Positions 1 through 64,000 of a DNA stretch of 64,000 nucleotides are shown here, one piece after another. The notes beneath the pieces were generated by a model, which did not search any database, was not told the DNA's origin, and saw only the letters and a program-made list of their open reading frames with translations. Both the position numbers and the translations under genes were made by a program. Each line of letters starts with the position of its first letter. Within the stretch, counting starts at the first letter, position 1. This DNA is from Alphaproteobacteria bacterium (GTDB lineage Bacteria; Pseudomonadota; Alphaproteobacteria; SMXQ01): the NCBI GenBank assembly GCA_009380075.1, contig WHSO01000010.1:1-64000 (forward strand), read 5' to 3'.

Positions 1-140
1 AGCTGCACCTGCCGCGCAAGGACGTGGTCGATTTCGCCGCGAAGCAGGCCAACCGCCCGCGCAACGAAGACGAGCCCGAGGAAGAATGGTACGCGCTCCT
101 CGACATGCTGGACGCCGCCGACCCGTCCTTCCGCGACTGA
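1..140 (+). CDS. 3' end of an unidentified CDS (cut by window start)
   Basis: An open frame enters from the left edge and stops with TGA at 138-140, giving the last 45 or so residues of a protein. The tail is acidic (a run of Asp and Glu near the middle) and ends in Ser-Phe-Arg-Asp. It has high-GC third positions like its neighbours and is followed after 38 bases by a strong hairpin, which fits a genuine gene end. Too little is visible to assign a family. Confidence 0.5.
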   Translation, partial: LHLPRKDVVDFAAKQANRPRNEDEPEEEWYALLDMLDAADPSFRD

Positions 141-178
141 ATATCCAACGGCTCGCCGGGACACGGCGTACAAACGAG

Positions 179-207
179 AACGGCGCCCCGCGGGGCGCCG
201 TTTCCGT
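179..207. terminator. Bidirectional Rho-independent terminator
   Basis: A perfect 10-bp inverted repeat (AACGGCGCCC / GGGCGCCGTT, 4-base loop) sits between a plus-strand gene ending at 140 and a minus-strand operon ending at 224. The T-rich flank on the plus strand and the matching A-rich flank for the minus strand suggest it ends both transcripts. Confidence 0.8.
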
Positions 208-223
208 TGGCCGTCGTCCTGGA

Positions 224-670
224 TCAGGCCTTGGTGTCGGATTCGGCGGTTGCCTTCTCCGCCGGCATGATGAACCCGTTGACGCGCTCGTTGCGCTGGC
301 CGCGGAGCGCGAGGTAATCCTGGCCCGATTCGTAGTTGATGTGCTTGTTGGCGGAGTTGGGTCCCGTGCGGGTGCCCATCATCACCATCGGGCCGGTGCC
401 GGTATTCTCGAGCCGATAGAACGAGCCGCCCTCGATCAGCGCCGCCATACCCGGCTTCATCACCGCCTTGCCGCCGTCGGGGAAATACATGGTGCATTCG
501 CCCTCGAGGCACGTGAAGGTCTGGTCGCCGGGGTGGCAGTGCAGGTCGTCATGGTCGCCCGGGTTCGGATAGTAATGCATCCAGGCATGCATCTTGCGGG
601 TGTCCATGATGATTTTGCGCTTCTTGCGCTCATGGGCGAGGCCGACAACGTCAACGATATTGATAGCCAT
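224..670 (-). CDS. Cupin domain protein (tandem copy 1)
   Basis: A 148-residue single-domain cupin. Cupin motif 1 is visible as HCHPGDQTF (His46, His48) followed by an EG turn near residue 57; motif 2 (KPG...ALIEGG) lacks the usual metal-ligand His, so the metal site may be incomplete. A good GGAGG ribosome-binding site lies upstream of the ATG. It is about 80% identical by eye, over its first 118 residues, to the cupin encoded just upstream (739-1164), so the two are a recent tandem duplication; the C-terminal 25 residues differ. It is the last gene of a minus-strand operon headed by a Rieske oxygenase, so a role in the same oxidative catabolic pathway is likely. The substrate is unknown. 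Confidence 0.82.
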   Translation of the reverse strand: MAINIVDVVGLAHERKKRKIIMDTRKMHAWMHYYPNPGDHDDLHCHPGDQTFTCLEGECTMYFPDGGKAVMKPGMAALIEGGSFYRLENTGTGPMVMMGTRTGPNSANKHINYESGQDYLALRGQRNERVNGFIMPAEKATAESDTKA

Positions 671-738
671 GAATTTCCTCCTGCTGCGCGGGATTGTTGG
701 CGGACCACGCTTGATTCGTTAAGGCACTGTGGCAAAGC

Positions 739-1164
739 CTAGACTTCTTCGCCCCTTGGTGCAACATGGGCGCCGTAGCTTTCGCTGCGCGAGGCGCGGA
801 TCCCGCGCATGTCCTTGCCGGTTTCGTAGTTGATGTGCTTGTTGGCGCTGTGCGGCCCGGTGCGCGTCCCCATCAGCACGAGGGGGCCGGTGCCGGTGTT
901 CTCCAGCTTGTAGAACGATCCGCCCTCGATCAGCGCGACGCCGCCGGGGTTGAGTACGCCGCTGCCGCCGTCGGGGAACGACATGGTGCACTGGCCTTCC
1001 AGCACCAGGAAAGTCTGGTCGCCTGGATGGCAATGAAAGTCGTCGTGGTCACCCGGATTGGGATAGTAGTGCATCCAGGAATGCATCTTCCTGGTGCCCA
1101 TGATCATCTTCCGCTTCTTGCGCTCATGGGCAAGGCCAACGACGTCAACGATCTCTATGGCCAT
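739..1164 (-). CDS. Cupin domain protein (tandem copy 2)
   Basis: A 141-residue cupin. The open frame extends further upstream, but the ATG at 1164 matches the start of the tandem paralogue and has a GAGGAG ribosome-binding site. The metal-binding turn HCHPGDQTF is kept, with the same weak second cupin motif. It lies 73 bases downstream of the Rieske oxygenase gene and 68 bases upstream of the sister cupin, so the three are probably one transcript. Small cupins beside ring-hydroxylating oxygenases can be isomerases, lyases or dioxygenases; which of these applies here cannot be read from the sequence. Confidence 0.82.
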   Translation of the reverse strand: MAIEIVDVVGLAHERKKRKMIMGTRKMHSWMHYYPNPGDHDDFHCHPGDQTFLVLEGQCTMSFPDGGSGVLNPGGVALIEGGSFYKLENTGTGPLVLMGTRTGPHSANKHINYETGKDMRGIRASRSESYGAHVAPRGEEV

Positions 1165-1237
1165 GTGCTGCGTCTCCTCAGTGTCCCGTCCCCGGACGGT
1201 CGTGATACGAACATACCTTTTCAAAGGATGCGGCGCC

Positions 1238-2374
1238 TCAGACGGCCAGCTCTTCGCCCAGCTTGCGGCTCTGGTCCGAGAAATTCTTGGCGGCATCGAA
1301 GATGATCAGCTCGTTCTTCGCCGGGTCGCGCACGGTGCCGACAGGGTCCTTGCCCTGGCGAACCGCCTCGATCGATTCGAAGACCATCTTGCGGAACAAC
1401 GCAACCCCGCGGTCCGACGTGGCGAGATGCTCGTTCCTGGAGCGATCATAGATCAGGCCCTGGCTCTCCTGAGCGGCGCGGTCCTGCTCGTTCGAATGGA
1501 TGCCCCACCAGCCGTCCTCGACCTGGGTATAGACGCCGCGCTCGACCTTCAGGAAGCCCTTGCACACCTGGCGATAGGGACCTTCCGGCGCGATGTTGGC
1601 CTTGACGTAATAGGTCATCGTGGTGACGTCGTCGACCGGCACACGGATATGCAGGTACTCGCTCGGGACCGTGCCGACGCGGGCGCCGTGGCGGCGGGTC
1701 GAAGACGGAAAGAGCTGATGGCTCACGTTCTGCAGCTTGTCGGGGTACTGCGAGCACTGGCGAATGCCGTACCACTTGCGCTCCCACTCCACCTCCGGGC
1801 GCTTGAGCGCGATGGACGGATAGACGGGCGCATGCAGTGCCATGCTGTGGAAAGGGTCGGCACCGTTTTCCGCACGCTGCACCCAGTTGCAGTAGTCCGG
1901 CTTCGCCCAGACCTCGCGATGGCAGTCCTCGCGGAACAGGAGATCCCACTTGGGCAGTTCCGGCGCCGGGTCGGGACCGATATAGGCGAACACGAATCCC
2001 GCGACTTCCTGTACCTTTGCGGCGCGGATGCGGACCTCGTTGACGAGCGGCGTCCCGGCTGGCTCCGCCGGCATTTCGAGGCAACGGCCGTCGGTCGCGA
2101 ACTTCCAGCCGTGGTAGCAGCAGCGGATGCCGTCCGCCTCGCACCGCCCCAGCGCAAGCGACGCGCCCCGGTGCGGACAATTGCGCGCTACCATCGCCGC
2201 CGCGCCGCCGGTATCGCGGAACACGACGAAATCCTCGCCGAGGTGGCGGACCTCGACCGGCTTGGCCTTCAACTCTTCCGACAGGTAGACCGGCCACCAG
2301 TAGCGGCGGAGCATTTCACCGCCCGGCGTACCGGGACCGACGCGCGTCAGGGCTTCGTTTTCTTCCGGGGTCAT
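1238..2374 (-). CDS. Rieske (2Fe-2S) aromatic ring-hydroxylating oxygenase, large subunit
   Basis: A 378-residue oxygenase component of the phthalate 4,5-dioxygenase/vanillate demethylase class. The N-terminal Rieske cluster motif is complete: NCPHRGASL (about residue 65) and CCYHGWKF (about residue 84) supply the Cys-His/Cys-His pair. The mononuclear-iron site follows as ENGADPFHSMALH, with Asp and two His ligands. It should use reductase-delivered electrons and O2 to hydroxylate or O-demethylate an aromatic acid in the cytoplasm. A GGGAGG site precedes the ATG. It is the first gene of a three-gene operon with two cupins. No reductase gene is nearby, so electrons must come from elsewhere. 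Confidence 0.9.
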   Translation of the reverse strand: MTPEENEALTRVGPGTPGGEMLRRYWWPVYLSEELKAKPVEVRHLGEDFVVFRDTGGAAAMVARNCPHRGASLALGRCEADGIRCCYHGWKFATDGRCLEMPAEPAGTPLVNEVRIRAAKVQEVAGFVFAYIGPDPAPELPKWDLLFREDCHREVWAKPDYCNWVQRAENGADPFHSMALHAPVYPSIALKRPEVEWERKWYGIRQCSQYPDKLQNVSHQLFPSSTRRHGARVGTVPSEYLHIRVPVDDVTTMTYYVKANIAPEGPYRQVCKGFLKVERGVYTQVEDGWWGIHSNEQDRAAQESQGLIYDRSRNEHLATSDRGVALFRKMVFESIEAVRQGKDPVGTVRDPAKNELIIFDAAKNFSDQSRKLGEELAV

Positions 2375-2533
2375 GGCTGTTTCCTCCCGTCGCTAGACCT
2401 TCCCTGCCCTCGCCTTGCTTTTGTGTGGGCAACGGCTCAAATTCTACCGCCGGAACACCGGGCTCCGCAATCGCCGCAGGGACTCCGAGCCCGCCTTGCT
2501 TGAAGTTAACGCTGGAGAAAATACAATTTCCCC

Positions 2534-3088
2534 ATGAGTCCGTCCGACCACCCCACCGCGTTCCTGGCCCGCGCCTATGCCTTCGCCGCCGTCCGCCACG
2601 CCGGCCAGAAGCGCAACGCAGCGGGGGATGAACCGTACCTTCATCACCTGATCGAGGTCGCCAATCTTCTCGCCTATGCCACCGACGGCGCGGACCCGGT
2701 GCTGGTCGCCGGCGGCGTCCTGCACGACGTTCTCGAGGACACGCCGACGACTCCAGAGGAGCTTTCGTCCCTCTTCGGTCCGGATGTGGCCACGCTGGTA
2801 GCCGAGGTGACCGACCCCGACGGCCTGACGGAGGCCGAGCGGCGGCAACGCCAGGTCGAACACGCGCCGCACCTTTCGGACCGGGCGCGCCTCCTCAAGA
2901 TCGCCGACAAGACATCGAACATTCGCGAACGCCTCGCGACCCGTCCTGCCGGAAAGACCGACCAGGACATCCGCGACTATGTCGATTGGGGTGCTGCAGT
3001 TGTGGCGGGCTGCCGCGGTCTCAACGAGAAACTTGAAGACGCCTTCGACGAAGCCTACGAAACGGCGATGCGAAAATACGGCGCCTAG
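2534..3088 (+). CDS. HD-domain hydrolase, MESH1/SpoT-hydrolase-like
   Basis: A 184-residue single-domain protein of the small alarmone hydrolase type. The characteristic motifs are in order: HAGQKR near residue 21, YLHHLIEVA, GGVLHDVLEDT with the metal-binding His-Asp, and LLKIADKTSNI with a second Asp. This family (human MESH1, the hydrolase half of SpoT) uses Mn2+ to remove pyrophosphate from (p)ppGpp or phosphate from NADPH. The synthetase and TGS/ACT domains of full-length RSH proteins are absent. Its stop codon overlaps that of the convergent transporter gene by four bases. Confidence 0.85.
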   Translation: MSPSDHPTAFLARAYAFAAVRHAGQKRNAAGDEPYLHHLIEVANLLAYATDGADPVLVAGGVLHDVLEDTPTTPEELSSLFGPDVATLVAEVTDPDGLTEAERRQRQVEHAPHLSDRARLLKIADKTSNIRERLATRPAGKTDQDIRDYVDWGAAVVAGCRGLNEKLEDAFDEAYETAMRKYGA

Positions 3089-3843
3089 GACGCGGCGGCC
3101 ACGGGAGAAGGACGCCCGAGATAGCGCCGGAGTATAGCGACGCCCAGGTAGATGAACGGCGTATCCAGCGCCGCGATGATCAGCTTGAAAATGTAGCTGG
3201 CGACGATGATCCTGGCGACGACGAACCAGTCCAGCCCGAGACCGAAGCCGAGAAAGATCGAATTGACGATGACGGTGTCCACCAGTTGGCTGGTCATGGT
3301 GGAGGCGTTGTTACGCAGCCACAAGTGCCGGCCCTGTGTCACCTCCTTCCAGTAATGGAACAGCTTCACATCGAGAAGCTGCGCCGCCAGATAGGCGGTC
3401 ATCGACCCGAAGATCAGCACGCCGGGCAAGGTGAAGACCGATTCGAAGGCGCGCTGCATCGCCTCGACGCTGGGGAAATTCGGGTTGGTCGCCGACCAGG
3501 CCGGCGCGCCCGGCAAGGCCAGCGCGACCTGGACCAAGACCAGAGACATCAGGCTCATGAAGAACCCCGTCATCACCATCAGGTTGGCGCGGCGGCGACC
3601 ATAGACCTCGCAGACGATGTCGGTGAGCAGGAAGGTAATCGGATAGGTGATCAGCCCGGTAGTCAGGGTGATCGCCTCGCCGAACAGGCCACCGGGCAGG
3701 CTTTCGGGAAAGGCCAGGAACAGCTTGACGCCGATGATGTTGGTCAGGACCAGCACCACCACGAACCCGGCCATCAGCACCGCGAAGGCCGATTCGGCCC
3801 GCCCCCCCGGCACGACTTCGTCGTCCATCTCCGCCGCCGCCAT
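3085..3843 (-). CDS. yhhQ: Queuosine-precursor transporter, YhhQ/VUT family (DUF165)
   Basis: A 252-residue integral membrane protein with about six hydrophobic segments. Family signatures are TDIVCEVYGRR in the third helix region and RNNASTMTSQLVDT before the fifth. Members import preQ0/preQ1 for queuosine-modified tRNA. A GGGGAG site lies 5 bases before the ATG. The first 17 residues are acidic and poorly conserved in the family. It is transcribed convergently with the HD hydrolase and lies downstream of the ferritin-like gene on the same strand (72-base gap), so some readthrough is possible. Confidence 0.88.
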   Translation of the reverse strand: MAAAEMDDEVVPGGRAESAFAVLMAGFVVVLVLTNIIGVKLFLAFPESLPGGLFGEAITLTTGLITYPITFLLTDIVCEVYGRRRANLMVMTGFFMSLMSLVLVQVALALPGAPAWSATNPNFPSVEAMQRAFESVFTLPGVLIFGSMTAYLAAQLLDVKLFHYWKEVTQGRHLWLRNNASTMTSQLVDTVIVNSIFLGFGLGLDWFVVARIIVASYIFKLIIAALDTPFIYLGVAILRRYLGRPSPVAAAS

Positions 3844-3915
3844 GACGCTCCCCTCACCGGACCCGTTACGGGCCCGACGTTAGCAGAGCGGACTGTCCGG
3901 TGAAATGGCGCAGGC

Positions 3916-4344
3916 TTAGAGTCCGAGCGCGGTCTGGATGTCGCGCTTGTGCTCTTCCTCCTGCATCAGGATATCCTCGAGAATGCGGCGCAATCCGTAT
4001 TCGCCGAGCGCCTCGGCCTGGCCGATGCGTGCCTTGTAGCGGCTGATCGCGTTGTCTTCCCCCCACAGGTCCTGCTTCAGCATGGTCTTGGAGTCTTTTG
4101 CGACGTCGATCCTTTCGACGTCGATGGTCGGCGTGCCGCCGAGGAAGGCCACCTGCTCGGCCACGGTCACGGCGTGGGCTACCTCCTCATTGGCGTGGAT
4201 GACGAGCTCCTTGATCGTACCCTCATACTCCGGTCCCGTCATGACGGCGGCATGCTGAACGTACTGGATCGCCGCGGCGTATTCCCATTCGAGATCCTTG
4301 TTCAGCTCCTTGATGAGTTGCTGCTTGGTGATTTTCTTGGCCAT
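3916..4344 (-). CDS. Ferritin-like diiron protein (bacterioferritin-type)
   Basis: A 142-residue four-helix ferritin-like protein. Diiron ligands are suggested by EWEYAAAIQY (helix 1), HANEEVAHA (helix 2), a Trp-Gly-Glu-Asp segment (helix 3) and EEEHKRD (helix 4). There is no clear haem-binding Met as in classical bacterioferritin, so a non-haem iron-storage or peroxide-scavenging role is plausible. A strong AGGAGG precedes the ATG. Directly upstream lies a palindrome matching the Irr iron-control element, which fits a gene switched on when iron is plentiful. Confidence 0.85.
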   Translation of the reverse strand: MAKKITKQQLIKELNKDLEWEYAAAIQYVQHAAVMTGPEYEGTIKELVIHANEEVAHAVTVAEQVAFLGGTPTIDVERIDVAKDSKTMLKQDLWGEDNAISRYKARIGQAEALGEYGLRRILEDILMQEEEHKRDIQTALGL

Positions 4345-4363
4345 GACCTTTCCTCCTGAAATA

Positions 4364-4379
4364 ATAGAATAATTCTAAT
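4364..4379. promoter_or_regulatory. Probable Irr box (iron control element) of the ferritin-like gene
   Basis: The palindrome TAGAATAATTCTA (4365-4377, symmetric about one base) lies 20-35 bases before the start codon. On the coding strand the core reads TTAGAATTATTCTA, matching the alphaproteobacterial Irr motif (TTTAGAA...TTCTAAA type). Irr represses ferritin genes when iron is low. Its position near the ribosome-binding site suggests it overlaps or lies just downstream of the transcription start. Confidence 0.7.
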
Positions 4380-4386
4380 ATCGGCC

Positions 4387-4402
4387 GAAATCAATTGATT
4401 TC
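4387..4402. promoter_or_regulatory. 16-bp perfect palindrome upstream of the ferritin-like gene
   Basis: GAAATCAATTGATTTC is a perfect 16-base palindrome lying 43-58 bases upstream of the ferritin-like start codon and just beyond the Irr-like box. It may be a second operator or lie within the promoter. I do not recognise the regulator. Confidence 0.4.
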
Positions 4403-4430
4403 AAGTGCTCAATCGAGGAAAACGCCCCGC

Positions 4431-6410
4431 CTACATCCCTGCCAGGGTATAGAGCCATCCGGTCAGGAGCGGCTTCGGCCAGATCGCATTGTACATGAAA
4501 TCGAACACGAAGATGAGCAGCACCAGGCCCCCGCATGAGGTCCAGAGCGCCTGGCGCCAGTCACCCCCCTGCGCCCGCGCGTAAAGCAGCGGGAAGACCA
4601 CGAAGGACAGGTGGAAGCCGACGAGCAGGACGCTCACGACCAGGCCGGCGATCCAGATTACGGCCTCGATCTCGCGCGATTTTTCCTGCCGCGTGTAGGA
4701 CACGATCGCCTCGCCCACGCCGCGCCGAATCCGGCCGAGCTCAACGAAATCCCGCGCGACCTGGATAGTCACCAGCAGCACGCCGAGGCCGGCCACGAAA
4801 TATACCGCAATGGACGCGCGTAACGGCCAGTGGGTGCCCTGCCACACCATGTAGGCGAATATCGACGCGAGCGTGAGCGCCAGGGCGATGCTGCCCTGCT
4901 CGATGGGCCGGCGCACCTCGTGCACGAGCTCCATGTCCATCGGTCCCGTCTTGGCGCGGTACTGCCGGTAGATCGGCCAGCATATGGTGGCAATGATGAT
5001 CAGGAAGATGATGATGACGCCGGTATGGGTCATCCATTCGTATCCGTAGCGGTCCACCGACAGCCACAGGTACTGCTGCACCTGTGGTCCCAGCACCACC
5101 GCCACCAGCAACGGTGGCCGCGGCCATCCGTAACGCTTCAGGATGATACCGATGGTGGTGAAGATGACGAAGGCGGCGATATCGGGCAGGTCGAGATTGA
5201 CCGAGAACGCGCCGACCAGGCAAAACATCAGGATCGCCGGGACGAGATAGTAATACGACACCATGCAGGCCTTGGAGAACTGCTTCGCGAAGACGAGAGC
5301 GAGCCCGGTCGCCATGAAGTTCGCGATCACCAGCGTCCAGATCATCGCAAACATGTAGGGGCGTTGGGTGGTCAGCATCGGTTCGCCGGTCTGCACGCCG
5401 ACGGCGTACAGGCCGATGAGGATGATGGCCATGGAACTTCCGCCGGGAATGCCGAACAGAAGCGTCGGGATCAGGTCCCCGCCCTCCTTGGCGTTGTTGG
5501 AACTTTCGGGCGCCAGCACGCCGCGCACGTCGCCCTTGCCGAAGTTCTCCGTATTCTTTTCGGTCTGGACCGCATGGGCGTAGGCGAACCAGTCCGCGAC
5601 CGAGGACCCCAGCCCGGGCAGGACGCCCACCCAGACCCCCACCATCGACGACCGCACCACCAGCCACCAGTGCCGGAACACGTCCTTCATGCCCTCGACC
5701 AGGCCGCTACCGAGCGACTCCACCTCGGCAATGCGGGTCCGCTTGACCATCAGCTCGAACATTTCCGGCATGGCGAAGATGCCCATGGCGATGATCACCA
5801 CTGACAGAGGCGATTCCAGGTAGCCCGTGCCGAAGGTGAAACGTTCGATGCCGGTACGGGTATCGGTGCCGATCAGCGCGATGCTGAGGCCGATGACCGC
5901 GCCGAGCAGCCCCTTCGCCGGCGACTTGCCGCCGAGCACGGAGACCGCGGACAGCCCCCACAGCACCAGCATCAGGAATTCCGGCGAGCCAAGCGCCAAC
6001 ACGAGCGGCGTGAAAATAGGAAGTGTCAGAATGAAGGTCGCTGCACCGATGACGGCGCCGACGGCCGAGCCGAGGAAGGCCGCGCCGAACGCGCGGTTGG
6101 CTTCGCCTTTCTTTGCCATCGGATAGCCGTCGAGCACGGTGGCCTGGGCGCCCGATCCACCGGGCACGCCGACGAGCACCGACGTAAAGGTATTGGCGGT
6201 GTTGCCCACCGTCGCCGCGCCGATGATGAGGGCGATGAATTCATAAGGATGCAGGGTTATGGCGTAGGGCATCAGCAGCGACAGCAGCAGAAGGCCACCG
6301 ATGCCCGGTGCGGCGGCGAAGAAACTGGCGATGGCGACGCCGATGACCATCAGCATCATCGACTTCCAGGTGATGATGCCCATCAATCCTTCGATCACGC
6401 CTTCGTACAT
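4431..6410 (-). CDS. Tripartite tricarboxylate transporter permease, TctA-TctB fusion
   Basis: A 659-residue inner-membrane protein. Residues 1-490 are TctA, the large 12-helix permease subunit, with the hallmark VPGGSGAQATVLDGYP loop and AKEGGDLIPTLLFGIPGGSS. The final 150 residues add four hydrophobic segments resembling TctB, including HWPLRAS, which matches DWPLRAS in the separate TctB at 37948-38451. The two subunits are therefore fused. TTT systems use a periplasmic TctC protein to deliver carboxylates by ion symport. I start at the ATG (6410), preceded by GAGGA; an in-frame TTG lies five codons earlier. No tctC is adjacent; the nearest binding protein is 6.8 kb away. Confidence 0.9.
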   Translation of the reverse strand: MYEGVIEGLMGIITWKSMMLMVIGVAIASFFAAAPGIGGLLLLSLLMPYAITLHPYEFIALIIGAATVGNTANTFTSVLVGVPGGSGAQATVLDGYPMAKKGEANRAFGAAFLGSAVGAVIGAATFILTLPIFTPLVLALGSPEFLMLVLWGLSAVSVLGGKSPAKGLLGAVIGLSIALIGTDTRTGIERFTFGTGYLESPLSVVIIAMGIFAMPEMFELMVKRTRIAEVESLGSGLVEGMKDVFRHWWLVVRSSMVGVWVGVLPGLGSSVADWFAYAHAVQTEKNTENFGKGDVRGVLAPESSNNAKEGGDLIPTLLFGIPGGSSMAIILIGLYAVGVQTGEPMLTTQRPYMFAMIWTLVIANFMATGLALVFAKQFSKACMVSYYYLVPAILMFCLVGAFSVNLDLPDIAAFVIFTTIGIILKRYGWPRPPLLVAVVLGPQVQQYLWLSVDRYGYEWMTHTGVIIIFLIIIATICWPIYRQYRAKTGPMDMELVHEVRRPIEQGSIALALTLASIFAYMVWQGTHWPLRASIAVYFVAGLGVLLVTIQVARDFVELGRIRRGVGEAIVSYTRQEKSREIEAVIWIAGLVVSVLLVGFHLSFVVFPLLYARAQGGDWRQALWTSCGGLVLLIFVFDFMYNAIWPKPLLTGWLYTLAGM

Positions 6411-6677
6411 GATCAGGTTCCTCAATTCGGTCGATAATCATCGCCCCGCCAGCTCCCGCGGAGCGAGAGGGCTGGAGCCATGCGTTGGATCTGCCCGTGA
6501 AACGGTAAACGACGTGCGGCCGATGCGCCTTCGCGGCTGTTCCTGTCCCCCGATGAGAACCAATGTGCGGCTACGCGTGCTCCCTGAAGGGCGGGATTTA
6601 AGCCTCAATGGAGGGCCCTGTCCAACGGCTTTTCGCGGAGGGAACCGCCCGACCGCGGGCGCGCCGTTGGCATGGGC

Positions 6678-7859
6678 TCACCGCCGGATGACGATGAGCC
6701 CCTTGAGGTATTCGCCTTCCGGGAAGGCAAGGGTCGTCGGGTGGTCCGGCGCGGCTTCGAGGCGGCGGGCGATATAGCCGTCCACCCCCGCCTCCGCTCC
6801 CGCCGACGCCACGATCTTGTGGAACAGGCTGGCATCGACCGCCCCGGAACAGGAGAACGTCATCAGCACCCCGTCCGGCGCCAGCAGCTTGAGGGCGCGG
6901 CGGTTCAGGTCCTTGTAGGCTCGTGCGGCGCGTTCGACATGGGCGGCGGATGCGGCAAACTTGGGGGGATCGAGGACAATGGCATCGAAGCTGCGCCCTT
7001 CCACAAGGTATCCGCGCAAACCGGCGTTGACGTCGGCAACGACGAATTCGACGGCGGCGTCTTCGAACCCGTTGAGGGCAATATGGCGCCGCGCCCGCTC
7101 CAGCGCCGGCTTCGAGGAATCGACCGACGTCACGTGCGCCGCGCCGCCGGCCAGCGCCGCGATGGCAAACCCGCCGGTATAGGCGTGGCCGTTGAGCACC
7201 GTCCGGATGCCACCGTTACGCACCCAGTCCCGGAAGATGGCACGGTTGTCGCGCTGGTCCAGGTAATATCCCGTCTTGTGGCCTTCGGCGACGTCGACGT
7301 TCAAGTGCCAGCCGTGCTCGACAATGGCGACCTCGGTTGGTCCGGAGCCGAGGCGCCAGCCGCTGCGCCCCTCCAGTCCTTCCCGTTGGCGGACGCTGGC
7401 GTCTGAGCGTTCGAAGACGCGTTCGAGGCCCGTCGCAGCGGCGAGCGCGCGGACGATGACGTCGCGCCAGCGTTCAGCGCCGGCCGAGAGGAACTGGGCC
7501 ACCAGGACATCGTTGTAACGGTCCACGATCAGGCCGGGGAGCCCGTCCGCCTCGCCATGAACGAGGCGCAGCGCATCCGACGGAATGGCAAGCCGGGTCC
7601 GGTAGGCAAGCGCCCGGGCGATGCGCCGGGCGAAGAAATCCGCGTCGATGCGCTCGCTTTCGTCGAAGGACCAGACGCGCACGCGAATCTGCGACGATGG
7701 GCTGAATGCACCCCAGGCAAGGAAATGGCCGTCATCGGCCTCGATGCGCACGGTCTCGCCCGGATCGCCGCCACCCTTGGCGATGGCCCCGGAAAACACC
7801 CACGGGTGCCGCCGGTCGAGAGCGCGTTCCTTGGCGGGCTTGAGGCGTATGGTTTTCAT
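6678..7859 (-). CDS. rlmI: 23S rRNA methyltransferase, RlmI (class I SAM) family
   Basis: A 393-residue protein with an N-terminal PUA-type RNA-binding region (about residues 1-75, HPWVFSGAI), an EEHUD-like linker and a C-terminal Rossmann methyltransferase. The SAM-binding turn reads LNGHAYTGGF where most homologues have LNLFSYTGGF. The catalytic loops DPPKF (about residue 295) and FSCSG (with Cys, about residue 340) are intact. E. coli RlmI makes m5C1962 in 23S rRNA. It is transcribed divergently from the SulP gene. Confidence 0.85.
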   Translation of the reverse strand: MKTIRLKPAKERALDRRHPWVFSGAIAKGGGDPGETVRIEADDGHFLAWGAFSPSSQIRVRVWSFDESERIDADFFARRIARALAYRTRLAIPSDALRLVHGEADGLPGLIVDRYNDVLVAQFLSAGAERWRDVIVRALAAATGLERVFERSDASVRQREGLEGRSGWRLGSGPTEVAIVEHGWHLNVDVAEGHKTGYYLDQRDNRAIFRDWVRNGGIRTVLNGHAYTGGFAIAALAGGAAHVTSVDSSKPALERARRHIALNGFEDAAVEFVVADVNAGLRGYLVEGRSFDAIVLDPPKFAASAAHVERAARAYKDLNRRALKLLAPDGVLMTFSCSGAVDASLFHKIVASAGAEAGVDGYIARRLEAAPDHPTTLAFPEGEYLKGLIVIRR

Positions 7860-8074
7860 CGGCGGTCCGGCCCTTCGCCGCCCTGACGTGGAGGCGGATT
7901 GAACAGGCCGTTGCTATAACCTTCGCACTGGGGCGCGTCCAGCGCCCGGCAGGGCGCACCACCGGACCTTTGCAGGCGTTGCGAAGTCGTGTATTAGGAA
8001 GTGCTTCCTTTTCAGAAAGTTGCAATTCATTCCTAACCTCGCCCCGGAGACGCTACCGGGAGCTGGAAACATTC

Positions 8075-9736
8075 ATGCCCCCTCTCATTCACGGCTGGTC
8101 CCTCGGCAATCTCAAAGGCGATATCTTCGGCGGGCTTACGGCCGCCGTGGTGGCCCTGCCGCTGGCGCTGGCCTTCGGCGTCGCCTCGGGCATCGGACCG
8201 ATCGCGGGGCTGTACGGCGCCATCGCCGTCGGTTTCTTCGCCGCCGTCTTTGGTGGGACGCCGGCCCAGGTTTCCGGGCCGACCGGACCGATGACGGTGG
8301 TGATGGGCGCGGTCGTCGCGAGCCACGCCAGTAATCTTCCCGAAGCCTTCGCCATCGTCATCCTCGGCGGCGCGCTCCAGATCCTCTTTGGCGTCGCCCG
8401 GCTCGGCCGCTACATCAATTACACCCCCTATTCCGTCGTATCGGGCTTTATGACCGGCATCGGCGTCATCATCATGATCCTTCAGGTTCTTCCCTTCCTT
8501 GGCCTGCCTGCCGCCGGCGGCGGGCCCGTGGGGGCGCTGCGCATCCTTCTCGACCTTGACCTCGGACGTGTCGGCATCCCGGCCACCGGACTGGCGCTCG
8601 CCGCCCTGCTGATCGTGATCTTCTGGCCGCAGCGCCTGTCCCGCTACCTGCCCTCGCCGCTCGCCGCGCTGGTCGTCGGCACTGTCGCCAGCGTCCTGTT
8701 CTTCCCCAATGTGCCGATCATCGGTACCGTGCCGACCGGGCTCCCGACACCGACGATGCCGGCCATCAACATGTCCCAACTCGCCAACATCTTTCAGGCG
8801 GGCTTCATCCTCGCCCTTCTCGGCTCCATCGACAGCCTGCTGACGTCGCTCGTCGCCGACACCATCACCCGTACGCGGCACAATTCGGACCGCGAACTGA
8901 TCGGCCAGGGCATCGGCAACGTGGTTGCCGGACTGATCGGCGGCCTGCCCGGCGCGGGGGCGACCATGCGGACGGTCGTCAACGTGCGGGCAGGCGGCCG
9001 CACGCCGATTTCCGGCGCCATCCACGCGCTCGTCCTGCTCGCCCTGGCGCTGGGCCTTGGCCCGCTCGCGGCCAAGGTCCCTCACGCCGTCCTGGCCGGA
9101 ATCCTGATGAAGGTCGGCTGGGACATCATCGACTGGGGTTACGTCCGCCGGCTCGTCCGTGTCCCGGTGGAAAAGGCGGTCGTCATGCTGACGACGCTGG
9201 GCCTGACGGTGTTCGTCGACCTGATCGCCGCGGTCGCGGTCGGCATCATCCTCGCGGCCTACGTCACCGCGCGGGCGCTCGAACGCGAGCAGCTCAAGGG
9301 GCTCGAGATGGGGGACGGCAACGCCGATTCGCAACCGTCCCTCAGCGACGACGAACGCAGCAAGCTTCGCTCGGTGCCCGGCCGGATTCTGGTCACGCGG
9401 CTGACCGGCGCCTTTTCCTACGCTTCCGCCCGGGAAATGGCGCGCCGTGTGAGCGACAGCATGCTCGGCCATCGCTGCGTCATCTACGATTTTTCCGACG
9501 TCGGATACGTCGATCCCAGCATCGCGGTCGCCATCGACGACATCTTCGACCAGGTCCGGTCGAACGGTCAGTTGCTGTTCGTGTCGGGACTCGGCGGCAA
9601 CGTCGAAAAGACGCTGGCGGCATTCGGCGCCCTCGACCGCGTGCCGCCGGACCACCGCCTGGCAACGCGGGCCGAAGCCATCGATCGCGCCGTCGCCGCG
9701 GTCAGACGCGACGACGCGGCCGAATCCGCGATTTAG
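8075..9736 (+). CDS. SulP (SLC26) family inorganic anion transporter with STAS domain
   Basis: A 553-residue transporter. The N-terminal half has the SulP fold signatures: PLALAFGVASG, GTPAQVSGPTGPMTVV and VSGFMTGIGVIIM. LPGAGATMRTVVNVRAGGRTP marks the core. From about residue 430 the protein becomes soluble and forms a STAS domain (RILVTRLTGAFSY... VIYDFSDVGYVDPS). Members carry sulfate, bicarbonate or dicarboxylates; the substrate cannot be told here. The open frame extends 35 codons further upstream, but the ATG at 8075 begins at the usual family position. The stop overlaps that of the convergent acyl-CoA synthetase by four bases. An interrupted palindrome (AGGAAG, two bases, CTTCCT) at 7996-8009 lies in the divergent promoter region. 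Confidence 0.9.
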   Translation: MPPLIHGWSLGNLKGDIFGGLTAAVVALPLALAFGVASGIGPIAGLYGAIAVGFFAAVFGGTPAQVSGPTGPMTVVMGAVVASHASNLPEAFAIVILGGALQILFGVARLGRYINYTPYSVVSGFMTGIGVIIMILQVLPFLGLPAAGGGPVGALRILLDLDLGRVGIPATGLALAALLIVIFWPQRLSRYLPSPLAALVVGTVASVLFFPNVPIIGTVPTGLPTPTMPAINMSQLANIFQAGFILALLGSIDSLLTSLVADTITRTRHNSDRELIGQGIGNVVAGLIGGLPGAGATMRTVVNVRAGGRTPISGAIHALVLLALALGLGPLAAKVPHAVLAGILMKVGWDIIDWGYVRRLVRVPVEKAVVMLTTLGLTVFVDLIAAVAVGIILAAYVTARALEREQLKGLEMGDGNADSQPSLSDDERSKLRSVPGRILVTRLTGAFSYASAREMARRVSDSMLGHRCVIYDFSDVGYVDPSIAVAIDDIFDQVRSNGQLLFVSGLGGNVEKTLAAFGALDRVPPDHRLATRAEAIDRAVAAVRRDDAAESAI

Positions 9737-11922
9737 CCGGCCGATTTCGCGGCGCCGGCACGCAACACCACCAGCGCGTCGAGCGCGACGCCGCCCTTCC
9801 CCGCCGCACGGGCGACGAAGGGGTTGACGTCCACCGCCTCGATCACGTCGCCGAGGTCGCGCGCGATTCGCCCCAGCGCCATCAGCGCCGTCTCGACCGC
9901 ACGGCGGTCGTGGGCCGGCTGGCGGCGCCAGCCGTCGAGGAGCCGCGCCGCCTTGGTCCGGTCCACCAGAGCCGCCGCAAGCACGATATCGAGCGCCGGA
10001 TCGGCAAAGGCGACGTCCCCGTAGAGTTCAAGCGCGGTGCCGCCGCCACCGAACATGACCACCGGGCCGACCTCGGGATCGTTGGCGATGCCGAGCGCCA
10101 GTTCGATCCCGCCGCCGACCATCTCCGCCACCAGCACGCCGTCAAGCCGCAGGCCGGGCTTGGCCTTCGCCACATTGGCGAGAATGCGGGCGAATCCGTC
10201 GCGGACGGCAGCAACGTCCCTAAGCCCCACCAGGACCGCGCCCGCCTCGGTCTTGTGCGGCAGGTCGGCAGAAACCGCCTTGAGCACGACAGGGTAGCCG
10301 ATCCTCTCGGCCGCGGCGACGGTACCCTCGGCGTCGGCGGCCATCTCCTCCCGTGCAAGGGGAATGCCGTAGGCGGCGATGAGCGCCTTCGACTCCGGCT
10401 CACTCAGGGTCACGGGCTTGTCCGCCCGGGCCGCCACGGCGCGCAGCCGCGCGGCGACATCTCGCGCCGCCGCGGGCGGAGGTTCGGGCGACAGGACCGG
10501 CACCGCCGTGGTCACGTGACCGGTGATGGCGCGCACGGCGCGCATCGCCTTGTCCGCTTCCTGCAGGAACGCGAGATGCGGCAACTCGGCGCGCATGTCG
10601 CGGGCGTAATCTGTCAGCCCGTAGGAAATCATGGAGACGTAGCAGATCGGCTTGCCGGCGCGGGCAGCCAGCGTTTCCGCCGCACGCAGGTTGCTTTCCT
10701 TGCGCGCCGAGCCCGCCTCGCGCGGCAGTTCCTCCTGCATCAGCAACAGGTCGATACCGGGGTCCGACAGCATGATGTCGATGGCCCTGAGATAGTTTTC
10801 CTGACTCGACAGGACGGTGTAGCCGCCGTCGAGCGGATTGCCGACGGCACTGCCGGCACCCATGAATTCCTCGAGCTGCTGCTGGGTCGCCGGCTGCAGC
10901 CTGGCGAAGTGCACGCCGTTGCGTTCGGCGGCATCGAGAAGAAGTCCGCGCAGGCCGCCCGAGAGAGTGATGGCGCCGACACCGGCGCCCTTGGGCAGCG
11001 GCGCGTGCATGACGTATTCGACCACCTCCACCACGTCGTCGAGGGTGGTGACGCGGATCGCGCCGGCCGCGCCCGCCACGGCATCGAAAGCCGCGGCCGA
11101 TCCGGCCAGCGCCCCGGTATGGGCCAGCGCCGCGGCGCGCCCTTCCGAAGACGTGCCGAGCTTCGCCACCACCACCGCCTTGCCGGCGGCGCGGGCGGCG
11201 CGGCAGGCGGACAGGAACTTGTCGCGCTCGCGGATCGATTCGAGGTAGCAGACGATCACCCGCGTGTCGGGGTCACGGACGAAGAAATGGATATAGTCGG
11301 CCATGGTGAGGCCGGTCTCGTTGCCGCTGGTGACCAGGGTGCCGACGACGATGCCGCGTTCCTCCAGGGTGCGCTTGATGGCGGTGGCGATGCCGCCCGA
11401 TTGCCCGACGATGGATACCGGGCCCGGCGTCACCTGCTGCGGGCGGTCGTCGGGCATGGTGACGAAGGCGCGCGCCGCCACCATGTTGCCGAAGCAGTTG
11501 GGGCCGGAGACGGCGAGCCCCGTCTCGGCGATGGCCTGGCGCAGGGCCTCGCCCAGCCTGCGGCCTTCGTCACCGCCCGCCTCCTCGAAGCCCGAGGTCA
11601 TGACGGTGGCGCTGCGGGCTCCCGCCCGGGCGGCGTCGCGCAACACGCCGGGAACGAGCTTGGCCGGTACGAGGACCAGCAGGTGATCGGGTTTTTCGGG
11701 CAGGGACGCGAAGTCGCGATAACACTTTTCGCCCCAGACCTCGTCCCGCCCCGGATTGAGGGGATAGACCGGGCCGGCGAAGTTGTAGCGCTGCAGGTTG
11801 CGGCGGACCCGCGGCGTCCAGTTGCCGGGCTTGTCGGACGCCCCGACGATGACGACGTTGCGCGGTGCCAGTAGCGCCGCGACCTTGTTGATGCTCTCTT
11901 CCGGATCGAAACTCCCCGACAC
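9733..11922 (-). CDS. Acetate/acyl-CoA ligase (ADP-forming), fused alpha-beta type
   Basis: A 729-residue fusion. Residues 15-135 form a CoA-binding Rossmann domain (VVIVGASDKPG), followed by succinyl-CoA-ligase-like flavodoxin domains (GPNCFGN; VGQSGGIAT; AALAHTGALAG with the phosphorylated His) and a C-terminal ATP-grasp domain (PVVLKAVSADLPHKTEAGAV, ELALG, MFGGGGTALEL). It makes ATP from an acyl-CoA or activates an acid reversibly. I start at a GTG (11922) preceded by GGGGAGG; the frame is open 23 codons further but with no good site. It sits among catabolic genes for organic acids, so a short branched or aryl acid is a reasonable substrate. Confidence 0.88.
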   Translation of the reverse strand: MSGSFDPEESINKVAALLAPRNVVIVGASDKPGNWTPRVRRNLQRYNFAGPVYPLNPGRDEVWGEKCYRDFASLPEKPDHLLVLVPAKLVPGVLRDAARAGARSATVMTSGFEEAGGDEGRRLGEALRQAIAETGLAVSGPNCFGNMVAARAFVTMPDDRPQQVTPGPVSIVGQSGGIATAIKRTLEERGIVVGTLVTSGNETGLTMADYIHFFVRDPDTRVIVCYLESIRERDKFLSACRAARAAGKAVVVAKLGTSSEGRAAALAHTGALAGSAAAFDAVAGAAGAIRVTTLDDVVEVVEYVMHAPLPKGAGVGAITLSGGLRGLLLDAAERNGVHFARLQPATQQQLEEFMGAGSAVGNPLDGGYTVLSSQENYLRAIDIMLSDPGIDLLLMQEELPREAGSARKESNLRAAETLAARAGKPICYVSMISYGLTDYARDMRAELPHLAFLQEADKAMRAVRAITGHVTTAVPVLSPEPPPAAARDVAARLRAVAARADKPVTLSEPESKALIAAYGIPLAREEMAADAEGTVAAAERIGYPVVLKAVSADLPHKTEAGAVLVGLRDVAAVRDGFARILANVAKAKPGLRLDGVLVAEMVGGGIELALGIANDPEVGPVVMFGGGGTALELYGDVAFADPALDIVLAAALVDRTKAARLLDGWRRQPAHDRRAVETALMALGRIARDLGDVIEAVDVNPFVARAAGKGGVALDALVVLRAGAAKSAG

Positions 11923-12003
11923 GATACTGCCTCCCCGATCTGTCACCTTCGTTGGGGCGCCATCATAGAGGGCCCGGCGCGCGGCCGACAACGGCGATAC
12001 GCC

Positions 12004-13104
12004 TCAGGGGGCGAGGCGCCGGACCTTGTCCCAGTCCACCATGCGGCCGAATCCCGGCGCGTCGGGCAGACGGATGCGGCCGTCCCTGACGCGAAGCGGT
12101 TCATGGACATATTCGTCGGGCAGCAGCAGGAACAGCGTCGCCTCCGACGGCAGATCATAGCGGAGCCGTGGCAGTGCAGCCGAAATCTGCAGCGCCGCGA
12201 GTGCCCCGAGCGAGCTTTCACCGAACAGGCCGATGTTTACGTCGACGTTATGCGCGGCAGCGTAGCGGGCGATGCGCCAGTTCTCCGTGTAACCGCGCGC
12301 CTTCAGGAGCTTCAGATTGATCGCCCGTGCCCCATGCTCGACATAGAGCCGCGCCGAGGGAAAGTCGCGGCAGGTGTTGTCCACCAGGATGGGCAGCGCG
12401 CAATCCCCCTGCAGGCGGGTAAAGGCGGCGTCGGGCAGGTACGGGCATGGATCCTCGACCATGAGCACACCGAAATCCGCCAGCCGCCGGCAATAATCGG
12501 GGGACTGCTCCGCCGTGTAATCCTGATTCGGATCGACGTAAATGCGAATGCCGTCGCCCACGGCGGCGCGAATCGCGGACAGGACGTCCATGTCCGTCGC
12601 GATGCCCTGTCCGCCTTTGACCTTGAGCGTGTCGAACCCATGACGGGCCACCATGTCCGCCGCTTCCGCGGCCATCTTCGCCGGCGCCTGCCGGGTCACC
12701 ACCCAGGACACCGCCGCGTCGCGTCGTCCCTCCCAGATCTGCCAGAGGGGTGTGCCGGCTACCTGGGCACGGATGTCCCAGAGCGCGACGTCGATCATCG
12801 CCTTGGCGAGGCTGTGCTCCCGCGGCCGCCACAGGGCGGCGACGGCTTTTTCGTCATCGATCGCAAGGCCCATGAGCTTCGGCACGAAAAGTTCTTCGAA
12901 GGCGACCGCGAGCGAACGCAGGGTGGTGCTGGTCCAGGTGGTCTTGACCGTGCCTTCGGCAACGCCGTCGATTCCGCAGTCGGTGACGAGGCGCAGCACC
13001 ATGTAATCGGCGGCGGTCTCTGCCAGCCCGGCCCATTGCATCGGCCGCGGATAAGGGATGCGAACGGGAAAGAGCTCGACCCTTTCTATGCGGTGGGCAC
13101 CCAT
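12004..13104 (-). CDS. Enolase-superfamily enzyme (mandelate racemase / muconate lactonizing type)
   Basis: A 366-residue enzyme with an N-terminal capping domain and a C-terminal TIM barrel. The catalytic set is visible: KVKGG (Lys-x-Lys, about residue 163), DPNQ (first metal Asp), VEDP (Glu), VDN (Asp) and NLKL (second catalytic Lys). The KxK plus Lys pattern is that of the muconate-lactonizing/dipeptide-epimerase subgroup rather than the His-Asp dyad of true mandelate racemases. It abstracts a proton alpha to a carboxylate using Mg2+. GAGAGG precedes the ATG. It lies between the acyl-CoA ligase and an extended TctC on the same strand, suggesting an uptake-and-catabolism set. Confidence 0.86.
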   Translation of the reverse strand: MGAHRIERVELFPVRIPYPRPMQWAGLAETAADYMVLRLVTDCGIDGVAEGTVKTTWTSTTLRSLAVAFEELFVPKLMGLAIDDEKAVAALWRPREHSLAKAMIDVALWDIRAQVAGTPLWQIWEGRRDAAVSWVVTRQAPAKMAAEAADMVARHGFDTLKVKGGQGIATDMDVLSAIRAAVGDGIRIYVDPNQDYTAEQSPDYCRRLADFGVLMVEDPCPYLPDAAFTRLQGDCALPILVDNTCRDFPSARLYVEHGARAINLKLLKARGYTENWRIARYAAAHNVDVNIGLFGESSLGALAALQISAALPRLRYDLPSEATLFLLLPDEYVHEPLRVRDGRIRLPDAPGFGRMVDWDKVRRLAP

Positions 13105-13196
13105 GTCGGTGTTTCCTCTCGCCCGTATCGCACGACATCGACGCGGAGAAGCGACGACGATTCCGGCGGGATAAGTCGTCCCAATTGTCCAAAAAG

Positions 13197-13223
13197 AAAG
13201 GCGGGATTCCGGACCCCGCCTTT
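13197..13223 (-). terminator. Rho-independent terminator of the tctC gene
   Basis: A 9-bp stem (AAAGGCGGG / CCCGCCTTT) lies 19 bases beyond the stop codon at 13242. Read on the minus strand it is followed by CTTTTT, a normal terminator U-tract. Confidence 0.8.
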
Positions 13224-13241
13224 CTCCTTATTCCAAACCGG

Positions 13242-14534
13242 CTACTTGCGGCAGTCGATCTTTCCCGCGACGTCATGATCGCCGAGATAGGTGATATCGC
13301 AGGTCATGCCCGCCTTGAGCGCCTTGCTCTTCACCTTCTTTCCGTCGACGGTGATCTTGGCGCCGCTGGTACCCGCCTCGACGGCCTTGCCGCCGTCCTT
13401 GAAGACCAGATTGCGCTTCTTGATCTGGTCGATCTTGACGCCCTTGACCGTCCGCCAGGTGAGCTTGGCTTCCCGGGACTCACCCTTCTTGATCAGCGTC
13501 GCCGCGTCGGCGCGGGCGATGATGGCCTTGTCCGTATTGATCATGCTCTCGACGTGCTTCTGGACCTCTTCGCCCGTGACCACCTCGATGGGAATGAGCT
13601 GCTTTTCCGCCTCGGCAAGGAACTTCGGGTCGGCCATGGTATCGAGAAACGCCTTGCGCAATGCGGCGACGCGGTCGGCCGGGGCACCGGGCGGCACCGC
13701 ATAGGGGCGGCCGATGTACTGGCGCGCGACGAGGAATTCGAGGACCTTCACGTCCTCGGGCGAGTTCGCCATATCCATGATGAAGGGCACGCCCTTCAGT
13801 TCCTCCGTCGGCCTCTTGGCGATCTGGACGAGGATGTTGATCTTCTTGTCGCGCACGAGATGCATGGCCTGCGCCTTGAGGCTGTCCCAGCCGAGACCGC
13901 AGAGGCCGCCGACCTCGCCGCGCTCCATCGCCAGGATGACCGATGTCGTGCTGGGATAGCCGTGGATGATCTGCAGCGTGGCCCCCGTCAGGCTGCGAAG
14001 GTAGGCCGGCACCATGTTGGTGGACGAGCTCACCGACCCCGTGCCGCCGACGATCAGCGGCGCCTTCTTGGCGTCGGCATAGGTCTTGACCGGAGAACCG
14101 GCCGACACGATGCAAACGGTAGTCAGCGAATTGGCGCTGCCCAGCCAGTTGAAGTCCGTCGACTTGTACTGGACCTTGCGGCCCATGGATTCTTCGCTGA
14201 CCACGGTGTTATGCAGCCCGGCGACGTGGAGTCCGTCCTTCGGCGCCGCCTGGTACATATAGCCCGCGAGCTTCAACCCGCTGGCGCCGGGCATGTTCTT
14301 GACCACCGTCCGTGGATTGCCCGGTACGTGGCGATTGAAATGGCGTTCGATCAGACGCGTGTACCGGTCGTAGCCACCGCCCGGCGCGGACCCGACGTAC
14401 ATGTTCATGGTCTTGCCCTTGAAGGCGTCGGCGACAGTATCCGCGGCAGCCGGGGCCGGCGTCAGCACCAACGCAGGGACGAGAAATAACGCGGAAACGG
14501 ACACATACGCGGACGCGTGGGAAATTGACTGCAT
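13242..14534 (-). CDS. TTT-family solute-binding protein (Bug/TctC) with C-terminal extension
   Basis: A 430-residue secreted binding protein. A Sec signal peptide ends near residue 32 (PAAADT). The Bug fold follows, with the signatures GSAPGGGYDRYTRL, GNPRTVVKNMPGASG and GYPSTTSVILAMERGE. The usual family length is about 320-340 residues; here roughly 85 extra residues follow. The tail is Lys-rich and probably beta (KLTWRTVKGVKID... CDITYLGDH... IDCRK) with two Cys. GGGAGG precedes the ATG. It would capture a carboxylate in the periplasm for a TctA/TctB pair, possibly the fused permease at 4431-6410. It is divergent from the amidohydrolase at 14761. Confidence 0.85.
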   Translation of the reverse strand: MQSISHASAYVSVSALFLVPALVLTPAPAAADTVADAFKGKTMNMYVGSAPGGGYDRYTRLIERHFNRHVPGNPRTVVKNMPGASGLKLAGYMYQAAPKDGLHVAGLHNTVVSEESMGRKVQYKSTDFNWLGSANSLTTVCIVSAGSPVKTYADAKKAPLIVGGTGSVSSSTNMVPAYLRSLTGATLQIIHGYPSTTSVILAMERGEVGGLCGLGWDSLKAQAMHLVRDKKINILVQIAKRPTEELKGVPFIMDMANSPEDVKVLEFLVARQYIGRPYAVPPGAPADRVAALRKAFLDTMADPKFLAEAEKQLIPIEVVTGEEVQKHVESMINTDKAIIARADAATLIKKGESREAKLTWRTVKGVKIDQIKKRNLVFKDGGKAVEAGTSGAKITVDGKKVKSKALKAGMTCDITYLGDHDVAGKIDCRK

Positions 14535-14760
14535 CCTAGCCTCCCATAAGTCCCGGATTACCGTTTAGCACGGCTGTTCCATGATGTTTCCCGGAAAGGC
14601 TAACACATGGCCCCCGAGGCGGCAGCAAGTATCGAATCTCGACCCTTCCGCTACGCCTTGTGCCCGATGCGGCGACTTCCTATAGTTGGAAAAAGCTTGG
14701 GAAACGGGGCAATGAATCCCCGGCCCCGGACGACGACAAAATGATTCGGAGGAAGCGGGC

Positions 14761-15972
14761 ATGCTGGATTTCAAGCTGATTTCGGGCGACTGCCACATCA
14801 CGGAACACCCCGATGCCTTCGTGCGCTGCCAGAAGGAATTCGGCGACAAGGCGCCCCGGGTGGTCGACAATCCCGAGGGCCTGGGCAAGGGCCTGTGGTT
14901 CCTGATGGAGGGCCTGGAGCCGATGCGGGTCGGCTACTTCTCCCTCGGCCATGTCGTGGACAAGCCCGAGGGGCGCCGCAACATGAGCATCTACGACGAC
15001 GGCGAAAAGTTCAAAAAGCTGGTCTCCGACTTCCGCGAGAACTACCGCTACGAGGACTATCCCCAGGACTGGGAGGCTTCCGCCTATTGCAAGGAGTTGG
15101 ACCGCGACAACGTCGAGGCGATGATCATCTTCGCCAGCTGGGCGCGGTACAACTACCACCTCGAGGACGCCAAGCTGCAGCGTTCCATCTTCCGCTCCTA
15201 CAACGAGTGGATCCTGGAATTCGCGAGCCATGCGGCGCGGCGGATCTTCCCGGCACCGATGATCTCCGTCCTCGACATCGACAACGCCGTGGCCGACATG
15301 AAGGACTACGTCAAGCGCGGCTGCAAGACCGTTCATCTGCCCACGACCATCATGGGCAGCGGCTATTACGAGCCGATCTACGAGCCGCTGTGGCGGACGG
15401 CGGTCGAACTCGACATTCCGCTCACCGTGCACTCCAACTCAAGCCAGGGCCGTTCGATGAAGCTGCACGGCATGGCCAAGCGTAAGGAAGACCCACGCGA
15501 ATACGTCATCCGCAGCGAATTCGAAGGTAACCGCTTCGGCGGTCCGATGGCGGCATGGGCCTTCGTCAGCAACCTGATTTTCTCCGGCGTATTCGACCGG
15601 TATCCGTCGCTCAAGGTGTGCTGTTCGGAATTCCAGATGGCGGACGCCGCCACCGTGGTGGAATCGGTGGACTATCGCGTCGGGCGCCTTGCCACCTACG
15701 ACCGCGACCGCAACCTCAACCAGCGCTGGCCGAGCGAGTACCTGCGCGAAAACGTCTTCATGGACTTCGAGGACAGCCGCGCCACCGTTCTCACCACGCC
15801 CTTCTACGGCGAAGACAACTTCTACTGGTCGAGCGACTATCCACACTTCCAGACGGTGTGGCCACGCTCCGCCTCGATCTTCGAGGGCATGTGCGAGGGC
15901 ATCAAGCCGGATGTCATGCGCAAGCTCGGCCGCGACAACGTCAACCAGATCTACAAGCTGGGACTGAACTGA
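14761..15972 (+). CDS. Amidohydrolase-family metal enzyme (ACMSD-like, COG2159)
   Basis: A 403-residue TIM-barrel enzyme. The metal-binding DxH reads SGDCHITEH near residue 10, a barrel His is in TVHSNSS (about residue 224), and the final Asp is in SSDYPHFQTVWP (about residue 358). This branch includes aminocarboxymuconate-semialdehyde and related non-oxidative decarboxylases or hydrolases, and many soil-bacterium copies act on aromatic acids. An AGGAAG-type site lies before the ATG. It is divergent from the extended TctC gene, so one promoter region may serve both uptake and degradation of the same compound. Confidence 0.82.
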   Translation: MLDFKLISGDCHITEHPDAFVRCQKEFGDKAPRVVDNPEGLGKGLWFLMEGLEPMRVGYFSLGHVVDKPEGRRNMSIYDDGEKFKKLVSDFRENYRYEDYPQDWEASAYCKELDRDNVEAMIIFASWARYNYHLEDAKLQRSIFRSYNEWILEFASHAARRIFPAPMISVLDIDNAVADMKDYVKRGCKTVHLPTTIMGSGYYEPIYEPLWRTAVELDIPLTVHSNSSQGRSMKLHGMAKRKEDPREYVIRSEFEGNRFGGPMAAWAFVSNLIFSGVFDRYPSLKVCCSEFQMADAATVVESVDYRVGRLATYDRDRNLNQRWPSEYLRENVFMDFEDSRATVLTTPFYGEDNFYWSSDYPHFQTVWPRSASIFEGMCEGIKPDVMRKLGRDNVNQIYKLGLN

Positions 15973-16060
15973 GCGGGCGTCCTTCATCGATCGTCACGGA
16001 ATGCAAGACGCCCCGGACACATTCCGGGACGGTGCCCGATACCTGCACGGGAGTCGCGTC

Positions 16061-16414
16061 GTGGTAACGCTTTACGGTATCAAGACCTGCGATACCTGCC
16101 GCAAGGCGCTCAAGTGGCTTGACGCCGAAGGAATCTCCCACCGCTTCCACGATTTCCGTGCAGACGGCCTTTCACGCCGGGTGGTGGCAGGATGGGTCGC
16201 AACGCTCGGCTGGGAGAACGTGCTCAACCGCCGCTCCACCACATGGCGGGGGTTGCCGGAAAAGGCGCGCACGGACCTCAACAGTAAAACGGCGGCGGCC
16301 CTGATGGTCGAGCACCCCACCCTGATCAAGCGTCCGGTCATCGAGGCGGACAAGGGGTTGTTCATCGGCTTCGACGAAAGGACGCGAACCGTGCTGAGCC
16401 GGGCACGGCGCTAG
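16061..16414 (+). CDS. ArsC/Spx-family reductase-like protein (YffB type)
   Basis: A 117-residue thioredoxin-fold protein. YGIKTCDTCRKAL at the N-terminus carries a CxxC motif, and the C-terminal half has the family-typical NRRSTTWRGL, LIKRPVIE and IGFDE. I chose the GTG at 16061, preceded at good distance by GGGAG, because family members start immediately before the first beta strand; the frame is open back to an ATG at 16001. Members of this branch are usually glutathione-dependent reductases of uncertain substrate rather than true arsenate reductases. Confidence 0.83.
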   Translation: MVTLYGIKTCDTCRKALKWLDAEGISHRFHDFRADGLSRRVVAGWVATLGWENVLNRRSTTWRGLPEKARTDLNSKTAAALMVEHPTLIKRPVIEADKGLFIGFDERTRTVLSRARR

Positions 16415-16521
16415 GAGGCGGCTTCCTTGCCAGCGCCGCCCCGGAATCCTCCGGTTGCCAACCTTTGCCGACACGGCCTAGCATAGAAGCAGAACCAATC
16501 ATAAACGGGGTTTCAGGGACT

Positions 16522-16638
16522 ATGTCGGAACATTCAGATCACTTTGTGAACAAGAACGTCGGAATCGTGGCCGGCCTTATCGGCCTGGCCGTCCTCGTCA
16601 TAGGCTTGGCGGGTGTCCTGGTAACACTCGCCACGTGA
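16522..16638 (+). CDS. Tiny single-pass membrane protein (38 aa)
   Basis: A 38-codon reading frame: a polar N-terminus with two His (SEHSDHFVNKN), then one hydrophobic helix rich in Gly, Val, Leu and Ile, ending close to the stop. It begins a same-strand run of four genes facing the cox operon. Single-helix peptides of this size are common accessory subunits of haem-copper oxidases and respiratory chain assemblies. That is an inference from location and shape only; the start site has only a modest ribosome-binding sequence. Confidence 0.55.
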   Translation: MSEHSDHFVNKNVGIVAGLIGLAVLVIGLAGVLVTLAT

Positions 16639-16739
16639 CCGGGACGACGATGGCGCGGGAATCTCGCGTCCCCTCCCCGGTCGAGCCCCACCTGCAGCCG
16701 CCCGGCTGAGCGGGGTCCATGGAATACCAGGAGGTCGGG

Positions 16740-16913
16740 ATGCTGGTCTCGCGCGCGGACGCCGCGCACGGCGTAGTTGATACCGGCAGTTCGGGTGGCG
16801 GCAACGCCCTCCTGATCATGCTCGGTGTCGCTATAGCCTTCGGAGTGGGCTTCTCCATCTACAAGAGATGGCGCAATCGTACCCAGGACGGCAACGGTGA
16901 TGCGGGATCCTAG
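16740..16913 (+). CDS. Small single-pass membrane protein (57 aa)
   Basis: A 57-residue protein: a short N-terminus containing one His, a Ser-Gly-Gly-Gly linker, one transmembrane helix (LLIMLGVAIAFGVGFSIY) and a basic then polar tail (KRWRNRT). I prefer the ATG at 16740 because AGGAGG sits five bases before it; the frame is also open from 16719. The gene ends 18 bases before the cupredoxin-like gene, suggesting co-transcription. I do not recognise the family. Confidence 0.6.
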   Translation: MLVSRADAAHGVVDTGSSGGGNALLIMLGVAIAFGVGFSIYKRWRNRTQDGNGDAGS

Positions 16914-16931
16914 AGTTTGCGAGCACTAGGC

Positions 16932-17312
16932 ATGCCGATCAGCCGACGAGCCTGCGTGGTCTGGGCCGCCACCGGTTTGCTCCTGCCGGGCGCATTGTTT
17001 CGAACGGCCTGGAGCCAGAATCGCAAGCCGCAAGTGATCGATGTGCGGATTGCCAAACGCAAGGTCATCGCGCCCAAGGGGGCCATCCGGGTCACTCAAC
17101 AGGATGTGATTGAACTCCGGTTCAGCAGTGACGAAACGGTGAAACTGCACCTCCACGGCTACGACAAGGAGATCACGGTCACGCCCGGCGCGCCTGCCAC
17201 ATTGTCGATCACGACGCATGCGACGGGACGCTTTCCAATCACAAGCCACGGTTGGGGGCGTGGCGGCCACGGTCACCATGCCCTGACCTACCTTGAAGTC
17301 CACCCCCGTTAG
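16932..17312 (+). CDS. Secreted cupredoxin-like protein, His-rich
   Basis: A 126-residue protein with an N-terminal export signal containing a twin-Arg (SRRACVVWAATG), possibly Tat or Sec. The remaining 95 residues form a beta-sandwich resembling the EfeO/cupredoxin-1 domain (VIELRFSSDETVKLHLHGYD, TVTPGAPATLSI). The canonical Cys ligand of blue copper proteins is absent. Instead several His residues lie in LHLHGYD and near the C-terminus (HGWGRGGHGHH). A copper-handling role near the oxidase is a reasonable guess. It lies 9 bases before the large membrane protein gene. Confidence 0.7.
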   Translation: MPISRRACVVWAATGLLLPGALFRTAWSQNRKPQVIDVRIAKRKVIAPKGAIRVTQQDVIELRFSSDETVKLHLHGYDKEITVTPGAPATLSITTHATGRFPITSHGWGRGGHGHHALTYLEVHPR

Positions 17313-17320
17313 GGTCTTTC

Positions 17321-19123
17321 ATGCGAATTCATCCGGGAGCAGTACTGGCGCCCCTGGGGGGCGCACTGACCGCAATGCTCTCCGGTGCGTCGCCTGCATG
17401 GGCCCATGCCTTCGGCGCGCGTTACGATCTGCCGCTGCCGCTGGAGTTCTACCTGATCGGGGCCGGCGGCGCCGTCGCGTTTTCCTTCCTGATCATGGTT
17501 CTGTCATTCGATCGCCGCCCGGCACATCCCGGAGGCTCCCGGATCGACCTCCAGCGCTTCCGGGGCCTTCACCTGCTGGGACGCCCTGCGGTGACGGCCA
17601 TCCTGAAGGTGGTTTCGGTCGGTCTGTTCATCCTTGTTCTGGCGACCGGATTCTTTGGCAACCAGGACCCTGCCCGGAATTTTGCGCCCACCTTCATCTG
17701 GATCGTGTGGTGGGTGGGGTTCGTTTACGTGGCCGCCCTGGTCGGGAATGTCTGGCCCGTCCTCAACCCCTGGTCGGGCATCATGGCAGGATTGGAACGG
17801 CTGTGCCGATGGTTCGGACGGAGACGCCCCCTCTGCCTGGGGCTGCCCTACCCGTCATGGCTCGGAGTTTCCCCGACCATTGTCCTGTTTTTCCTCTTCG
17901 CCTGGTTCGAGTTGATCGCCGAAACCGGGAAATCGCCCGCCGTTCTGGCAACGGCCGCGCTGGTGTATTCCGGCGTCACCCTGGCCGGCATGGCGGCCTT
18001 CGGACGTGACGCCTGGCTCCGGCACGGAGAGGCCTTTACGCTCGCTTTCGACGTATTCGGCCGCTTCGCCCCTATCGGCCGGACAGACATGCCCGGACAG
18101 GATGGAGCATCCCGCGGGTGGCACCTTCGGCCCTACGGGAGCGATCTGATCGCGACGACGCCGTGCCGTCTTTCGCTGACGGCCTTCGTTCTCGTCATGC
18201 TGTCGACGGTCACATTCGATGGCTTCAAGGAAACCCCGCTCTGGGGCGAACTCCTCCGATCGATCGCTTTGACGCCAGCCTTGCATCCGGGCATTCGCCT
18301 GATACATGACCTCGGCTTCGAGCTGACCGTCGTGCTCGAAACCATCGTGCTCGCACTGTTTCCGGTGATCTTTCTGTCGGCCTACCTGGGCTTTGCCTGG
18401 CTGACCGGGCGCGCATCAGGCCGGGCGCGACCGGTCACGGAGATCGCGGGGCTCTTTGTCTATTCCCTGGTACCCATCGCCATCGCCTATCATCTGGCGC
18501 ATTACCTGTCCTACCTGCTGATCGCGGGCCAGCTCATTATCCCGCTGGCGTCCGATCCGTTCGGCTATGGCTGGGATCTTTTCGGCACTGCGGGATACGA
18601 GGTTGATATCGCCGTCATCGGCGCGCGCTTCGTCTGGTACGCTGCCGTGATCGCCATCGTCATCGGCCACGTCTTTGCGGTGGGCATCGCGCATTTCACC
18701 GCCCTGAGAGCCTTCGATTCGGTCCGTGCCGCGGTCCGCAGCCAGTATCCCCTGCTCGTCCTGATGGTCGGATACACGATGGTGAGCCTGTGGATATTGT
18801 CCCAGCCGATCGTCGGGGCGCCGGGCTCCGCCGCGCTTCAGGCGCGTTCGGACACGATCTCTCTCGCGCCTTTCGAGTTTCGGGAAATGTGCCTTCCGCT
18901 GGCAAGAGGCGACAGGCTTGACGTCACGTTCCGGTCCGACCAGAAGGTCGAATTCGACATCCATTACCACGATGGCCTGACGACGCGCTTTCCCCTCAGG
19001 AAGGTCGGGGTCACGACGCATTCGGAGGCGTTCGTCGCAGAGATCGAGCGGCCTTATTGCCTGATGTGGTTCAACCGGAACCTGACGAAGGCGGCACTGA
19101 CCTATCGCGTCGCCGGGCCCTAG
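17321..19123 (+). CDS. 600-residue polytopic membrane protein with C-terminal periplasmic domain
   Basis: The protein opens with a signal-like segment ending near AWAHAFGARYDLPLPL. About ten transmembrane helices follow; one contains IAIAYHLAHYLSYLL with closely spaced His residues. The last 90 residues are soluble and beta-rich (LDVTFRSDQKVEFDIHYHDG), with Cys/Met at REMCLP and PYCLMWFN. The soluble tail looks like the preceding cupredoxin-like protein in strand pattern. Proteins beginning HAFG-RYDLP are, from memory, sometimes labelled fenitrothion-hydrolase-like, but that name is unlikely to reflect the role here. Placed opposite the cox operon and after a His-rich cupredoxin, it may handle copper or haem. 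I do not recognise a proven function. Confidence 0.7.
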   Translation: MRIHPGAVLAPLGGALTAMLSGASPAWAHAFGARYDLPLPLEFYLIGAGGAVAFSFLIMVLSFDRRPAHPGGSRIDLQRFRGLHLLGRPAVTAILKVVSVGLFILVLATGFFGNQDPARNFAPTFIWIVWWVGFVYVAALVGNVWPVLNPWSGIMAGLERLCRWFGRRRPLCLGLPYPSWLGVSPTIVLFFLFAWFELIAETGKSPAVLATAALVYSGVTLAGMAAFGRDAWLRHGEAFTLAFDVFGRFAPIGRTDMPGQDGASRGWHLRPYGSDLIATTPCRLSLTAFVLVMLSTVTFDGFKETPLWGELLRSIALTPALHPGIRLIHDLGFELTVVLETIVLALFPVIFLSAYLGFAWLTGRASGRARPVTEIAGLFVYSLVPIAIAYHLAHYLSYLLIAGQLIIPLASDPFGYGWDLFGTAGYEVDIAVIGARFVWYAAVIAIVIGHVFAVGIAHFTALRAFDSVRAAVRSQYPLLVLMVGYTMVSLWILSQPIVGAPGSAALQARSDTISLAPFEFREMCLPLARGDRLDVTFRSDQKVEFDIHYHDGLTTRFPLRKVGVTTHSEAFVAEIERPYCLMWFNRNLTKAALTYRVAGP

Positions 19124-19156
19124 ACGCGCGCAAGATACCGCCGGCAGGTGGCGGCG

Positions 19157-19951
19157 TCACCGCTCCACCACCTTGCGATAGAGGTGCCAGGTCGCATGGC
19201 CCAGGACCGGCAGGACAATGGCGAGGCCGACGAACAGGGGCAATGCGCCGAGCAGCAGGGAGCCCGCCACGACGAACGCCCATATCGTCATCATCACCGG
19301 GTTCACGAGGACGACCCTGATGGAGGTAGTGACGGCCGTCAGGATGCTGACGTCGCGGTCCAGCAGCATGGGAAACGATACCACGCTGAGGCTGAACACG
19401 ACGGCGGCAAAGACCGCGCCGGCGCCCGTCCCCACGATCATCAGTTCGATCCCGGCCGGTGTCGTCGTGACCTGCCGGATGTAATCCGGTATCGAGGCCG
19501 GGTCCACGCCGCCGAAGATCTCGTCGTAGATGGTCAGTGCCGCGCCGAGCCAGGCGAAGTAGATCACCATCAGGATCAGGCCGAGCCCGGCGATGGCGCG
19601 AACGTGCGGCGAGACGAGAACGTCCAGCATATGACGGCGGGAGCTGTCGAGGCCCAGTTCGTGGCGCCGGCTCAATTCGTAGGTGCCGGTCGCGACGAGG
19701 GGACCGATCAGCGTGTATCCGGCGAGAAGCGGGAAAACCACGGGAAGCATGTCGTAGCCCGCGGCCACCCTGGCGAAGACGACGGTGACGATGGGATAGA
19801 TCAGGAACAGGAACATGAGGTGCGTCGGGGTCCGCTTGAAATCGGCGAAACCGAGAGCGATGGCATCCTTGATGTCGTCGAAACCGATATTCCGGACGGC
19901 CGGTTGCGCGGTTCCTGCGAAACTCCCGGCCAGCGCCAATCTGTGAGCCAT
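19157..19951 (-). CDS. DUF2189 integral membrane protein
   Basis: A 264-residue membrane protein with about six helices. The family opening is visible in FDDIKDAIALGFADFKRTPTH, and the end PVLGHATWHLYRK is also typical. The ATG at 19951 is preceded by AGGAGG; the frame is open 30 codons further back without a site. DUF2189 proteins are found beside cytochrome oxidase genes in many Alphaproteobacteria, and here it follows the cox operon on the same strand after 155 bases. The function is unknown. Confidence 0.83.
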   Translation of the reverse strand: MAHRLALAGSFAGTAQPAVRNIGFDDIKDAIALGFADFKRTPTHLMFLFLIYPIVTVVFARVAAGYDMLPVVFPLLAGYTLIGPLVATGTYELSRRHELGLDSSRRHMLDVLVSPHVRAIAGLGLILMVIYFAWLGAALTIYDEIFGGVDPASIPDYIRQVTTTPAGIELMIVGTGAGAVFAAVVFSLSVVSFPMLLDRDVSILTAVTTSIRVVLVNPVMMTIWAFVVAGSLLLGALPLFVGLAIVLPVLGHATWHLYRKVVER

Positions 19952-20105
19952 GGCTACGCCTCCTGTATTCCGGATCAGCGATCGCGACGAAGGAAGCAAT
20001 AATTCAGGCGTACGAACTGATACGGTTACGTCGCGTCGCAAGCCGTGCTGTTGATGATCCCTGAAAGCCCTCCAAAATTACGAATGGTAGAACAACGTTA
20101 GAAGA

Positions 20106-20447
20106 TTACGCCCCCGTGAGAACGGAGAAGAACAGTTGTCGCGTCACGAAGGTATAGATCGATTCGTAATACATGATGGCGACGAACACCAGGACCAGGA
20201 CCGGCGGCAGGATGATGGCATACAGAAGCGCCAGACGTTCCCAAAGCATGTGCATGAAGACGGCGACGATCAGGCCTGCCTTCAGGACCATGAATGTCAG
20301 GATCAGGGTCCACCTGAGGTATCCCTGCACATGGAGATAGTCGACCATGTACGAACACGCGCTCAGGACGAAGAGCCATCCCCAGATCTTGATGTAGATG
20401 CCAATCGGATGCTGCTGGCCTTCTACGTGTTTTGTCGCTTCAGTCAT
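20106..20447 (-). CDS. Cytochrome c oxidase subunit IV (CyoD/CtaF-like)
   Basis: A 113-residue protein with three transmembrane helices and the family core IYIKIWGWLFVLSACSYM... LKAGLIVAVFMHM. Prokaryotic subunit IV stabilises the oxidase complex and is not catalytic. It is the last gene of the cox operon, starting 9 bases after the end of subunit III. Confidence 0.86.
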   Translation of the reverse strand: MTEATKHVEGQQHPIGIYIKIWGWLFVLSACSYMVDYLHVQGYLRWTLILTFMVLKAGLIVAVFMHMLWERLALLYAIILPPVLVLVFVAIMYYESIYTFVTRQLFFSVLTGA

Positions 20448-20456
20448 TGTCTTGAC

Positions 20457-21185
20457 CTACCAAAGATAGAAGAAAGCGAAAATGAACACCCATACCAGAT
20501 CGACGAAGTGCCAATAGAGCCCCAGGGTCTCAACGATCTCGTACCGTCCTTTTCGACTGGTGAAGAAACCCTTTTTCTCGATATCGAAATCACCGCGCCA
20601 GACCTTCCGGGCGATGAGGATGAGAAACAGCACGCCGACGGACACGTGGAAACCGTGAAATCCCGTGATCATGAAAAAGGATGATCCGAACTGCGCCGCG
20701 CCCATCGGGTTGCCCCAAGGGCGAACGCCCTCCTCGACGATGAGCTTGGTCCATTCAAACGCCTGCATGCCGACGAAGGTTGCACCGAACAACGCCGTGA
20801 TCAGCAGGAAGATGGCCGTCTTGAAACGATCCTTGCGATAGCCGTAGTTGACCGCCAGGACCATCGTGCCGCTGCTGGTGATCAGGATGAAGGTCATGAT
20901 CGCAATCAGGATCAGGGGGATGGGCTCGCCACCGAACGACAGCGCGAACACCTCGCTCGCGTTGGGCCACGGCACCGTCGTCGACATCCTGACCGTCATG
21001 TACGACAAAAGGAAGCAACTGAAGATGAAGGTATCGCTGAGGAGGAAAATCCACATCATGGCCTTCCCCCAGGGAACATTCTTGAATGTTCTCTGGTCGG
21101 ACGACCAGTCCGAGACGAACCCTTCCAGACCGTCGGGACGTGTCGCGGCTGTCCCTTCCGTATGCGTCAGCGTCGTTTCCGCCAT
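20457..21185 (-). CDS. ctaE: Cytochrome c oxidase subunit III
   Basis: A 242-residue subunit III with seven predicted helices. Signatures include KAMMWIFLLSDTFIFS, FFMITGFHGFHVSVG and the C-terminal ETLGLYWHFVDLVWVFIF, which are diagnostic of haem-copper oxidase subunit III. It sits between a second, divergent subunit III-like gene upstream and subunit IV downstream, all closely spaced on the minus strand. Confidence 0.92.
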   Translation of the reverse strand: MAETTLTHTEGTAATRPDGLEGFVSDWSSDQRTFKNVPWGKAMMWIFLLSDTFIFSCFLLSYMTVRMSTTVPWPNASEVFALSFGGEPIPLILIAIMTFILITSSGTMVLAVNYGYRKDRFKTAIFLLITALFGATFVGMQAFEWTKLIVEEGVRPWGNPMGAAQFGSSFFMITGFHGFHVSVGVLFLILIARKVWRGDFDIEKKGFFTSRKGRYEIVETLGLYWHFVDLVWVFIFAFFYLW

Positions 21186-21201
21186 GGTTCAGGCCCTATT
21201 C

Positions 21202-21816
21202 TTATGAGTACAGCAGCAACGCGAAGAAAATCAGCCACACGACCAGCAGGAAGTGCCAGTAAATGGTGCACAGTTCCATGCCCATCCGCAGGCGGCGCGT
21301 GTCTCCGTGGGTGAGCCGGGCGACGAGCCGGGTCCACGCGACCAGCCCACCCAGAAGATGCAGCCCGTGCAGGGCGGTCAAGAGATAGAAGAACGCGTTT
21401 GCTGGATTGCTCGCCGCGAAATAGCCGAGCTCGACGAGCTGCCGCCAGACCCAGAGCTGACCGAGCAGGAAGACAACCGCGCTTCCGCCCGCCACCAGCA
21501 AACTGGCCTTGAACCTTTCGATCCGCCCCTGTCGTACGGCGATCAGCCCCCTCTGCATTGCGACGCTGCTGCCGATCAGGACAAGCGTGTTCAGCCACAG
21601 CAGCCATGGTTCAGGCAAGGGCCGCCAGTCCGAAACGACCATGCGGTCACTGTATGCGACGACGAAGAGCGACAGCAGGACCGTGATAGCGGTCAGGAGA
21701 ATCCGCAGCCCAAGCTTTGCCGTCGGCAGGACGTAGGCACGCCCGCCGTGCGCGTCATCGATCCGGACCTGTTCCGCGGTCCAGGGCTTCTGACGCAATT
21801 GCTCGATGATGTTCAC
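21202..21816 (-). CDS. Second subunit III-like protein of the oxidase operon
   Basis: A 204-residue five-helix protein with the subunit III signatures FFYLLTALHGLHLLGGLVAW and MELCTIYWHFLLVVWLIFF. The N-terminus differs from the neighbouring subunit III. It starts at a GTG 13 bases after the subunit I stop, with AAGGATGG upstream; the longer frame would run into the subunit I gene. Two tandem subunit III genes occur in some SoxM-type operons; whether both enter one complex is unknown. Confidence 0.84.
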   Translation of the reverse strand: MNIIEQLRQKPWTAEQVRIDDAHGGRAYVLPTAKLGLRILLTAITVLLSLFVVAYSDRMVVSDWRPLPEPWLLWLNTLVLIGSSVAMQRGLIAVRQGRIERFKASLLVAGGSAVVFLLGQLWVWRQLVELGYFAASNPANAFFYLLTALHGLHLLGGLVAWTRLVARLTHGDTRRLRMGMELCTIYWHFLLVVWLIFFALLLYS

Positions 21817-21829
21817 GGCCGGCCCATCC

Positions 21830-23599
21830 TTACTCCGCAGCGCGCGCCGGAGCCCGTTTCGGTGGATGGTTCTGCGGCACGAAGTCGTCCTCCGCACCCG
21901 GCACGCCGTAATCATAGGCCCAACGATACACGACCGGGAGTTCACGCCCGAAATTGCCGTGACCCGGTGGCACTTCCTCCGTCTGCCATTCCAGTGTTGT
22001 CGCCTTCCACGGGTTATGGCCCGCCTTCTTGCCTTTGATCATGCTCCAGACCACGTTGTAGAAGAAGACCAGCTGCGCCACCCCGACGATCAGGGCCACC
22101 ACTGTGATAAATTCGTTCAGCGTGTGTGCCGATTCAGGAATGAAACTGGTCGTTCCCATTTCGAAGTACCGGCGCGGCACCCCCAGGAACCCAAGGTAAT
22201 GGATCGGCAGGAAAATCATGTAGGCGCCAAGGAACGTGACCCAGAAATGGAACTGGCCCATCGCTTCGTTCAGCATGCGGCCGGTCATCAAGGGGTACCA
22301 GTGGTAGATGGCGCCGAAGATCACGAGGATCGGCGCCACGCCCATCACCATATGGAAATGCGCGACCACGAACATCGTGTCCGACAGCGGCACGTCCACG
22401 ACCACGTTGCCGAGGAACAGCCCTGTGATGCCGCCGTTGACGAAGGTGACGATGAAGGCAAGTGCGAACAGCATGGGAAGGGTGAAGTTGATGTTCGCGC
22501 GCCACAGGGTCAGTGTCCAGTTGTAGACCTTGATGGCGGTCGGAACCGCGATGATCAGCGTCGTCGTCGCGAAAAAGAATCCGAAATACGGGTTCATGCC
22601 GCTGACGTACATGTGGTGGGCCCACACGACGAAGCTGAGAGCGCCGATGATCACGATCGCCCAGACCATCATGCGGTAGCCGAAGATGTGCCGCCGGGCG
22701 TGAACACTGATGAGATCGGAGACGATACCGAACGCCGGCAGCGCGACGATATAGACCTCAGGATGACCGAAGAACCAGAACAGGTGCTGGAACAGGATAG
22801 GGCTGCCCCCGTCATGCTTCAGGAGCTCGCCCTGCGAGACGATCGTCGGCATGAAGAAACTGGTTCCCAGAACGCTGTCTAGCGTCATCATGACGGCGCC
22901 GACGAAGAGGGCGGGAAAGGCCAGCAGGGCGAGCACCGTCGCGGTGAAGATACCCCACACCGTGAGCGGCATGCGCATCAAGGTCATGCCTCGTGTGCGC
23001 GCCTGCAGCACCGTCGTCACGTAATTCAGTCCGCCCATCGTGAAACCGATGATGAACAGGGCCAACGAAACGAGCATCAGGACGATTCCGGCGCCCGCTC
23101 CCGGCGTGCCGGTGAGGATCGCCTGCGGCGGGTACAGGGTCCAGCCGGCCCCCGTCGGCCCGCCGGGCACGAAGAAGCTCGCCACCAGCACGAGCACGGC
23201 CAGCAGATAGATCCAGTAGCTGAGCATGTTGACGTAGGGGAAGACCATGTCCCGGGCGCCCACCATCAGCGGTATGAGGTAATTACCGAATCCGCCCAGA
23301 AACAACGCCGTCAGCAGATAGACCACCATGATCATCCCGTGCATGGTGATAAACTGGTAGTAGTCCTGCGCCTCGATGAAATCGAAACTTTCTGGGAACC
23401 CCAGTTGCAGGCGCATCAGCCAGGATAGCACCAGCGCCACCATGCCGATGGCGATGGCCGTCGCCGAATACTGGATGGCGATGACCTTGGCGTCCTGGGA
23501 AAAGACGTACTTCGTTATCCAGCTTTTCGCGTGATAAAGCTCGACGTCCTCGACTTCGGCGGGGCCAATACGTTCGATTTCCGCTCCGACTTCGGCCAT
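21830..23599 (-). CDS. ctaD: Cytochrome c oxidase subunit I
   Basis: A 589-residue catalytic subunit. Haem and copper ligands are present: HGMIMV (low-spin haem), GHPEVY (CuB His plus the cross-linked Tyr and the proton-channel Glu), VWAHHMY (two CuB His) and VVAHFHMVMG (haem a and a3). The D-channel Asp (GARDM) and the K-channel Lys (PTAIKVYNW) are both kept, so this is an A-type proton pump. Subunit II is encoded separately, with no attached haem c domain. It is encoded 14 bases before the second subunit III. Confidence 0.95.
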   Translation of the reverse strand: MAEVGAEIERIGPAEVEDVELYHAKSWITKYVFSQDAKVIAIQYSATAIAIGMVALVLSWLMRLQLGFPESFDFIEAQDYYQFITMHGMIMVVYLLTALFLGGFGNYLIPLMVGARDMVFPYVNMLSYWIYLLAVLVLVASFFVPGGPTGAGWTLYPPQAILTGTPGAGAGIVLMLVSLALFIIGFTMGGLNYVTTVLQARTRGMTLMRMPLTVWGIFTATVLALLAFPALFVGAVMMTLDSVLGTSFFMPTIVSQGELLKHDGGSPILFQHLFWFFGHPEVYIVALPAFGIVSDLISVHARRHIFGYRMMVWAIVIIGALSFVVWAHHMYVSGMNPYFGFFFATTTLIIAVPTAIKVYNWTLTLWRANINFTLPMLFALAFIVTFVNGGITGLFLGNVVVDVPLSDTMFVVAHFHMVMGVAPILVIFGAIYHWYPLMTGRMLNEAMGQFHFWVTFLGAYMIFLPIHYLGFLGVPRRYFEMGTTSFIPESAHTLNEFITVVALIVGVAQLVFFYNVVWSMIKGKKAGHNPWKATTLEWQTEEVPPGHGNFGRELPVVYRWAYDYGVPGAEDDFVPQNHPPKRAPARAAE

Positions 23600-23629
23600 A
23601 AGCTTACCCTCTCCGGCATTTTTGACTTT

Positions 23630-23689
23630 ACCATTTACTGGTACGCCAAACCATTTACTGGTACGCCAAACCGTTTACTGGCACGCTCT
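23630..23689. repeat. Three tandem copies of a 20-bp unit between ctaC and ctaD
   Basis: The unit ACCATTTACTGGTACGCCAA occurs at 23630-23649 and 23650-23669 as exact copies and at 23670-23689 as a copy with mismatches in both halves. It fills most of the 104-base gap between the subunit II stop and the subunit I start. The 20-base period places each copy about two helical turns apart, as expected for an array of binding sites or for a replication-slippage product. No internal start codon or terminator is evident. Confidence 0.9.
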
Positions 23690-23703
23690 AACGGGTCCGC
23701 TAC

Positions 23704-24576
23704 TTAATCGGCGGCAATCGTTGCTACGATATCCGCCGCGGCCTTACGCGAAGCAAGCTGCTTGTTTTCGGCCGCGCGTTTCTCCACTGCGGCCAGCGCC
23801 TTCTTGAAGGTCATCTGCTGATTGAGCCAGTTATCATATGCCGTCTGCGCTTCCACCACGACCTGGCTCCGCATGGCGTGATGGCCGACACCGCAAAGCT
23901 CGAAACACAGGATGTCGAAGGTGCCCGTTCGTGTGGGCGTGAACCAGAAGTACGTCACCGCACCCGGCACCATATCCATCTTGGCCCGGAACTGGGGCAC
24001 ATAGAAATCGTGGAGGACATCGAGCGAGCGCAGCAGAACCTTGATCGGCTTGTTGAGCGGGAGATGCAGGTTATCACCGTCCACCAAGACGTCGTCCTGC
24101 CCGTTCGGATCCTTGGGATCGATCCCGAACGGGTTGTCGGCGTTCACGAGGCGAACGTTTGTCGTCCCGAGCTTCCCGTCCTTGCCGGGCTTGCGGAAGC
24201 TCCAGCTCCATTGCTTGGCCATGACCTCGATCTCGGTCGCTTCGGCCGGGACGGTCACGAACTGGTTCCAGACGAACAGGCCCGGAATCAGCATTCCGGC
24301 GACGCCGACCGTCGTTACAATGGTGAGCCACCATTCGAGATTCTTGTTCTCCGGCCGGTATTCGGACCGCACTCCCGCCCTGTGCTTGTACCGCAGCGCG
24401 CAGTACGCCATGAACAGGATAACGGCTATGAAGACCGTGCCGGTGATCCAGAACGTGAGGACGATGGTGTCGTCGATATAACCCCAATTCGAAGCGATCG
24501 GGGTCCACCACCAAGGACTCAGCAAGTGGAACAATACTGTACCGACTGCGACGAGTACCAAGCCGACTACAATCAT
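23704..24576 (-). CDS. ctaC: Cytochrome c oxidase subunit II
   Basis: A 290-residue subunit II with two N-terminal helices and a periplasmic CuA domain. CuA ligands are seen in VLHDFYVP and CFELCGVGHHAM (two Cys, His, Met) near residues 185-230. KQWSWSFRKPG marks the aromatic docking strand. The C-terminal 40 residues are Lys/Ala-rich with no CxxCH, so there is no fused cytochrome c. It begins the five-gene oxidase operon. A 13-bp palindrome lies 44-56 bases before the start. Confidence 0.93.
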   Translation of the reverse strand: MIVVGLVLVAVGTVLFHLLSPWWWTPIASNWGYIDDTIVLTFWITGTVFIAVILFMAYCALRYKHRAGVRSEYRPENKNLEWWLTIVTTVGVAGMLIPGLFVWNQFVTVPAEATEIEVMAKQWSWSFRKPGKDGKLGTTNVRLVNADNPFGIDPKDPNGQDDVLVDGDNLHLPLNKPIKVLLRSLDVLHDFYVPQFRAKMDMVPGAVTYFWFTPTRTGTFDILCFELCGVGHHAMRSQVVVEAQTAYDNWLNQQMTFKKALAAVEKRAAENKQLASRKAAADIVATIAAD

Positions 24577-24619
24577 TCTCGATTAACCCCAAGATCAGAA
24601 GCCTTATTTTTTTTTAGCT

Positions 24620-24632
24620 TAGAGTAACTCTA
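24620..24632. promoter_or_regulatory. 13-bp palindrome upstream of the cox operon
   Basis: TAGAGTAACTCTA is a perfect inverted repeat around one base, 44 to 56 bases before the ctaC start. Between it and the gene is an A-rich run on the coding strand. It resembles an operator; the regulator cannot be named. It is distinct from the Irr-like palindrome at 4365. Confidence 0.45.
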
Positions 24633-25316
24633 CCACTGGGTCCAGACTATAATCGGCAGGCCTCAAAGCCATGATTCCCGCGGCCGAACGCGGTTTCCGG
24701 GGACCTTCACCGTCCCGCCTGACGAGACACGCCGGGCATCTCACGCTGCAGTGGGCCGCCAGCGGAACCACACCCACCGCGCGCGGCTTTCGTCGCGCCA
24801 GAAAGATGCAGCAACGCGATGGCGAAGGCGGTGCCGTCACGGTGTTTGCCCCGTCGCGGAGACAGATTTCCGGTTCCGGAACCGTTCGATGCAAGGAAGG
24901 CCCGATCGCGTGGCCGGTTGCATAACGACAAGGGCAGTCCCTTCCAGCTTCGTCATCGACCCACGCGTGGCGTCGGACCACCACAAGGCACGCGGATGCA
25001 ACGTAGGCCCATTCCTCATGCGTAGCCGTCCGAAACGGGAAGAGGAATCTCTTAACCAAAACTTCGGCGTGAGGCATCGGCGTCACGGCCATCTGGCGCG
25101 CCCGGCCACGGCGGATGGTGCTGTATTGGCGAAGCAGATCGCACCAAGAACTTGCGAGGGACTTAAGAGAATGTAAACGAATTTTACCGATAATCCCTTA
25201 AAGTTAATCATTGAATCAATACGTTATCCCGTGCGCCCGCCAATGGTCGGGGGCATCATAGTGATGGCAACCGAGGGATGGGCGCGCACGCGCCTCCCGC
25301 GACTGGAGGTCTGATC
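24633..25316. other. Intergenic region between the cox operon and the parA-like gene
   Basis: About 680 bases with no gene I can support. The open frames here lack ribosome-binding sites and family signatures. The last 160 bases are AT-rich compared with their surroundings and contain the short inverted repeat ATTGAATCAAT at 25210-25220, consistent with the promoter of the parA-like gene. Confidence 0.5.
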
Positions 25317-26018
25317 ATGAAGGTCATCGCGGTAACGTCGCAGAAGGGCGGGACGGGAAAGACGACCCTGTCCGGCCATCTTGCGGTGCAGGCCGAACGT
25401 GCCGGGCTTGGTCCCGTCGCGCTGGTCGATACCGATCCCCAGGGCAGCCTGACCCTGTGGTGGAACGCGCGCCAGGCCGAGACGCCCGCCTTCGTGCAAA
25501 CGTCCATCGCCGGCCTCGGCACCGACCTCGACCGCCTGCGCGCCGCAGGCATCAAGCTTGTCTTCATCGATACGCCGCCCGCGATCACCTGGGCCATTAT
25601 CGAAGTGATCAAGGTCGCGGACATGGTCATCATTCCGGTGCGCCCCTCGCCGCACGATCTGGCGGCGAGCGGAACCACCGTGGACATGGTGGACAACCTC
25701 GGCAAACCGATGGTGTTCGTCGTGAACGGTGCCAGCCCGCGTGCCCGCATCACCGGGGAAGCGGCAGTAGCGTTGAGCCAGCATGGCACCGTCGCGCCCG
25801 TCACCGTGCATCACCGCACCGAGTTCGCCGCGAGCATGATCGACGGCCGTACTGTCATGGAACTGCCCCGTAGCAGCCGCTCCGCGGGAGAGGTCGAGGC
25901 GTTGTGGGACTATATTGCCCGCCGGCTCGAGCGCATGGCCCCGCAGGAGGCGCAGAACACGCAGAATTCCGAGCAGACCGACGGCCAGTTGGATCTCATA
26001 ACGGGAGCCGCAGAATGA
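25317..26018 (+). CDS. Orphan ParA-type ATPase
   Basis: A 233-residue ParA/MinD-superfamily ATPase. A deviant Walker A (SQKGGTGKTT) lies at residues 9-18, the DTDPQGS switch follows near residue 40, and FIDTPP (Walker B) near residue 80. It lacks the N-terminal DNA-binding extension of plasmid ParA type Ia. GGAGGT precedes the ATG at 25317. No parB, parS or chromosome-partition neighbours (gidB, rnpA) are present, so this is one of the orphan ParAs that can position protein cargo. Its stop overlaps the next start (ATGA). Confidence 0.88.
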   Translation: MKVIAVTSQKGGTGKTTLSGHLAVQAERAGLGPVALVDTDPQGSLTLWWNARQAETPAFVQTSIAGLGTDLDRLRAAGIKLVFIDTPPAITWAIIEVIKVADMVIIPVRPSPHDLAASGTTVDMVDNLGKPMVFVVNGASPRARITGEAAVALSQHGTVAPVTVHHRTEFAASMIDGRTVMELPRSSRSAGEVEALWDYIARRLERMAPQEAQNTQNSEQTDGQLDLITGAAE

Positions 26019-26410
26019 CCGCCAGCGATTCCAACGCGCGCGCGCCAGCCAAGCTGACGTCCTCGTTGCTTGCCCGCAAGGGCACCGCCGCTCCGGCCGC
26101 CCTCAGTTCCGTCGCGCTTGCGCTGCGGCAGATCGACGGCGAACCGCGTGCGGCGAAGAGCGCGAGCCCGGCCTACGGCACACGTGAGGGTGGTTGTGCC
26201 GGCAAGGCGCCGCCCAGAATGACGTTCCGCCTCGACGAGGGGCGCCATCTTCGCCTCCGGCTCGCGGCGGCGCATCTGCAGCGCAGCCGCCAGGACGTTC
26301 TGACCGAGGCGTTGGACCGTTTTCTCGATCAGATCAGCCCGGAAATCCTGTCCAACAATTGCGTTTGCCTCACTTCCCGCGCCCGGGGCCGCGGGGACGT
26401 CAATTCCTGA
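26015..26410 (+). CDS. Ribbon-helix-helix-like partner of the ParA-type ATPase
   Basis: A 131-residue protein translationally coupled to the parA-like gene by a 4-base overlap. The first 65 residues are low-complexity and Ala/Arg/Lys-rich, likely disordered. Residues 68-110 read like a ribbon-helix-helix domain (RMTFRLDEGRHLRLRLAAAH then QRSRQDVLTEALDRFLDQI). Basic disordered tails on small partners often stimulate ParA ATPases. It may bind DNA or a protein cargo; no cargo is evident. Confidence 0.65.
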   Translation: MTASDSNARAPAKLTSSLLARKGTAAPAALSSVALALRQIDGEPRAAKSASPAYGTREGGCAGKAPPRMTFRLDEGRHLRLRLAAAHLQRSRQDVLTEALDRFLDQISPEILSNNCVCLTSRARGRGDVNS

Positions 26411-26424
26411 GAAGGAGACTTTCG

Positions 26425-26862
26425 ATGCTTGCGATCCGGACGTCCGAACAGTTGCTGCCCGCCGGAGAGGAAACGACCGCCAAACCGGACGCGTCCACCG
26501 TCACCCTTCTGCCGCCGGCCGCGCTTACTGCGAGCATGGTCCGGCGAGGACGCGATCCGTGGTGGGGCGAGGATAAGAATTCGACGCTGCAGCCCGGTTA
26601 CGACGACGCCGCCGCGCGCCTGGCGCGGACGCGGGCGATCTTCGAGCGCAAGGACGGGGCGCCGGATGAGGACGTCCTCGATCTCGGCATGTCCGCGATC
26701 GTGACGGCCGAAGCCGATTCGGACGACGCGGGTGCGCCTCCCGAACCCTATGTGCGAACCGAACGGCGTTCCTCGACCATCATGCGCGATGTCGCGATTT
26801 TCCTGACAGTGCTGATGACGAGCTGCGTCGTAACGCTCTATGTGTCATTGCGCCTCGATTGA
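26425..26862 (+). CDS. C-terminally anchored membrane protein of the parA locus
   Basis: A 145-residue protein. The first 115 residues are soluble and acidic to mixed, and the last 25 form one transmembrane helix (IFLTVLMTSCVVTLYVSL). GAAGGAG precedes the ATG at 26425, 14 bases after the previous stop, so it is in the same operon. A Trp-Trp-Gly-Glu patch near residue 50 stands out. It is a tail-anchored or bitopic partner; I do not recognise a family. Confidence 0.65.
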   Translation: MLAIRTSEQLLPAGEETTAKPDASTVTLLPPAALTASMVRRGRDPWWGEDKNSTLQPGYDDAAARLARTRAIFERKDGAPDEDVLDLGMSAIVTAEADSDDAGAPPEPYVRTERRSSTIMRDVAIFLTVLMTSCVVTLYVSLRLD

Positions 26863-27030
26863 ACGCAGGATTTGCGGCGCCTGGCCCTGTTTCCCTGATT
26901 CGGCTGGTGCGCCGTCCTCTCCTTGGTTCTCCTGGTGGATTTCCCCGCCGTAACCTGTGGCGGATTCCGACGACCGGCACGCAACATCATCGCAATCGTT
27001 CCGTATTTCCAGGTTTCAAGAGGCGGCAAC

Positions 27031-27300
27031 ATGAATGGCTTGAAGTGTTACCTGACCCGCGAACAGGTGAAGCAGCTGATCCAGTCGGAGATCGAGAAGA
27101 AGCTGGATCCCAGCCAGCTCCTCGGCGACTTCACCGTCGATGTCGCGCTATGTGACGATGGGCGGGTGGAAATTACCTACTGGAAACGGGACACGGAAGA
27201 TTACGAAGCGACGCACAACGGCGTGGAGGGCATGTCCTCGGTGTCGAATGACGTACCCGATTCCCCAGGCAACCATCTCGCTCGTCTGGCCGCCAACTGA
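27031..27300 (+). CDS. Small unknown protein (89 aa) of the parA locus
   Basis: An 89-residue soluble protein. The N-terminal third looks helical (LTREQVKQLIQSEIEKKL), followed by strands (TVDVALCDDGRVEITYW) and an acidic Ser/Asp tail. AAGAGG precedes the ATG. It lies 168 bases after the membrane protein gene and is followed by a terminator, so it may close the operon. No family recognised. Confidence 0.6.
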   Translation: MNGLKCYLTREQVKQLIQSEIEKKLDPSQLLGDFTVDVALCDDGRVEITYWKRDTEDYEATHNGVEGMSSVSNDVPDSPGNHLARLAAN

Positions 27301-27400
27301 TATTCGAGCCCGACCCGGCATCCTCACAGGCATTCCTCGCCACCCGACCCGGTCGCTCCCATAGGCCGGAAAGTAACGGGCAATCGCATTACTATCGAAG

Positions 27401-27427
27401 GCCCCGCTCCGGCGGGGCATTTTTCTT
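27401..27427 (+). terminator. Rho-independent terminator after the parA locus
   Basis: A 7-bp GC stem (GCCCCGC / GCGGGGC, TCCG loop) at 27401-27418 is followed by ATTTTTCTT. It ends transcription about 100 bases after the 89-residue gene. Confidence 0.85.
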
Positions 27428-27504
27428 AAACCGATGGCCATTCCAGGGCGATTCAGGCAAAATGAACCAAACTCCACCGGTGCAGCGAACGGGAATGCAA
27501 CGCC

Positions 27505-27642
27505 GTGGAATACCTTGGTCTTACAGGACTCTGGCGACAATTCGAGGATTTTGCGCTCTCGGACCCGACGAGCTTGGCCTTCACGCTCCTCGTCGTTGCC
27601 GCTGTCACCATCTTCGTAGTTTACCATCTTCTGAAAAAGTGA
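27505..27642 (+). CDS. Small single-pass membrane protein (45 aa), GTG start
   Basis: A 45-codon frame starting at GTG 27505 and ending TGA at 27640-27642. The N-terminal half is amphipathic (LTGLWRQFEDFALSDPTS); the C-terminal half is one hydrophobic helix ending HLLKK. Third-codon positions are GC-biased as in real genes here, and the other frames over the same stretch give no sensible protein. The ribosome-binding site is weak. It lies beyond the terminator of the parA locus, so it needs its own promoter. The function is unknown. Confidence 0.5.
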   Translation: MEYLGLTGLWRQFEDFALSDPTSLAFTLLVVAAVTIFVVYHLLKK

Positions 27643-27679
27643 AATGAGCGGCCACGGGCCGGCCGCTGACGTCCCCGCA

Positions 27680-28768
27680 TTAGGGGCGTTGCGCCTCGTC
27701 TCCCGCCCCTTCGCTGGCGAGGCCGAGCGCCCGCCACCGCAACATTCCCCCCGCCAGGTTCCCGACCTTCTTGTATCCCGCCTTCCCGAGCAGAACCGTT
27801 GCCTGGGCCGACCGCCCCCCGGCGCGGCACACCGTCACGATGGGCTTTTCCTTCACCAGTTCGCCGATACGTGCCGCAAGTTGTGCGAGAGGGATCAGGC
27901 GCGCCCCCGGGACACGGCCCAGGGGCCCGTTGAATTCGGTTTCCTCCCGCACATCCAGAATCTGAACGTCGCGCAGGTGTTCCTCTACCCAATGGGGGTC
28001 GATTTCCCAAATCCCTGCGAAGGTGAAATGCAGCGGCGCCCAATCGGGTGCATCCGGCTGACCGGCGAGGGAGTCGGAGCGACCACACCTGAGGTTTGCC
28101 GGCACGGCGATGTCCATCTGCTTGGGATGCGGCAGGCCGAGATTGTTCATATACCCGCAGAAGTCGTCCTCGCTGAGGTCTCCGCCGAGACGGGGATTGA
28201 ACCGACGCTCCTCCCCGACGCTGGTCGCGGTGAGCCCGCGGTAGTCGTGGGCGGGATAAAGCAGGCAGTGTTCCGGTAGGGAAAAAATCCGTTCATGGAC
28301 GGAGCGATAGAGACGGCGCGCGTCACCCTGCTGGAAATCTGTGCGGCCGCACCCCCGGATGAGAAGACAGTCGCCGGTAAAGGCCATGCTCTCGTCGTCA
28401 AGGACGTAGGTAAGGCAGGAATTCGTATGGCCCGGTGTTTCGCGCACCGTTACGTAGCGTCGGCCAAAATGAACCTGGTCGCTGGCCGAAAGCATCCGGT
28501 CCGCACCTGCGGCCCCGGAAGCCGCACCGAGCATGATCTCGCTGCCGAAACACTGTTTCAGCATCCATGCCCCGGTGACATGATCGGCGTGAACGTGGGT
28601 CTCCAACGTCGCGATGAGTTTCAGGCCCATCTCCTGGATCAGCGCGGCATCGCGTCGAACCTGCTCGAACACCGTGTCGATCAGCACCGCCTCACCCGCT
28701 TCGCGGTCCGCGAGCAGGTAGGTGTAGGTCGATGACTGCGGGTCCAAAAGCTGCCGAAACAGGAACAT
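27680..28768 (-). CDS. Persulfide dioxygenase-like beta-lactamase fold fused to rhodanese
   Basis: A 362-residue two-domain enzyme. Residues 1-235 are a metallo-beta-lactamase fold of the ETHE1/persulfide dioxygenase type (THVHADHVTGAW, TPGHTNSC, FTGDCLLIRGCGRTDF, PAHDY). Residues 255-350 are a rhodanese domain with active-site Cys in CRAGGRS. Such fusions couple sulfur transfer to oxidation of glutathione persulfide to sulfite. It is transcribed convergently with the small membrane protein gene. Confidence 0.88.
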   Translation of the reverse strand: MFLFRQLLDPQSSTYTYLLADREAGEAVLIDTVFEQVRRDAALIQEMGLKLIATLETHVHADHVTGAWMLKQCFGSEIMLGAASGAAGADRMLSASDQVHFGRRYVTVRETPGHTNSCLTYVLDDESMAFTGDCLLIRGCGRTDFQQGDARRLYRSVHERIFSLPEHCLLYPAHDYRGLTATSVGEERRFNPRLGGDLSEDDFCGYMNNLGLPHPKQMDIAVPANLRCGRSDSLAGQPDAPDWAPLHFTFAGIWEIDPHWVEEHLRDVQILDVREETEFNGPLGRVPGARLIPLAQLAARIGELVKEKPIVTVCRAGGRSAQATVLLGKAGYKKVGNLAGGMLRWRALGLASEGAGDEAQRP

Positions 28769-29074
28769 GGGACTCCGTTGCCGTGGATTGCATCGACGAT
28801 CGCATTGGAACTTTACTACGAATACTCTCTTCTCGAAAGAAGCGGGTCGCCAGCGGTGCCCCGCCCGCCGCAGGCGGCGTGATGGCCCACACCGGTCGGA
28901 GACACTCGGTTCGAGCCTCGGCTATCGCCGCACGAGCTTCGCCAGACACACCCTGCGCGAGGCGCCGAAAATCCTGGTCCAACGGAAAAAATTTCATGGC
29001 ACGGCGCGCGAACGGGCTGTTCCGGCGCCGCGAACTGCTATGATAAAGAGTTTGCATGAGCAGGGTGGAACGAC
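28769..29074. other. Promoter-bearing gap between sulfur dioxygenase and ABC exporter
   Basis: About 300 bases between two divergent genes. No protein or RNA gene is convincing. It must hold promoters for both, but I could not place clear -35/-10 pairs. Confidence 0.4.
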
Positions 29075-30943
29075 GTGGACGATGCACAGGCGCGACGGGC
29101 GCATCCGGCGGAAGAACCGGCACAGATATTCAAGGGTTTCGGCGCGATTACGCGCATATTGCGCATGTCGGCGTATTACCGTTGGCGACTGGGAATCGGC
29201 GTCCTAGCTACGGTGATCGCCGCCAACTTCCAACTCCTCATCCCGCGCTATCTCGGCGCCGCCGTCGATCATGCCCAATCGCTTCTGGCGGCAACCGGAG
29301 CGAACCCCGATGCGGCTCGCGACGCCCTCGGATGGGCGGCGCTGATGCTCCTTGGCGCCGGCATGCTCCGCGGCGTGTTCACCATGATCCACAACTACCA
29401 GGGCGAAGCCATCGGCCAGTCCATCGGCTACGAACTGCGGCTCGCGTATTTCGAGAAACTCCAGCGCATGAGCTTAGCCTACCACGACCGGGTCCATTCC
29501 GGCGACCTGATGACGCGCGGCATGCTCGATATCGAAGGCGTTCGCCGTTTTGTCGATGGCGCCATGCTCAGGACCATCGTGCTGGTGATCCTGCTCACCT
29601 ACGGCGGGTACCGCATGATGTCGACCGACCTGGTCCTCGGCCTGCTGGCGCTCAGTTTCGTGCCGGTGGTGATGTGGCGGGGCTCGATGTCCAGTCTCCT
29701 GCTCCGGCGCACCTGGCGCGCGCTGCAGGAACGGATGTCGGTGCTGACCCGCATCATGGAAGAGAACCTTGGCGGCATCCGCGTGGTGCGGGCGTTCGCC
29801 GCTCGCGACCACGAACTGGGAAAGTTCGATGCCGCCTCCTCCGACGCTATCACCATGGCGATGCGGCGCGTCCAGATCCGCTACTCCAACGCCGCCGTGA
29901 TGACCTTTTCCTATTACACCGCCATGGGGTTGGTGCTGTGGGCCGGTGGGCACAAGATCATCCAAGGGACCATCACCGTCGGCACACTCGCCGAGTTCCT
30001 GGTCTTCATGGCGATCCTGCAGCAGCCGGTGCGCCAGATCGGCATGATCGTAAACTCCACGGCACGGGCCTTCGTTTCGGGGGCGCGCGTGTTTGAGGTG
30101 CTCGACATGGAACCGGCGGTGCGTGACCGGCCGGGTGCCCGTCCCCTGAGACTGGCGGATGGCGTTCTGCGGTTCGAGCACGTGGATTTTGCCTACGGGG
30201 GAGATTCGGGTGACAGCCCCGTCCTTCACGACATTTCCTTCGAGGTCGGACCGGGGCGCGTTCTCGGCATCGTAGGGCCGCCCGGCAGCGGCAAATCGAC
30301 GATCGCCCATCTCATCCCGCGCTTTTACGATCCCACTGGCGGCCGCATCACCATCGACGGCCAGGATATTCGCGACGTCACGCTCGATTCCCTGCGCGAG
30401 GCGGTGGGCGTCGTGCACCAGGACACGTTCCTGTTTACCGCGTCGGTGGACAGCAATGTGGCCTATGGCGATCTCGACGCCGACCGGCTACGCATCGTCA
30501 ACGCCACGGAATCGGCTCAACTGCACGATTACATCGCCGGCCTCCCGAGGGGGTACGAGACCCTGGTCGGCGAACGCGGCCTCACGCTTTCGGGCGGCCA
30601 ACGGCAGCGCCTGTCGATCGCGCGCAGCGTTCTGCTGACCCCCGCGATCATCACGTTCGATGATTCCACCGCGTCGGTCGATGCGGTGACTGAGCAGCGA
30701 ATCCGCACCGCCCTCAAGGACCTGACCCGGGACCGGGCGACCATCATCATTTCCCACCGTCTGAGTTCGCTTATGCATGCCGACGAGATCCTGTTCATCG
30801 AAAACGGCCGGATCATCGAGCGCGGCTTCCATGACGCCCTGCTCGCGCTGGGCGGGCGCTACAGGGAACGCTACGACCTGCAGATGGAATTCGGTGACGA
30901 CCCGGGCCTTGGCGCATCTGCGGCCAGGCCGGCGGCCGGCTGA
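29075..30943 (+). CDS. ABC exporter half-transporter with degenerate Walker B (subunit A)
   Basis: A 622-residue half-transporter: six transmembrane helices (residues about 35-330) then an ATP-binding domain. Walker A is GPPGSGKST (about residue 400), the signature LSGGQ is intact (about 505), but Walker B reads IITFDDSTAS, with Asp in place of the catalytic Glu. The next gene shows the reciprocal change in the signature motif, so the two likely form a heterodimer with one weak ATP site. It starts at GTG 29075. The substrate is unknown. Confidence 0.9.
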   Translation: MDDAQARRAHPAEEPAQIFKGFGAITRILRMSAYYRWRLGIGVLATVIAANFQLLIPRYLGAAVDHAQSLLAATGANPDAARDALGWAALMLLGAGMLRGVFTMIHNYQGEAIGQSIGYELRLAYFEKLQRMSLAYHDRVHSGDLMTRGMLDIEGVRRFVDGAMLRTIVLVILLTYGGYRMMSTDLVLGLLALSFVPVVMWRGSMSSLLLRRTWRALQERMSVLTRIMEENLGGIRVVRAFAARDHELGKFDAASSDAITMAMRRVQIRYSNAAVMTFSYYTAMGLVLWAGGHKIIQGTITVGTLAEFLVFMAILQQPVRQIGMIVNSTARAFVSGARVFEVLDMEPAVRDRPGARPLRLADGVLRFEHVDFAYGGDSGDSPVLHDISFEVGPGRVLGIVGPPGSGKSTIAHLIPRFYDPTGGRITIDGQDIRDVTLDSLREAVGVVHQDTFLFTASVDSNVAYGDLDADRLRIVNATESAQLHDYIAGLPRGYETLVGERGLTLSGGQRQRLSIARSVLLTPAIITFDDSTASVDAVTEQRIRTALKDLTRDRATIIISHRLSSLMHADEILFIENGRIIERGFHDALLALGGRYRERYDLQMEFGDDPGLGASAARPAAG

Positions 30944-30960
30944 CGAAGGGAGGGACCGTC

Positions 30961-32859
30961 ATGGCGATCATGCCCCAGTCTCTCGCTACTCCGGTCGACC
31001 CGGGCCGCACCCAGACGCCCGGCGCCGCGGGCGCGCTCAGCGATGAAATGGATGAACGGATCTTCGGTGCCGCCTTCGACGGGAAGGTCATCCAGCGTTT
31101 CGCAAAATTCCTGTGGCCGCATCGGAGGCGGCTCCTGGTGGCGCTCGGCGGCGTCGTTGCCTTCACCGCCACCCAACTGTCGATCCCGCTGGTCATCCGT
31201 ACCGCGATCGACCGTGCGCTGACGCCTCCCGGCGTCGACGGTGACCTCCTTGACCTTATTACGCTGGCCTTTCTCGGCGTCATCGCGGTCAACCTCGTTG
31301 CCACCTATGTTCAGGAAACCATCGTCGGAAAGACCGCGGAGCGGGTGTTGTTCGACCTCCGCCGTGCCATGTACGTGCATCTGCAGAACCTGTCCATGTC
31401 CTTCATGGACAAGACCGAAGTCGGACGTCTTATGGCACGGCTGCAGAGCGACGTCGGCGCGCTCCAGGAATTTCTTGATACCACCGTGACCACGATCGGC
31501 GACATCCTGCTGCTCTTCGGCATCGTCGCCGTTTTGCTCTCGCTCGACTGGAAGCTCGGCCTCCTCACCCTCTCGGTGGTGCTCGTGCTCCTGATCGTCC
31601 GCATGATCTGGCTGCCGATGGCGAAGAAGTCGTTCATGCATGCACGCCAGACCAGCTCCATCGTCAACGGCGCGCTGGCGGAAAACATCAATGGTGTTCG
31701 CACCGTGCAGGAGATGCTGCGCGAGCGCGCCAATTTCGAGCGCTTCGAAGTCAAGGCTCGGGATAACCTCCGGTCCCACCTGCGCGCGGCGAAGTTCTCC
31801 CAGGTGATGGTACCCATCGTCGATACGTTGACCGGCACCGCCATGGCGATCGTCGTGGTCGTCGGCGGCAATCGTGTGCTGGGCGGGTCCCTCGACCTTG
31901 GCGTCATGGTCGCCTTCGTGTTCTACGTGCAGCGCTTTTTCGATCCGATCCGCTCCCTCACCATCCAGTACAGCGTCATGCAACGGGCCATGGCCTCGGG
32001 CCAGCGTATTTTCGAGGTCATGGATGTTCCGGTGAATATCCGGGACAAGCCGGATGCGGTGACGCTCGACAGGATCGACGGGTCCATCGAATTCAACCAC
32101 GTCACCTTCGGCTATCTGCCCGGCCAGCCGGTGCTGAACGACGTCACCTTCACGGTTGCGCCCGGCGAGACGGTGGCGCTGGTCGGCCCGACGGGATCCG
32201 GCAAGACCTCTATCACGGCGCTGATTCACCGCTTCTACGATGTCTGGGAGGGTACGGTCCGCGTCGGCGGGCACGATGTGCGTGACGTCACCCAGGATTC
32301 ACTGGGCCATCAGGTGGGCATGGTGCTGCAGGAACCCTTCCTGTTCACCGGCACCATCTTCGACAACATCAGGTTCTGCACCTCGGGCGCCACGCGCGAC
32401 GATGTCATCGCCGCCGCCCGGGCGGTGGGTGCCCACGACTTCATCGAACGCCTGCCGAAAGGCTACGACACCATGCTCGAGCAGCGCGGCGGCAACCTGT
32501 CGCTGGGTCAACGCCAGTTGGTGAGCTTCGCCCGCGCGATCGTCGCCGATACGCCCATCCTGCTGCTCGACGAGGCCACAGCCAGCATCGACAGCTACAC
32601 CGAACGGCAGATACAGATCGCCCTCAAACGCCTGTTGGCGGGGCGGTCCGGGGTGGTGATCGCGCACCGGCTCGCGACCATCCGGGGTGCCGACCGCATC
32701 ATCGTGCTGAACCGGGGGCGCATCGTCGAAACGGGTACGCATCGCGAGCTTCTGGAACGGCGCGGCCTCTACCATCGCCTCTATTCGATGAACTACGCTT
32801 CCTTCGACGATATTCCGGAAGCCCTCATTAAGGACGCCACGGAGTCCTCGTCGACCTGA
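30961..32859 (+). CDS. ABC exporter half-transporter with canonical Walker B (subunit B)
   Basis: A 632-residue half-transporter starting 17 bases after its partner. Six helices are followed by an ATP-binding domain with Walker A GPTGSGKTS (about residue 408), a degenerate signature LSLGQ where LSGGQ is expected (about 514), and a canonical Walker B LLLDEATASID with the catalytic Glu. The consensus site would therefore use the ATP-binding face of this subunit and the LSGGQ of subunit A. Drugs, lipids and polysaccharides are typical family substrates. Confidence 0.9.
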   Translation: MAIMPQSLATPVDPGRTQTPGAAGALSDEMDERIFGAAFDGKVIQRFAKFLWPHRRRLLVALGGVVAFTATQLSIPLVIRTAIDRALTPPGVDGDLLDLITLAFLGVIAVNLVATYVQETIVGKTAERVLFDLRRAMYVHLQNLSMSFMDKTEVGRLMARLQSDVGALQEFLDTTVTTIGDILLLFGIVAVLLSLDWKLGLLTLSVVLVLLIVRMIWLPMAKKSFMHARQTSSIVNGALAENINGVRTVQEMLRERANFERFEVKARDNLRSHLRAAKFSQVMVPIVDTLTGTAMAIVVVVGGNRVLGGSLDLGVMVAFVFYVQRFFDPIRSLTIQYSVMQRAMASGQRIFEVMDVPVNIRDKPDAVTLDRIDGSIEFNHVTFGYLPGQPVLNDVTFTVAPGETVALVGPTGSGKTSITALIHRFYDVWEGTVRVGGHDVRDVTQDSLGHQVGMVLQEPFLFTGTIFDNIRFCTSGATRDDVIAAARAVGAHDFIERLPKGYDTMLEQRGGNLSLGQRQLVSFARAIVADTPILLLDEATASIDSYTERQIQIALKRLLAGRSGVVIAHRLATIRGADRIIVLNRGRIVETGTHRELLERRGLYHRLYSMNYASFDDIPEALIKDATESSST

Positions 32860-32872
32860 AAGAGGCAACTCG

Positions 32873-34261
32873 TCACCCGCCGCCCTCGGCGTCGGACATG
32901 GCGAATTCCTTGAGCGTCATCTCCGACAGGCTGCTCTCCACCGCGCGATCCATGCGCTGCATGAGCGCGCCGACCGCGGCTGGCTGTCGCCGTTCGGCGG
33001 CCTGCGCTACCCGTTCCTTGGCGGCGTCGGCTTCACTGTCGTCGCCGGGGTTTCCCCCGAGCCCGCGCACGACCTGTCGTACGAGGCTGATCGACGTTTC
33101 CTCCGGTGGACGACCAGGCACGTACAGGTCGTTCAACTCGCCGGTGCGCTTGATCAGCCCGGCCTGCTCCAGGTGGTCCAGGACCTCACACAGCACGGGC
33201 ATGGGAGTCCGTGTGTGACGACCGAGCGCATCGGCGGTCCAGCCGGGTCTTTCCCCGTAATAAGCGCGTACGATGTGCCAGATGGCGCCCAGGGCCGCCG
33301 ATTCCTTACTGTGGATGCTGTAACTGCCCCCGCGCTTCAGGCCGATGTACTGCGGGTTCTGGACGTAAAATGAGAGGACGCTGCCGGTCAGCAGGATCAG
33401 CCACACGACGTAGAGCCAGATCATGAACAGGATCAGCGTGGCGAAGCCCGAATAGATCGCGGCGTAGCGCACCGAGGCGACGATGAAGGAGGCGAAACCC
33501 CATCCGATGATCGTCCACATCAGGCCGGCCGCGAGGCCGCCTATCAGCGCCGGAGCAAAGCGGACCCGGGTATTGGGGATGAACATGTAAAGGAACGTGA
33601 AGACGATGCTCACCAGGAACAGCGTCACGAAGCGCCCCGCGATCGAGATGACATGGCCCATCGGCCCCAGGGAAGCGATGTCCTCGACTATAGAGGATGC
33701 CAGCAGCGAGGAGAAAACGCCAATCGCGCCGATCACCGCAACCGGGCCCAGCACCACAAGCGCGAGGTAGTCCCGTACCTTCTGGGACAGGGGCCGCGCT
33801 CTCGGGACGTGCCAGATGTAATTGAAGGCGCGTTCCACCTTCTCGAGGAGCGCGACCACCGTATAGAACAGCAGCAGAAGGCCGAGAAACCCGAGGACGC
33901 CCACCTGGATATTATCGACGAATTCGATGATTCGTTCCGTGATCTCGGTCGCCTTGTCCCCCAGGGGCTCGAGCAGGCCAAGAAGCATCGGCTCCACCTG
34001 ATTGTGAACGCCAAACCCCTTCAGAACGGAAAAGCTGATCGCGATCAGCGGCACCAGCGACAGGAGTGTCGTGTAGACCAGGCTCATGGCGCGGAGCGTC
34101 AGCTGCCCTTCGAGAATATCGCGCACCACGGCAACAAGGACCCTGAAAATGCCGAAGAGCGCGCCCTTCCAGCCCTCCGCCTCCTCCGGGTCCGGACGTT
34201 CAAGGACCGCTGCATGCAGCATCCTAATTCTTCGTCGTATGTGCGCGACGGATTTCTGCAT
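32873..34261 (-). CDS. YihY/BrkB-family membrane protein with winged-helix-like tail
   Basis: A 462-residue protein. Residues about 40-310 have the YihY core with six helices (AMSLVYTTLLSLVPLIAIS; FIPNTRVRFAPALIGG; FASFIVASVRYAAIYSGFA). The C-terminal 150 residues are soluble and include a region that looks like a winged helix (PMPVLCEVLDHLEQAGLIK). I start at 34261, where GGGAG is well spaced; other in-frame starts at 34267 and 34333 exist. The older RNase BN label for this family is wrong; the function is not settled. It converges with the ABC exporter genes. Confidence 0.82.
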   Translation of the reverse strand: MQKSVAHIRRRIRMLHAAVLERPDPEEAEGWKGALFGIFRVLVAVVRDILEGQLTLRAMSLVYTTLLSLVPLIAISFSVLKGFGVHNQVEPMLLGLLEPLGDKATEITERIIEFVDNIQVGVLGFLGLLLLFYTVVALLEKVERAFNYIWHVPRARPLSQKVRDYLALVVLGPVAVIGAIGVFSSLLASSIVEDIASLGPMGHVISIAGRFVTLFLVSIVFTFLYMFIPNTRVRFAPALIGGLAAGLMWTIIGWGFASFIVASVRYAAIYSGFATLILFMIWLYVVWLILLTGSVLSFYVQNPQYIGLKRGGSYSIHSKESAALGAIWHIVRAYYGERPGWTADALGRHTRTPMPVLCEVLDHLEQAGLIKRTGELNDLYVPGRPPEETSISLVRQVVRGLGGNPGDDSEADAAKERVAQAAERRQPAAVGALMQRMDRAVESSLSEMTLKEFAMSDAEGGG

Positions 34262-34398
34262 CGTCATGCTCCCGTCAGAGGTCCGCACATTGTCACGGCA
34301 ATGAGACGGAATCGCAAGCCGGTCTGATGTCATCTCCTGTCACAGATCTGGGCTATTTGATACCGGTGTACTGGAATAACCCGGACGGGAGTAATCGC

Positions 34399-35523
34399 AT
34401 GAAGATCGCCGCGTTCAACGTCGAAAACCTGTTCGATCGCGCCCGCGCATTCAACGAGGGAAGCGCGATGGCGACCCAGGCGATTCTGGAGGCGACGAGC
34501 GAACTCAACGGCCTGTTTGAAAAACCGAATTATACGGTCGCCGACAAGAGTCGGATGGTTAAGCTTCTGAAAACGCTGGACCTGGGGAAGAGCGATACCG
34601 GCGACTTCGTCATCCTCCGGCGCATTCGCGGCAGAATCGTGCGGCGACCTCGGGACGGCTCGCCGATCGAAATCGTCGCCGCCGGGCGCGACGACTGGAT
34701 CGGCTGGGTGGAGCTCCGCATGGCGCCGGTGAACGAAATCGCCATCCTGAATACCGGGCGCGTCATTCGCGATGTGGCGGCGGACATCCTGGCTGTGGTC
34801 GAGGCGGAAAACCGTGTCGCGCTGAAGCAGTTCTCCGACATCATCCTGAAGGAGGTCGAGGGCCAGCCCTACGACCAGGTCATGGTAATCGACGGAAACG
34901 ACGACCGCGGCATCGACGTTGGCATCATGACGAGACCCGGATATCAGGTGGGGTTCATGCGCAGCCATATTCACGACCGGAAACCGGATGGAGCGCCGAT
35001 CTTCAGCCGTGACTGTCCCGAATACGCCATCACCACCCCGACAGGCGAGCGAATCTGGGTGCTGCCCAACCACTTCAAGAGCAAGTTCGGCGGCGACATT
35101 CCGGGATCCCGGGCCAAACGCGAGGCGCAGGCACGCCGTGTCGCCGAGATCTACAATGCGCTTGTCGACCAGGGACACGACCGGGTCGTCGTGCTGGGCG
35201 ACCTGAACGACACGCCCGACTCCCCGCCCCTGCAGCCTCTCCTGGCCGAGACCGACCTCATGGACGTAGCGGAGCACCCCGCCTTTACGCCCGGAGAGTT
35301 TGCCGGGAAGGGAACCTTCGGCCTTGGCAACGACAACCAGAAGATCGACTACCTGCTGCTGTCGCCCAGCCTGTTCGGACGCGTGACCTCGGCGGGCCTG
35401 TTTCGCATGGGCGCCTGGCCCGGCAAGCAGCCGGAGCGCTGGACCGTCTATCCCGAGCTGACGAGCGAGGTGCACGTGGCCAGCGACCACCATGTCATAT
35501 GGGCGGTGATCGAGGACCCGTGA
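34399..35523 (+). CDS. Endonuclease/exonuclease/phosphatase (EEP) superfamily protein
   Basis: A 374-residue EEP-fold enzyme. AAFNVENLFD at the N-terminus, a Glu in VVEAEN near residue 136, NHFKSK, GDLNDTP (about residue 270) and the terminal ASDHHVIW give the expected Asn, Glu, Asp and His active-site residues. GGGAG precedes the ATG at 34399; the open frame begins 24 codons earlier. Substrates in the superfamily range from DNA to inositol phosphates, and none is implied by context. No secretion signal is visible. Confidence 0.82.
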   Translation: MKIAAFNVENLFDRARAFNEGSAMATQAILEATSELNGLFEKPNYTVADKSRMVKLLKTLDLGKSDTGDFVILRRIRGRIVRRPRDGSPIEIVAAGRDDWIGWVELRMAPVNEIAILNTGRVIRDVAADILAVVEAENRVALKQFSDIILKEVEGQPYDQVMVIDGNDDRGIDVGIMTRPGYQVGFMRSHIHDRKPDGAPIFSRDCPEYAITTPTGERIWVLPNHFKSKFGGDIPGSRAKREAQARRVAEIYNALVDQGHDRVVVLGDLNDTPDSPPLQPLLAETDLMDVAEHPAFTPGEFAGKGTFGLGNDNQKIDYLLLSPSLFGRVTSAGLFRMGAWPGKQPERWTVYPELTSEVHVASDHHVIWAVIEDP

Positions 35524-35588
35524 AGCCGAGAGGGCACCCTTTGGCGCGCCGAAGCGATTCGGTCTGCAAAACCTCCAAGGATTCGGGC

Positions 35589-36707
35589 TTAAGTCTTCTT
35601 TTTCTTCTTCTTTTTTTTCTTCTTCTGACACTTGGCCGCTTCCGTCACCTCGCTACACTTGCCGATGCCGCTGGTGTCGCCGAGCAGGGATTTCGTCAGT
35701 TCGATGGTCTTGGCCGGGGTCGCATAGGCCTTGGCGATCAGCGCGGCCACTTCCTCACCGGAAATGACGTCGAGCGGAAGCTTGAGCTTTGCCGCTTCGC
35801 CGGTGAAGGCCTTGTCCTTTCCCGTAGCGACGAAGGCCGCGCGCAGGGCCGCGACACGATCGGCCGGGACGGCCGGGGGGATCACGTAGGGACGCCCCAT
35901 CTCCTGGCGGGAGAACAGGAGCTCGAAGACGCTTCGGGTGTCGGGATCCTTGACCATGTCGAGCAGCAGCGGCACGTCCGGGAGTACCGGGTCCTTCTTC
36001 AGCGCGAGCTGCACGATGATCTTGATCTTGCCCGCCTTCAGCCAGTCCGAATGGTTGCCGAGGATGGTCCCGACGGGCACGCCGCCGCGGCCGTGGACCT
36101 CGCCCCGCTCCATCGCCAGCATCATGTCGCCGCTGCCGGGATAGCCGGCGACGATGCGGAACTTGCCCCCCATCAGCTTGTTGATGATCTTCGGATAGAC
36201 GACGCCGTCGGTATTGGCGCCCGCGGCGGCGACGAGCATTTCCGTCTTGAAGATGTCGTCCACCGATTTCACCGGCGCCGTGTGCCAGGCGACGATGATA
36301 TTGGTGTCCTTGTTGAGGCTGCCGAGCCAGTTGAATTTCAGGGAATCGAACTGCGCCTTGGCGGCATCGCCGATCAGCGGGTCGAGGGGCAGCACCCGCG
36401 TCAGCGCACCGATCATGCTGCCGTCGCGGGGCGCTTTGTTGTAGAACATGTTCGCCGCGATCAGGCTGCCGGCGCCCGGCATGTTCTGGACGACAATCCC
36501 GGGCTTGCCGGGAACGTGCCGCCCCATGTGGCGGGCCAGCAAGCGGGCATAGACGTCGTTGCCGCCCCCGGCGGAGGCCCCCACCACCATCCGGATGGAC
36601 TTGCCCTTGTAGAAATCCTCGAGCGCATCGGCACGCGCCGCGCCGGATATGGACCAGGCGAGGACAACGCCAAGTGTGTACGCGACCAATCGTGTGGTTT
36701 TGAACAT
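35589..36707 (-). CDS. TTT-family solute-binding protein (TctC) with ten-lysine C-terminus
   Basis: A 372-residue secreted protein with a signal peptide ending near ARADA and the Bug-fold motifs GASAGGGNDVYARL, PGIVVQNMPGAGS and GYPGSGDMMLAMERGE. The C-terminus has a short Cys-containing stretch followed by ten consecutive Lys and a final Thr. The start at 36707 has GGGGAGG upstream. It is the last gene of a minus-strand TTT operon, so two binding proteins flank one permease pair. The Lys run comes from alternating AAG/AAA codons and so is not a simple homopolymer slip. Confidence 0.87.
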   Translation of the reverse strand: MFKTTRLVAYTLGVVLAWSISGAARADALEDFYKGKSIRMVVGASAGGGNDVYARLLARHMGRHVPGKPGIVVQNMPGAGSLIAANMFYNKAPRDGSMIGALTRVLPLDPLIGDAAKAQFDSLKFNWLGSLNKDTNIIVAWHTAPVKSVDDIFKTEMLVAAAGANTDGVVYPKIINKLMGGKFRIVAGYPGSGDMMLAMERGEVHGRGGVPVGTILGNHSDWLKAGKIKIIVQLALKKDPVLPDVPLLLDMVKDPDTRSVFELLFSRQEMGRPYVIPPAVPADRVAALRAAFVATGKDKAFTGEAAKLKLPLDVISGEEVAALIAKAYATPAKTIELTKSLLGDTSGIGKCSEVTEAAKCQKKKKKKKKKKT

Positions 36708-36910
36708 GCCTACCCTCCCCCTGGCGGGACCTCGCGGCCCCTGGCCCTTGCCGCCTCTCGCGGGCGATACATCCGTCGTCGGGCGGGAATTATCGTGACC
36801 CCGCACGCGGGGCGATTGTGCGCTCTTGCGATCCGCCAGGCAATATCCCCGCGACTCCCCGGCGAAACCACCCGCCCCGATCCTGGTGCGCCGATGATCG
36901 AGCCACCCGG

Positions 36911-37834
36911 CTAGCCCCTGACGTATTTGCCGGTGAGCTGGGGCGAGACGCCCTTCTCGCCCCTTTTCTTGCGCTGATCGCGTGATTCATGCGCCCAGGT
37001 GCGTTTGAGATCGTCGCGGATGGAGAAGTGCAGGCGGCCCAGGCCGTCCACTTCCTGCTCGATGACGTCCCCGTCCATGAACGGATTGAGTCCACCATGG
37101 CTGGTACCGAGGGAGATAATATCCCCCGGGTCCAGGGTATGAGCCGCGCTGACCCAGGAAATGCAGCGCGGAATCCTGTGGGCCATGTCGCTGGTCGTGT
37201 AGTCCTGCATCAGCACGCCATTGTTCCACAGCCGGACGCGCAGGTCGTGGGGATCCTTGACCTCGTCGGCCGTCACGATGTAGGGACCGATCGGTGCGAA
37301 GGTATCGCGTGCCTTCATCTGGTAATAGGTATTGCGCTCGGGCGGCAGGCCGCGCGCGGAGCCGTCGACTAAATTGATGTAACCGAAGATGTATCCCATG
37401 GCGTCGGACTCACTGACCTGAGTCGCACGCTTTCCGATGACGAGGGCGAGTTCCGCCTCCCCCTCGAACACGGTGGCGGGAACGTCGGGCAGCACCATCT
37501 CGTCCTCCGGCCCGATGATGGCGTTCGGCGACTTGAGAAAGCTGTTGATGGCTGCTGGCTCGGTTCGGTCCTCCATGTAGTTGACTGCCATGCAGACGAT
37601 GTTGAACGGCTTGGGCAGGGGCGGGCGAACCCGAACGCCGGCGACGGGCACGCCGGGGTGGCTCGCCACCGCCGTCTCGATCTTCGGCCGGTAGTCCGCA
37701 AAACGCTCGATGACGCCATTGATGAGGTCATGGGCGCCGATGTGTGGAACGTCCTGCACGACGTCCGAGATGTCGACGACATTCTCCCCCTTCAGCACGC
37801 CGAGCCTGAAATCATCAAAATACATGAGCTTCAT
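36911..37834 (-). CDS. Fumarylacetoacetate hydrolase family protein
   Basis: A 307-residue FAH-family enzyme. Metal ligands are seen in FEGEAELALVIG (Glu-x-Glu) and an Asp in YINLVDGSARGL; the TSDMAHRI and GTSHGG motifs follow. The family includes acylpyruvases, hydratases and decarboxylases of catabolic pathways. A GGAGGAAA site is 5 bases before the ATG at 37834. Encoded between tctB and a second tctC, it probably acts on the compound that the TTT system imports. Confidence 0.88.
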   Translation of the reverse strand: MKLMYFDDFRLGVLKGENVVDISDVVQDVPHIGAHDLINGVIERFADYRPKIETAVASHPGVPVAGVRVRPPLPKPFNIVCMAVNYMEDRTEPAAINSFLKSPNAIIGPEDEMVLPDVPATVFEGEAELALVIGKRATQVSESDAMGYIFGYINLVDGSARGLPPERNTYYQMKARDTFAPIGPYIVTADEVKDPHDLRVRLWNNGVLMQDYTTSDMAHRIPRCISWVSAAHTLDPGDIISLGTSHGGLNPFMDGDVIEQEVDGLGRLHFSIRDDLKRTWAHESRDQRKKRGEKGVSPQLTGKYVRG

Positions 37835-37947
37835 ACCGGTTTCCTCCGTTGTGTCCTTACTGTTTTCGTTTCCCGTCGACATGCCGACGGCCGTTACTGG
37901 GCGCCGGGCGGCCAGCAGCGGACGGTTCCCGCATCACGGGGCGGCGA

Positions 37948-38451
37948 TCAGATCTCGACCCACGGCAGCAACACTTCGCCGAGCAAGGAGCGCGGCCAGT
38001 ACACGTGCATGATCTGGACGTAGATACCGTAGATGAAGGCCGCGATCCCCGACGTTAGGAACAGGGACAGCAGCCACCCGCCGCCGTGGGTCTTGCAATA
38101 GAGAAAGACGAAGGCGATGAGCGCCAGCGGCAGACCGATGATGAAAATCGCCACCACGAGTCCGACGAGCCAGGCCCAGGTCTCGTAGGTGGCGAGCGAA
38201 TTCAGTCTCGGGTCTTCCGCTTCGAAAGAGGGCGTCTCGTAGGTCGGCCGCGGCGTGTCCCTCTCCTCCTCCGCGGTCTTGCGCAGGTCGAGAACCAGTT
38301 GCAGGGCACCCAGCCCGATACCGAGGGTTCCCAGCACCAGGACGATGATGGAAGCGCGCAGCGGCCAGTCTGTCGCCATGAACAGGGCGCCACCGAACAC
38401 GACGATAATGAACAGGGTGAAAAGATTCCGCCCCGAGACGAGCCTGGTCAT
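37948..38451 (-). CDS. tctB: TctB small permease subunit of a TTT transporter
   Basis: A 167-residue membrane protein with four hydrophobic segments and a hydrophilic loop around residues 58-85. ATDWPLRAS near the N-terminus matches the equivalent motif in the fused permease at 4431-6410. The ATG overlaps the tctA stop by four bases, indicating translational coupling. The frame is open far upstream inside tctA, but that is antiparallel-frame noise. Confidence 0.87.
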   Translation of the reverse strand: MTRLVSGRNLFTLFIIVVFGGALFMATDWPLRASIIVLVLGTLGIGLGALQLVLDLRKTAEEERDTPRPTYETPSFEAEDPRLNSLATYETWAWLVGLVVAIFIIGLPLALIAFVFLYCKTHGGGWLLSLFLTSGIAAFIYGIYVQIMHVYWPRSLLGEVLLPWVEI

Positions 38452-39926
38452 GCCGCGACCCTCCGTTCCCGCCTGTCGCGCCAGACGGGGTAGGCGAAGG
38501 TGGCGAAGATCAGCACGCCGAGCACGATAACGCCCGGGTGGAGCAGCCAGCCCATGTCGTAGCGTGCGATGGAAAGCCACAGGTACAGTTCCATCTTCGG
38601 TCCGAGGATGACCCCGAGCACGAACGGCGCGCGGGGCCAGCCGTATTTCTTCATCACGAAGCCGAGGACCGAAAGGCCCAGGAGGGTGATGATATCCTCG
38701 ATGGTGAAGTTGGCGGCATAGGCGCTGAGCATGGCGAGCGCTACGATAATGGGCACAAGGATGTGATAAGATAGCACGCAGATCTGCGCTGCCGGCTTGA
38801 TGAAGGTCCAGCACAGTATCGACGCAAGGATCTGGGAAAAGACCAGCGCCCAGATGATGGCAAAGACGAGATCGAGCTGGGAATCGATGATGTCGGGCCC
38901 GGGCTTGAGGCCGACGGCGACGAACCCGATCAGCAGCAGTGCCGCAGAAGAGCCGCCAGGAATGCCGAAGAACAGCGTCGGGATAAGGTCGCCGCCTTCC
39001 TTCGCGTTGTTCGAGCTCTCGGGAGCGATGACCCCGCGCACGTCGCCGGTGCCGAAGGACTCCGGGTTCTTTTCGGTCTGGCGCGCATGCGCATAGGCGA
39101 ACCAGTCAGCGACCGAGGAGCCGAGCCCGGGCAGGATGCCGACCCAGACCCCCACCAGCGAGCAACGGATCACCAGTTTCCAGTGAATGAACGTGTCCCG
39201 GATTCCCTGCCAGATGCCGGTATCGCCCAACGCCGTCACCTCCGCCACCTTGCCCCGGCGCGACGCCATGGCGATCAGCTCCGGAATGGCGAAAACGCTC
39301 AGCGATACCAGCACGATGCTGATCCCGTTCCAGAGGTATGGCTCGCCGATGTCGAAGCGGATGACGCCGGACTTCTCGTCCTGGCCGATGGTCGAAACCA
39401 GAACGCCGAGGATGCCCGCGAGCAGCCCCTTCACCGGCGCGCCGGCGCTCAGGATGCCGACCATGCTGATGCCCCAGATGGTGAACATGAACAGTTCCGG
39501 CGAACCGAAGCTTCGGATCAGCGGTTTCAGGATGGGGACCGACGCGAACAGGAAAAAGGCGCCGATGATGCCGCCCAGCATCGACGCCATGAAGGACGCG
39601 CTCAGCGCCCGCTTCGCTTCCCCGCGCCGCGCCATCGGATAGCCGTCGAGAATGGTCGCCTGCGAGCCCGACCCGCCCGGCACCGCCACAAGAACCGAGG
39701 TAAATGTATTTCCCGTATTGCCCACCGATGCGACGCCGATGAGGAACGCGATCGCGTTGATCGGCGCCATCAGCATGGCGAACGGCAGCAGCACGGCGAG
39801 CTGCGCCGGGCCGCCGACGCCGGGAAGCGCGCCGCCCCAAAGACCAAGTGCAACGCCAAGAACGAGGAAACCCATCGGCGTCGGTTGCAGCAGCGCCGTC
39901 AGGCCCTGAAGGGAAGCCTCAAGCAT
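38448..39926 (-). CDS. tctA: TctA large permease subunit of a TTT transporter
   Basis: A 492-residue, about 12-helix permease. Motifs include VPGGSGSQATILDGYP, PILKPLIRSFGSPELFMF, PGLGSSVADWFAYAHA and KEGGDLIPTLFFGIPGGSS. It ends in a 4-base overlap with tctB. It is roughly half identical by eye to the TctA part of the fused permease, so this genome keeps both fused and split versions. Confidence 0.93.
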   Translation of the reverse strand: MLEASLQGLTALLQPTPMGFLVLGVALGLWGGALPGVGGPAQLAVLLPFAMLMAPINAIAFLIGVASVGNTGNTFTSVLVAVPGGSGSQATILDGYPMARRGEAKRALSASFMASMLGGIIGAFFLFASVPILKPLIRSFGSPELFMFTIWGISMVGILSAGAPVKGLLAGILGVLVSTIGQDEKSGVIRFDIGEPYLWNGISIVLVSLSVFAIPELIAMASRRGKVAEVTALGDTGIWQGIRDTFIHWKLVIRCSLVGVWVGILPGLGSSVADWFAYAHARQTEKNPESFGTGDVRGVIAPESSNNAKEGGDLIPTLFFGIPGGSSAALLLIGFVAVGLKPGPDIIDSQLDLVFAIIWALVFSQILASILCWTFIKPAAQICVLSYHILVPIIVALAMLSAYAANFTIEDIITLLGLSVLGFVMKKYGWPRAPFVLGVILGPKMELYLWLSIARYDMGWLLHPGVIVLGVLIFATFAYPVWRDRRERRVAA

Positions 39927-40119
39927 GAGAAAAACCTATCTGCGCTTGTCGCGCTGTTATTTGCGGCCCCAAAGCGGCGGCGGGGAAAGAATCGACGCCG
40001 CCACCCCTCGACCCCCGTCGACGACGCGAGGGCTTCGACCTGATCCCGACACATTGGCCTCCTGGTGTCTCTCGCCCGCAGGCTGCGTGACAGCGGCCCC
40101 CCACGCATTCTCGCAATTT

Positions 40120-41209
40120 TTACTTCATTTTCGAAACCTGCGGCAGTCCGTATTTTGCCCGGAGCTTCCGGACGAGGTCATGGACATCGGCGGGAATGTT
40201 GAGCGATCCCTCGATGCACTCGAACGTTTCCTCACCGCTGATGGTGACGAATCCGCCGCCGAGCGTATCGTTCGCCGTCTTCCGGAACTCGGGATCCTTC
40301 CCCGTCTGTACGAATGATACGCGGAGAATCCTGAGAATATCCGCGGGAGTCTTGGGTGGCGTCGCGAAATACTTGTCGACGGCATTGCCGCCGCCCCAGG
40401 TGCGGTAGGCCTTCCACATCGTTCCCGTCGGCTTCTTGTTGCCGAGAACCTGTTCGTAGGTCGGCACGTCCGGGTAATCGGGACGCGCGACTTCCGCGGC
40501 AAGGGGAACCGCGGCGCCGCCCTTAAGGAACCTTGCGATGATGTCGTCGGTGCCCGACCCGAACATGTCGATCTCGCCCCGCTCGAAGGCGAGGTAGATC
40601 TGGTTGGAGCTCGGATAACCAAGCACGAACTTGATGTTCCACCCCAAGGCTTCCGCGCCGAATAGCGTCATGGCGTCCTGCGCGCGATCGGTGCTGACGG
40701 ATCCGATGGTGACCGGGGGCTTGCTGCGGTCGTTCAGCCGGTCCATGGCCGCCTTGCGGATCAGCAGGATGCTGGGCCCGCGATCGATGGAACCGACAAT
40801 GCCCCACTGAAGCGGATTGTACTTCACGCTCTTGGAACCGCGGCGCAGCGGCCCGAGCGAGCCCGCGTCGGCATAGACGTTGACCGTCAGGCCGTCAGGC
40901 CTGGTGGTGTTATGCATCTCGTTGGCCGCCGTGACCTGGACGCCCTTGTTGCGCACAAGGACCCGCGGCTTGCCCGGAATTAAGGTTGCCCCAGAAACGG
41001 GCGACCAGCCGCGCCGTCGTATCGGTACCGCCCCCCGGCTTGGAACCGATGATCATGGTCAGGACCTTGCCCTTGTAATAATCCTGGTCGGCGGCAAGGA
41101 CGGGGTTGGTCGCCGCGGCCAGGAACCCGGCAACAAGCGAAATCCCCACAAGACGCGATACCTTCACCCCAAGCCAAAAGCCGGGGGGATGAGACCTCGA
41201 ACGTTTCAA
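40120..41209 (-). pseudogene. tctC solute-binding gene with a single frameshift
   Basis: Two overlapping frames encode complementary parts of one Bug/TctC protein. The first, from a TTG at 41209 (AGGAGG upstream), gives a signal peptide (VSRLVGISLVAGFLAAA), DYYKGKVLTMIIGSKPGGGTD and a segment ending RFWGNL. The second frame, to 40120, continues IPGKPRVLVRNKG... through GYPSSNQIYLAFERGEIDMFG to a normal C-terminus. Removing one A near 40978-40984 (TTAA context) restores a single frame, with typical Bug-fold order and length. It sits at the head of the TTT operon. It could be a real inactivation, a sequencing error, or a programmed shift; the first two are more likely. Confidence 0.8.
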
Positions 41210-41862
41210 TGGTGCCTCCTGTCTGCCCGTGCGTTTTCGGGACACTGCCGCTCACAACGAATACGCGCCCGGTGCGGGCAAACGACGGCACTTCCCGACC
41301 TGCTCCGCTTGCCACTTCCATTTCACGGAAAGAAGTCGGCGCGGTTTGATTTTTCGTGTTCGGCTTTGGGTCGAGCGTAAGCCTACGTGGCGGCCCGTGA
41401 CAAGACGGCAAACCGCTTTGACCCGTCGACAAGACGACTTTCAATACGGGTTGATTCACAAAACCGCCGGCGTGGACACACAGAATTTCCACCGGCGAAG
41501 GGATGAGCCGTGTTTGGAGGTGATTACTCAGGGGGAGAACATGATAGATGAGCCTGCCGGGCCTGCCGGCACCTGGCGCAATCGCAACCGCACGATCAAA
41601 GAGCGAGTATCCGTAGCCGACTTAACCCTCAACCGGGGATGCAACAATCGGGGCCGCCCCATGTAACTCTAGCCTTCGGGTTATGCCAAGGAGCGAAGCG
41701 TACTGCCACGGTTTCTGCGGCACTGCGGAATCCAGTACGCGCGGCAACTCGGCACGGAAAGATCACAACCGCGCCGGCGAGGGCAAGGTACGCTTTACAC
41801 AAGGCGGGCTTGTCCTGATCGGGCTTGTCTTGCCGCATCGAAATGACTGCAGGGAGTCTCCG
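41210..41862. other. Gap between the TTT locus and a methyltransferase gene
   Basis: About 650 bases with no gene I can support. Open frames here have neither ribosome-binding sites nor recognisable domains. It must contain promoters for the tctC-led operon (minus strand) and possibly for the methyltransferase. Confidence 0.4.
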
Positions 41863-42561
41863 ATGCTCCAGACGCTCCACTCCCGCATCGACAGTGCGTT
41901 GCTCTCGCCGCTCGCCCGCAAGGTACGCGGCGGCAACCTCACCTATCTCTCCCCCGCCAAGCTGCGCTCCCTCGAGGCGGTTCTTCGGCGCGTGCGGCGC
42001 AACGGCGCCGACGGCGATTACCTTGAATTCGGCGTCGCGCTCGGCGGATCGGCAATCATGATAGCTTCCGGTTGTCCGGCCGGACGGGTGTTTCATGGCT
42101 ACGACGTCTTTGCCATGATTCCGCCGCCCGGCCCGGAAGACGACGCGCGCTCCCATCAACGCTACGAAGAGATATCGTCCGGCCGGTCCCGCGGCCTCGG
42201 CAACGAGCGCTACTACGGTTATCTCGACAACCTCTATGAGCGCGTGTGCGGATCCTTCGCCGCGTTCGGGCTGCCGGTGGATGGCGCCCGTGTCTGCCTT
42301 CACAAGGGGCTTTTCGAGGACACACTCGACCCTTCGGACAATCGTCCCGTGGCGTTCGCGCACATCGACTGCGACTGGTACGAGCCGGTACGCTATTGCC
42401 TCGATGCGCTGCGCGATCGGCTTGTCCCGGGCGCGAGCATCGTGCTCGACGACTACAGCGACTACGGCGGCTGCCGGAAGGCGGTCGATTCCTTCGTCGC
42501 CGAAACCGATATCTTCCGCGTGCGCAAACTGAGCCCGCACGCCGTGCTGGAGCGCGTCTAG
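41863..42561 (+). CDS. TylF/MycF-like SAM-dependent O-methyltransferase
   Basis: A 232-residue class I methyltransferase. The SAM-binding turn is EFGVALGGSAIMIA (about residue 48), and HIDCDWYEPVRYCLDALRD with IVLDDYSDYGG near residues 165-205 carry the metal-binding Asp residues of the TylF group. The ATG at 41863 has AGGGA before it. TylF and MycF methylate sugars in macrolide assembly, but many relatives sit in surface-polysaccharide or unrelated loci. There are no such genes adjacent here. Confidence 0.8.
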   Translation: MLQTLHSRIDSALLSPLARKVRGGNLTYLSPAKLRSLEAVLRRVRRNGADGDYLEFGVALGGSAIMIASGCPAGRVFHGYDVFAMIPPPGPEDDARSHQRYEEISSGRSRGLGNERYYGYLDNLYERVCGSFAAFGLPVDGARVCLHKGLFEDTLDPSDNRPVAFAHIDCDWYEPVRYCLDALRDRLVPGASIVLDDYSDYGGCRKAVDSFVAETDIFRVRKLSPHAVLERV

Positions 42562-42613
42562 GCCCGCTATCTGTCGGGCAGATCCTGTGCCTGCACTCGC
42601 ACGGAAAGAAGTG

Positions 42614-43174
42614 TCAGTCGCTCTCGGCCGCGGGGCCGTTCAGCTCACCCGGATAGTTGTAGTGTAGCGTCTTGCTCGTCGAGCGGGTCTGCGGGCCAAT
42701 ACCGACGCGGCGCTTCGAGCCGTCGTTGGCCGACGCCACAACCTGAAGCAAATGCAACTCCTCGTCGCCGACCTGGTTGAAGCTGTAGCGCGCGTAGCGT
42801 GGTACCATGATTCCTTCACCCGGGCCGAAGGCGCCAATCAGGTCACCGTCGACATTGCGCCATTCCACCTTGCCCTTAAGCACGAACCAGAAGCCGTCGG
42901 CATCCGGATGGCAATGGACGTTGGTGTCACCGCCCGATGGGAGGACCTGCACCGTGCCGCGCACGAGGCTGCCCTTGCACAGGCGCACATGGGCACGCCG
43001 GCCTTCGGGAATGTCGTCAGGACGCTTGAACGCGAACGGCGTGAACATTTTCTCCTTCTCCCGAAAGAAGGCTTCCTTTTTGGCCGCGCCGCGAAGCTGC
43101 TCGTGGGAAATATTGAACGTCTCCTGGTCCGTCAGTTCGGACGGAACGTCTCCGGTCTCGATCTCTGTTGCCAT
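42614..43174 (-). CDS. Cupin domain protein
   Basis: A 186-residue protein with a single conserved cupin barrel in its C-terminal half (GDTNVHCHPDADGFWFVLKG, then GEGIMVPRYARYSF). Two His of motif 1 are present; the usual Glu is replaced by Asp/Phe. GGAGG precedes the ATG at 43174. It differs from the tandem cupins at the left end. No substrate can be proposed. Confidence 0.75.
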   Translation of the reverse strand: MATEIETGDVPSELTDQETFNISHEQLRGAAKKEAFFREKEKMFTPFAFKRPDDIPEGRRAHVRLCKGSLVRGTVQVLPSGGDTNVHCHPDADGFWFVLKGKVEWRNVDGDLIGAFGPGEGIMVPRYARYSFNQVGDEELHLLQVVASANDGSKRRVGIGPQTRSTSKTLHYNYPGELNGPAAESD

Positions 43175-43598
43175 GTCGGCCTCCTCCGTCGGCAGGAACC
43201 TGTTGTCCGAGTTTCGGGCGGGGGCCTGCCTTCCCTCGCAAGGCATTATCACGTTACCGCTCTTCCGGTCACAAATAGTGCCGCGCCGTTTGCCCCGAAC
43301 TCGACTGATAGAGAGTCTGCGCCGTACGGCAGCTCCTGGACGCCCTGCTTTATTGATTTATTGCAGAAAGAATTGCATCGCTTTCCAAGGGCGTCAACGG
43401 TGTTACTTCCCGGGATTCGGCCGACTACCCTGGGGCGGGGAACAAGCCACCGGCAATGAAGCAGAAACAGAGAGCACGGTGCTGTCGCCGGTCTCAGATG
43501 TGTCGGGAAGCACCCTCGTGGCTCCCAGGCACATATCCTCAGCATTGCCCAAACCAAAACCGCCGCCGCCTGTTCAGGAGACAGCAGCAGGGTCTTGA

Positions 43599-43705
43599 TG
43601 GTTGCGGGGCAGGATTTGAACCGTTCGGGCGTTTCGCGCCCTCACGTTTCAGGTCCCACCTGCAGGTCGCCAGTGCATGTCTGTGACCTGAAACCACAAA
43701 GCCCC
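43599..43705. repeat. ~100-bp tRNA-end-like element, copy A
   Basis: On the minus strand the element ends as a tRNA 3' terminus (GGTTCAAATCC then CCCGCAACCA at 43599-43622). Upstream of it lie a hairpin and a 10-bp inverted repeat (GTTTCAGGTC at 43646-43655 with GACCTGAAAC at 43685-43694). The T-stem does not pair and no full cloverleaf can be folded, so it is not a working tRNA gene. A related element lies at 45785-45882 in the same orientation; their first 37 bases differ at one position. They bracket a lower-GC segment. The region 43175-43598 before it holds no gene I can support. Confidence 0.65.
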
Positions 43706-43748
43706 GGTCGCCAAGTCAACGACTCATAGACACGCCGTCGGCGAACAT

Positions 43749-44864
43749 TCATTCCGGATGAAATGCTCTCGGCGCGTACAGATTTTGGTTTATGAAGTTA
43801 ACTTCGAATGTAACGCGTGAAACCTTCGACATATCAACCGCCTCTTGCAGTTCAAACTGCATCCACGATTGGCCCCGACGCAGGAATCGGACTTTTCTCA
43901 TAGAGAGCAGTCCTTCAGGTCGTACGACAATCACCTTCGCCCAGAGCTGTCCAAATCGCTGGGGTGAGTTAATCACTTCTATCGTGGGGGTCACAGAGAC
44001 TTCCTCAGTCCCATGATCAAAGCGCATTTCATCGAAATCCAATGTTACTCTCGTTTGGGCATCCTGCACCGCCTGCGACATGGTCGCCCACCTTCCAACC
44101 ACGTCCTTACCGAACTTGTATTGCAGGAGCGATACCAACAAAAGCGTTAGACGTTCGAACAGAACTTGCACATCTTCCGTTTGTGGGCCATGTGGTGGAT
44201 AAAATGTCTCCCCAATCTTCGCGTGAAACAGCGGATTACGACCGTATCGGTATATCTCCTCCAATGTATCCTTAATATTTAGACTGGAGGGTACGGCTTG
44301 CGCTAATTGGCCTCCGACCACACGCGTTAGCCAATCCAGTTCCAATTCTCCTGGGCGCTTCGGAGCTACTTCGCTAACGAGGCACTCAAGTGCCAAGTAC
44401 GCGTTCCGATAGGCATCAAACAGCCCTCGCGCACATTGCGACATTCGATAGAACCGCAGAGAATTGTGCGGCGCTAAGGTTTGTTGCAATTTCACTAGCC
44501 TTGGCCCACCTTCTGATTCTTGCGCGTTTATCGACCACTTACTCGTGAAGGTGATAACACAGGTCAGATCATACTGCTTGCCAAGCTGCGACCAGAACAC
44601 GTACTGCCAATCACCCAATTCTGTCGATAACGCTGCGCATCTCTTGGCGGCCAGAAGATCAAGTGATTCCTGTATCACACGCCATGCGACTGATTTGACA
44701 TCTCCCACGCTGTGAGAATTCAGCAGATTGACGGAAATGTTGGCTGCTCCCTCGCGAATGATGACCCGGCCCTCGGGATGATCAACGGCTATTGAACGCG
44801 GCGCCGGCTCACTCAAGAGAAACGCGGCTCCGGCTGGACTAGAAAATTCTGGAAGTTGACTCAT
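43749..44864 (-). CDS. Unrecognised 371-residue protein in a lower-GC patch
   Basis: A 371-residue soluble protein with GC content near 50%, well below its neighbours, suggesting recent acquisition. The middle (CARGLFDAYRNAYLALECLVSE, then LTRVVGGQLAQAV) is helical; the C-terminal 120 residues look beta-rich. The layout resembles, faintly, proteins labelled MauJ-like, but I would not assign that. It starts at ATG with no strong ribosome-binding site. It is flanked by the two tRNA-end-like elements. Confidence 0.6.
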   Translation of the reverse strand: MSQLPEFSSPAGAAFLLSEPAPRSIAVDHPEGRVIIREGAANISVNLLNSHSVGDVKSVAWRVIQESLDLLAAKRCAALSTELGDWQYVFWSQLGKQYDLTCVITFTSKWSINAQESEGGPRLVKLQQTLAPHNSLRFYRMSQCARGLFDAYRNAYLALECLVSEVAPKRPGELELDWLTRVVGGQLAQAVPSSLNIKDTLEEIYRYGRNPLFHAKIGETFYPPHGPQTEDVQVLFERLTLLLVSLLQYKFGKDVVGRWATMSQAVQDAQTRVTLDFDEMRFDHGTEEVSVTPTIEVINSPQRFGQLWAKVIVVRPEGLLSMRKVRFLRRGQSWMQFELQEAVDMSKVSRVTFEVNFINQNLYAPRAFHPE

Positions 44865-45048
44865 TTTCTTGCTCTGCCTATGGCAAATTGCAGTGATCTG
44901 TATCGATGCAGAAACCCTCTACGGCGCCAATGTGAGCCATGACCCTCCGACGAAACGTAGTTCGTGCCAAGCGTACTACCGCCACTCATCCATCGAGCGG
45001 CCATTTCCTTGCACAAAATTTTCGGAAATAGTATCGGTATGAAAAATT

Positions 45049-45080
45049 CAAGGGCTTAACAAAATGTATCTAAGCCCTTG
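45049..45080. terminator. Hairpin in the lower-GC patch, terminator-like
   Basis: A 10-bp stem (CAAGGGCTTA / TAAGCCCTTG) encloses a 12-base loop. It is followed on the plus strand by GTTTGTTTGG, not a clean U-tract. Just beyond it (45090-45100) lies GGTTGCGGGGG, the tRNA-end fragment again. Confidence 0.45.
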
Positions 45081-45159
45081 GTTTGTTTGGTTGCGGGGGT
45101 CCACAACCACCGGGAATTGACCATCATTGTTTTTATGCAACGCGACCAATCGGCCGCGA

Positions 45160-45447
45160 TCAGGTCGACGCCGCGAGCTTCGCCGAAGCTTCGAAGGTAC
45201 CGGCGTCGAAAGCCGGCATGCTCTGGATTCGTCCCAGCCCGCGGCTGGCGTACCAGACCGAAAAGGCCATCATCGCCTCCGGATTCGGAGCGTCGACGAC
45301 ATCGACGAAATCATAGTGGCCTTGTGTATAGTGAACCGACTCCAGCTTAAGTCCCAGCTTGTCGAGCTTCGCGCGCGCCTCGGCGAAGCGCTCCGAATGC
45401 TTGCCTGCCCACTCCGGGCTGAGCGTGCCTAGAAGTACGTATTTCAT
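45160..45447 (-). CDS. GYD-domain protein
   Basis: A 95-residue GYD-domain protein. MKYVLLGTLSPEW begins the family's first strand and YTQGHYDFVDVVDAPN is the characteristic turn with the Gly-x-Tyr-Asp motif. A GGAGGCAATC site precedes the ATG at 45447; the longer frame adds four residues. GYD proteins are small ferredoxin-like-fold proteins of unknown role. It lies between the two tRNA-end-like elements. Confidence 0.75.
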   Translation of the reverse strand: MKYVLLGTLSPEWAGKHSERFAEARAKLDKLGLKLESVHYTQGHYDFVDVVDAPNPEAMMAFSVWYASRGLGRIQSMPAFDAGTFEASAKLAAST

Positions 45448-45784
45448 GATTGCCTCCACGTCATCATGAGAGACTCCGACGAAGGTCCGCTCATTCTATC
45501 CCCTCGGAACCAGGGCGTATATGCTCGAGTGACATCAGCACTGAGCCTGGAGCCAAGCGATGATCTGTGGCCTGAGTTGTGCAGGGGCTGACCGCCCGAC
45601 CACGACGGCAAGGTGAGGCAGCCCTACGCCGCGCCCTCCGGAATCCTAGCCTTGTGCGAGTAAGGATTGCCTCTCAGCTCACGAGCTCAGGCTCACAAGA
45701 AAGAATGGCCGTACAAGCCGTTAAGCTGGTGCGGCGTTGGTCAGATTTGGATTTCGATCGAGTTATAAAAAAGTGAATGCGGGA

Positions 45785-45882
45785 GCAGGATTTGAACCGT
45801 TCGGGCGCTTCGCGCCCTCACCCTTCAGGTTCCACCTTCCGGCCGCAAACCAATGTCCGTGCCCTAAAACCACTAAAGCCCC
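45785..45882. repeat. ~100-bp tRNA-end-like element, copy B
   Basis: This is the relative of the element at 43599-43705, in the same orientation. It shares GCAGGATTTGAACC and the adjoining hairpin (GGGCGC, short loop, GCGCCC) and ends in AAAGCCCC like copy A; the middle is diverged. The stretch 45448-45784 contains no gene I can support. Confidence 0.6.
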
Positions 45883-45912
45883 TTGGGACGAACCCAAGGG
45901 GCTTTAGTGGTT
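45868..45912. terminator. 20-bp-stem hairpin at the end of copy B
   Basis: AACCACTAAAGCCCCTTGGG pairs perfectly with its complement at 45893-45912 around an ACGAA loop. A perfect 20-bp stem is far longer than a normal intrinsic terminator. It is followed by GCGGGGGCCC, not a U-tract. It may be the arm of a mobile or attachment sequence rather than a terminator. Confidence 0.6.
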
Positions 45913-46086
45913 GCGGGGGCCCGCACCCACCTTTACCGAACTCAAATTAGGTGGCCGGCCAGCCAAAATCAGGCGAATTAGGCCCAAGGTCTTAACTGAG
46001 GACCAAGTTCTAAAGCGCCCATCGATGGAGCAAAGTATACTCGACCTGACGCGCGACGTATGAGTATGAGAAAGTGAAGCCAATGA

Positions 46087-46114
46087 AACCCCGCTGATCG
46101 TCGCCAGCGGGGTT
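46087..46114 (-). terminator. Terminator of the cyclic glucan synthase gene
   Basis: A 10-bp stem (AACCCCGCTG / CAGCGGGGTT on the minus strand) with an 8-base loop lies 18 bases beyond the synthase stop codon. The U-tract is short. Confidence 0.7.
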
Positions 46115-46131
46115 CAGGTCCCACGCAACAA

Positions 46132-49100
46132 TCATCCGAGCCGGACCTGCAGAAAATGCGTGGCATCATCATCTTTGAGCAGTAGGCGCAACGGTCGCTC
46201 CGTGAGGACGACACCGTCGACGGCCGCAAAGGCAATGCCTCGTTCAACGCCATCAGGATTTTCAACCCGGATCTCGTATAGCGCTGAACCGTGTCGAAGC
46301 CATATCTCGAAGTCGGCCCACGCCGTGGGGATACACGGATTGAGATGCAATATCTCGCCTTGCACACGCAGCCCGAGAATACTCTCTATTCCAGCGCGTT
46401 GCATCCAGCCGGCCGCGCCTGTGTACCAAGTCCAGCCGCCGCGCCCGACATGGGGTGGACTGGCGTAGATGTCGGCGGCAACGACATAAGGCTCTACCTT
46501 GTATTTGTGAACGTCCGCCCGGGTACGGGTGTGGTTAATGGGGTTAAGAAGCGAAAACAGCGCGGCGGCCTTCTCGCCCTCACCGAGCGCCGCGAGCGCC
46601 ATTACCGACCACAAAGCGGCATGGGTGTATTGACCACCATTCTCACGGATTCCGGGCGGATATCCTTTGATGTAACCGGGATCAAGCGGTGTTTTGTCAA
46701 ACGGTGGTGCAAACAGCAGCGCCACCCCGTCTTCTGGGCGTATTAGCTCTCGATGGACTGCCGCCATGGCTCGCGCAGCACGTGCGGGGGCCGCTGCGCC
46801 TGAGATCACCGCCCAAGACTGCGCAATCGAGTCTATTCGGCATTCCTCGCTCGTCGCCGAACCAAGAGGAGTACCGTCGTCGAACCAACCACGCCGGTAC
46901 CAGCCGCCGTCCCACGCCTCGCGCTCACCTGATGCCTGCAGCGCGTTGGCGTGCCTGCGCCAAGACGTAGCGCGGGCTGGCTCACCGCGTGCATCGGCGA
47001 GGGAAGCAAAGGCAGTGAGCGTTGCATGTAGCAGCCAACCGAGCCAGACGCTTTCGCCCTGCCCTCTCTCCCCGACACGGTTCATGCCGTCGTTCCAGTC
47101 GCCAGTCCCTATTAACGGCAGCCCATGGCCGCCAACCGAGAGGCTTTGATCGAGGGCACGGGCGCAGTGCTCAAACAATGTGGCAGTTTCATCTGAGACC
47201 GTGGGCTGAAAGAATCTCTCGGCCTCGCCCGCCCTGAGGATCTGGCCTTCCAGGAAGGGGACCACCTCATCGAGAGCGGCGGTATCTCCAGTAGCGCTGA
47301 CATAATGGCTCACAGCGTAAGCAAGCCAAACACGGTCGTCGGAAATCCTGGTTCGCACACCTTGACCGGAATTCGGTAGCCACCAATGCTGGACGTCGCC
47401 CTCAACGAACTGCCGCTTCGCTGCCCTCAGCAAATGTTCACGCGTCATCGCTGGACGCACGTTTGCGAGCGCCATTCCATCCTGAAGCTGATCGCGGAAA
47501 CCGTAGGCGCCGCTCGCTTGATACAACGCCGAACGGGCCCAGATCCGGCACGCGATTGTCTGGTAGAGCAGCCAGCCATTCAGAAGGATATCCATCGAAC
47601 GGTCCGGCGTTTTCACTTGGACGGTACCGAGAACATCCCTCCAATACTTGTCGATCGAGGATCGTATGACTTCGAGATCGGCTGCGCGATAGTGCACGAT
47701 CAAGTCTCGCGCAGCTTCCGCGCTTGCGTCTTCGCCGAGGAAGAAGACGAGTTCTACGGTACCTGCCGCGGGCAATATGATCGTAGTCCGCAGCGCGCTG
47801 CAGGGATCGAGACCAGCTCCGACGTTATTTGAGAGCGGCGCGTTGTCGTTGAGTCCTGCCGGACTCACGAGCGTTCCGTTGCGACCGATGAACTCCCGGC
47901 GGTCGCCCGTCCAGTCCGTCTGTTGTCCATTAAAATCGGCGAAGGCCACACGGGACCCAAAGGCGGAGTTCCATGGATTACGGGCAAACATGGCGCCGGT
48001 GACAGGATCGATCTCCGTCATTATGTACGGAACTGAAGCTGTCCGCGATGGCCCGAGAACCCACTCGACATACGCAGTGACCGAGAGATGCCGTGTGCGG
48101 TTGGAAGTATTGCGAATTTTGAGACAGGAGATCTTGATCGGGTCATCAATTGGCACGTATTGAAGGAGATCGGTCGCAATTCCATGCGCTGCATACTCGA
48201 ACCGACTATATCCCGGGCCATGGTGGGCGATATACGTCGACGTCTCATCACGGATTGGCAGCGCCGTCGGGCTCCACAGGTCGCCCGTGTCTTCGTCGCG
48301 TAGATAAAATGCCTCGCCAGAGCGATCGGAGACTGGGTCGTTTGACCAGGGAGTGAGTTGGTTGTCGCGGCTATTGATAGCCCAGCTGAAGCCACCACCC
48401 TCAGTCGCGACCTGAAACCCAAACGCGGAGTTGGCTACGACATTTATCCAGGGGGTAGGCGTCGACTGGCCGGGGCCGAGAGCGACCACATACTCCCGGC
48501 CATTCTCGGCGAAGCCGCCAAGCCCGTTGAAGAGCTCAAGGTCCGGTAAAGGTTGCGCAACCTGCAATTTCGGACCGGCGAGTGCGCGCTTCACGTTCGA
48601 CCGAACATACTCCCTCGTCTCTGGCACTCTGTCGAGCTGATCGGAGAGTCGTCCGCGCTGGCCAACAAGTACGACACGCGCCACCGACGCGAGAAGGGCA
48701 CAAGTCTCCGACGAAATCAGATCGGCCCGGAGTATGAAGATCCGACCTTGCGGTCCCTTCACTCCGACTTGTCGTCGCGACTGGCTCGCCCGGACCAGCG
48801 TATCGAGCCCGTTCTGAAGATCTTGGACATAGGAGGATGCACGTTCGTTAATGATTACGAGATCGACTGCGAGCTGCTTAATCCGCCAATATTCGTGAGC
48901 CTGCAGCAGCTGGTGCGCGATGTCTAAGTTCTCGGAATCGGCTATACGTAGAAGAACGATCGGCAGATCTCCGGAAATACCTTCCTTCCAAAGTCCCGAC
49001 TGACCATCGCCGCCCTGCCGGATCGCATCTGAAGACGGTCGCAACGTCGAAGCCGTATAGAGTAGATGTCCCGCAAGACGCTGGAAAACGCTCGCTTCAC

Positions 49101-52100
49101 CCGTACTAATGCCAAGGTGATGGAGCTGCACTTGCGCCTGGGTCCAAGCCAGGGTGGCTGCTCGCTCAAATGCGGCGATATCCCGATGCTTGTCAATGAG
49201 GTTGAGTATCGACTCTCGAGATGAAGCAACCAATGTCCAGAAAGCGATTCGCACGGATGCGCCGGGTGCAATTCGAACGCGGTGACGCAAGGCGAAAATT
49301 GGGTCGAGTACCGTACCGAATGTGTTCGAGAGCGATCGGCCGTCAAAAACCGCGATCGGCGCATGGACGCTGCAGCCACGGCCCAGAAAACGAGCCCTGT
49401 CGGTCTCAATCTCCGGGATACCCACCGGCTGACCATCGACGACAGCGAGGTGCGCGGCCCAGATCTCGGGCTCATCCGGCGCTCGCTGTCGACGCGTCGC
49501 TAGGATGGCGCCGTCGGCGGCGAGATACTCAGTCTCGACGAACAACTTTGAGAAAGCAGGGTGGGCGAGATCGGCGGCTTGGGGCACCAGCGCGAGTTCG
49601 GCATAGGAGGTGACGTCGATCTCCCGAACGCTATTGCCAGAATTCATGATCGAAATACGACGGACCTCTCCATCGTCTTCCGCCGAGACAAGCACCTCCA
49701 AAGTTGTTTTCAGCGTACCGTCGCGCCGCGCGAACTCGGCACGGCCTTCATCGAACACGACGGCATACTCGTCGGGCTCAGAGCCGCTCGGCTGAAGGCC
49801 CGCCGACCAAACGTCGCCGCTGCTAACGTCTCTAAGGAAAACGTAAGATCCCCAGTCATCGCACGTGGAATCCTCACGCCACCTAGTCACAGATAGATCC
49901 TGCCAGCGGCTATAGCCCGAGCCGGCGGCAGTAAGCATTACGGCATAGCGACCGTTCGAAAGTAGGTGTGTGGCCGGCGTTGCACCCTGCCCGGTGACGT
50001 ACCGACGCCCGCTCGATGGGCTGACCTCGCGGATCTTCGCAGCAGACTTTGCCTCAACAGCCCAGGGGTGGACCACGGCCACGTCACGTGGTGTGGCTTC
50101 CTGCAGAAGCAACTCCGTTGCCTGAACAATGGGTTCGTCGTGGAACCGCGACCGCATCGCGCCATCTAACAACGCATCCGCGATGGCGACAATTGTCATG
50201 CCCTGATGATGCGCCATGAAGGCTCTTACGATAGCGGGACTCTTGCCCTCGATTACGCGAATCGGTGTGTAATCCAAGGCTTCGTAGAAGCCATAGCGGC
50301 CGCGCGCCCCAGCATCGGCAAGGCGGTGAAAATTGTCGGCTGCAGCTTGGGGATCTACCATCGTCGCAAGCGCAGTCGCGTAGGGAGCCACGACGGCGTT
50401 TTCCCCGAGACCACGCTTCAACCCGAGGTCGGGAATCCCAAAGTTCGAGTATTGGTATGTGAATTCCAAGTCGCGCGCGTTGTAAGCAGATTCAGATACT
50501 CCCCAAGGGAGGCCAAGTGTGACTCCATAATCGATCTGGCGGCGTACAATCAAACAGTTCGTTCGCTCGATCAGACTGCCCGCCGGGGCCCGCATAACGA
50601 GCGATGGCATCAAATACTCGAACATCGATCCAGACCAGGAGATCAACGCGGCGCCGTGGGCAACCGCCGTCACGGCCCGTCCGAGGTGGAACCAGTGGCG
50701 AACTGGGAGGTCCCCCTTGGCAATCGCTATGAAGCTCGCAAGCCGCGCCTCGGACGCGAGAAGATCGTAGCAGCTTGGGTCGAGCGCTGCTTCGGATATC
50801 CGGTAGCCGATCGAGAGCAACTTGCGGTCGCGGTCGAGCAGAAAGCCGAACTCCATTGCGAACGCGATCTCTCGAGCGGTTGCTTCGAGGGCACTCAGGC
50901 GCGTCTCCACAAGGCCGGCCGTATCCGCTGACTGATTGAGATCACGGAGATGAGTCTCGATCGAATTCCGGGTCGCCTCCGCCCAGAACAGCATGTCCTC
51001 ACCAGATTCGTCATCTCGCTCTATCGTGAGTGCGCGGGTGATATCGGCGACAGTCTCCGCCTGGGCGAAAAGCGTTGCGAAACGTCCCGCAGTATCCTGA
51101 CAAACCTCTGGCACCTGGCGCACTCCAGCTGCGAGCAGAGCATGTGCCTCGTCGAACTGGTGCCAGGTCACAGTCTGTGTTCGGCGTCCATCTCGCAGCT
51201 GGTTGGCCTCATCACCAGTAAGTGCGAGGGCATCCCCGATACCAGTAAGACGCCGCGTATTCGCGAGGGGCAAACCACGCCAGTCCCGACACGCATTGGC
51301 GAGTGCAATCAGGTGCCCGGCTAGGTTACCGCTATCGACGGAGGAAATGTATTGAGGCTCAAGCGGATGCAAGTCCCGCGTATCGTACCAATTATAGAAA
51401 TGGCCGCGGAAGCGCGTGAGGCCGCTCATGGTCGCAAGCGTGGCCTCTAGCCTCTCGATTGCGTCTAAAGTTCCTATCCATCCGAAGTCACGGGCACTCA
51501 CCACCGATAGAAGGTAGAGGCCGAGATTGGTCGGCGACGTCCGATGAGCGAGCACCGGCACTGGGTCTTCTTGAAAATTGTCCGGCGGAAGCATGTGATC
51601 GACCGGCGTCACGAAGGTCTCAAAGAACCGCCAAGTGCGGCGTGCGACCAGCCGCAAGGTCAGCGCATCGGTATCCGACACAGACAGCCGACCTGCGACG
51701 AGGGGGGACAGACTTACCCAGAGTGCGACCGCCGGCGAGGCAATCCACAGCGCGGCGAACACCACCACCAATGGCAAAGTCTCCTGCTCATAAAGCCAGG
51801 CGAGAACCACGGCCGCAATACCGATGACAACGGCCCCAGCCATCCGACGATAGAAGCCAAAAAAGTCTGGCCGTGGACCAATTGTCGCAAGGGCCGCTGG
51901 ACTCCATTCGAGAAGATGCCGGCGGGTGACGAGCAACCGTACCAAGGTCCGACTGATCGCATCCCCCATCAGCCATGCATGGTGGGCAAGAAATGTGACC
52001 ATCAGAGCCCACTGGACCAATGCAACGCGGATATCTGTGCAGAGAGCGTTGATATGGCTACGGGCCGTAATCCCGGCGCGCCGCGGCACGATAGCGCCGA

Positions 52101-54693
52101 TGACCGGTATCAGGGTGGGTATCAAAATCGTCGACAGAACAAAGGCGGTCCATAGGACCGCGGCATCTAAGGGCAGCGCCCAACCGGCCAGCAAGGCGAC
52201 AAAGGCGGCCGGCGCCGACAGCGTCCGCCGCAGATTATCGATCATCTTCCAACGCCCTATCATTGGCGTCGCACCGCCCGCGATACAGGTGGCCGTGGTT
52301 GATACAAGGCCGAAGATCCACGGCAGAAGCTGCCAGTCGCCCCTTGCCCATCGGTGGAAGCGCAGAGCAGCAACGTCGTAACGGGCGGGGAACTCCTCGA
52401 CAACCTCGACATCGGAGGCGAGTCCGGCGCGGGCAAAGATGCCCTCGAACAGATCGTGGCTGAGGAGCGTCGATTCTGGTACTCGGCCAGCAAGAGCAGC
52501 TTCGAATGCGTCAACGTCATAAATGCCCTTGCCGGTATAAGAGCCTTCGCCGAACAGGTCCTGGTACACGTCGGACGCGGCGGCAGCGTAAGGGTCTATA
52601 CCGCCCATGCTGGAGAAGACGCGCTGGAAGAGCGAACCCTCACGGCTAACGGGCAACGAGGGCGTGACACGCGGCTGCAACACTGCATAACCTTCCACGA
52701 CCCTCCCGGCAGGGGCATCGAAGCGGGGCCGGTTAAGCGGATGAGCCATCTTCCCAATCAGCCGGCGGACCGTGTCCCGCGGCAACCTTGTGTCGGCGTC
52801 GAGAGTGATGACGTAGCGGACGTTTGTGGCCACTGTGGGGGGCCGCCCGTTTACGCTCAGAAACGTGGTGTCGGATGCGCCGCGCAGCAGGCGGTTTAAC
52901 TCATTCAGTTTGCCTCGCTTGCGCTCCCACCCGATCCAACGACCTTCGCCCTCGTTCCAGACCCGTCTACGGTGGAGGAGAACGAAGCGGTCGCCACCGG
53001 CCGCCGGGCCGTGCCGCCGGTTGAGCCGAGCAATTCCCTCTGCTGCAGCCGCTAAGAGAGCTCCGTCACCCTCAATGTGTTCAGTCGCAGCATCGACCCA
53101 ATCGGAGAGCAACGCAAATTGGAGATCGCCTCCCAGGCTCGCGAGATAGTGGATCTCCAGTTGTTCAATCTGATCCTCAACCGTCTCGCGTGTCGTAAGC
53201 AGCATCGGCACAGCGACAAGCGTACGTAGTTGAGAGGGAATACCATTGCGAAGTTCCAGAGCGGGCAAAAACGTCGCGCCGAAGCCCAACGTCACGCCGC
53301 GGTTCACCAATGCAACAGCAGCATCGATGGCGGGGATCGCACCGAGAGCGCCAAGCAGGTACAACCATCCCCCGCCGAACCCCGCTCCGGAAATGGCAAA
53401 TAGTGGCAACGAAAGGAGTACGGCAGCAATGGTGGCGATAGTACTCAAATAGCCACTGATGCCGAGCGCTCGGAGTGAGCGTCCAAGTGAAGTATACAGC
53501 GACGGCTTGAACCCGACCGCTACCTCGAATGCTCTACGCCCCCCGGCGAGGAGATGATAGCCTGGATCACCTCGGCGACCGTCGCCCTCGCTGCCGTTTG
53601 CAGACGCATCTCGCTTTGCTGTTAGGACGGCACTGCGCGCAATGTCAAGTTCCGTGCGGTTCGAGCCACGCGCCAGCTCCTCGATACCGCTGCGGTAAAG
53701 GTTACGTGTTGGAAAATCCATGCCTTGAAAGACGTCGCCATCGGCAAGGACTCTGTCGACAAGGCTTATGCGCTCGAATAGTTCGGTCCAATCGACATCG
53801 GAGATCATCCGCATACTCGTGATGATATTGCGCACCGTGACTGTCGCAGCCCCCTGCCGCTGATGTTCTTCGCGCACCGCGGATTCAGCAGTCATACCCT
53901 GCTCCATCAGACGCTCATCAATCCAGGTCAGCGCAGGGATAACATTGGGGTCCTGGTCTTGCAGTCTGTGCAGCAATTGGACTGCAAGTGCACCTGGCAA
54001 CGATGCGCGTGAATGCTCCGAAAGCACCGCTGCGACCGGCTCCGCTGTACGCCCGCCTACGCCCAGCAAGCGATTGGCGAGGTCATCCGCGACCTTCCGT
54101 GCGCCGCCACTTTCCAGAATCCGTGCCGCGATGCGTCTAAGGTTCTCGACAAGTACGATCCGTAATGTGATCGCGACAGCCCACAGTTCGCCGATCGTCA
54201 ACGGCTGGACGCTCTGATAGGCGTCTAGATAGCGGCACAGCACTTTGGAATCGAAGCGGCTATCTGTGTGAGCAACAAAGGCCCAAGCGACACCAAGCAC
54301 GCGTGGATATCCCGCGAACGGGCCATTGGCAAGCTTTGGAAGCTGGCGGTAATAACTAGGTGGGAGATCCGAGCGAATTTCCCGGATATGCCTCTCGACG
54401 AGATGATAATTGTCGATCAACCATTCTGCCGCTGGAGTGATCGCGTCTCCGTCATCAATCGCCTTGGCAATGGCTTGATGGGCATTTAGTAGCACGACGG
54501 CGTTATCAACAAGCCGCCCAAGCAACTGGCTATCTTTGCTCGGCTTCGCAACCACCGACTGTGCGACAGCAAGGCTCCTCGCGTGCTCCTCGAGGCGCTC
54601 GACACTGAAGAGCTCCTCGCGAATAGCCTCTCGGTTGATCCATGGCGACGCCGGGGGTGCCCAACTGACGGCACCTAGGATGATTGGTGTCAA
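46132..54693 (-). CDS. ndvB: Cyclic beta-1,2-glucan synthase (NdvB/ChvB/Cgs family)
   Basis: A 2853-residue inner-membrane enzyme, close to known length (about 2820-2870). The glycosyltransferase-84 core is marked by LDADTRLPRDTV near residue 631, after two helices around 410-470. Four or more helices follow around 830-1010. The middle carries the glucoamylase-like segment. The C-terminal GH94 phosphorylase domain has DWNDGMNRVG near residue 2532 and controls ring size. It builds and cyclises beta-1,2-glucan from UDP-glucose, for osmotic adaptation and host interaction. The start is TTG at 54693 with a weak AAAGG before it. Base composition (about 57% GC) is lower than the surrounding genes. 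No exporter (ndvA) lies next to it. Confidence 0.93.
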   Translation of the reverse strand: MTPIILGAVSWAPPASPWINREAIREELFSVERLEEHARSLAVAQSVVAKPSKDSQLLGRLVDNAVVLLNAHQAIAKAIDDGDAITPAAEWLIDNYHLVERHIREIRSDLPPSYYRQLPKLANGPFAGYPRVLGVAWAFVAHTDSRFDSKVLCRYLDAYQSVQPLTIGELWAVAITLRIVLVENLRRIAARILESGGARKVADDLANRLLGVGGRTAEPVAAVLSEHSRASLPGALAVQLLHRLQDQDPNVIPALTWIDERLMEQGMTAESAVREEHQRQGAATVTVRNIITSMRMISDVDWTELFERISLVDRVLADGDVFQGMDFPTRNLYRSGIEELARGSNRTELDIARSAVLTAKRDASANGSEGDGRRGDPGYHLLAGGRRAFEVAVGFKPSLYTSLGRSLRALGISGYLSTIATIAAVLLSLPLFAISGAGFGGGWLYLLGALGAIPAIDAAVALVNRGVTLGFGATFLPALELRNGIPSQLRTLVAVPMLLTTRETVEDQIEQLEIHYLASLGGDLQFALLSDWVDAATEHIEGDGALLAAAAEGIARLNRRHGPAAGGDRFVLLHRRRVWNEGEGRWIGWERKRGKLNELNRLLRGASDTTFLSVNGRPPTVATNVRYVITLDADTRLPRDTVRRLIGKMAHPLNRPRFDAPAGRVVEGYAVLQPRVTPSLPVSREGSLFQRVFSSMGGIDPYAAAASDVYQDLFGEGSYTGKGIYDVDAFEAALAGRVPESTLLSHDLFEGIFARAGLASDVEVVEEFPARYDVAALRFHRWARGDWQLLPWIFGLVSTTATCIAGGATPMIGRWKMIDNLRRTLSAPAAFVALLAGWALPLDAAVLWTAFVLSTILIPTLIPVIGAIVPRRAGITARSHINALCTDIRVALVQWALMVTFLAHHAWLMGDAISRTLVRLLVTRRHLLEWSPAALATIGPRPDFFGFYRRMAGAVVIGIAAVVLAWLYEQETLPLVVVFAALWIASPAVALWVSLSPLVAGRLSVSDTDALTLRLVARRTWRFFETFVTPVDHMLPPDNFQEDPVPVLAHRTSPTNLGLYLLSVVSARDFGWIGTLDAIERLEATLATMSGLTRFRGHFYNWYDTRDLHPLEPQYISSVDSGNLAGHLIALANACRDWRGLPLANTRRLTGIGDALALTGDEANQLRDGRRTQTVTWHQFDEAHALLAAGVRQVPEVCQDTAGRFATLFAQAETVADITRALTIERDDESGEDMLFWAEATRNSIETHLRDLNQSADTAGLVETRLSALEATAREIAFAMEFGFLLDRDRKLLSIGYRISEAALDPSCYDLLASEARLASFIAIAKGDLPVRHWFHLGRAVTAVAHGAALISWSGSMFEYLMPSLVMRAPAGSLIERTNCLIVRRQIDYGVTLGLPWGVSESAYNARDLEFTYQYSNFGIPDLGLKRGLGENAVVAPYATALATMVDPQAAADNFHRLADAGARGRYGFYEALDYTPIRVIEGKSPAIVRAFMAHHQGMTIVAIADALLDGAMRSRFHDEPIVQATELLLQEATPRDVAVVHPWAVEAKSAAKIREVSPSSGRRYVTGQGATPATHLLSNGRYAVMLTAAGSGYSRWQDLSVTRWREDSTCDDWGSYVFLRDVSSGDVWSAGLQPSGSEPDEYAVVFDEGRAEFARRDGTLKTTLEVLVSAEDDGEVRRISIMNSGNSVREIDVTSYAELALVPQAADLAHPAFSKLFVETEYLAADGAILATRRQRAPDEPEIWAAHLAVVDGQPVGIPEIETDRARFLGRGCSVHAPIAVFDGRSLSNTFGTVLDPIFALRHRVRIAPGASVRIAFWTLVASSRESILNLIDKHRDIAAFERAATLAWTQAQVQLHHLGISTGEASVFQRLAGHLLYTASTLRPSSDAIRQGGDGQSGLWKEGISGDLPIVLLRIADSENLDIAHQLLQAHEYWRIKQLAVDLVIINERASSYVQDLQNGLDTLVRASQSRRQVGVKGPQGRIFILRADLISSETCALLASVARVVLVGQRGRLSDQLDRVPETREYVRSNVKRALAGPKLQVAQPLPDLELFNGLGGFAENGREYVVALGPGQSTPTPWINVVANSAFGFQVATEGGGFSWAINSRDNQLTPWSNDPVSDRSGEAFYLRDEDTGDLWSPTALPIRDETSTYIAHHGPGYSRFEYAAHGIATDLLQYVPIDDPIKISCLKIRNTSNRTRHLSVTAYVEWVLGPSRTASVPYIMTEIDPVTGAMFARNPWNSAFGSRVAFADFNGQQTDWTGDRREFIGRNGTLVSPAGLNDNAPLSNNVGAGLDPCSALRTTIILPAAGTVELVFFLGEDASAEAARDLIVHYRAADLEVIRSSIDKYWRDVLGTVQVKTPDRSMDILLNGWLLYQTIACRIWARSALYQASGAYGFRDQLQDGMALANVRPAMTREHLLRAAKRQFVEGDVQHWWLPNSGQGVRTRISDDRVWLAYAVSHYVSATGDTAALDEVVPFLEGQILRAGEAERFFQPTVSDETATLFEHCARALDQSLSVGGHGLPLIGTGDWNDGMNRVGERGQGESVWLGWLLHATLTAFASLADARGEPARATSWRRHANALQASGEREAWDGGWYRRGWFDDGTPLGSATSEECRIDSIAQSWAVISGAAAPARAARAMAAVHRELIRPEDGVALLFAPPFDKTPLDPGYIKGYPPGIRENGGQYTHAALWSVMALAALGEGEKAAALFSLLNPINHTRTRADVHKYKVEPYVVAADIYASPPHVGRGGWTWYTGAAGWMQRAGIESILGLRVQGEILHLNPCIPTAWADFEIWLRHGSALYEIRVENPDGVERGIAFAAVDGVVLTERPLRLLLKDDDATHFLQVRLG

Positions 54694-54860
54694 ATTGACC
54701 TTTCTACTACGCGTTCTACGCGCTCCACGTCTCTAGGCATAGGCAAAATCGACGAAATGATATAAGCACCATGCATCTACTGTTCAACTACGTCATCACA
54801 AGACTAATCGCGGCCCCCCTGCGTCGATTGATCAGGCGTGAAGACACCTCCTACTTTCAG

Positions 54861-54998
54861 CTACTTTTTTTTGCGGCGTGACAACGGAGACTGTTTCGCT
54901 AGGACTGCAGAGAACGCGGTACCTGCGGGGGCAGCTTTCGGCTTTTCTTGCTTGGGTTTCTTGATTTCACGATTGCTTCGTCTTTGGCCCTTGCTCAT
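54861..54998 (-). CDS. Small basic protein (45 aa), MSKGQRRSNRE type
   Basis: A 45-codon frame with CAGGAGAG before the ATG at 54998. The product begins MSKGQRRSNREIKKPKQ and is Lys/Arg-rich throughout, ending RRKKK. Short proteins starting MSKGQ-RSNRE-KKPK are, from memory, widespread in Alphaproteobacteria with no known function. The charge suggests a nucleic-acid or ribosome-associated role. Confidence 0.72.
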   Translation of the reverse strand: MSKGQRRSNREIKKPKQEKPKAAPAGTAFSAVLAKQSPLSRRKKK

Positions 54999-55290
54999 TT
55001 CACTCTCCTGATTGACGACGTGCCGGTCTGTTGGGCACTGTCGCGTTAATAGGCGCTATTAAACGTGTCATATCAACCTCACTGATTTGCGGGATGCCGC
55101 GGTGCAGAAGGCCTTTGGCGTCGCAGCATGGCCTTCCGAGGCCGCCCGGGATGGGGCAGCCTAACGGGCCTGCCATACGGCGGTTTGCGCCGGGTCGAGC
55201 GGTGCTGGCCCATCACCGAACAGGCACGCCGCTCCGAGACCTCAAGCTGGCCCCGTAGGTGATCGACACAGCGCCGGCAACGGGCGGGGC

Positions 55291-55440
55291 TCAGTAGTTT
55301 TCCTCAAGCGCCTCTTTCAGGATCAGCTTTGTCCAGCGTCAGACCGGCCACGGCCGTCTTCAGCCGGGTGTTCTCCCGCTCCATGTCCTTCAGGCGTCGG
55401 GCCTGATCGTGACCTGCCTCCAGCAAGTGGTCCACCGCTT
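55291..55440 (-). pseudogene. Remnant of an IS3-type transposase OrfA
   Basis: On the minus strand the stretch reads DQARRLKDMERENTRLKTAV, then LTLDK, and after one frameshift ILKEALEENY and a stop. This is the leucine-zipper C-terminus of IS3-family OrfA. The extra base is the third A of GACAAAG near 55335. No intact transposase or inverted repeats were found within the flanking 500 bases. Between 54999 and 55707 I see nothing else that I can support. Confidence 0.7.
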
Positions 55441-55707
55441 ATGAGAGAGTTTGGCGCGGGTTGTAGCCCTGCTGGTCAGCCTGGACCGTAGCGTAAGCCT
55501 GCACAGCAGGGCGTGGCAATATACCTCCGGTGTGGGTGGTCTATAGCGGAGCGAGCTGTCTGGTCGGATGATGCTGTAATGCTGTCGTCAGCGCTCGATG
55601 AACAGCGTCTTCACCCTGAGACCGCCCAGCCGTCCCCTGACCACCTCGACGCTCCTGTTTCGGCGGCCATCGCGTGCCCTTTCCCGAAAGGCTTTGCCTC
55701 TTTCCAC

Positions 55708-55866
55708 CTATATCCGTCCGATCAGGAGCAGCACGAGAACGATAACCAGAACGAGCCCCAACGCACCGGTCGGGTAATATCCCCAACTCCTGCTATGTCG
55801 CCACGTCGGCAAGGCGCCGACCAGCATGAGCAGCAATATCACGATCAAAATAGTTCCAAGACTCAT
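55708..55866 (-). CDS. DUF3309 small membrane protein
   Basis: A 52-residue protein of the DUF3309 type: MSLGTILIVILLLMLVGALP then WRHSRSWGYYPTGALG and a second hydrophobic helix ending LLIGRI. GGAGAG precedes the ATG at 55866, and that start fits the family; the longer frame adds eight residues. The family is associated with stress-responsive loci. It is the first of five short genes running on the minus strand. Confidence 0.88.
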   Translation of the reverse strand: MSLGTILIVILLLMLVGALPTWRHSRSWGYYPTGALGLVLVIVLVLLLIGRI

Positions 55867-55902
55867 AACACTCTCCAATTCAAATTGCACAATTGCGCTG
55901 CG

Positions 55903-56112
55903 TTACTTCCGGCTTCCGAACAGGGCGAGCAGTCCGCCCCCCACGGCAGCGGCAACTCCGACGGCGAAGTACCACATCGTCTGGTTGCTGTAGCGGCCGG
56001 TCATCGCGTCGGAAATTTTCTCCATCGGCGCATTCGTGGAGTGGTAAGCAAAACCGAGGAGAACTAGCCCGATCGCCAAGACAACGACACCGATAATCCG
56101 CTTCATTTCCAT
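55903..56112 (-). CDS. DUF3185-like small membrane protein
   Basis: A 69-residue protein with two transmembrane helices around an extracytoplasmic loop (APMEKISDAMTGRYSNQTM). The pattern KRIIGVVVLAIGLVLLGFAY and the loop with DAMTGRYSNQTMW are typical of DUF3185. GGAGA lies before the ATG at 56112. The role is unknown; it is encoded close to DUF3309 and BON-domain genes, which suggests an envelope-stress set. Confidence 0.8.
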   Translation of the reverse strand: MEMKRIIGVVVLAIGLVLLGFAYHSTNAPMEKISDAMTGRYSNQTMWYFAVGVAAAVGGGLLALFGSRK

Positions 56113-56334
56113 ATGATATCTCCGTGCACCTTATAGCCGCCATAACGGCGTTCTTCACCTCATTTGGCACCGGAAATGTTGTGGAGAATAGTGCCGCCTC
56201 CGATCTCGCCCTGCTTAGCGAAGCATACCATGGTCCCGAGACTGGTTCGCTGCATGCCAGATTCGTCAGCAATCGCGGTACTTATGCCCACATTCTTATT
56301 GACGGTGCGACGCCTTTGAACGTCAGCCGGCCTT

Positions 56335-56811
56335 TTATTGTCGGCGACACTGGAATGTGACTGTCCTGGACCCGTCGGTGTTGGTAACGATGTTGGAAAT
56401 CACCTGTTGCGACCCAATGTTCATGCAATAGATCTGGGCACTTCGCGACGCGTTCAGCAGCTCCTGATCCGTCCTATAGCTGTAGATGAGATTGGGATTC
56501 ATCGGCGGCTGAGGCGCGGGCATCGACGCTGCCACGCATTCGTAAACGACAACCTTACTGCCATCCGGTTCGTTCGCGAAGCTCGCGGCTTGCGGCGCTA
56601 GTCGGTACTGGTTGCAGAATGTCGCGGCGCTCTGATTGGTCTGAATAAGCTCCTCGTCGTTGTGGTATTTGTAAGTGACGGTCGGTTTGCTCGATTCCAC
56701 CTGTTCCGGCACTGTGCGCTGTGCCACACAGGACGCCACGATCAGGCCCGCTGCCAATACGGTGGCTGCTCTGAACGTCGTTTTCAAAAGCCCGTACGAA
56801 TTCGCCGTCAT
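56335..56811 (-). CDS. Lipoprotein with two tandem repeats
   Basis: A 158-residue lipoprotein with lipobox LIVASC (Cys at residue 28). The mature part is two imperfect copies of a 47-residue unit: YHNDEELIQTNQSAATFCNQ... VVVYECV and YRTDQELLNASRSAQIYCMN... TVTFQCR. Each carries two Cys, which could form one disulfide per repeat. GGGGAGG precedes the ATG. No family assigned. Its placement among BON and glycine-zipper genes points to an envelope role. Confidence 0.72.
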   Translation of the reverse strand: MTANSYGLLKTTFRAATVLAAGLIVASCVAQRTVPEQVESSKPTVTYKYHNDEELIQTNQSAATFCNQYRLAPQAASFANEPDGSKVVVYECVAASMPAPQPPMNPNLIYSYRTDQELLNASRSAQIYCMNIGSQQVISNIVTNTDGSRTVTFQCRRQ

Positions 56812-56908
56812 TTGGATATCCTCCCCAAATTTTTTATGTTGCTGGAAATGCGTAATTGTCGCCGCCCTTGCCCCCGAATTTTTTTCGAAGAACTGGCGCT
56901 GCTTTTGC

Positions 56909-57223
56909 CTACTTAACCACCAGATCGTTTTTCACCGAACCGACACCGGCCACCCCGCTCGCCACCTTGCTGGCACGTGCCTTCATCTCCGCCGTGTCGA
57001 CAAAGCCGCTCAACTGAACGACGTCCTTGTACGTCTTGACACTGATTTGCATTACCTTCAGCACTGGATCCTGCAGGATCGCCGCCTTGACCTTGGTGGT
57101 GATTACCGTGTTATCGATATACTCGCCGGTGCTTTCCGTGGTCTGGCTTCCCGCGCAGGCACCGAGCGCAAGCGCCGACACAAGGGCGAAGGCCGCGGCC
57201 GCTGTTTTGAGGGATTTATTCAT
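56909..57223 (-). CDS. BON-domain lipoprotein
   Basis: A 104-residue lipoprotein: signal peptide with lipobox ALGACAG, then a single BON domain (DNTVITTKVKAAILQDP... QLSGFVDTAEMKARA... VKNDLVVK). BON domains attach to membranes and occur in OsmY-type osmotically induced proteins. GGAGAAAG lies before the ATG. It is followed by a 57-residue glycine-zipper gene upstream and the duplicated lipoprotein downstream. Confidence 0.88.
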   Translation of the reverse strand: MNKSLKTAAAAFALVSALALGACAGSQTTESTGEYIDNTVITTKVKAAILQDPVLKVMQISVKTYKDVVQLSGFVDTAEMKARASKVASGVAGVGSVKNDLVVK

Positions 57224-57420
57224 CAGCTTTCTCCATTCAAGTTGGGTTTTCGAACTAAGATAAAAGTGTCAAGTCCGCTTTTAGTTCCGCGTCACCGACT
57301 TTGCCTGCGGACATTGTCGGGCGCCGATCTTAGTCAACGAGTCAGCTTGACGACGGTTATGTTGACAACCCGGTTGCGGGGCTCAGCGGCGTCATTATCG
57401 TCCTCTTGCAGGTGAGCGCC

Positions 57421-57594
57421 CTACTTCCAGATCGGCCGGCCAAGATTGATCTGGTCTAGTGTCGTGAGCGCCCCTGTTCCGGCACCGGCGGCACCCCCAA
57501 TCAACGCACCTTCGACGGGAGCACCGACCATAAATCCGCCGAGCAAGAATAGAGAGAACAGAAAGATGGGAGCCAACAACGCAATTCGTTTCAT
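57421..57594 (-). CDS. Small glycine-zipper envelope protein (57 aa)
   Basis: A 57-residue protein: one hydrophobic N-terminal segment (IALLAPIFLFSLFLLGGF), then a glycine-zipper stretch (GALIGGAAGAGTGAL) and a short polar tail. GAGGCAAG precedes the ATG at 57594; the longer frame has no such site. It resembles the N-terminus of glycine-zipper 2TM lipoproteins such as the one at 58130-58630 but lacks their C-terminal domain. Confidence 0.7.
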   Translation of the reverse strand: MKRIALLAPIFLFSLFLLGGFMVGAPVEGALIGGAAGAGTGALTTLDQINLGRPIWK

Positions 57595-58129
57595 GACTTG
57601 CCTCCGAGCGCGTGGGCCGTTTATCACCGATTTGGCCGGGCAGTGGCTGCCGCAACGTCCACAACAACCGATGTCGGCTCGACGCTGTTTAGTCCTACGC
57701 CAGCAGCAAGATCAGCTTGTACTTCCCCAACCTGGGTCAGGCATTGATTTAAATCAAACAATCAGGGGGGCGATAAAATCGTCAATTTCCGAACACCTTG
57801 AAAGTCTTTTTCGATGTTTTCGTTGGTGATCGACGGTGTGAATGCGTAAGCCTTGGCTTGCTCAGGAAGTCACGGAAACGCGAGGGACGTAGTCCCGTTT
57901 AATGACCAGTCGGAATACACTTCTTCGAAAGCCCAATTAATGGGCGTCCGAAGCATACTTAAATCTAAGGCGCGTATTAGGCTCACTCCAGATTCGGAAT
58001 CTACTCAGATCGAGGCTGCCGGAGCCGGTCGGGGTCCTCGGACCTTACAGGCGCTGGCGCCGGGCTGTGCGCAGATTCCGCGAAGCAGAGCCTACAAAAT
58101 GCCGTGGCGCCGAATGCTTCCAATACCCT
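57595..58129. other. Gene-poor stretch with an FNR/FixK-type box
   Basis: About 535 bases with no supportable gene apart from the regulatory site at 57744-57757. A -10-like TAAAAT at 57774-57779, about 26 bases from the centre of the box, could give a plus-strand promoter, but no clear product follows. Confidence 0.45.
57744..57757. promoter_or_regulatory. FNR/FixK-type palindrome
   Basis: TTGATTTAAATCAA is a perfect 14-bp palindrome matching the FNR/FixK consensus TTGAT-N4-ATCAA exactly. It lies 150 bases upstream of the small glycine-zipper gene (minus strand) and is near a TAAAAT on the plus strand. An oxygen- or nitric-oxide-responsive regulator could bind it. Confidence 0.6.
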
Positions 58130-58630
58130 TCAGCTGGGCATCCAGCCCGCGGGTCCTTTACACAATGTTATGGTATCCTCCTGAGTATTGCCATTCTTCG
58201 TGGCCGATTGACGAATCGGACGGCAGGTACGACCACTGCTATCGCGAAACTCCGCCCCGGTCGGACTCGCCCACCCATTTGCTGCATCCTGGAAATATAC
58301 GCCGCTTCTTTTCCAGGTGATGCGCTCGCCAGTTGGGCTCTCGGCGGCGCGGACCGCTGCGAGAGCCGCAGCTTTCTTCTCGTCGCCCTCGAGGTAGTTT
58401 CCTAGCCGGTTGCCGATTAATCCACCTGCAGCCGCACCGATCAGGGTCCCGGACGCGCTTCCAGAGATGAGGTAGCCAGCCAGACCACCCGCTACGGCAC
58501 CCGCACCAGTTCCAATGGTTTGGCTCTGCGTCATCCCGCCAACCCCCCCGGATCCACCGGACGAGGTCTCGCAGGCTGCCAGCGTCACCAGACTCACCAG
58601 TGCAAGTCCAAGAATTGGAATTCGTGACAT
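58130..58630 (-). CDS. Glycine-zipper 2TM lipoprotein (17 kDa surface antigen-like)
   Basis: A 166-residue lipoprotein: lipobox TLAACE, a Gly/Ser-rich linker, then a glycine-zipper segment (GTGAGAVAGGLAGYLISGSAS and IGAAAGGLIGNRLGNYL) and a C-terminal beta domain (TGERITWKRSGVYF, GRTCRPIRQSAT) typical of the rickettsial 17 kDa surface antigen group. It likely sits in the outer membrane. It starts with ATG after a weak GGGGAT site. Confidence 0.85.
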   Translation of the reverse strand: MSRIPILGLALVSLVTLAACETSSGGSGGVGGMTQSQTIGTGAGAVAGGLAGYLISGSASGTLIGAAAGGLIGNRLGNYLEGDEKKAAALAAVRAAESPTGERITWKRSGVYFQDAANGWASPTGAEFRDSSGRTCRPIRQSATKNGNTQEDTITLCKGPAGWMPS

Positions 58631-58696
58631 AGATCTATCCCCATTTTTAGAGCCTCGGAATGGGCTAACCAGCCACAGCTGTTTAGCTCATGCCAT

Positions 58697-61498
58697 CTAA
58701 AGCGATATTACCGTTTGCAGGGAAGCGGACGGGTCCGGATATGTCGTCTGGGCTTTCGCGAGAGCAGCCGACAGTTCCTTCGCCAGCGTCTGCACGTGCG
58801 GCTGGGTCATGATCTCATAGTGCCGCCCGGAGATCGGCCGGATTTCCAGGCAGCCCCGGATCAGGTAGTTCCATCCGTCGTGCTGGTCGGCATGCGCCCA
58901 AGCATAGCGTTCCGCCTTGAATAATACTGCATCACCGTCATAGGGGCGCGCCCGATAGCTGCGCCGGATCATGTCGTTGGCAGGCACCGGACACCGCAGG
59001 ATGCGCGGCAGCGGTTGCCCTCGTGACTCGAAAAACCGCCAGGTGTTAGAAAAACATTTGACCCGCAGCGTCATGTATACCGTCTTGGTAACGTTTCTAG
59101 CGCGTAGCCAAAGGTAACCCGGCACTTGGGCTGGAGCCAACGACTTCACCCGCTGCCTATGATGCGCAAACCAGTCCCTTGTCGATACGCGTCGTTCACC
59201 CACTTGACTGTATGTGTCGATCAAGGCAAGCAGGGCAACGTCGTCACCGGCGGCACGCAGGTGCTGGGCCATGACGTAAGCGACCCGCCCACCGAAGGAA
59301 TATCCGCCGAGGTAATACGGCCCGACGGGTTGGACCTTCTTGATTTCGCGGACATAATGCGCCGCCATCTCGTCGATCCGCGTAAGCGGTTCCTCCTCGC
59401 CGTCGAGGCCGCGGCACTGGATGCCGTAGAACGGCTGCGCGTCGCCGAGGAAGCGCGACAGGTCGCGATAATTCAGCACCTGCCCGTTGCCGTCGTGCAC
59501 GCAGAAGAAGGGCGAACTTTTGCCCTTGGGCTGGATCGGGACAAGGCAGGGGGAAGGAGCAGTTTCCTCGATTCGTTGCGCCATCCTGGCGGCGGTACCG
59601 GCCTCGAACAGGACCGAACGGGGGAGCCACCGGCCTAGCTCTTTCTCGACGCGCAGAAACAACTCGACCGCCTGCAGCGAATCGCCGCCGAGCATGAAGA
59701 AATCCTCGTTGAGACCGACACGGTCGAGCCCGAGCACCTCCGCCCACAGGCGTTGCAGCTTCGCTTCCAAAACGGTCGCAGGCCGGTTGTCGATCGCCAC
59801 GGGCTGCGCCCTGGACGAATCCGTGACCAGGCCGAAGGCCTCCGCCAGATTGCGCCGCTGGATCTTGCCCGTGGGGCCCGTGGGAATCTCATCGACGATG
59901 ACAAAGCGACGTGGCACCTTGAACGGTGCAAGCCGTCCGCGCAAGAACTTCGACAGGACCTCATCGGTCAGGTCGGCGCCCTTCGCCGGCACGACTGCGG
60001 CCGCCACTTCCTGGCCCAGCGTCGCGTGCGGCACCGGGAATGTGACAGCGTCGGCCACGTCGGGGTGGTCCTTGAGCGCGCCGTCGACCTCGGACGGAGT
60101 GATCTTCTCGCCCCCGCGGTTGATGATGTCCTTGATCCGGCCCGTGAGCGTCACGTAGCCATCCCGGTCGATGATCCCCTCGTCGCCGGTGCGGAACCAG
60201 CCGTCCACGAAGCATTTTTCATTTGCGGCGGCGTCGTTTTCGTAGCCGGAGAAAATGCCCGCACTATCGACCACGACCTCGCCGCGCGCGCCATGCGCCA
60301 GCAGCCGGTCGTCGGGCCCCATGATCGCGATCCTGCCGTCGACGGAAACGCCCACGGTTCCCGGCTTGCGAACCGCGGGCGGCAGCGGGGTGCCGCAGAT
60401 GTAGCCGGTTTCCGTGCTGGCATAGGTTGAGATCACCGGTGCGCGGAAAACTGTTTCGAGGGTTTCGGCGATCCTCGGGTCGAGATGGCCGGACCCCGTC
60501 TTTATGAATCGTAACTGCGATTCCCTGATCGCAGCGGCGTGGTCTAGCGCCGCCGCGCAGATCGCGTGGTGAAAGGTATAGCTGCCGGTGTACCAGGTCG
60601 GTGCCAGCGTCGCGATCAGACGGAAGAACGACTCCACCGAGAATTCCGGGAGCGTGACCACGCTTGCGCCGGAAAACAGGGTGGCCCCGAGGGATGTGTA
60701 GAGCCCGTGGCCGTGAAACAGCGGCATCAGGTTGAGACAGCGGTCCGACGCCCTCATCTTCTGGGCCTGGGCATGACGGGCCACTTTGGCCACAAGCTGC
60801 CGATGACTTACGGGGACCACCTTGCTGTGGGACGTGGTACCCGAGGTGGTGAGCACGAGGGCCAGATCATCCGGTTGCGCGGGACCTGGCCGTGCGGGCG
60901 TTCCGGCTGGGGGGCCTGACCGAATGTCGATCATTCCGGTGATATCGCCCGCGATGCACTCGACCTCCAGCAGCGGCAGTCCGATCTTTCGGGCGGCGGC
61001 GCGGGCCGCGGTGTCGATTCCCACATCGACCGCGACCGCCTGCACCTTCAGGTCGCGCAGGTAGAGCACGAATTCGCCGAGGGAAAGGTCCGGATTCATC
61101 GGGACCGCCACCGCGCCGTCCATGATTCCCGCGATGAGGGCGGCGGTGGCCGCAGTGTTGGGACCGATCGTCGCGATGCGGTCGCCGCGGCCGAAGCCCG
61201 CGGCCTTAAGCCGCTCCTGGACGCGGTCCATCAGGCGCGCGAGCCCGGTGTAGGTCAGCGGCGCCCGTCCTTCGGCGAGAAGCGCCGGCGCGTCCGGCGT
61301 CGTCCGAGCGTGCCGGCGGACGATCTCTCCGATCGTTTCCTTGACTGAAATTTCCAATGACGATGTATCGCCTACGTGGAACATCCCAAAAGGTTGGCAC
61401 GCGGACACGTTAGCGGCTGCCGTACGAGTGGGGGCCTGATTCACTACAGTCGTGCTTCGCGTCATTTTAAGCTTTTTTCCCTGTTGGCTAAGGTTCAT
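58697..61498 (-). CDS. Single-module A-T-TE synthetase (NRPS-like)
   Basis: A 933-residue enzyme. An adenylation domain fills residues about 50-545 (LTTSGTTSHSK, MPLFHGHGLYTSL, STETGY, GWFRTGDEGIIDRDGY, GKIQRRN). A carrier domain follows (about 565-640, LGGDSLQA with the phosphopantetheine Ser near 604), and a thioesterase completes it (about 670-930, GYSFGG with the catalytic Ser near 731). The adenylation domain resembles acyl- and oxalyl-CoA ligases more than amino-acid-activating ones. A-T-TE enzymes such as RalA join two keto acids; alternatively it loads and releases a single acyl group. No transport or tailoring genes are adjacent. The start codon is uncertain because ATGs at codons 1, 12 and 39 all have weak sites. 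Confidence 0.88.
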   Translation of the reverse strand: MNLSQQGKKLKMTRSTTVVNQAPTRTAAANVSACQPFGMFHVGDTSSLEISVKETIGEIVRRHARTTPDAPALLAEGRAPLTYTGLARLMDRVQERLKAAGFGRGDRIATIGPNTAATAALIAGIMDGAVAVPMNPDLSLGEFVLYLRDLKVQAVAVDVGIDTAARAAARKIGLPLLEVECIAGDITGMIDIRSGPPAGTPARPGPAQPDDLALVLTTSGTTSHSKVVPVSHRQLVAKVARHAQAQKMRASDRCLNLMPLFHGHGLYTSLGATLFSGASVVTLPEFSVESFFRLIATLAPTWYTGSYTFHHAICAAALDHAAAIRESQLRFIKTGSGHLDPRIAETLETVFRAPVISTYASTETGYICGTPLPPAVRKPGTVGVSVDGRIAIMGPDDRLLAHGARGEVVVDSAGIFSGYENDAAANEKCFVDGWFRTGDEGIIDRDGYVTLTGRIKDIINRGGEKITPSEVDGALKDHPDVADAVTFPVPHATLGQEVAAAVVPAKGADLTDEVLSKFLRGRLAPFKVPRRFVIVDEIPTGPTGKIQRRNLAEAFGLVTDSSRAQPVAIDNRPATVLEAKLQRLWAEVLGLDRVGLNEDFFMLGGDSLQAVELFLRVEKELGRWLPRSVLFEAGTAARMAQRIEETAPSPCLVPIQPKGKSSPFFCVHDGNGQVLNYRDLSRFLGDAQPFYGIQCRGLDGEEEPLTRIDEMAAHYVREIKKVQPVGPYYLGGYSFGGRVAYVMAQHLRAAGDDVALLALIDTYSQVGERRVSTRDWFAHHRQRVKSLAPAQVPGYLWLRARNVTKTVYMTLRVKCFSNTWRFFESRGQPLPRILRCPVPANDMIRRSYRARPYDGDAVLFKAERYAWAHADQHDGWNYLIRGCLEIRPISGRHYEIMTQPHVQTLAKELSAALAKAQTTYPDPSASLQTVISL

Positions 61499-62137
61499 CC
61501 AAAGGCGGATCGTTCTAGTTCATCGCAATCAACCTACTTAATGAAATCTTAGTCGCGAATGAGCTATCGCCCCGCATTCGGAAACTACTTAGTCATTGGT
61601 GTAGCTTCACGCACCGCAGCGCGCTTGTTCCGGAGCCGACAGCTGAAAGCGACGACCTAGAATGAGAGGACTGTGCGTCGCCGATTGCCCGGATATCTGA
61701 TTACAATTGCCTATCTGCGGGATTTGTGGGATCGCGTCGCGATACTCGCGTAAAGTGCGACTTGGTCAACGAATCGTGCATTAACCAACTTGAACGTCCG
61801 CTGAGCGTCAGGAAAATTCCGTGCCACTCTATCTATCCGCCAAGCGCACTTGGTAATTCGGGCGGATAAAGGCGTGACGTGGGCTGCCTTTACAGCAGGT
61901 CCGAAATCTCAACAACGCAACTGGTGCGGCAGGAAACTACCATCTGGAAACGGCGACAAAGGTCGGTAACCAGCACAGAGTAGATTCCGTCCCTGTGGCC
62001 TGAGACGTGGAGTCTTTAGTATTAACTTCATTGAGTGTGGTGAACCGACGATTTCTCGCCGGACGTATTTAGAGCCTAACTACGATTACTGAATTGCGTT
62101 TTCGGGTGCAATGCCCGGAAAAGGGCTCTTTTTGGGA
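61499..62137. other. Intergenic region before the small RNA
   Basis: About 640 bases with moderate GC and no gene I can support. Nothing resembling a GGAAC-type EcfG promoter was found in it. The final 100 bases lead into the small RNA, so its promoter should be here. Confidence 0.4.
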
Positions 62138-62248
62138 TCCTATGTCCCCCCATGGACGTAGGACTCTTTTGATGGTCCTGCGTCCTCCCCTTGGACGTAA
62201 AGCCTCCCTGTTAAACTTGCCGGGAACATTGGTTCCCGGCATTTTTTT
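62138..62248 (+). ncRNA. Candidate small RNA with two C-rich hairpin loops and terminator
   Basis: Hairpin 1 (62138-62163) has a 10-bp stem TCCTATGTCC / GGACGTAGGA and loop CCCCAT. Hairpin 2 (62179-62199) has TGCGTCC / GGACGTA and loop TCCCCTT. A third C-rich stretch, CCTCCC, lies unpaired at 62203-62208. The RNA ends with a 10-bp intrinsic terminator (TGCCGGGAAC / GTTCCCGGCA, ATTG loop, 62218-62241) and eight T. The two hairpins are related copies. C-rich loops that mimic anti-Shine-Dalgarno sequence are a feature of the CcsR/cuckoo-type and alpha-r14-like small RNAs of Alphaproteobacteria. The 5' end and promoter were not located. Confidence 0.65.
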
Positions 62249-62589
62249 TCGCTATCACGTGAAGGGGGATGCCTCTTCCTGTAAGAGGTGGACAAAGAAT
62301 GAGACGCCGAAAACCAAACGGTGTCCAGCCGCCGCAATTTGCTGTGACCGCCCGCATCAGGTTGAAGGGACGGGTCAGACGGCACAGCCGTAAGGCCCTG
62401 GAGCCGCGAATAAAGCCATAAGACGCCGCCGCTATTCGCAAAGCCCAGAACAACATCACCGTGAAGTAGCCGAGCCTTTCCCACGGCTCCGAGCGACGAG
62501 CTACCGAACAAGAAAGCGCCAGTTTCGGCAAGAACCTCACGCTTTCTCTTTCAGACCCGGCCGGTCGAGGGACGATGGCCCCCGTTGCA

Positions 62590-63096
62590 TCAGGCGGCGT
62601 CTGGGAACGATGCGGTTCTGCTATCCAGTTCCTGCTGCAATGTGTCCCGGGCACGTGAACAGCGTGACTTTACGGTCCCCATGGGTATGCCGAGCTCCCG
62701 CGACACTTCCTTGTAGGATCTGCCCTCCACCCCGATGAAGTAAAGGATCATCTTCTGCTGGCTTGGCAAACGCCTCATGGCTTCTCTTACCGCACGAAGC
62801 ATGACTGAGTGGGTCTGATTCGGCGGTACGGACAGCGAGTTAATAGCGGCTTCCGGATTTGCCGCTTCCTTCCATTTCTTGTTGCGCCGGATCTCACTGA
62901 TATACAGGTTGTGCAGGATCGTGAACAACCAGGCGCGAAGGTTGGTGCCCGGCTTGTACAGGCTCGCTTTCGTGAGGGCTCGCACAACGCATTCCTGAAC
63001 CAGATCCTCCGCAGCCGTTGGATTGTGAGCAAGTGCCCGTGCATAGCGCATCAGCGCAGGCAAGTGGATTTCGATCTGTTGGGCGACCTGGTTCAT
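62590..63096 (-). CDS. ECF-type sigma factor
   Basis: A 168-residue extracytoplasmic-function sigma factor with region 2 (TNLRAWLFTILHNLYISEIRR) and region 4 (LPSQQKMILYFIGVEG... GIPMGTVKSRCSRARDTL). The ATG at 63096 has GAGAG upstream; an ATG four codons earlier also fits. GTNLRAWLFTIL resembles the EcfG general-stress group, but no NepR anti-sigma lies beside it, so the class is open. The start is one base after the PRC-barrel gene stop. Confidence 0.85.
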   Translation of the reverse strand: MNQVAQQIEIHLPALMRYARALAHNPTAAEDLVQECVVRALTKASLYKPGTNLRAWLFTILHNLYISEIRRNKKWKEAANPEAAINSLSVPPNQTHSVMLRAVREAMRRLPSQQKMILYFIGVEGRSYKEVSRELGIPMGTVKSRCSRARDTLQQELDSRTASFPDAA

Positions 63097-63097
63097 T

Positions 63098-63499
63098 CTA
63101 TCTCTCATTCTTCGTTGAATAATTGAAATCGGGAAGCCTCTTCAGCGACTCCTTGCTGGCGCCCCGGAATATCATCTTTCTATGTTCCACTCGGAGGACG
63201 GTGTAAGGAACCACGACGTATCTGATGCCTAAATTCAGGAACCCGCCCACCGACAGGATTGCAAAGGGTTCCTTTTCATTCGTAGTGACAATCAAGTCGT
63301 GAACCGTGCCTACGTCCTCACCGAATTCGTTGACGACGGTGCTGCCGACAATCCTGGAAATCAGGTAGCCAGTGGTCGCCACCCGATTTGGTTCCGAATG
63401 AAGCATTAGCATCTCCGGCGAACCTTGCGGTAACGCCTGGTCGATCAGCGCTACGCTGAAGATCGCAGTACTTATCATGAACGTAAACGGACGTATCAT
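63098..63499 (-). CDS. Secreted PRC-barrel domain protein
   Basis: A 133-residue protein with a Sec signal (FTFMISTAIFSVALIDQALP) and a PRC barrel (ISRIVGSTVVNEFGEDVGTVHDLIV... FLNLGIRYVVVPYTVLRVEHRKM). PRC barrels act in photosynthetic reaction centres, RimM and many envelope proteins; here it is exported. It directly precedes the sigma factor gene and is likely co-transcribed with it. Confidence 0.82.
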   Translation of the reverse strand: MIRPFTFMISTAIFSVALIDQALPQGSPEMLMLHSEPNRVATTGYLISRIVGSTVVNEFGEDVGTVHDLIVTTNEKEPFAILSVGGFLNLGIRYVVVPYTVLRVEHRKMIFRGASKESLKRLPDFNYSTKNER

Positions 63500-63589
63500 G
63501 GACGAAGTATACAGATCGACGGAATCGCCGCGACAGCATCGGAAATTACCTATGCGCTCGCGCCGATTGGCCGCAATGGCCGTTACCCG

Positions 63590-64000
63590 TTAAGAGAATA
63601 AGTTGTCTGCGCCATCGCCCGCCGCAGCGATCGCTAAACGCGCCAACGCCGGAATCGACTGCACGCCGCATTTCTTCATAATAGCCGCGCGATGGTTTTC
63701 AACCGTACGCTGGCTCAGGCCCAGATCGGCAGCGATATTCTTGCTAGGTTCTCCGGCGAGTACCCGTTCGAGAATCTCGCGTTGTCTGGGAGTAAGCCGA
63801 CCTATGCGTGCCGCCGCATCCGTTGCAAAGACAATAGTACGGTTTGCGTCCTGCAATTTTTCAAAGGCATTGCTAATAACACTCTCAAATTCCTCAGTAA
63901 GAAACGGCTTTTCGAGAAAATCGAGCGCGCCAGCTTTCATGGCCCGCACAGCCAGCGACATATCGCCTTTGCCTGTCATCATGATTGGAGCGATGCGATA
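63590..64000 (-). CDS. FixJ/NarL-type response regulator, 5' end beyond the window
   Basis: The last 137 residues of a two-component response regulator; the gene continues past 64000. The end of the receiver domain shows GALDFLEKPF (conserved Lys and Pro). A LuxR/FixJ-type helix-turn-helix follows, ending MKKCGVQSIPALARL (LTPRQREILERVLAGEPSKNIA, SQRTVENHRAAIM). FixJ proteins bind DNA when phosphorylated. It stands 90 bases upstream of the PRC-barrel gene on the same strand. Confidence 0.86.
   Translation of the reverse strand, partial: YRIAPIMMTGKGDMSLAVRAMKAGALDFLEKPFLTEEFESVISNAFEKLQDANRTIVFATDAAARIGRLTPRQREILERVLAGEPSKNIAADLGLSQRTVENHRAAIMKKCGVQSIPALARLAIAAAGDGADNLFS

Follow-up and report, generated by a model that had tools for sequence, protein, structure and literature searches.

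The plus strand of the 64,000-nt stretch of alphaproteobacterial DNA analysed here (the window) very probably carries the gene of a small regulatory RNA at its far end, at 62093-62249. We read this RNA, with a probability of roughly 0.7, as a trans-acting, AbcR-like paralogue of an RNA found downstream of lsrB, with a duplicated hairpin unit and three seeds that would pair with Shine-Dalgarno sequences. It clearly illustrates how a small RNA acquires a targeting module when a single hairpin within its gene is duplicated, and the unmodified parental copy is present in the same genome, so that the gain in target range is directly measurable.

Structure of the predicted RNA

Read 5' to 3', the RNA consists of hairpin H1, a short linker hairpin, the C-rich hairpin H3a, a second linker hairpin, the C-rich hairpin H3b, the motif CCTCCCTGTT and an intrinsic terminator (Table 1). 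The 3' end was set at the terminator T-run, and the 5' end was inferred and placed just before H1. The duplicated part of the RNA gave a fold z-score of -5.3, which can be read alongside the values for the whole RNA and the terminator in Table 1, and the structure is not a product of chance. The strong plus-strand terminator described in the initial annotation was confirmed. One stem pair of H1 is G-C in the window copy, C-G in the lsrB-linked copy of the same genome and A-U in a related genome (G005), according to the alignment.

Table 1. Coordinates of the predicted RNA gene, its parts and the neighbouring genes in the window.
Feature	Position	Strand	Basis or remark
Long ORF, divergent from the RNA gene	58697-61498	-	ORF list; context
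Predicted small RNA gene	62093-62249	+	About 155 nt; fold z = -4.9; 3' module matched by model R1
Hairpin H1 (UUUUCGGG-UGCAAUG-CCCGGAAAA)	62099-62122	+	Homologous to H1 of lsrB-linked copies (alignment with nine relatives)
Repeat unit 1: linker hairpin and C-rich hairpin	62122-62160	+	Direct repeat, spacing 38-39 nt
Hairpin H3a (TCCTATGTCC-CCCCAT-GGACGTAGGA)	62138-62163	+	Loop CCCCAU exposed; predicted target AUGGGG(GG)
Repeat unit 2: linker hairpin (GGACUC...GGUCC) and C-rich hairpin	62161-62199	+	Direct repeat; fold z = -4.4
Hairpin H3b (TGCGTCC-TCCCCTT-GGACGTA)	62179-62199	+	Loop UCCCCUU exposed; predicted target AAGGGGA
Conserved single-strand motif aSD2, CCUCCCUGUU (DNA CCTCCCTGTT)	62203-62212	+	Predicted target AACAGGGAGG; invariant in 20 aligned members
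Intrinsic terminator	62218-62249	+	10-pair stem, then T8; z = -6.0
ECF sigma factor gene, convergent with the RNA gene	62590-63108	-	Pfam Sigma70_r2/r4; context
PRC-barrel protein gene, overlaps the ECF sigma gene start	63098-63499	-	Context

Two low-energy folds were predicted, a nested one (-66.9 kcal/mol) and a two-hairpin one (-66.3 kcal/mol). Both C-rich loops are open in either fold because the loops of H3a and H3b cannot pair with each other, and the predicted unpaired probability of their cores was at least 0.97 in both, in agreement with the earlier proposal that such loops are suited to Shine-Dalgarno pairing. The third C-rich stretch, CCTCCC at 62203-62208, had been described as unpaired; it does lie in a motif that is invariant in the family, but it was only partly unpaired, with a probability of 0.23-0.78 as computed for the isolated RNA.

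Relationship to the RNA family downstream of lsrB

A covariance model of the 3' module (R1), which was built from 19 relatives with the window excluded, matched the window at 62177-62250 with 69.2 bits (E = 3.8e-22). A further R1 match at 54818-54872 was weak (12.6 bits) and was judged to be due to chance. In nucleotide searches (blastn) of relatives, the 3' module turned up in the majority of genomes of the bacterial family, and the genome of the window (G000) has a second copy on contig C44, which is lsrB-linked, 93% identical to the window copy over the 3' module and identical to it in the terminator stem. At least one R1 copy was present in 11/11 family genomes, although the only convincing match in G004 was to a weaker, different RNA; a second strong copy was seen in just two of these genomes (G000 and G002). 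Among 289 sampled alphaproteobacterial genomes, 110 had a copy. We call the window copy a paralogue because it matches R1 but does not occupy the trxB-lsrB position.

Every examined family locus that had enough sequence showed a related RNA downstream of lsrB, as did 57 of the 80 named lsrB loci (L112-L191; Thalassospira, Azospirillum, Kiloniella, Pelagibius, Reyranella, Roseomonas and others), with a median distance of 211 nt from the lsrB stop codon. The standard copy immediately follows trxB and a LysR-type gene of the LsrB/VtlR type (MDWDKLRxFHAVAEAGSFTHAGE), and in its standard form it has one C-rich hairpin, ACGUC-UCCCA-GACGU, followed by GAAGCCUCCCUGUU and the terminator. H3b is the counterpart of this invariant hairpin. 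The window RNA and the lsrB-linked RNAs of Thalassospira, Azospirillum, Kiloniella, Pelagibius, Reyranella and relatives share a 3' module made up of a C-rich hairpin, AAGCCUCCCUGUU and the terminator, but the latter have one near-invariant ACGUCUCCCAGACGU hairpin whereas in the window RNA this hairpin is present twice, in diverged copies whose stems are longer and whose loops differ.

Compensatory changes in relatives, named in the initial annotation as a check, were found in the terminator: in 61 matches from named lsrB loci, 7 of the 8 pairs of the terminator helix had changed on both sides, a count that leans towards the model as the alignment was fitted to R1, but the seed hairpin hardly varied. 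Over this family alignment, 96.6% of pair cells were paired. The lsrB-linked RNA family is widespread in non-rhizobial Alphaproteobacteria, and Rfam holds no member of it above gathering; this spread points to an LsrB/VtlR-AbcR regulatory unit far older than rhizobia. In Rhodospirillales-type bacteria, the RNA downstream of trxB-lsrB, with no Rfam match at gathering, was noted among the named loci L112-L191 and at L031, L032, L034 and L035. Tandem pairs of the lsrB-linked RNA were observed in Thalassospira (L113, L117), and some genomes had three tandem or four to five copies of the family (G177:C1:3175650-3176247, G243, G253).

Tandem duplication of the seed hairpin

In the window copy, an RNA of the lsrB-linked type, the seed hairpin was duplicated in tandem and its copies then diverged. 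A repeat search returned direct repeats that have H3a and H3b as their ends, and the duplicated unit (approximate limits in Table 1) also includes the short linker hairpin. The tandem duplication noticed at the outset was real, with a unit larger than described: the self-alignment score of 33 was reached by 0/2000 shuffles (shuffle maximum 23), and the next best score for the upstream regions of relatives' RNAs (n = 76) was 21. The two units differ at two 5'-arm positions of the stem, with a standard or G-U pair kept in each, and share the 3' arm GGACGTA. Of the 385 genomes searched, none besides that of the window was found to have the duplicated hairpin region; matches in G003 and G007 covered the first half of the query only, at their lsrB-linked copy.

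Two or three extra C-rich-loop hairpins were observed in two lsrB-linked relatives, L124 (Pelagibius; ~5800-5912) and L127 (~4060-4198), where they were apparently gained independently. Seed gain therefore seems to be recurrent in the lsrB-linked family.

Comparison with AbcR

The AbcR1 and AbcR2 RNAs (alpha-r15, RF02345) of rhizobia, Agrobacterium and Brucella are a close known parallel. The gene order in Agrobacterium is trxB-vtlR-abcR1-abcR2 (PMC7486931) and AbcR1/2 of Sinorhizobium adjoin lsrB (PMC3712013); the relatives of the window RNA, including the C44 copy of its own genome, likewise lie downstream of trxB-lsrB/vtlR, and sibling copies occur in both groups. AbcR RNAs carry a pair of anti-Shine-Dalgarno seeds, of which one sits within the loop of the first hairpin and the other follows that loop (PMC8844928), and this layout of a 5' hairpin-loop seed plus another C-rich seed ahead of the following stem recurs here in the loops of H3a and H3b and in CCUCCCUGUU, followed by a terminator with a U-run. 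The hairpin loop of the relatives contains CUCCCA, which is identical to Brucella AbcR motif M1 (PMC5461406), and the predicted targets, like those of AbcR, include periplasmic solute-binding proteins. In contrast to AbcR, the second seed of the family is CCUCCCUGUU rather than UUCCCCUC or GUUCCC, and the window copy is not linked to lsrB and contains its seed hairpin as a tandem duplicate.

The Rfam ar15 model did not list 62080-62255 at E ≤ 10, had no match in the genome of the window at E ≤ 0.01, did not match the lsrB-linked RNAs, and returned three weak matches over 289 genomes, none of them above the cut-off. The best ar15 match (L192) reads as an MmgR-like RNA with no lsrB nearby and was set aside. 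Judged by this model, the RNA is best termed AbcR-like and not a formal member of alpha-r15. The comparison with rhizobial AbcR, made by published description and the Rfam model, supports the view that the family works like AbcR.

Seeds and predicted targets

The seeds are complementary to Shine-Dalgarno sequences. Complementary sites at the proper distance before ATG were counted in the genome of the window and compared with a reversed-pattern control. The 8-mer complementary to aSD2 (CAGGGAGG) occurred 27 times (cf. 2 in the control) and AAGGGGA, which is complementary to H3b, occurred 38 times (cf. 3), an enrichment of the kind expected if both are real Shine-Dalgarno sequences. The 16 ORFs of at least 60 aa behind CAGGGAGG sites included three TctC receptors, one SBP_bac_1 protein and one NMT1-like protein. 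For TctC, 3/20 genes had such a site compared to 27 sites in ~3400 genes (p ~5e-4, with the gene number estimated), in a test that was made after seeing the target list and that may partly reflect related leaders. As evidence on targets, this transporter signal appears suggestive only, and the seed concerned is common to the window copy and the lsrB-linked copy.

An hfq gene is present in the genome. The RNA, if transcribed as predicted, would present three distinct C-rich seeds (CCCCAU, UCCCCUU and CCUCCCUGUU) instead of two, and these would, together with Hfq, pair with the Shine-Dalgarno regions of mRNAs, including those of uptake proteins, and block their translation. The window RNA would act in the manner of AbcR, by Hfq-dependent repression of transporter mRNAs, and its target set would probably be distinct from that of the lsrB-linked copy.

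Genomic context and control

The window copy does not lie at lsrB but between a divergent minus-strand ORF and a convergent pair of genes for a PRC-barrel protein and an ECF sigma factor (62590-63499). Read by eye, the sequence of the ORF at 58697-61498 resembles an acyl-AMP ligase that includes carrier and thioesterase parts. A second copy of the ECF sigma gene, 91% identical and not accompanied by the RNA, is located at G000:C29:72654-73169, and the sister species (G001) gave no good match to the gene. We considered that the RNA was carried along when the ECF sigma gene was duplicated and rejected this, as the C29 copy is limited to the gene plus 44 nt of matching downstream sequence (62437-62480).

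Promoter models for RpoD, RpoH, EcfG, other ECF factors and RpoN all scored at shuffle level upstream of the RNA. Many lsrB-linked copies have a VtlR box (GCAT-N3-TG-N3-T) ~170-230 nt upstream of the motif, and many in other genomes have an upstream palindrome, GATGTTGC-N3-GCAACATC, which could serve as an LsrB operator or else form a 5' RNA hairpin; upstream of the window copy, both the VtlR-type box and the palindrome are absent. The palindrome was observed 46-127 nt before the seed hairpin in L082, L154, L014, L121, L127 and others, and most of the variation in its 3' half preserves G-U pairing.

On this comparison of sequences, the window copy is an unlinked paralogue of the lsrB-linked RNA that has none of the lsrB-linked upstream elements. 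We propose that a copy of the AbcR-like RNA adjacent to lsrB/vtlR moved by duplication to an unlinked site and then lost these elements, that the 38-39 nt unit of linker and C-rich hairpin was duplicated in tandem and its copies diverged, and that the window copy would now be under transcriptional control different from that of the lsrB-linked copy. The window copy is known from one genome only. A more specific reading, which we regard as less probable than not, is that it is a sibling of the lsrB-controlled AbcR-like RNA that came under a new control signal and acquired new mRNA specificity through duplication of the seed hairpin; the new signal would then possibly be the neighbouring ECF sigma factor, itself duplicated.

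Alternative readings

If the window copy were a duplicate of the lsrB-linked RNA that has fallen silent and is decaying, it would also be unlinked, confined to a single genome and devoid of a recognisable promoter, and its hairpin sequence might drift, as it has done, from the near-invariant ACGUCUCCCAGACGU of the family. We regard this as rather unlikely, since all stems are still paired, the terminator stem is intact, the pairing of H1 is kept and aSD2 is unchanged. Some C-rich RNAs, CcsR among them, are processed from mRNAs (PMC10253847), and the element could accordingly be derived from a 3' UTR or be a terminator or attenuator acting in cis on a neighbouring gene. That it is such a part of another gene and not an independent RNA is very improbable, however: there is no plus-strand gene upstream, both neighbours are on the minus strand, the small ORFs that cover the element lack Pfam matches and were rejected as genes, and the relatives are independent units in other contexts. 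The initial annotation's proposal of a dedicated plus-strand regulatory RNA is supported.

The same annotation placed the RNA with the CcsR/cuckoo type, and suggested Rfam searches with the CcsR/cuckoo and alpha-r14 families. Several hairpins that expose anti-Shine-Dalgarno seeds are indeed a trait of NfeR1 (alpha-r14; PMC10746234) and of CcsR/cuckoo RNAs, but no homology of these to the window RNA was detected and NfeR1 repeats one identical CCUCCUCCC motif on unrelated stems, whereas the window RNA repeats its stems and varies its seeds. The searches gave nothing at gathering anywhere in the 64 kb, and alpha-r14 was absent even at E ≤ 10. The cuckoo motif CCUCCUCCC is in neither loop, the DUF1127 gene (PF06568) that marks CcsR/cuckoo loci (PMC10253847) had no match in the genome at E ≤ 0.1 (assembly 97% complete), and the strong R1 match places the RNA in another family, so that this assignment is most unlikely to be correct. 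Permissive Rfam searches had SorX (31.1 bits; gathering 46.6), suhB/MmgR (RF00519; 31.1 bits; gathering 41), SorY and BjrC1505 as their best matches, all well below gathering; these alphaproteobacterial RNAs have a CCUCCCU core and a terminator in common with the window RNA. Membership of the group of alpha-r8 (MmgR/SisA) and SorX/SorY is nevertheless improbable. The alpha-r8 core 10-mer UUUCCUCCCU is absent, the window having GCCUCCCUGU and reading AAGCCUCCCUGUU, and the flanks and gene linkage of MmgR/SisA-D, SorX and SorY differ from those of the window RNA: the usual linkage of alpha-r8 is to a gene for N-formylglutamate amidohydrolase (PMC12559287), whereas the window's relatives are linked to lsrB. 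The 3' halves of the two groups may have a common origin.

Compared to GsrN of Caulobacter, in which a loop with a run of six cytosines recognises G-rich mRNA sites (PMC5869019), H3a is similar in its loop. GsrN is controlled by sigma-T and activates katG, whereas no promoter of that type was above chance at the window copy. A third RNA with CCTCCCTGTTAAACTT was observed in the genome of the window at L038:942-1079 (G000:C88), between regulator-like and Hsp20-like genes; it is close to BjrC1505 (46.1 bits, cf. gathering 50), and similar loci are present in G004, G005 and G006.
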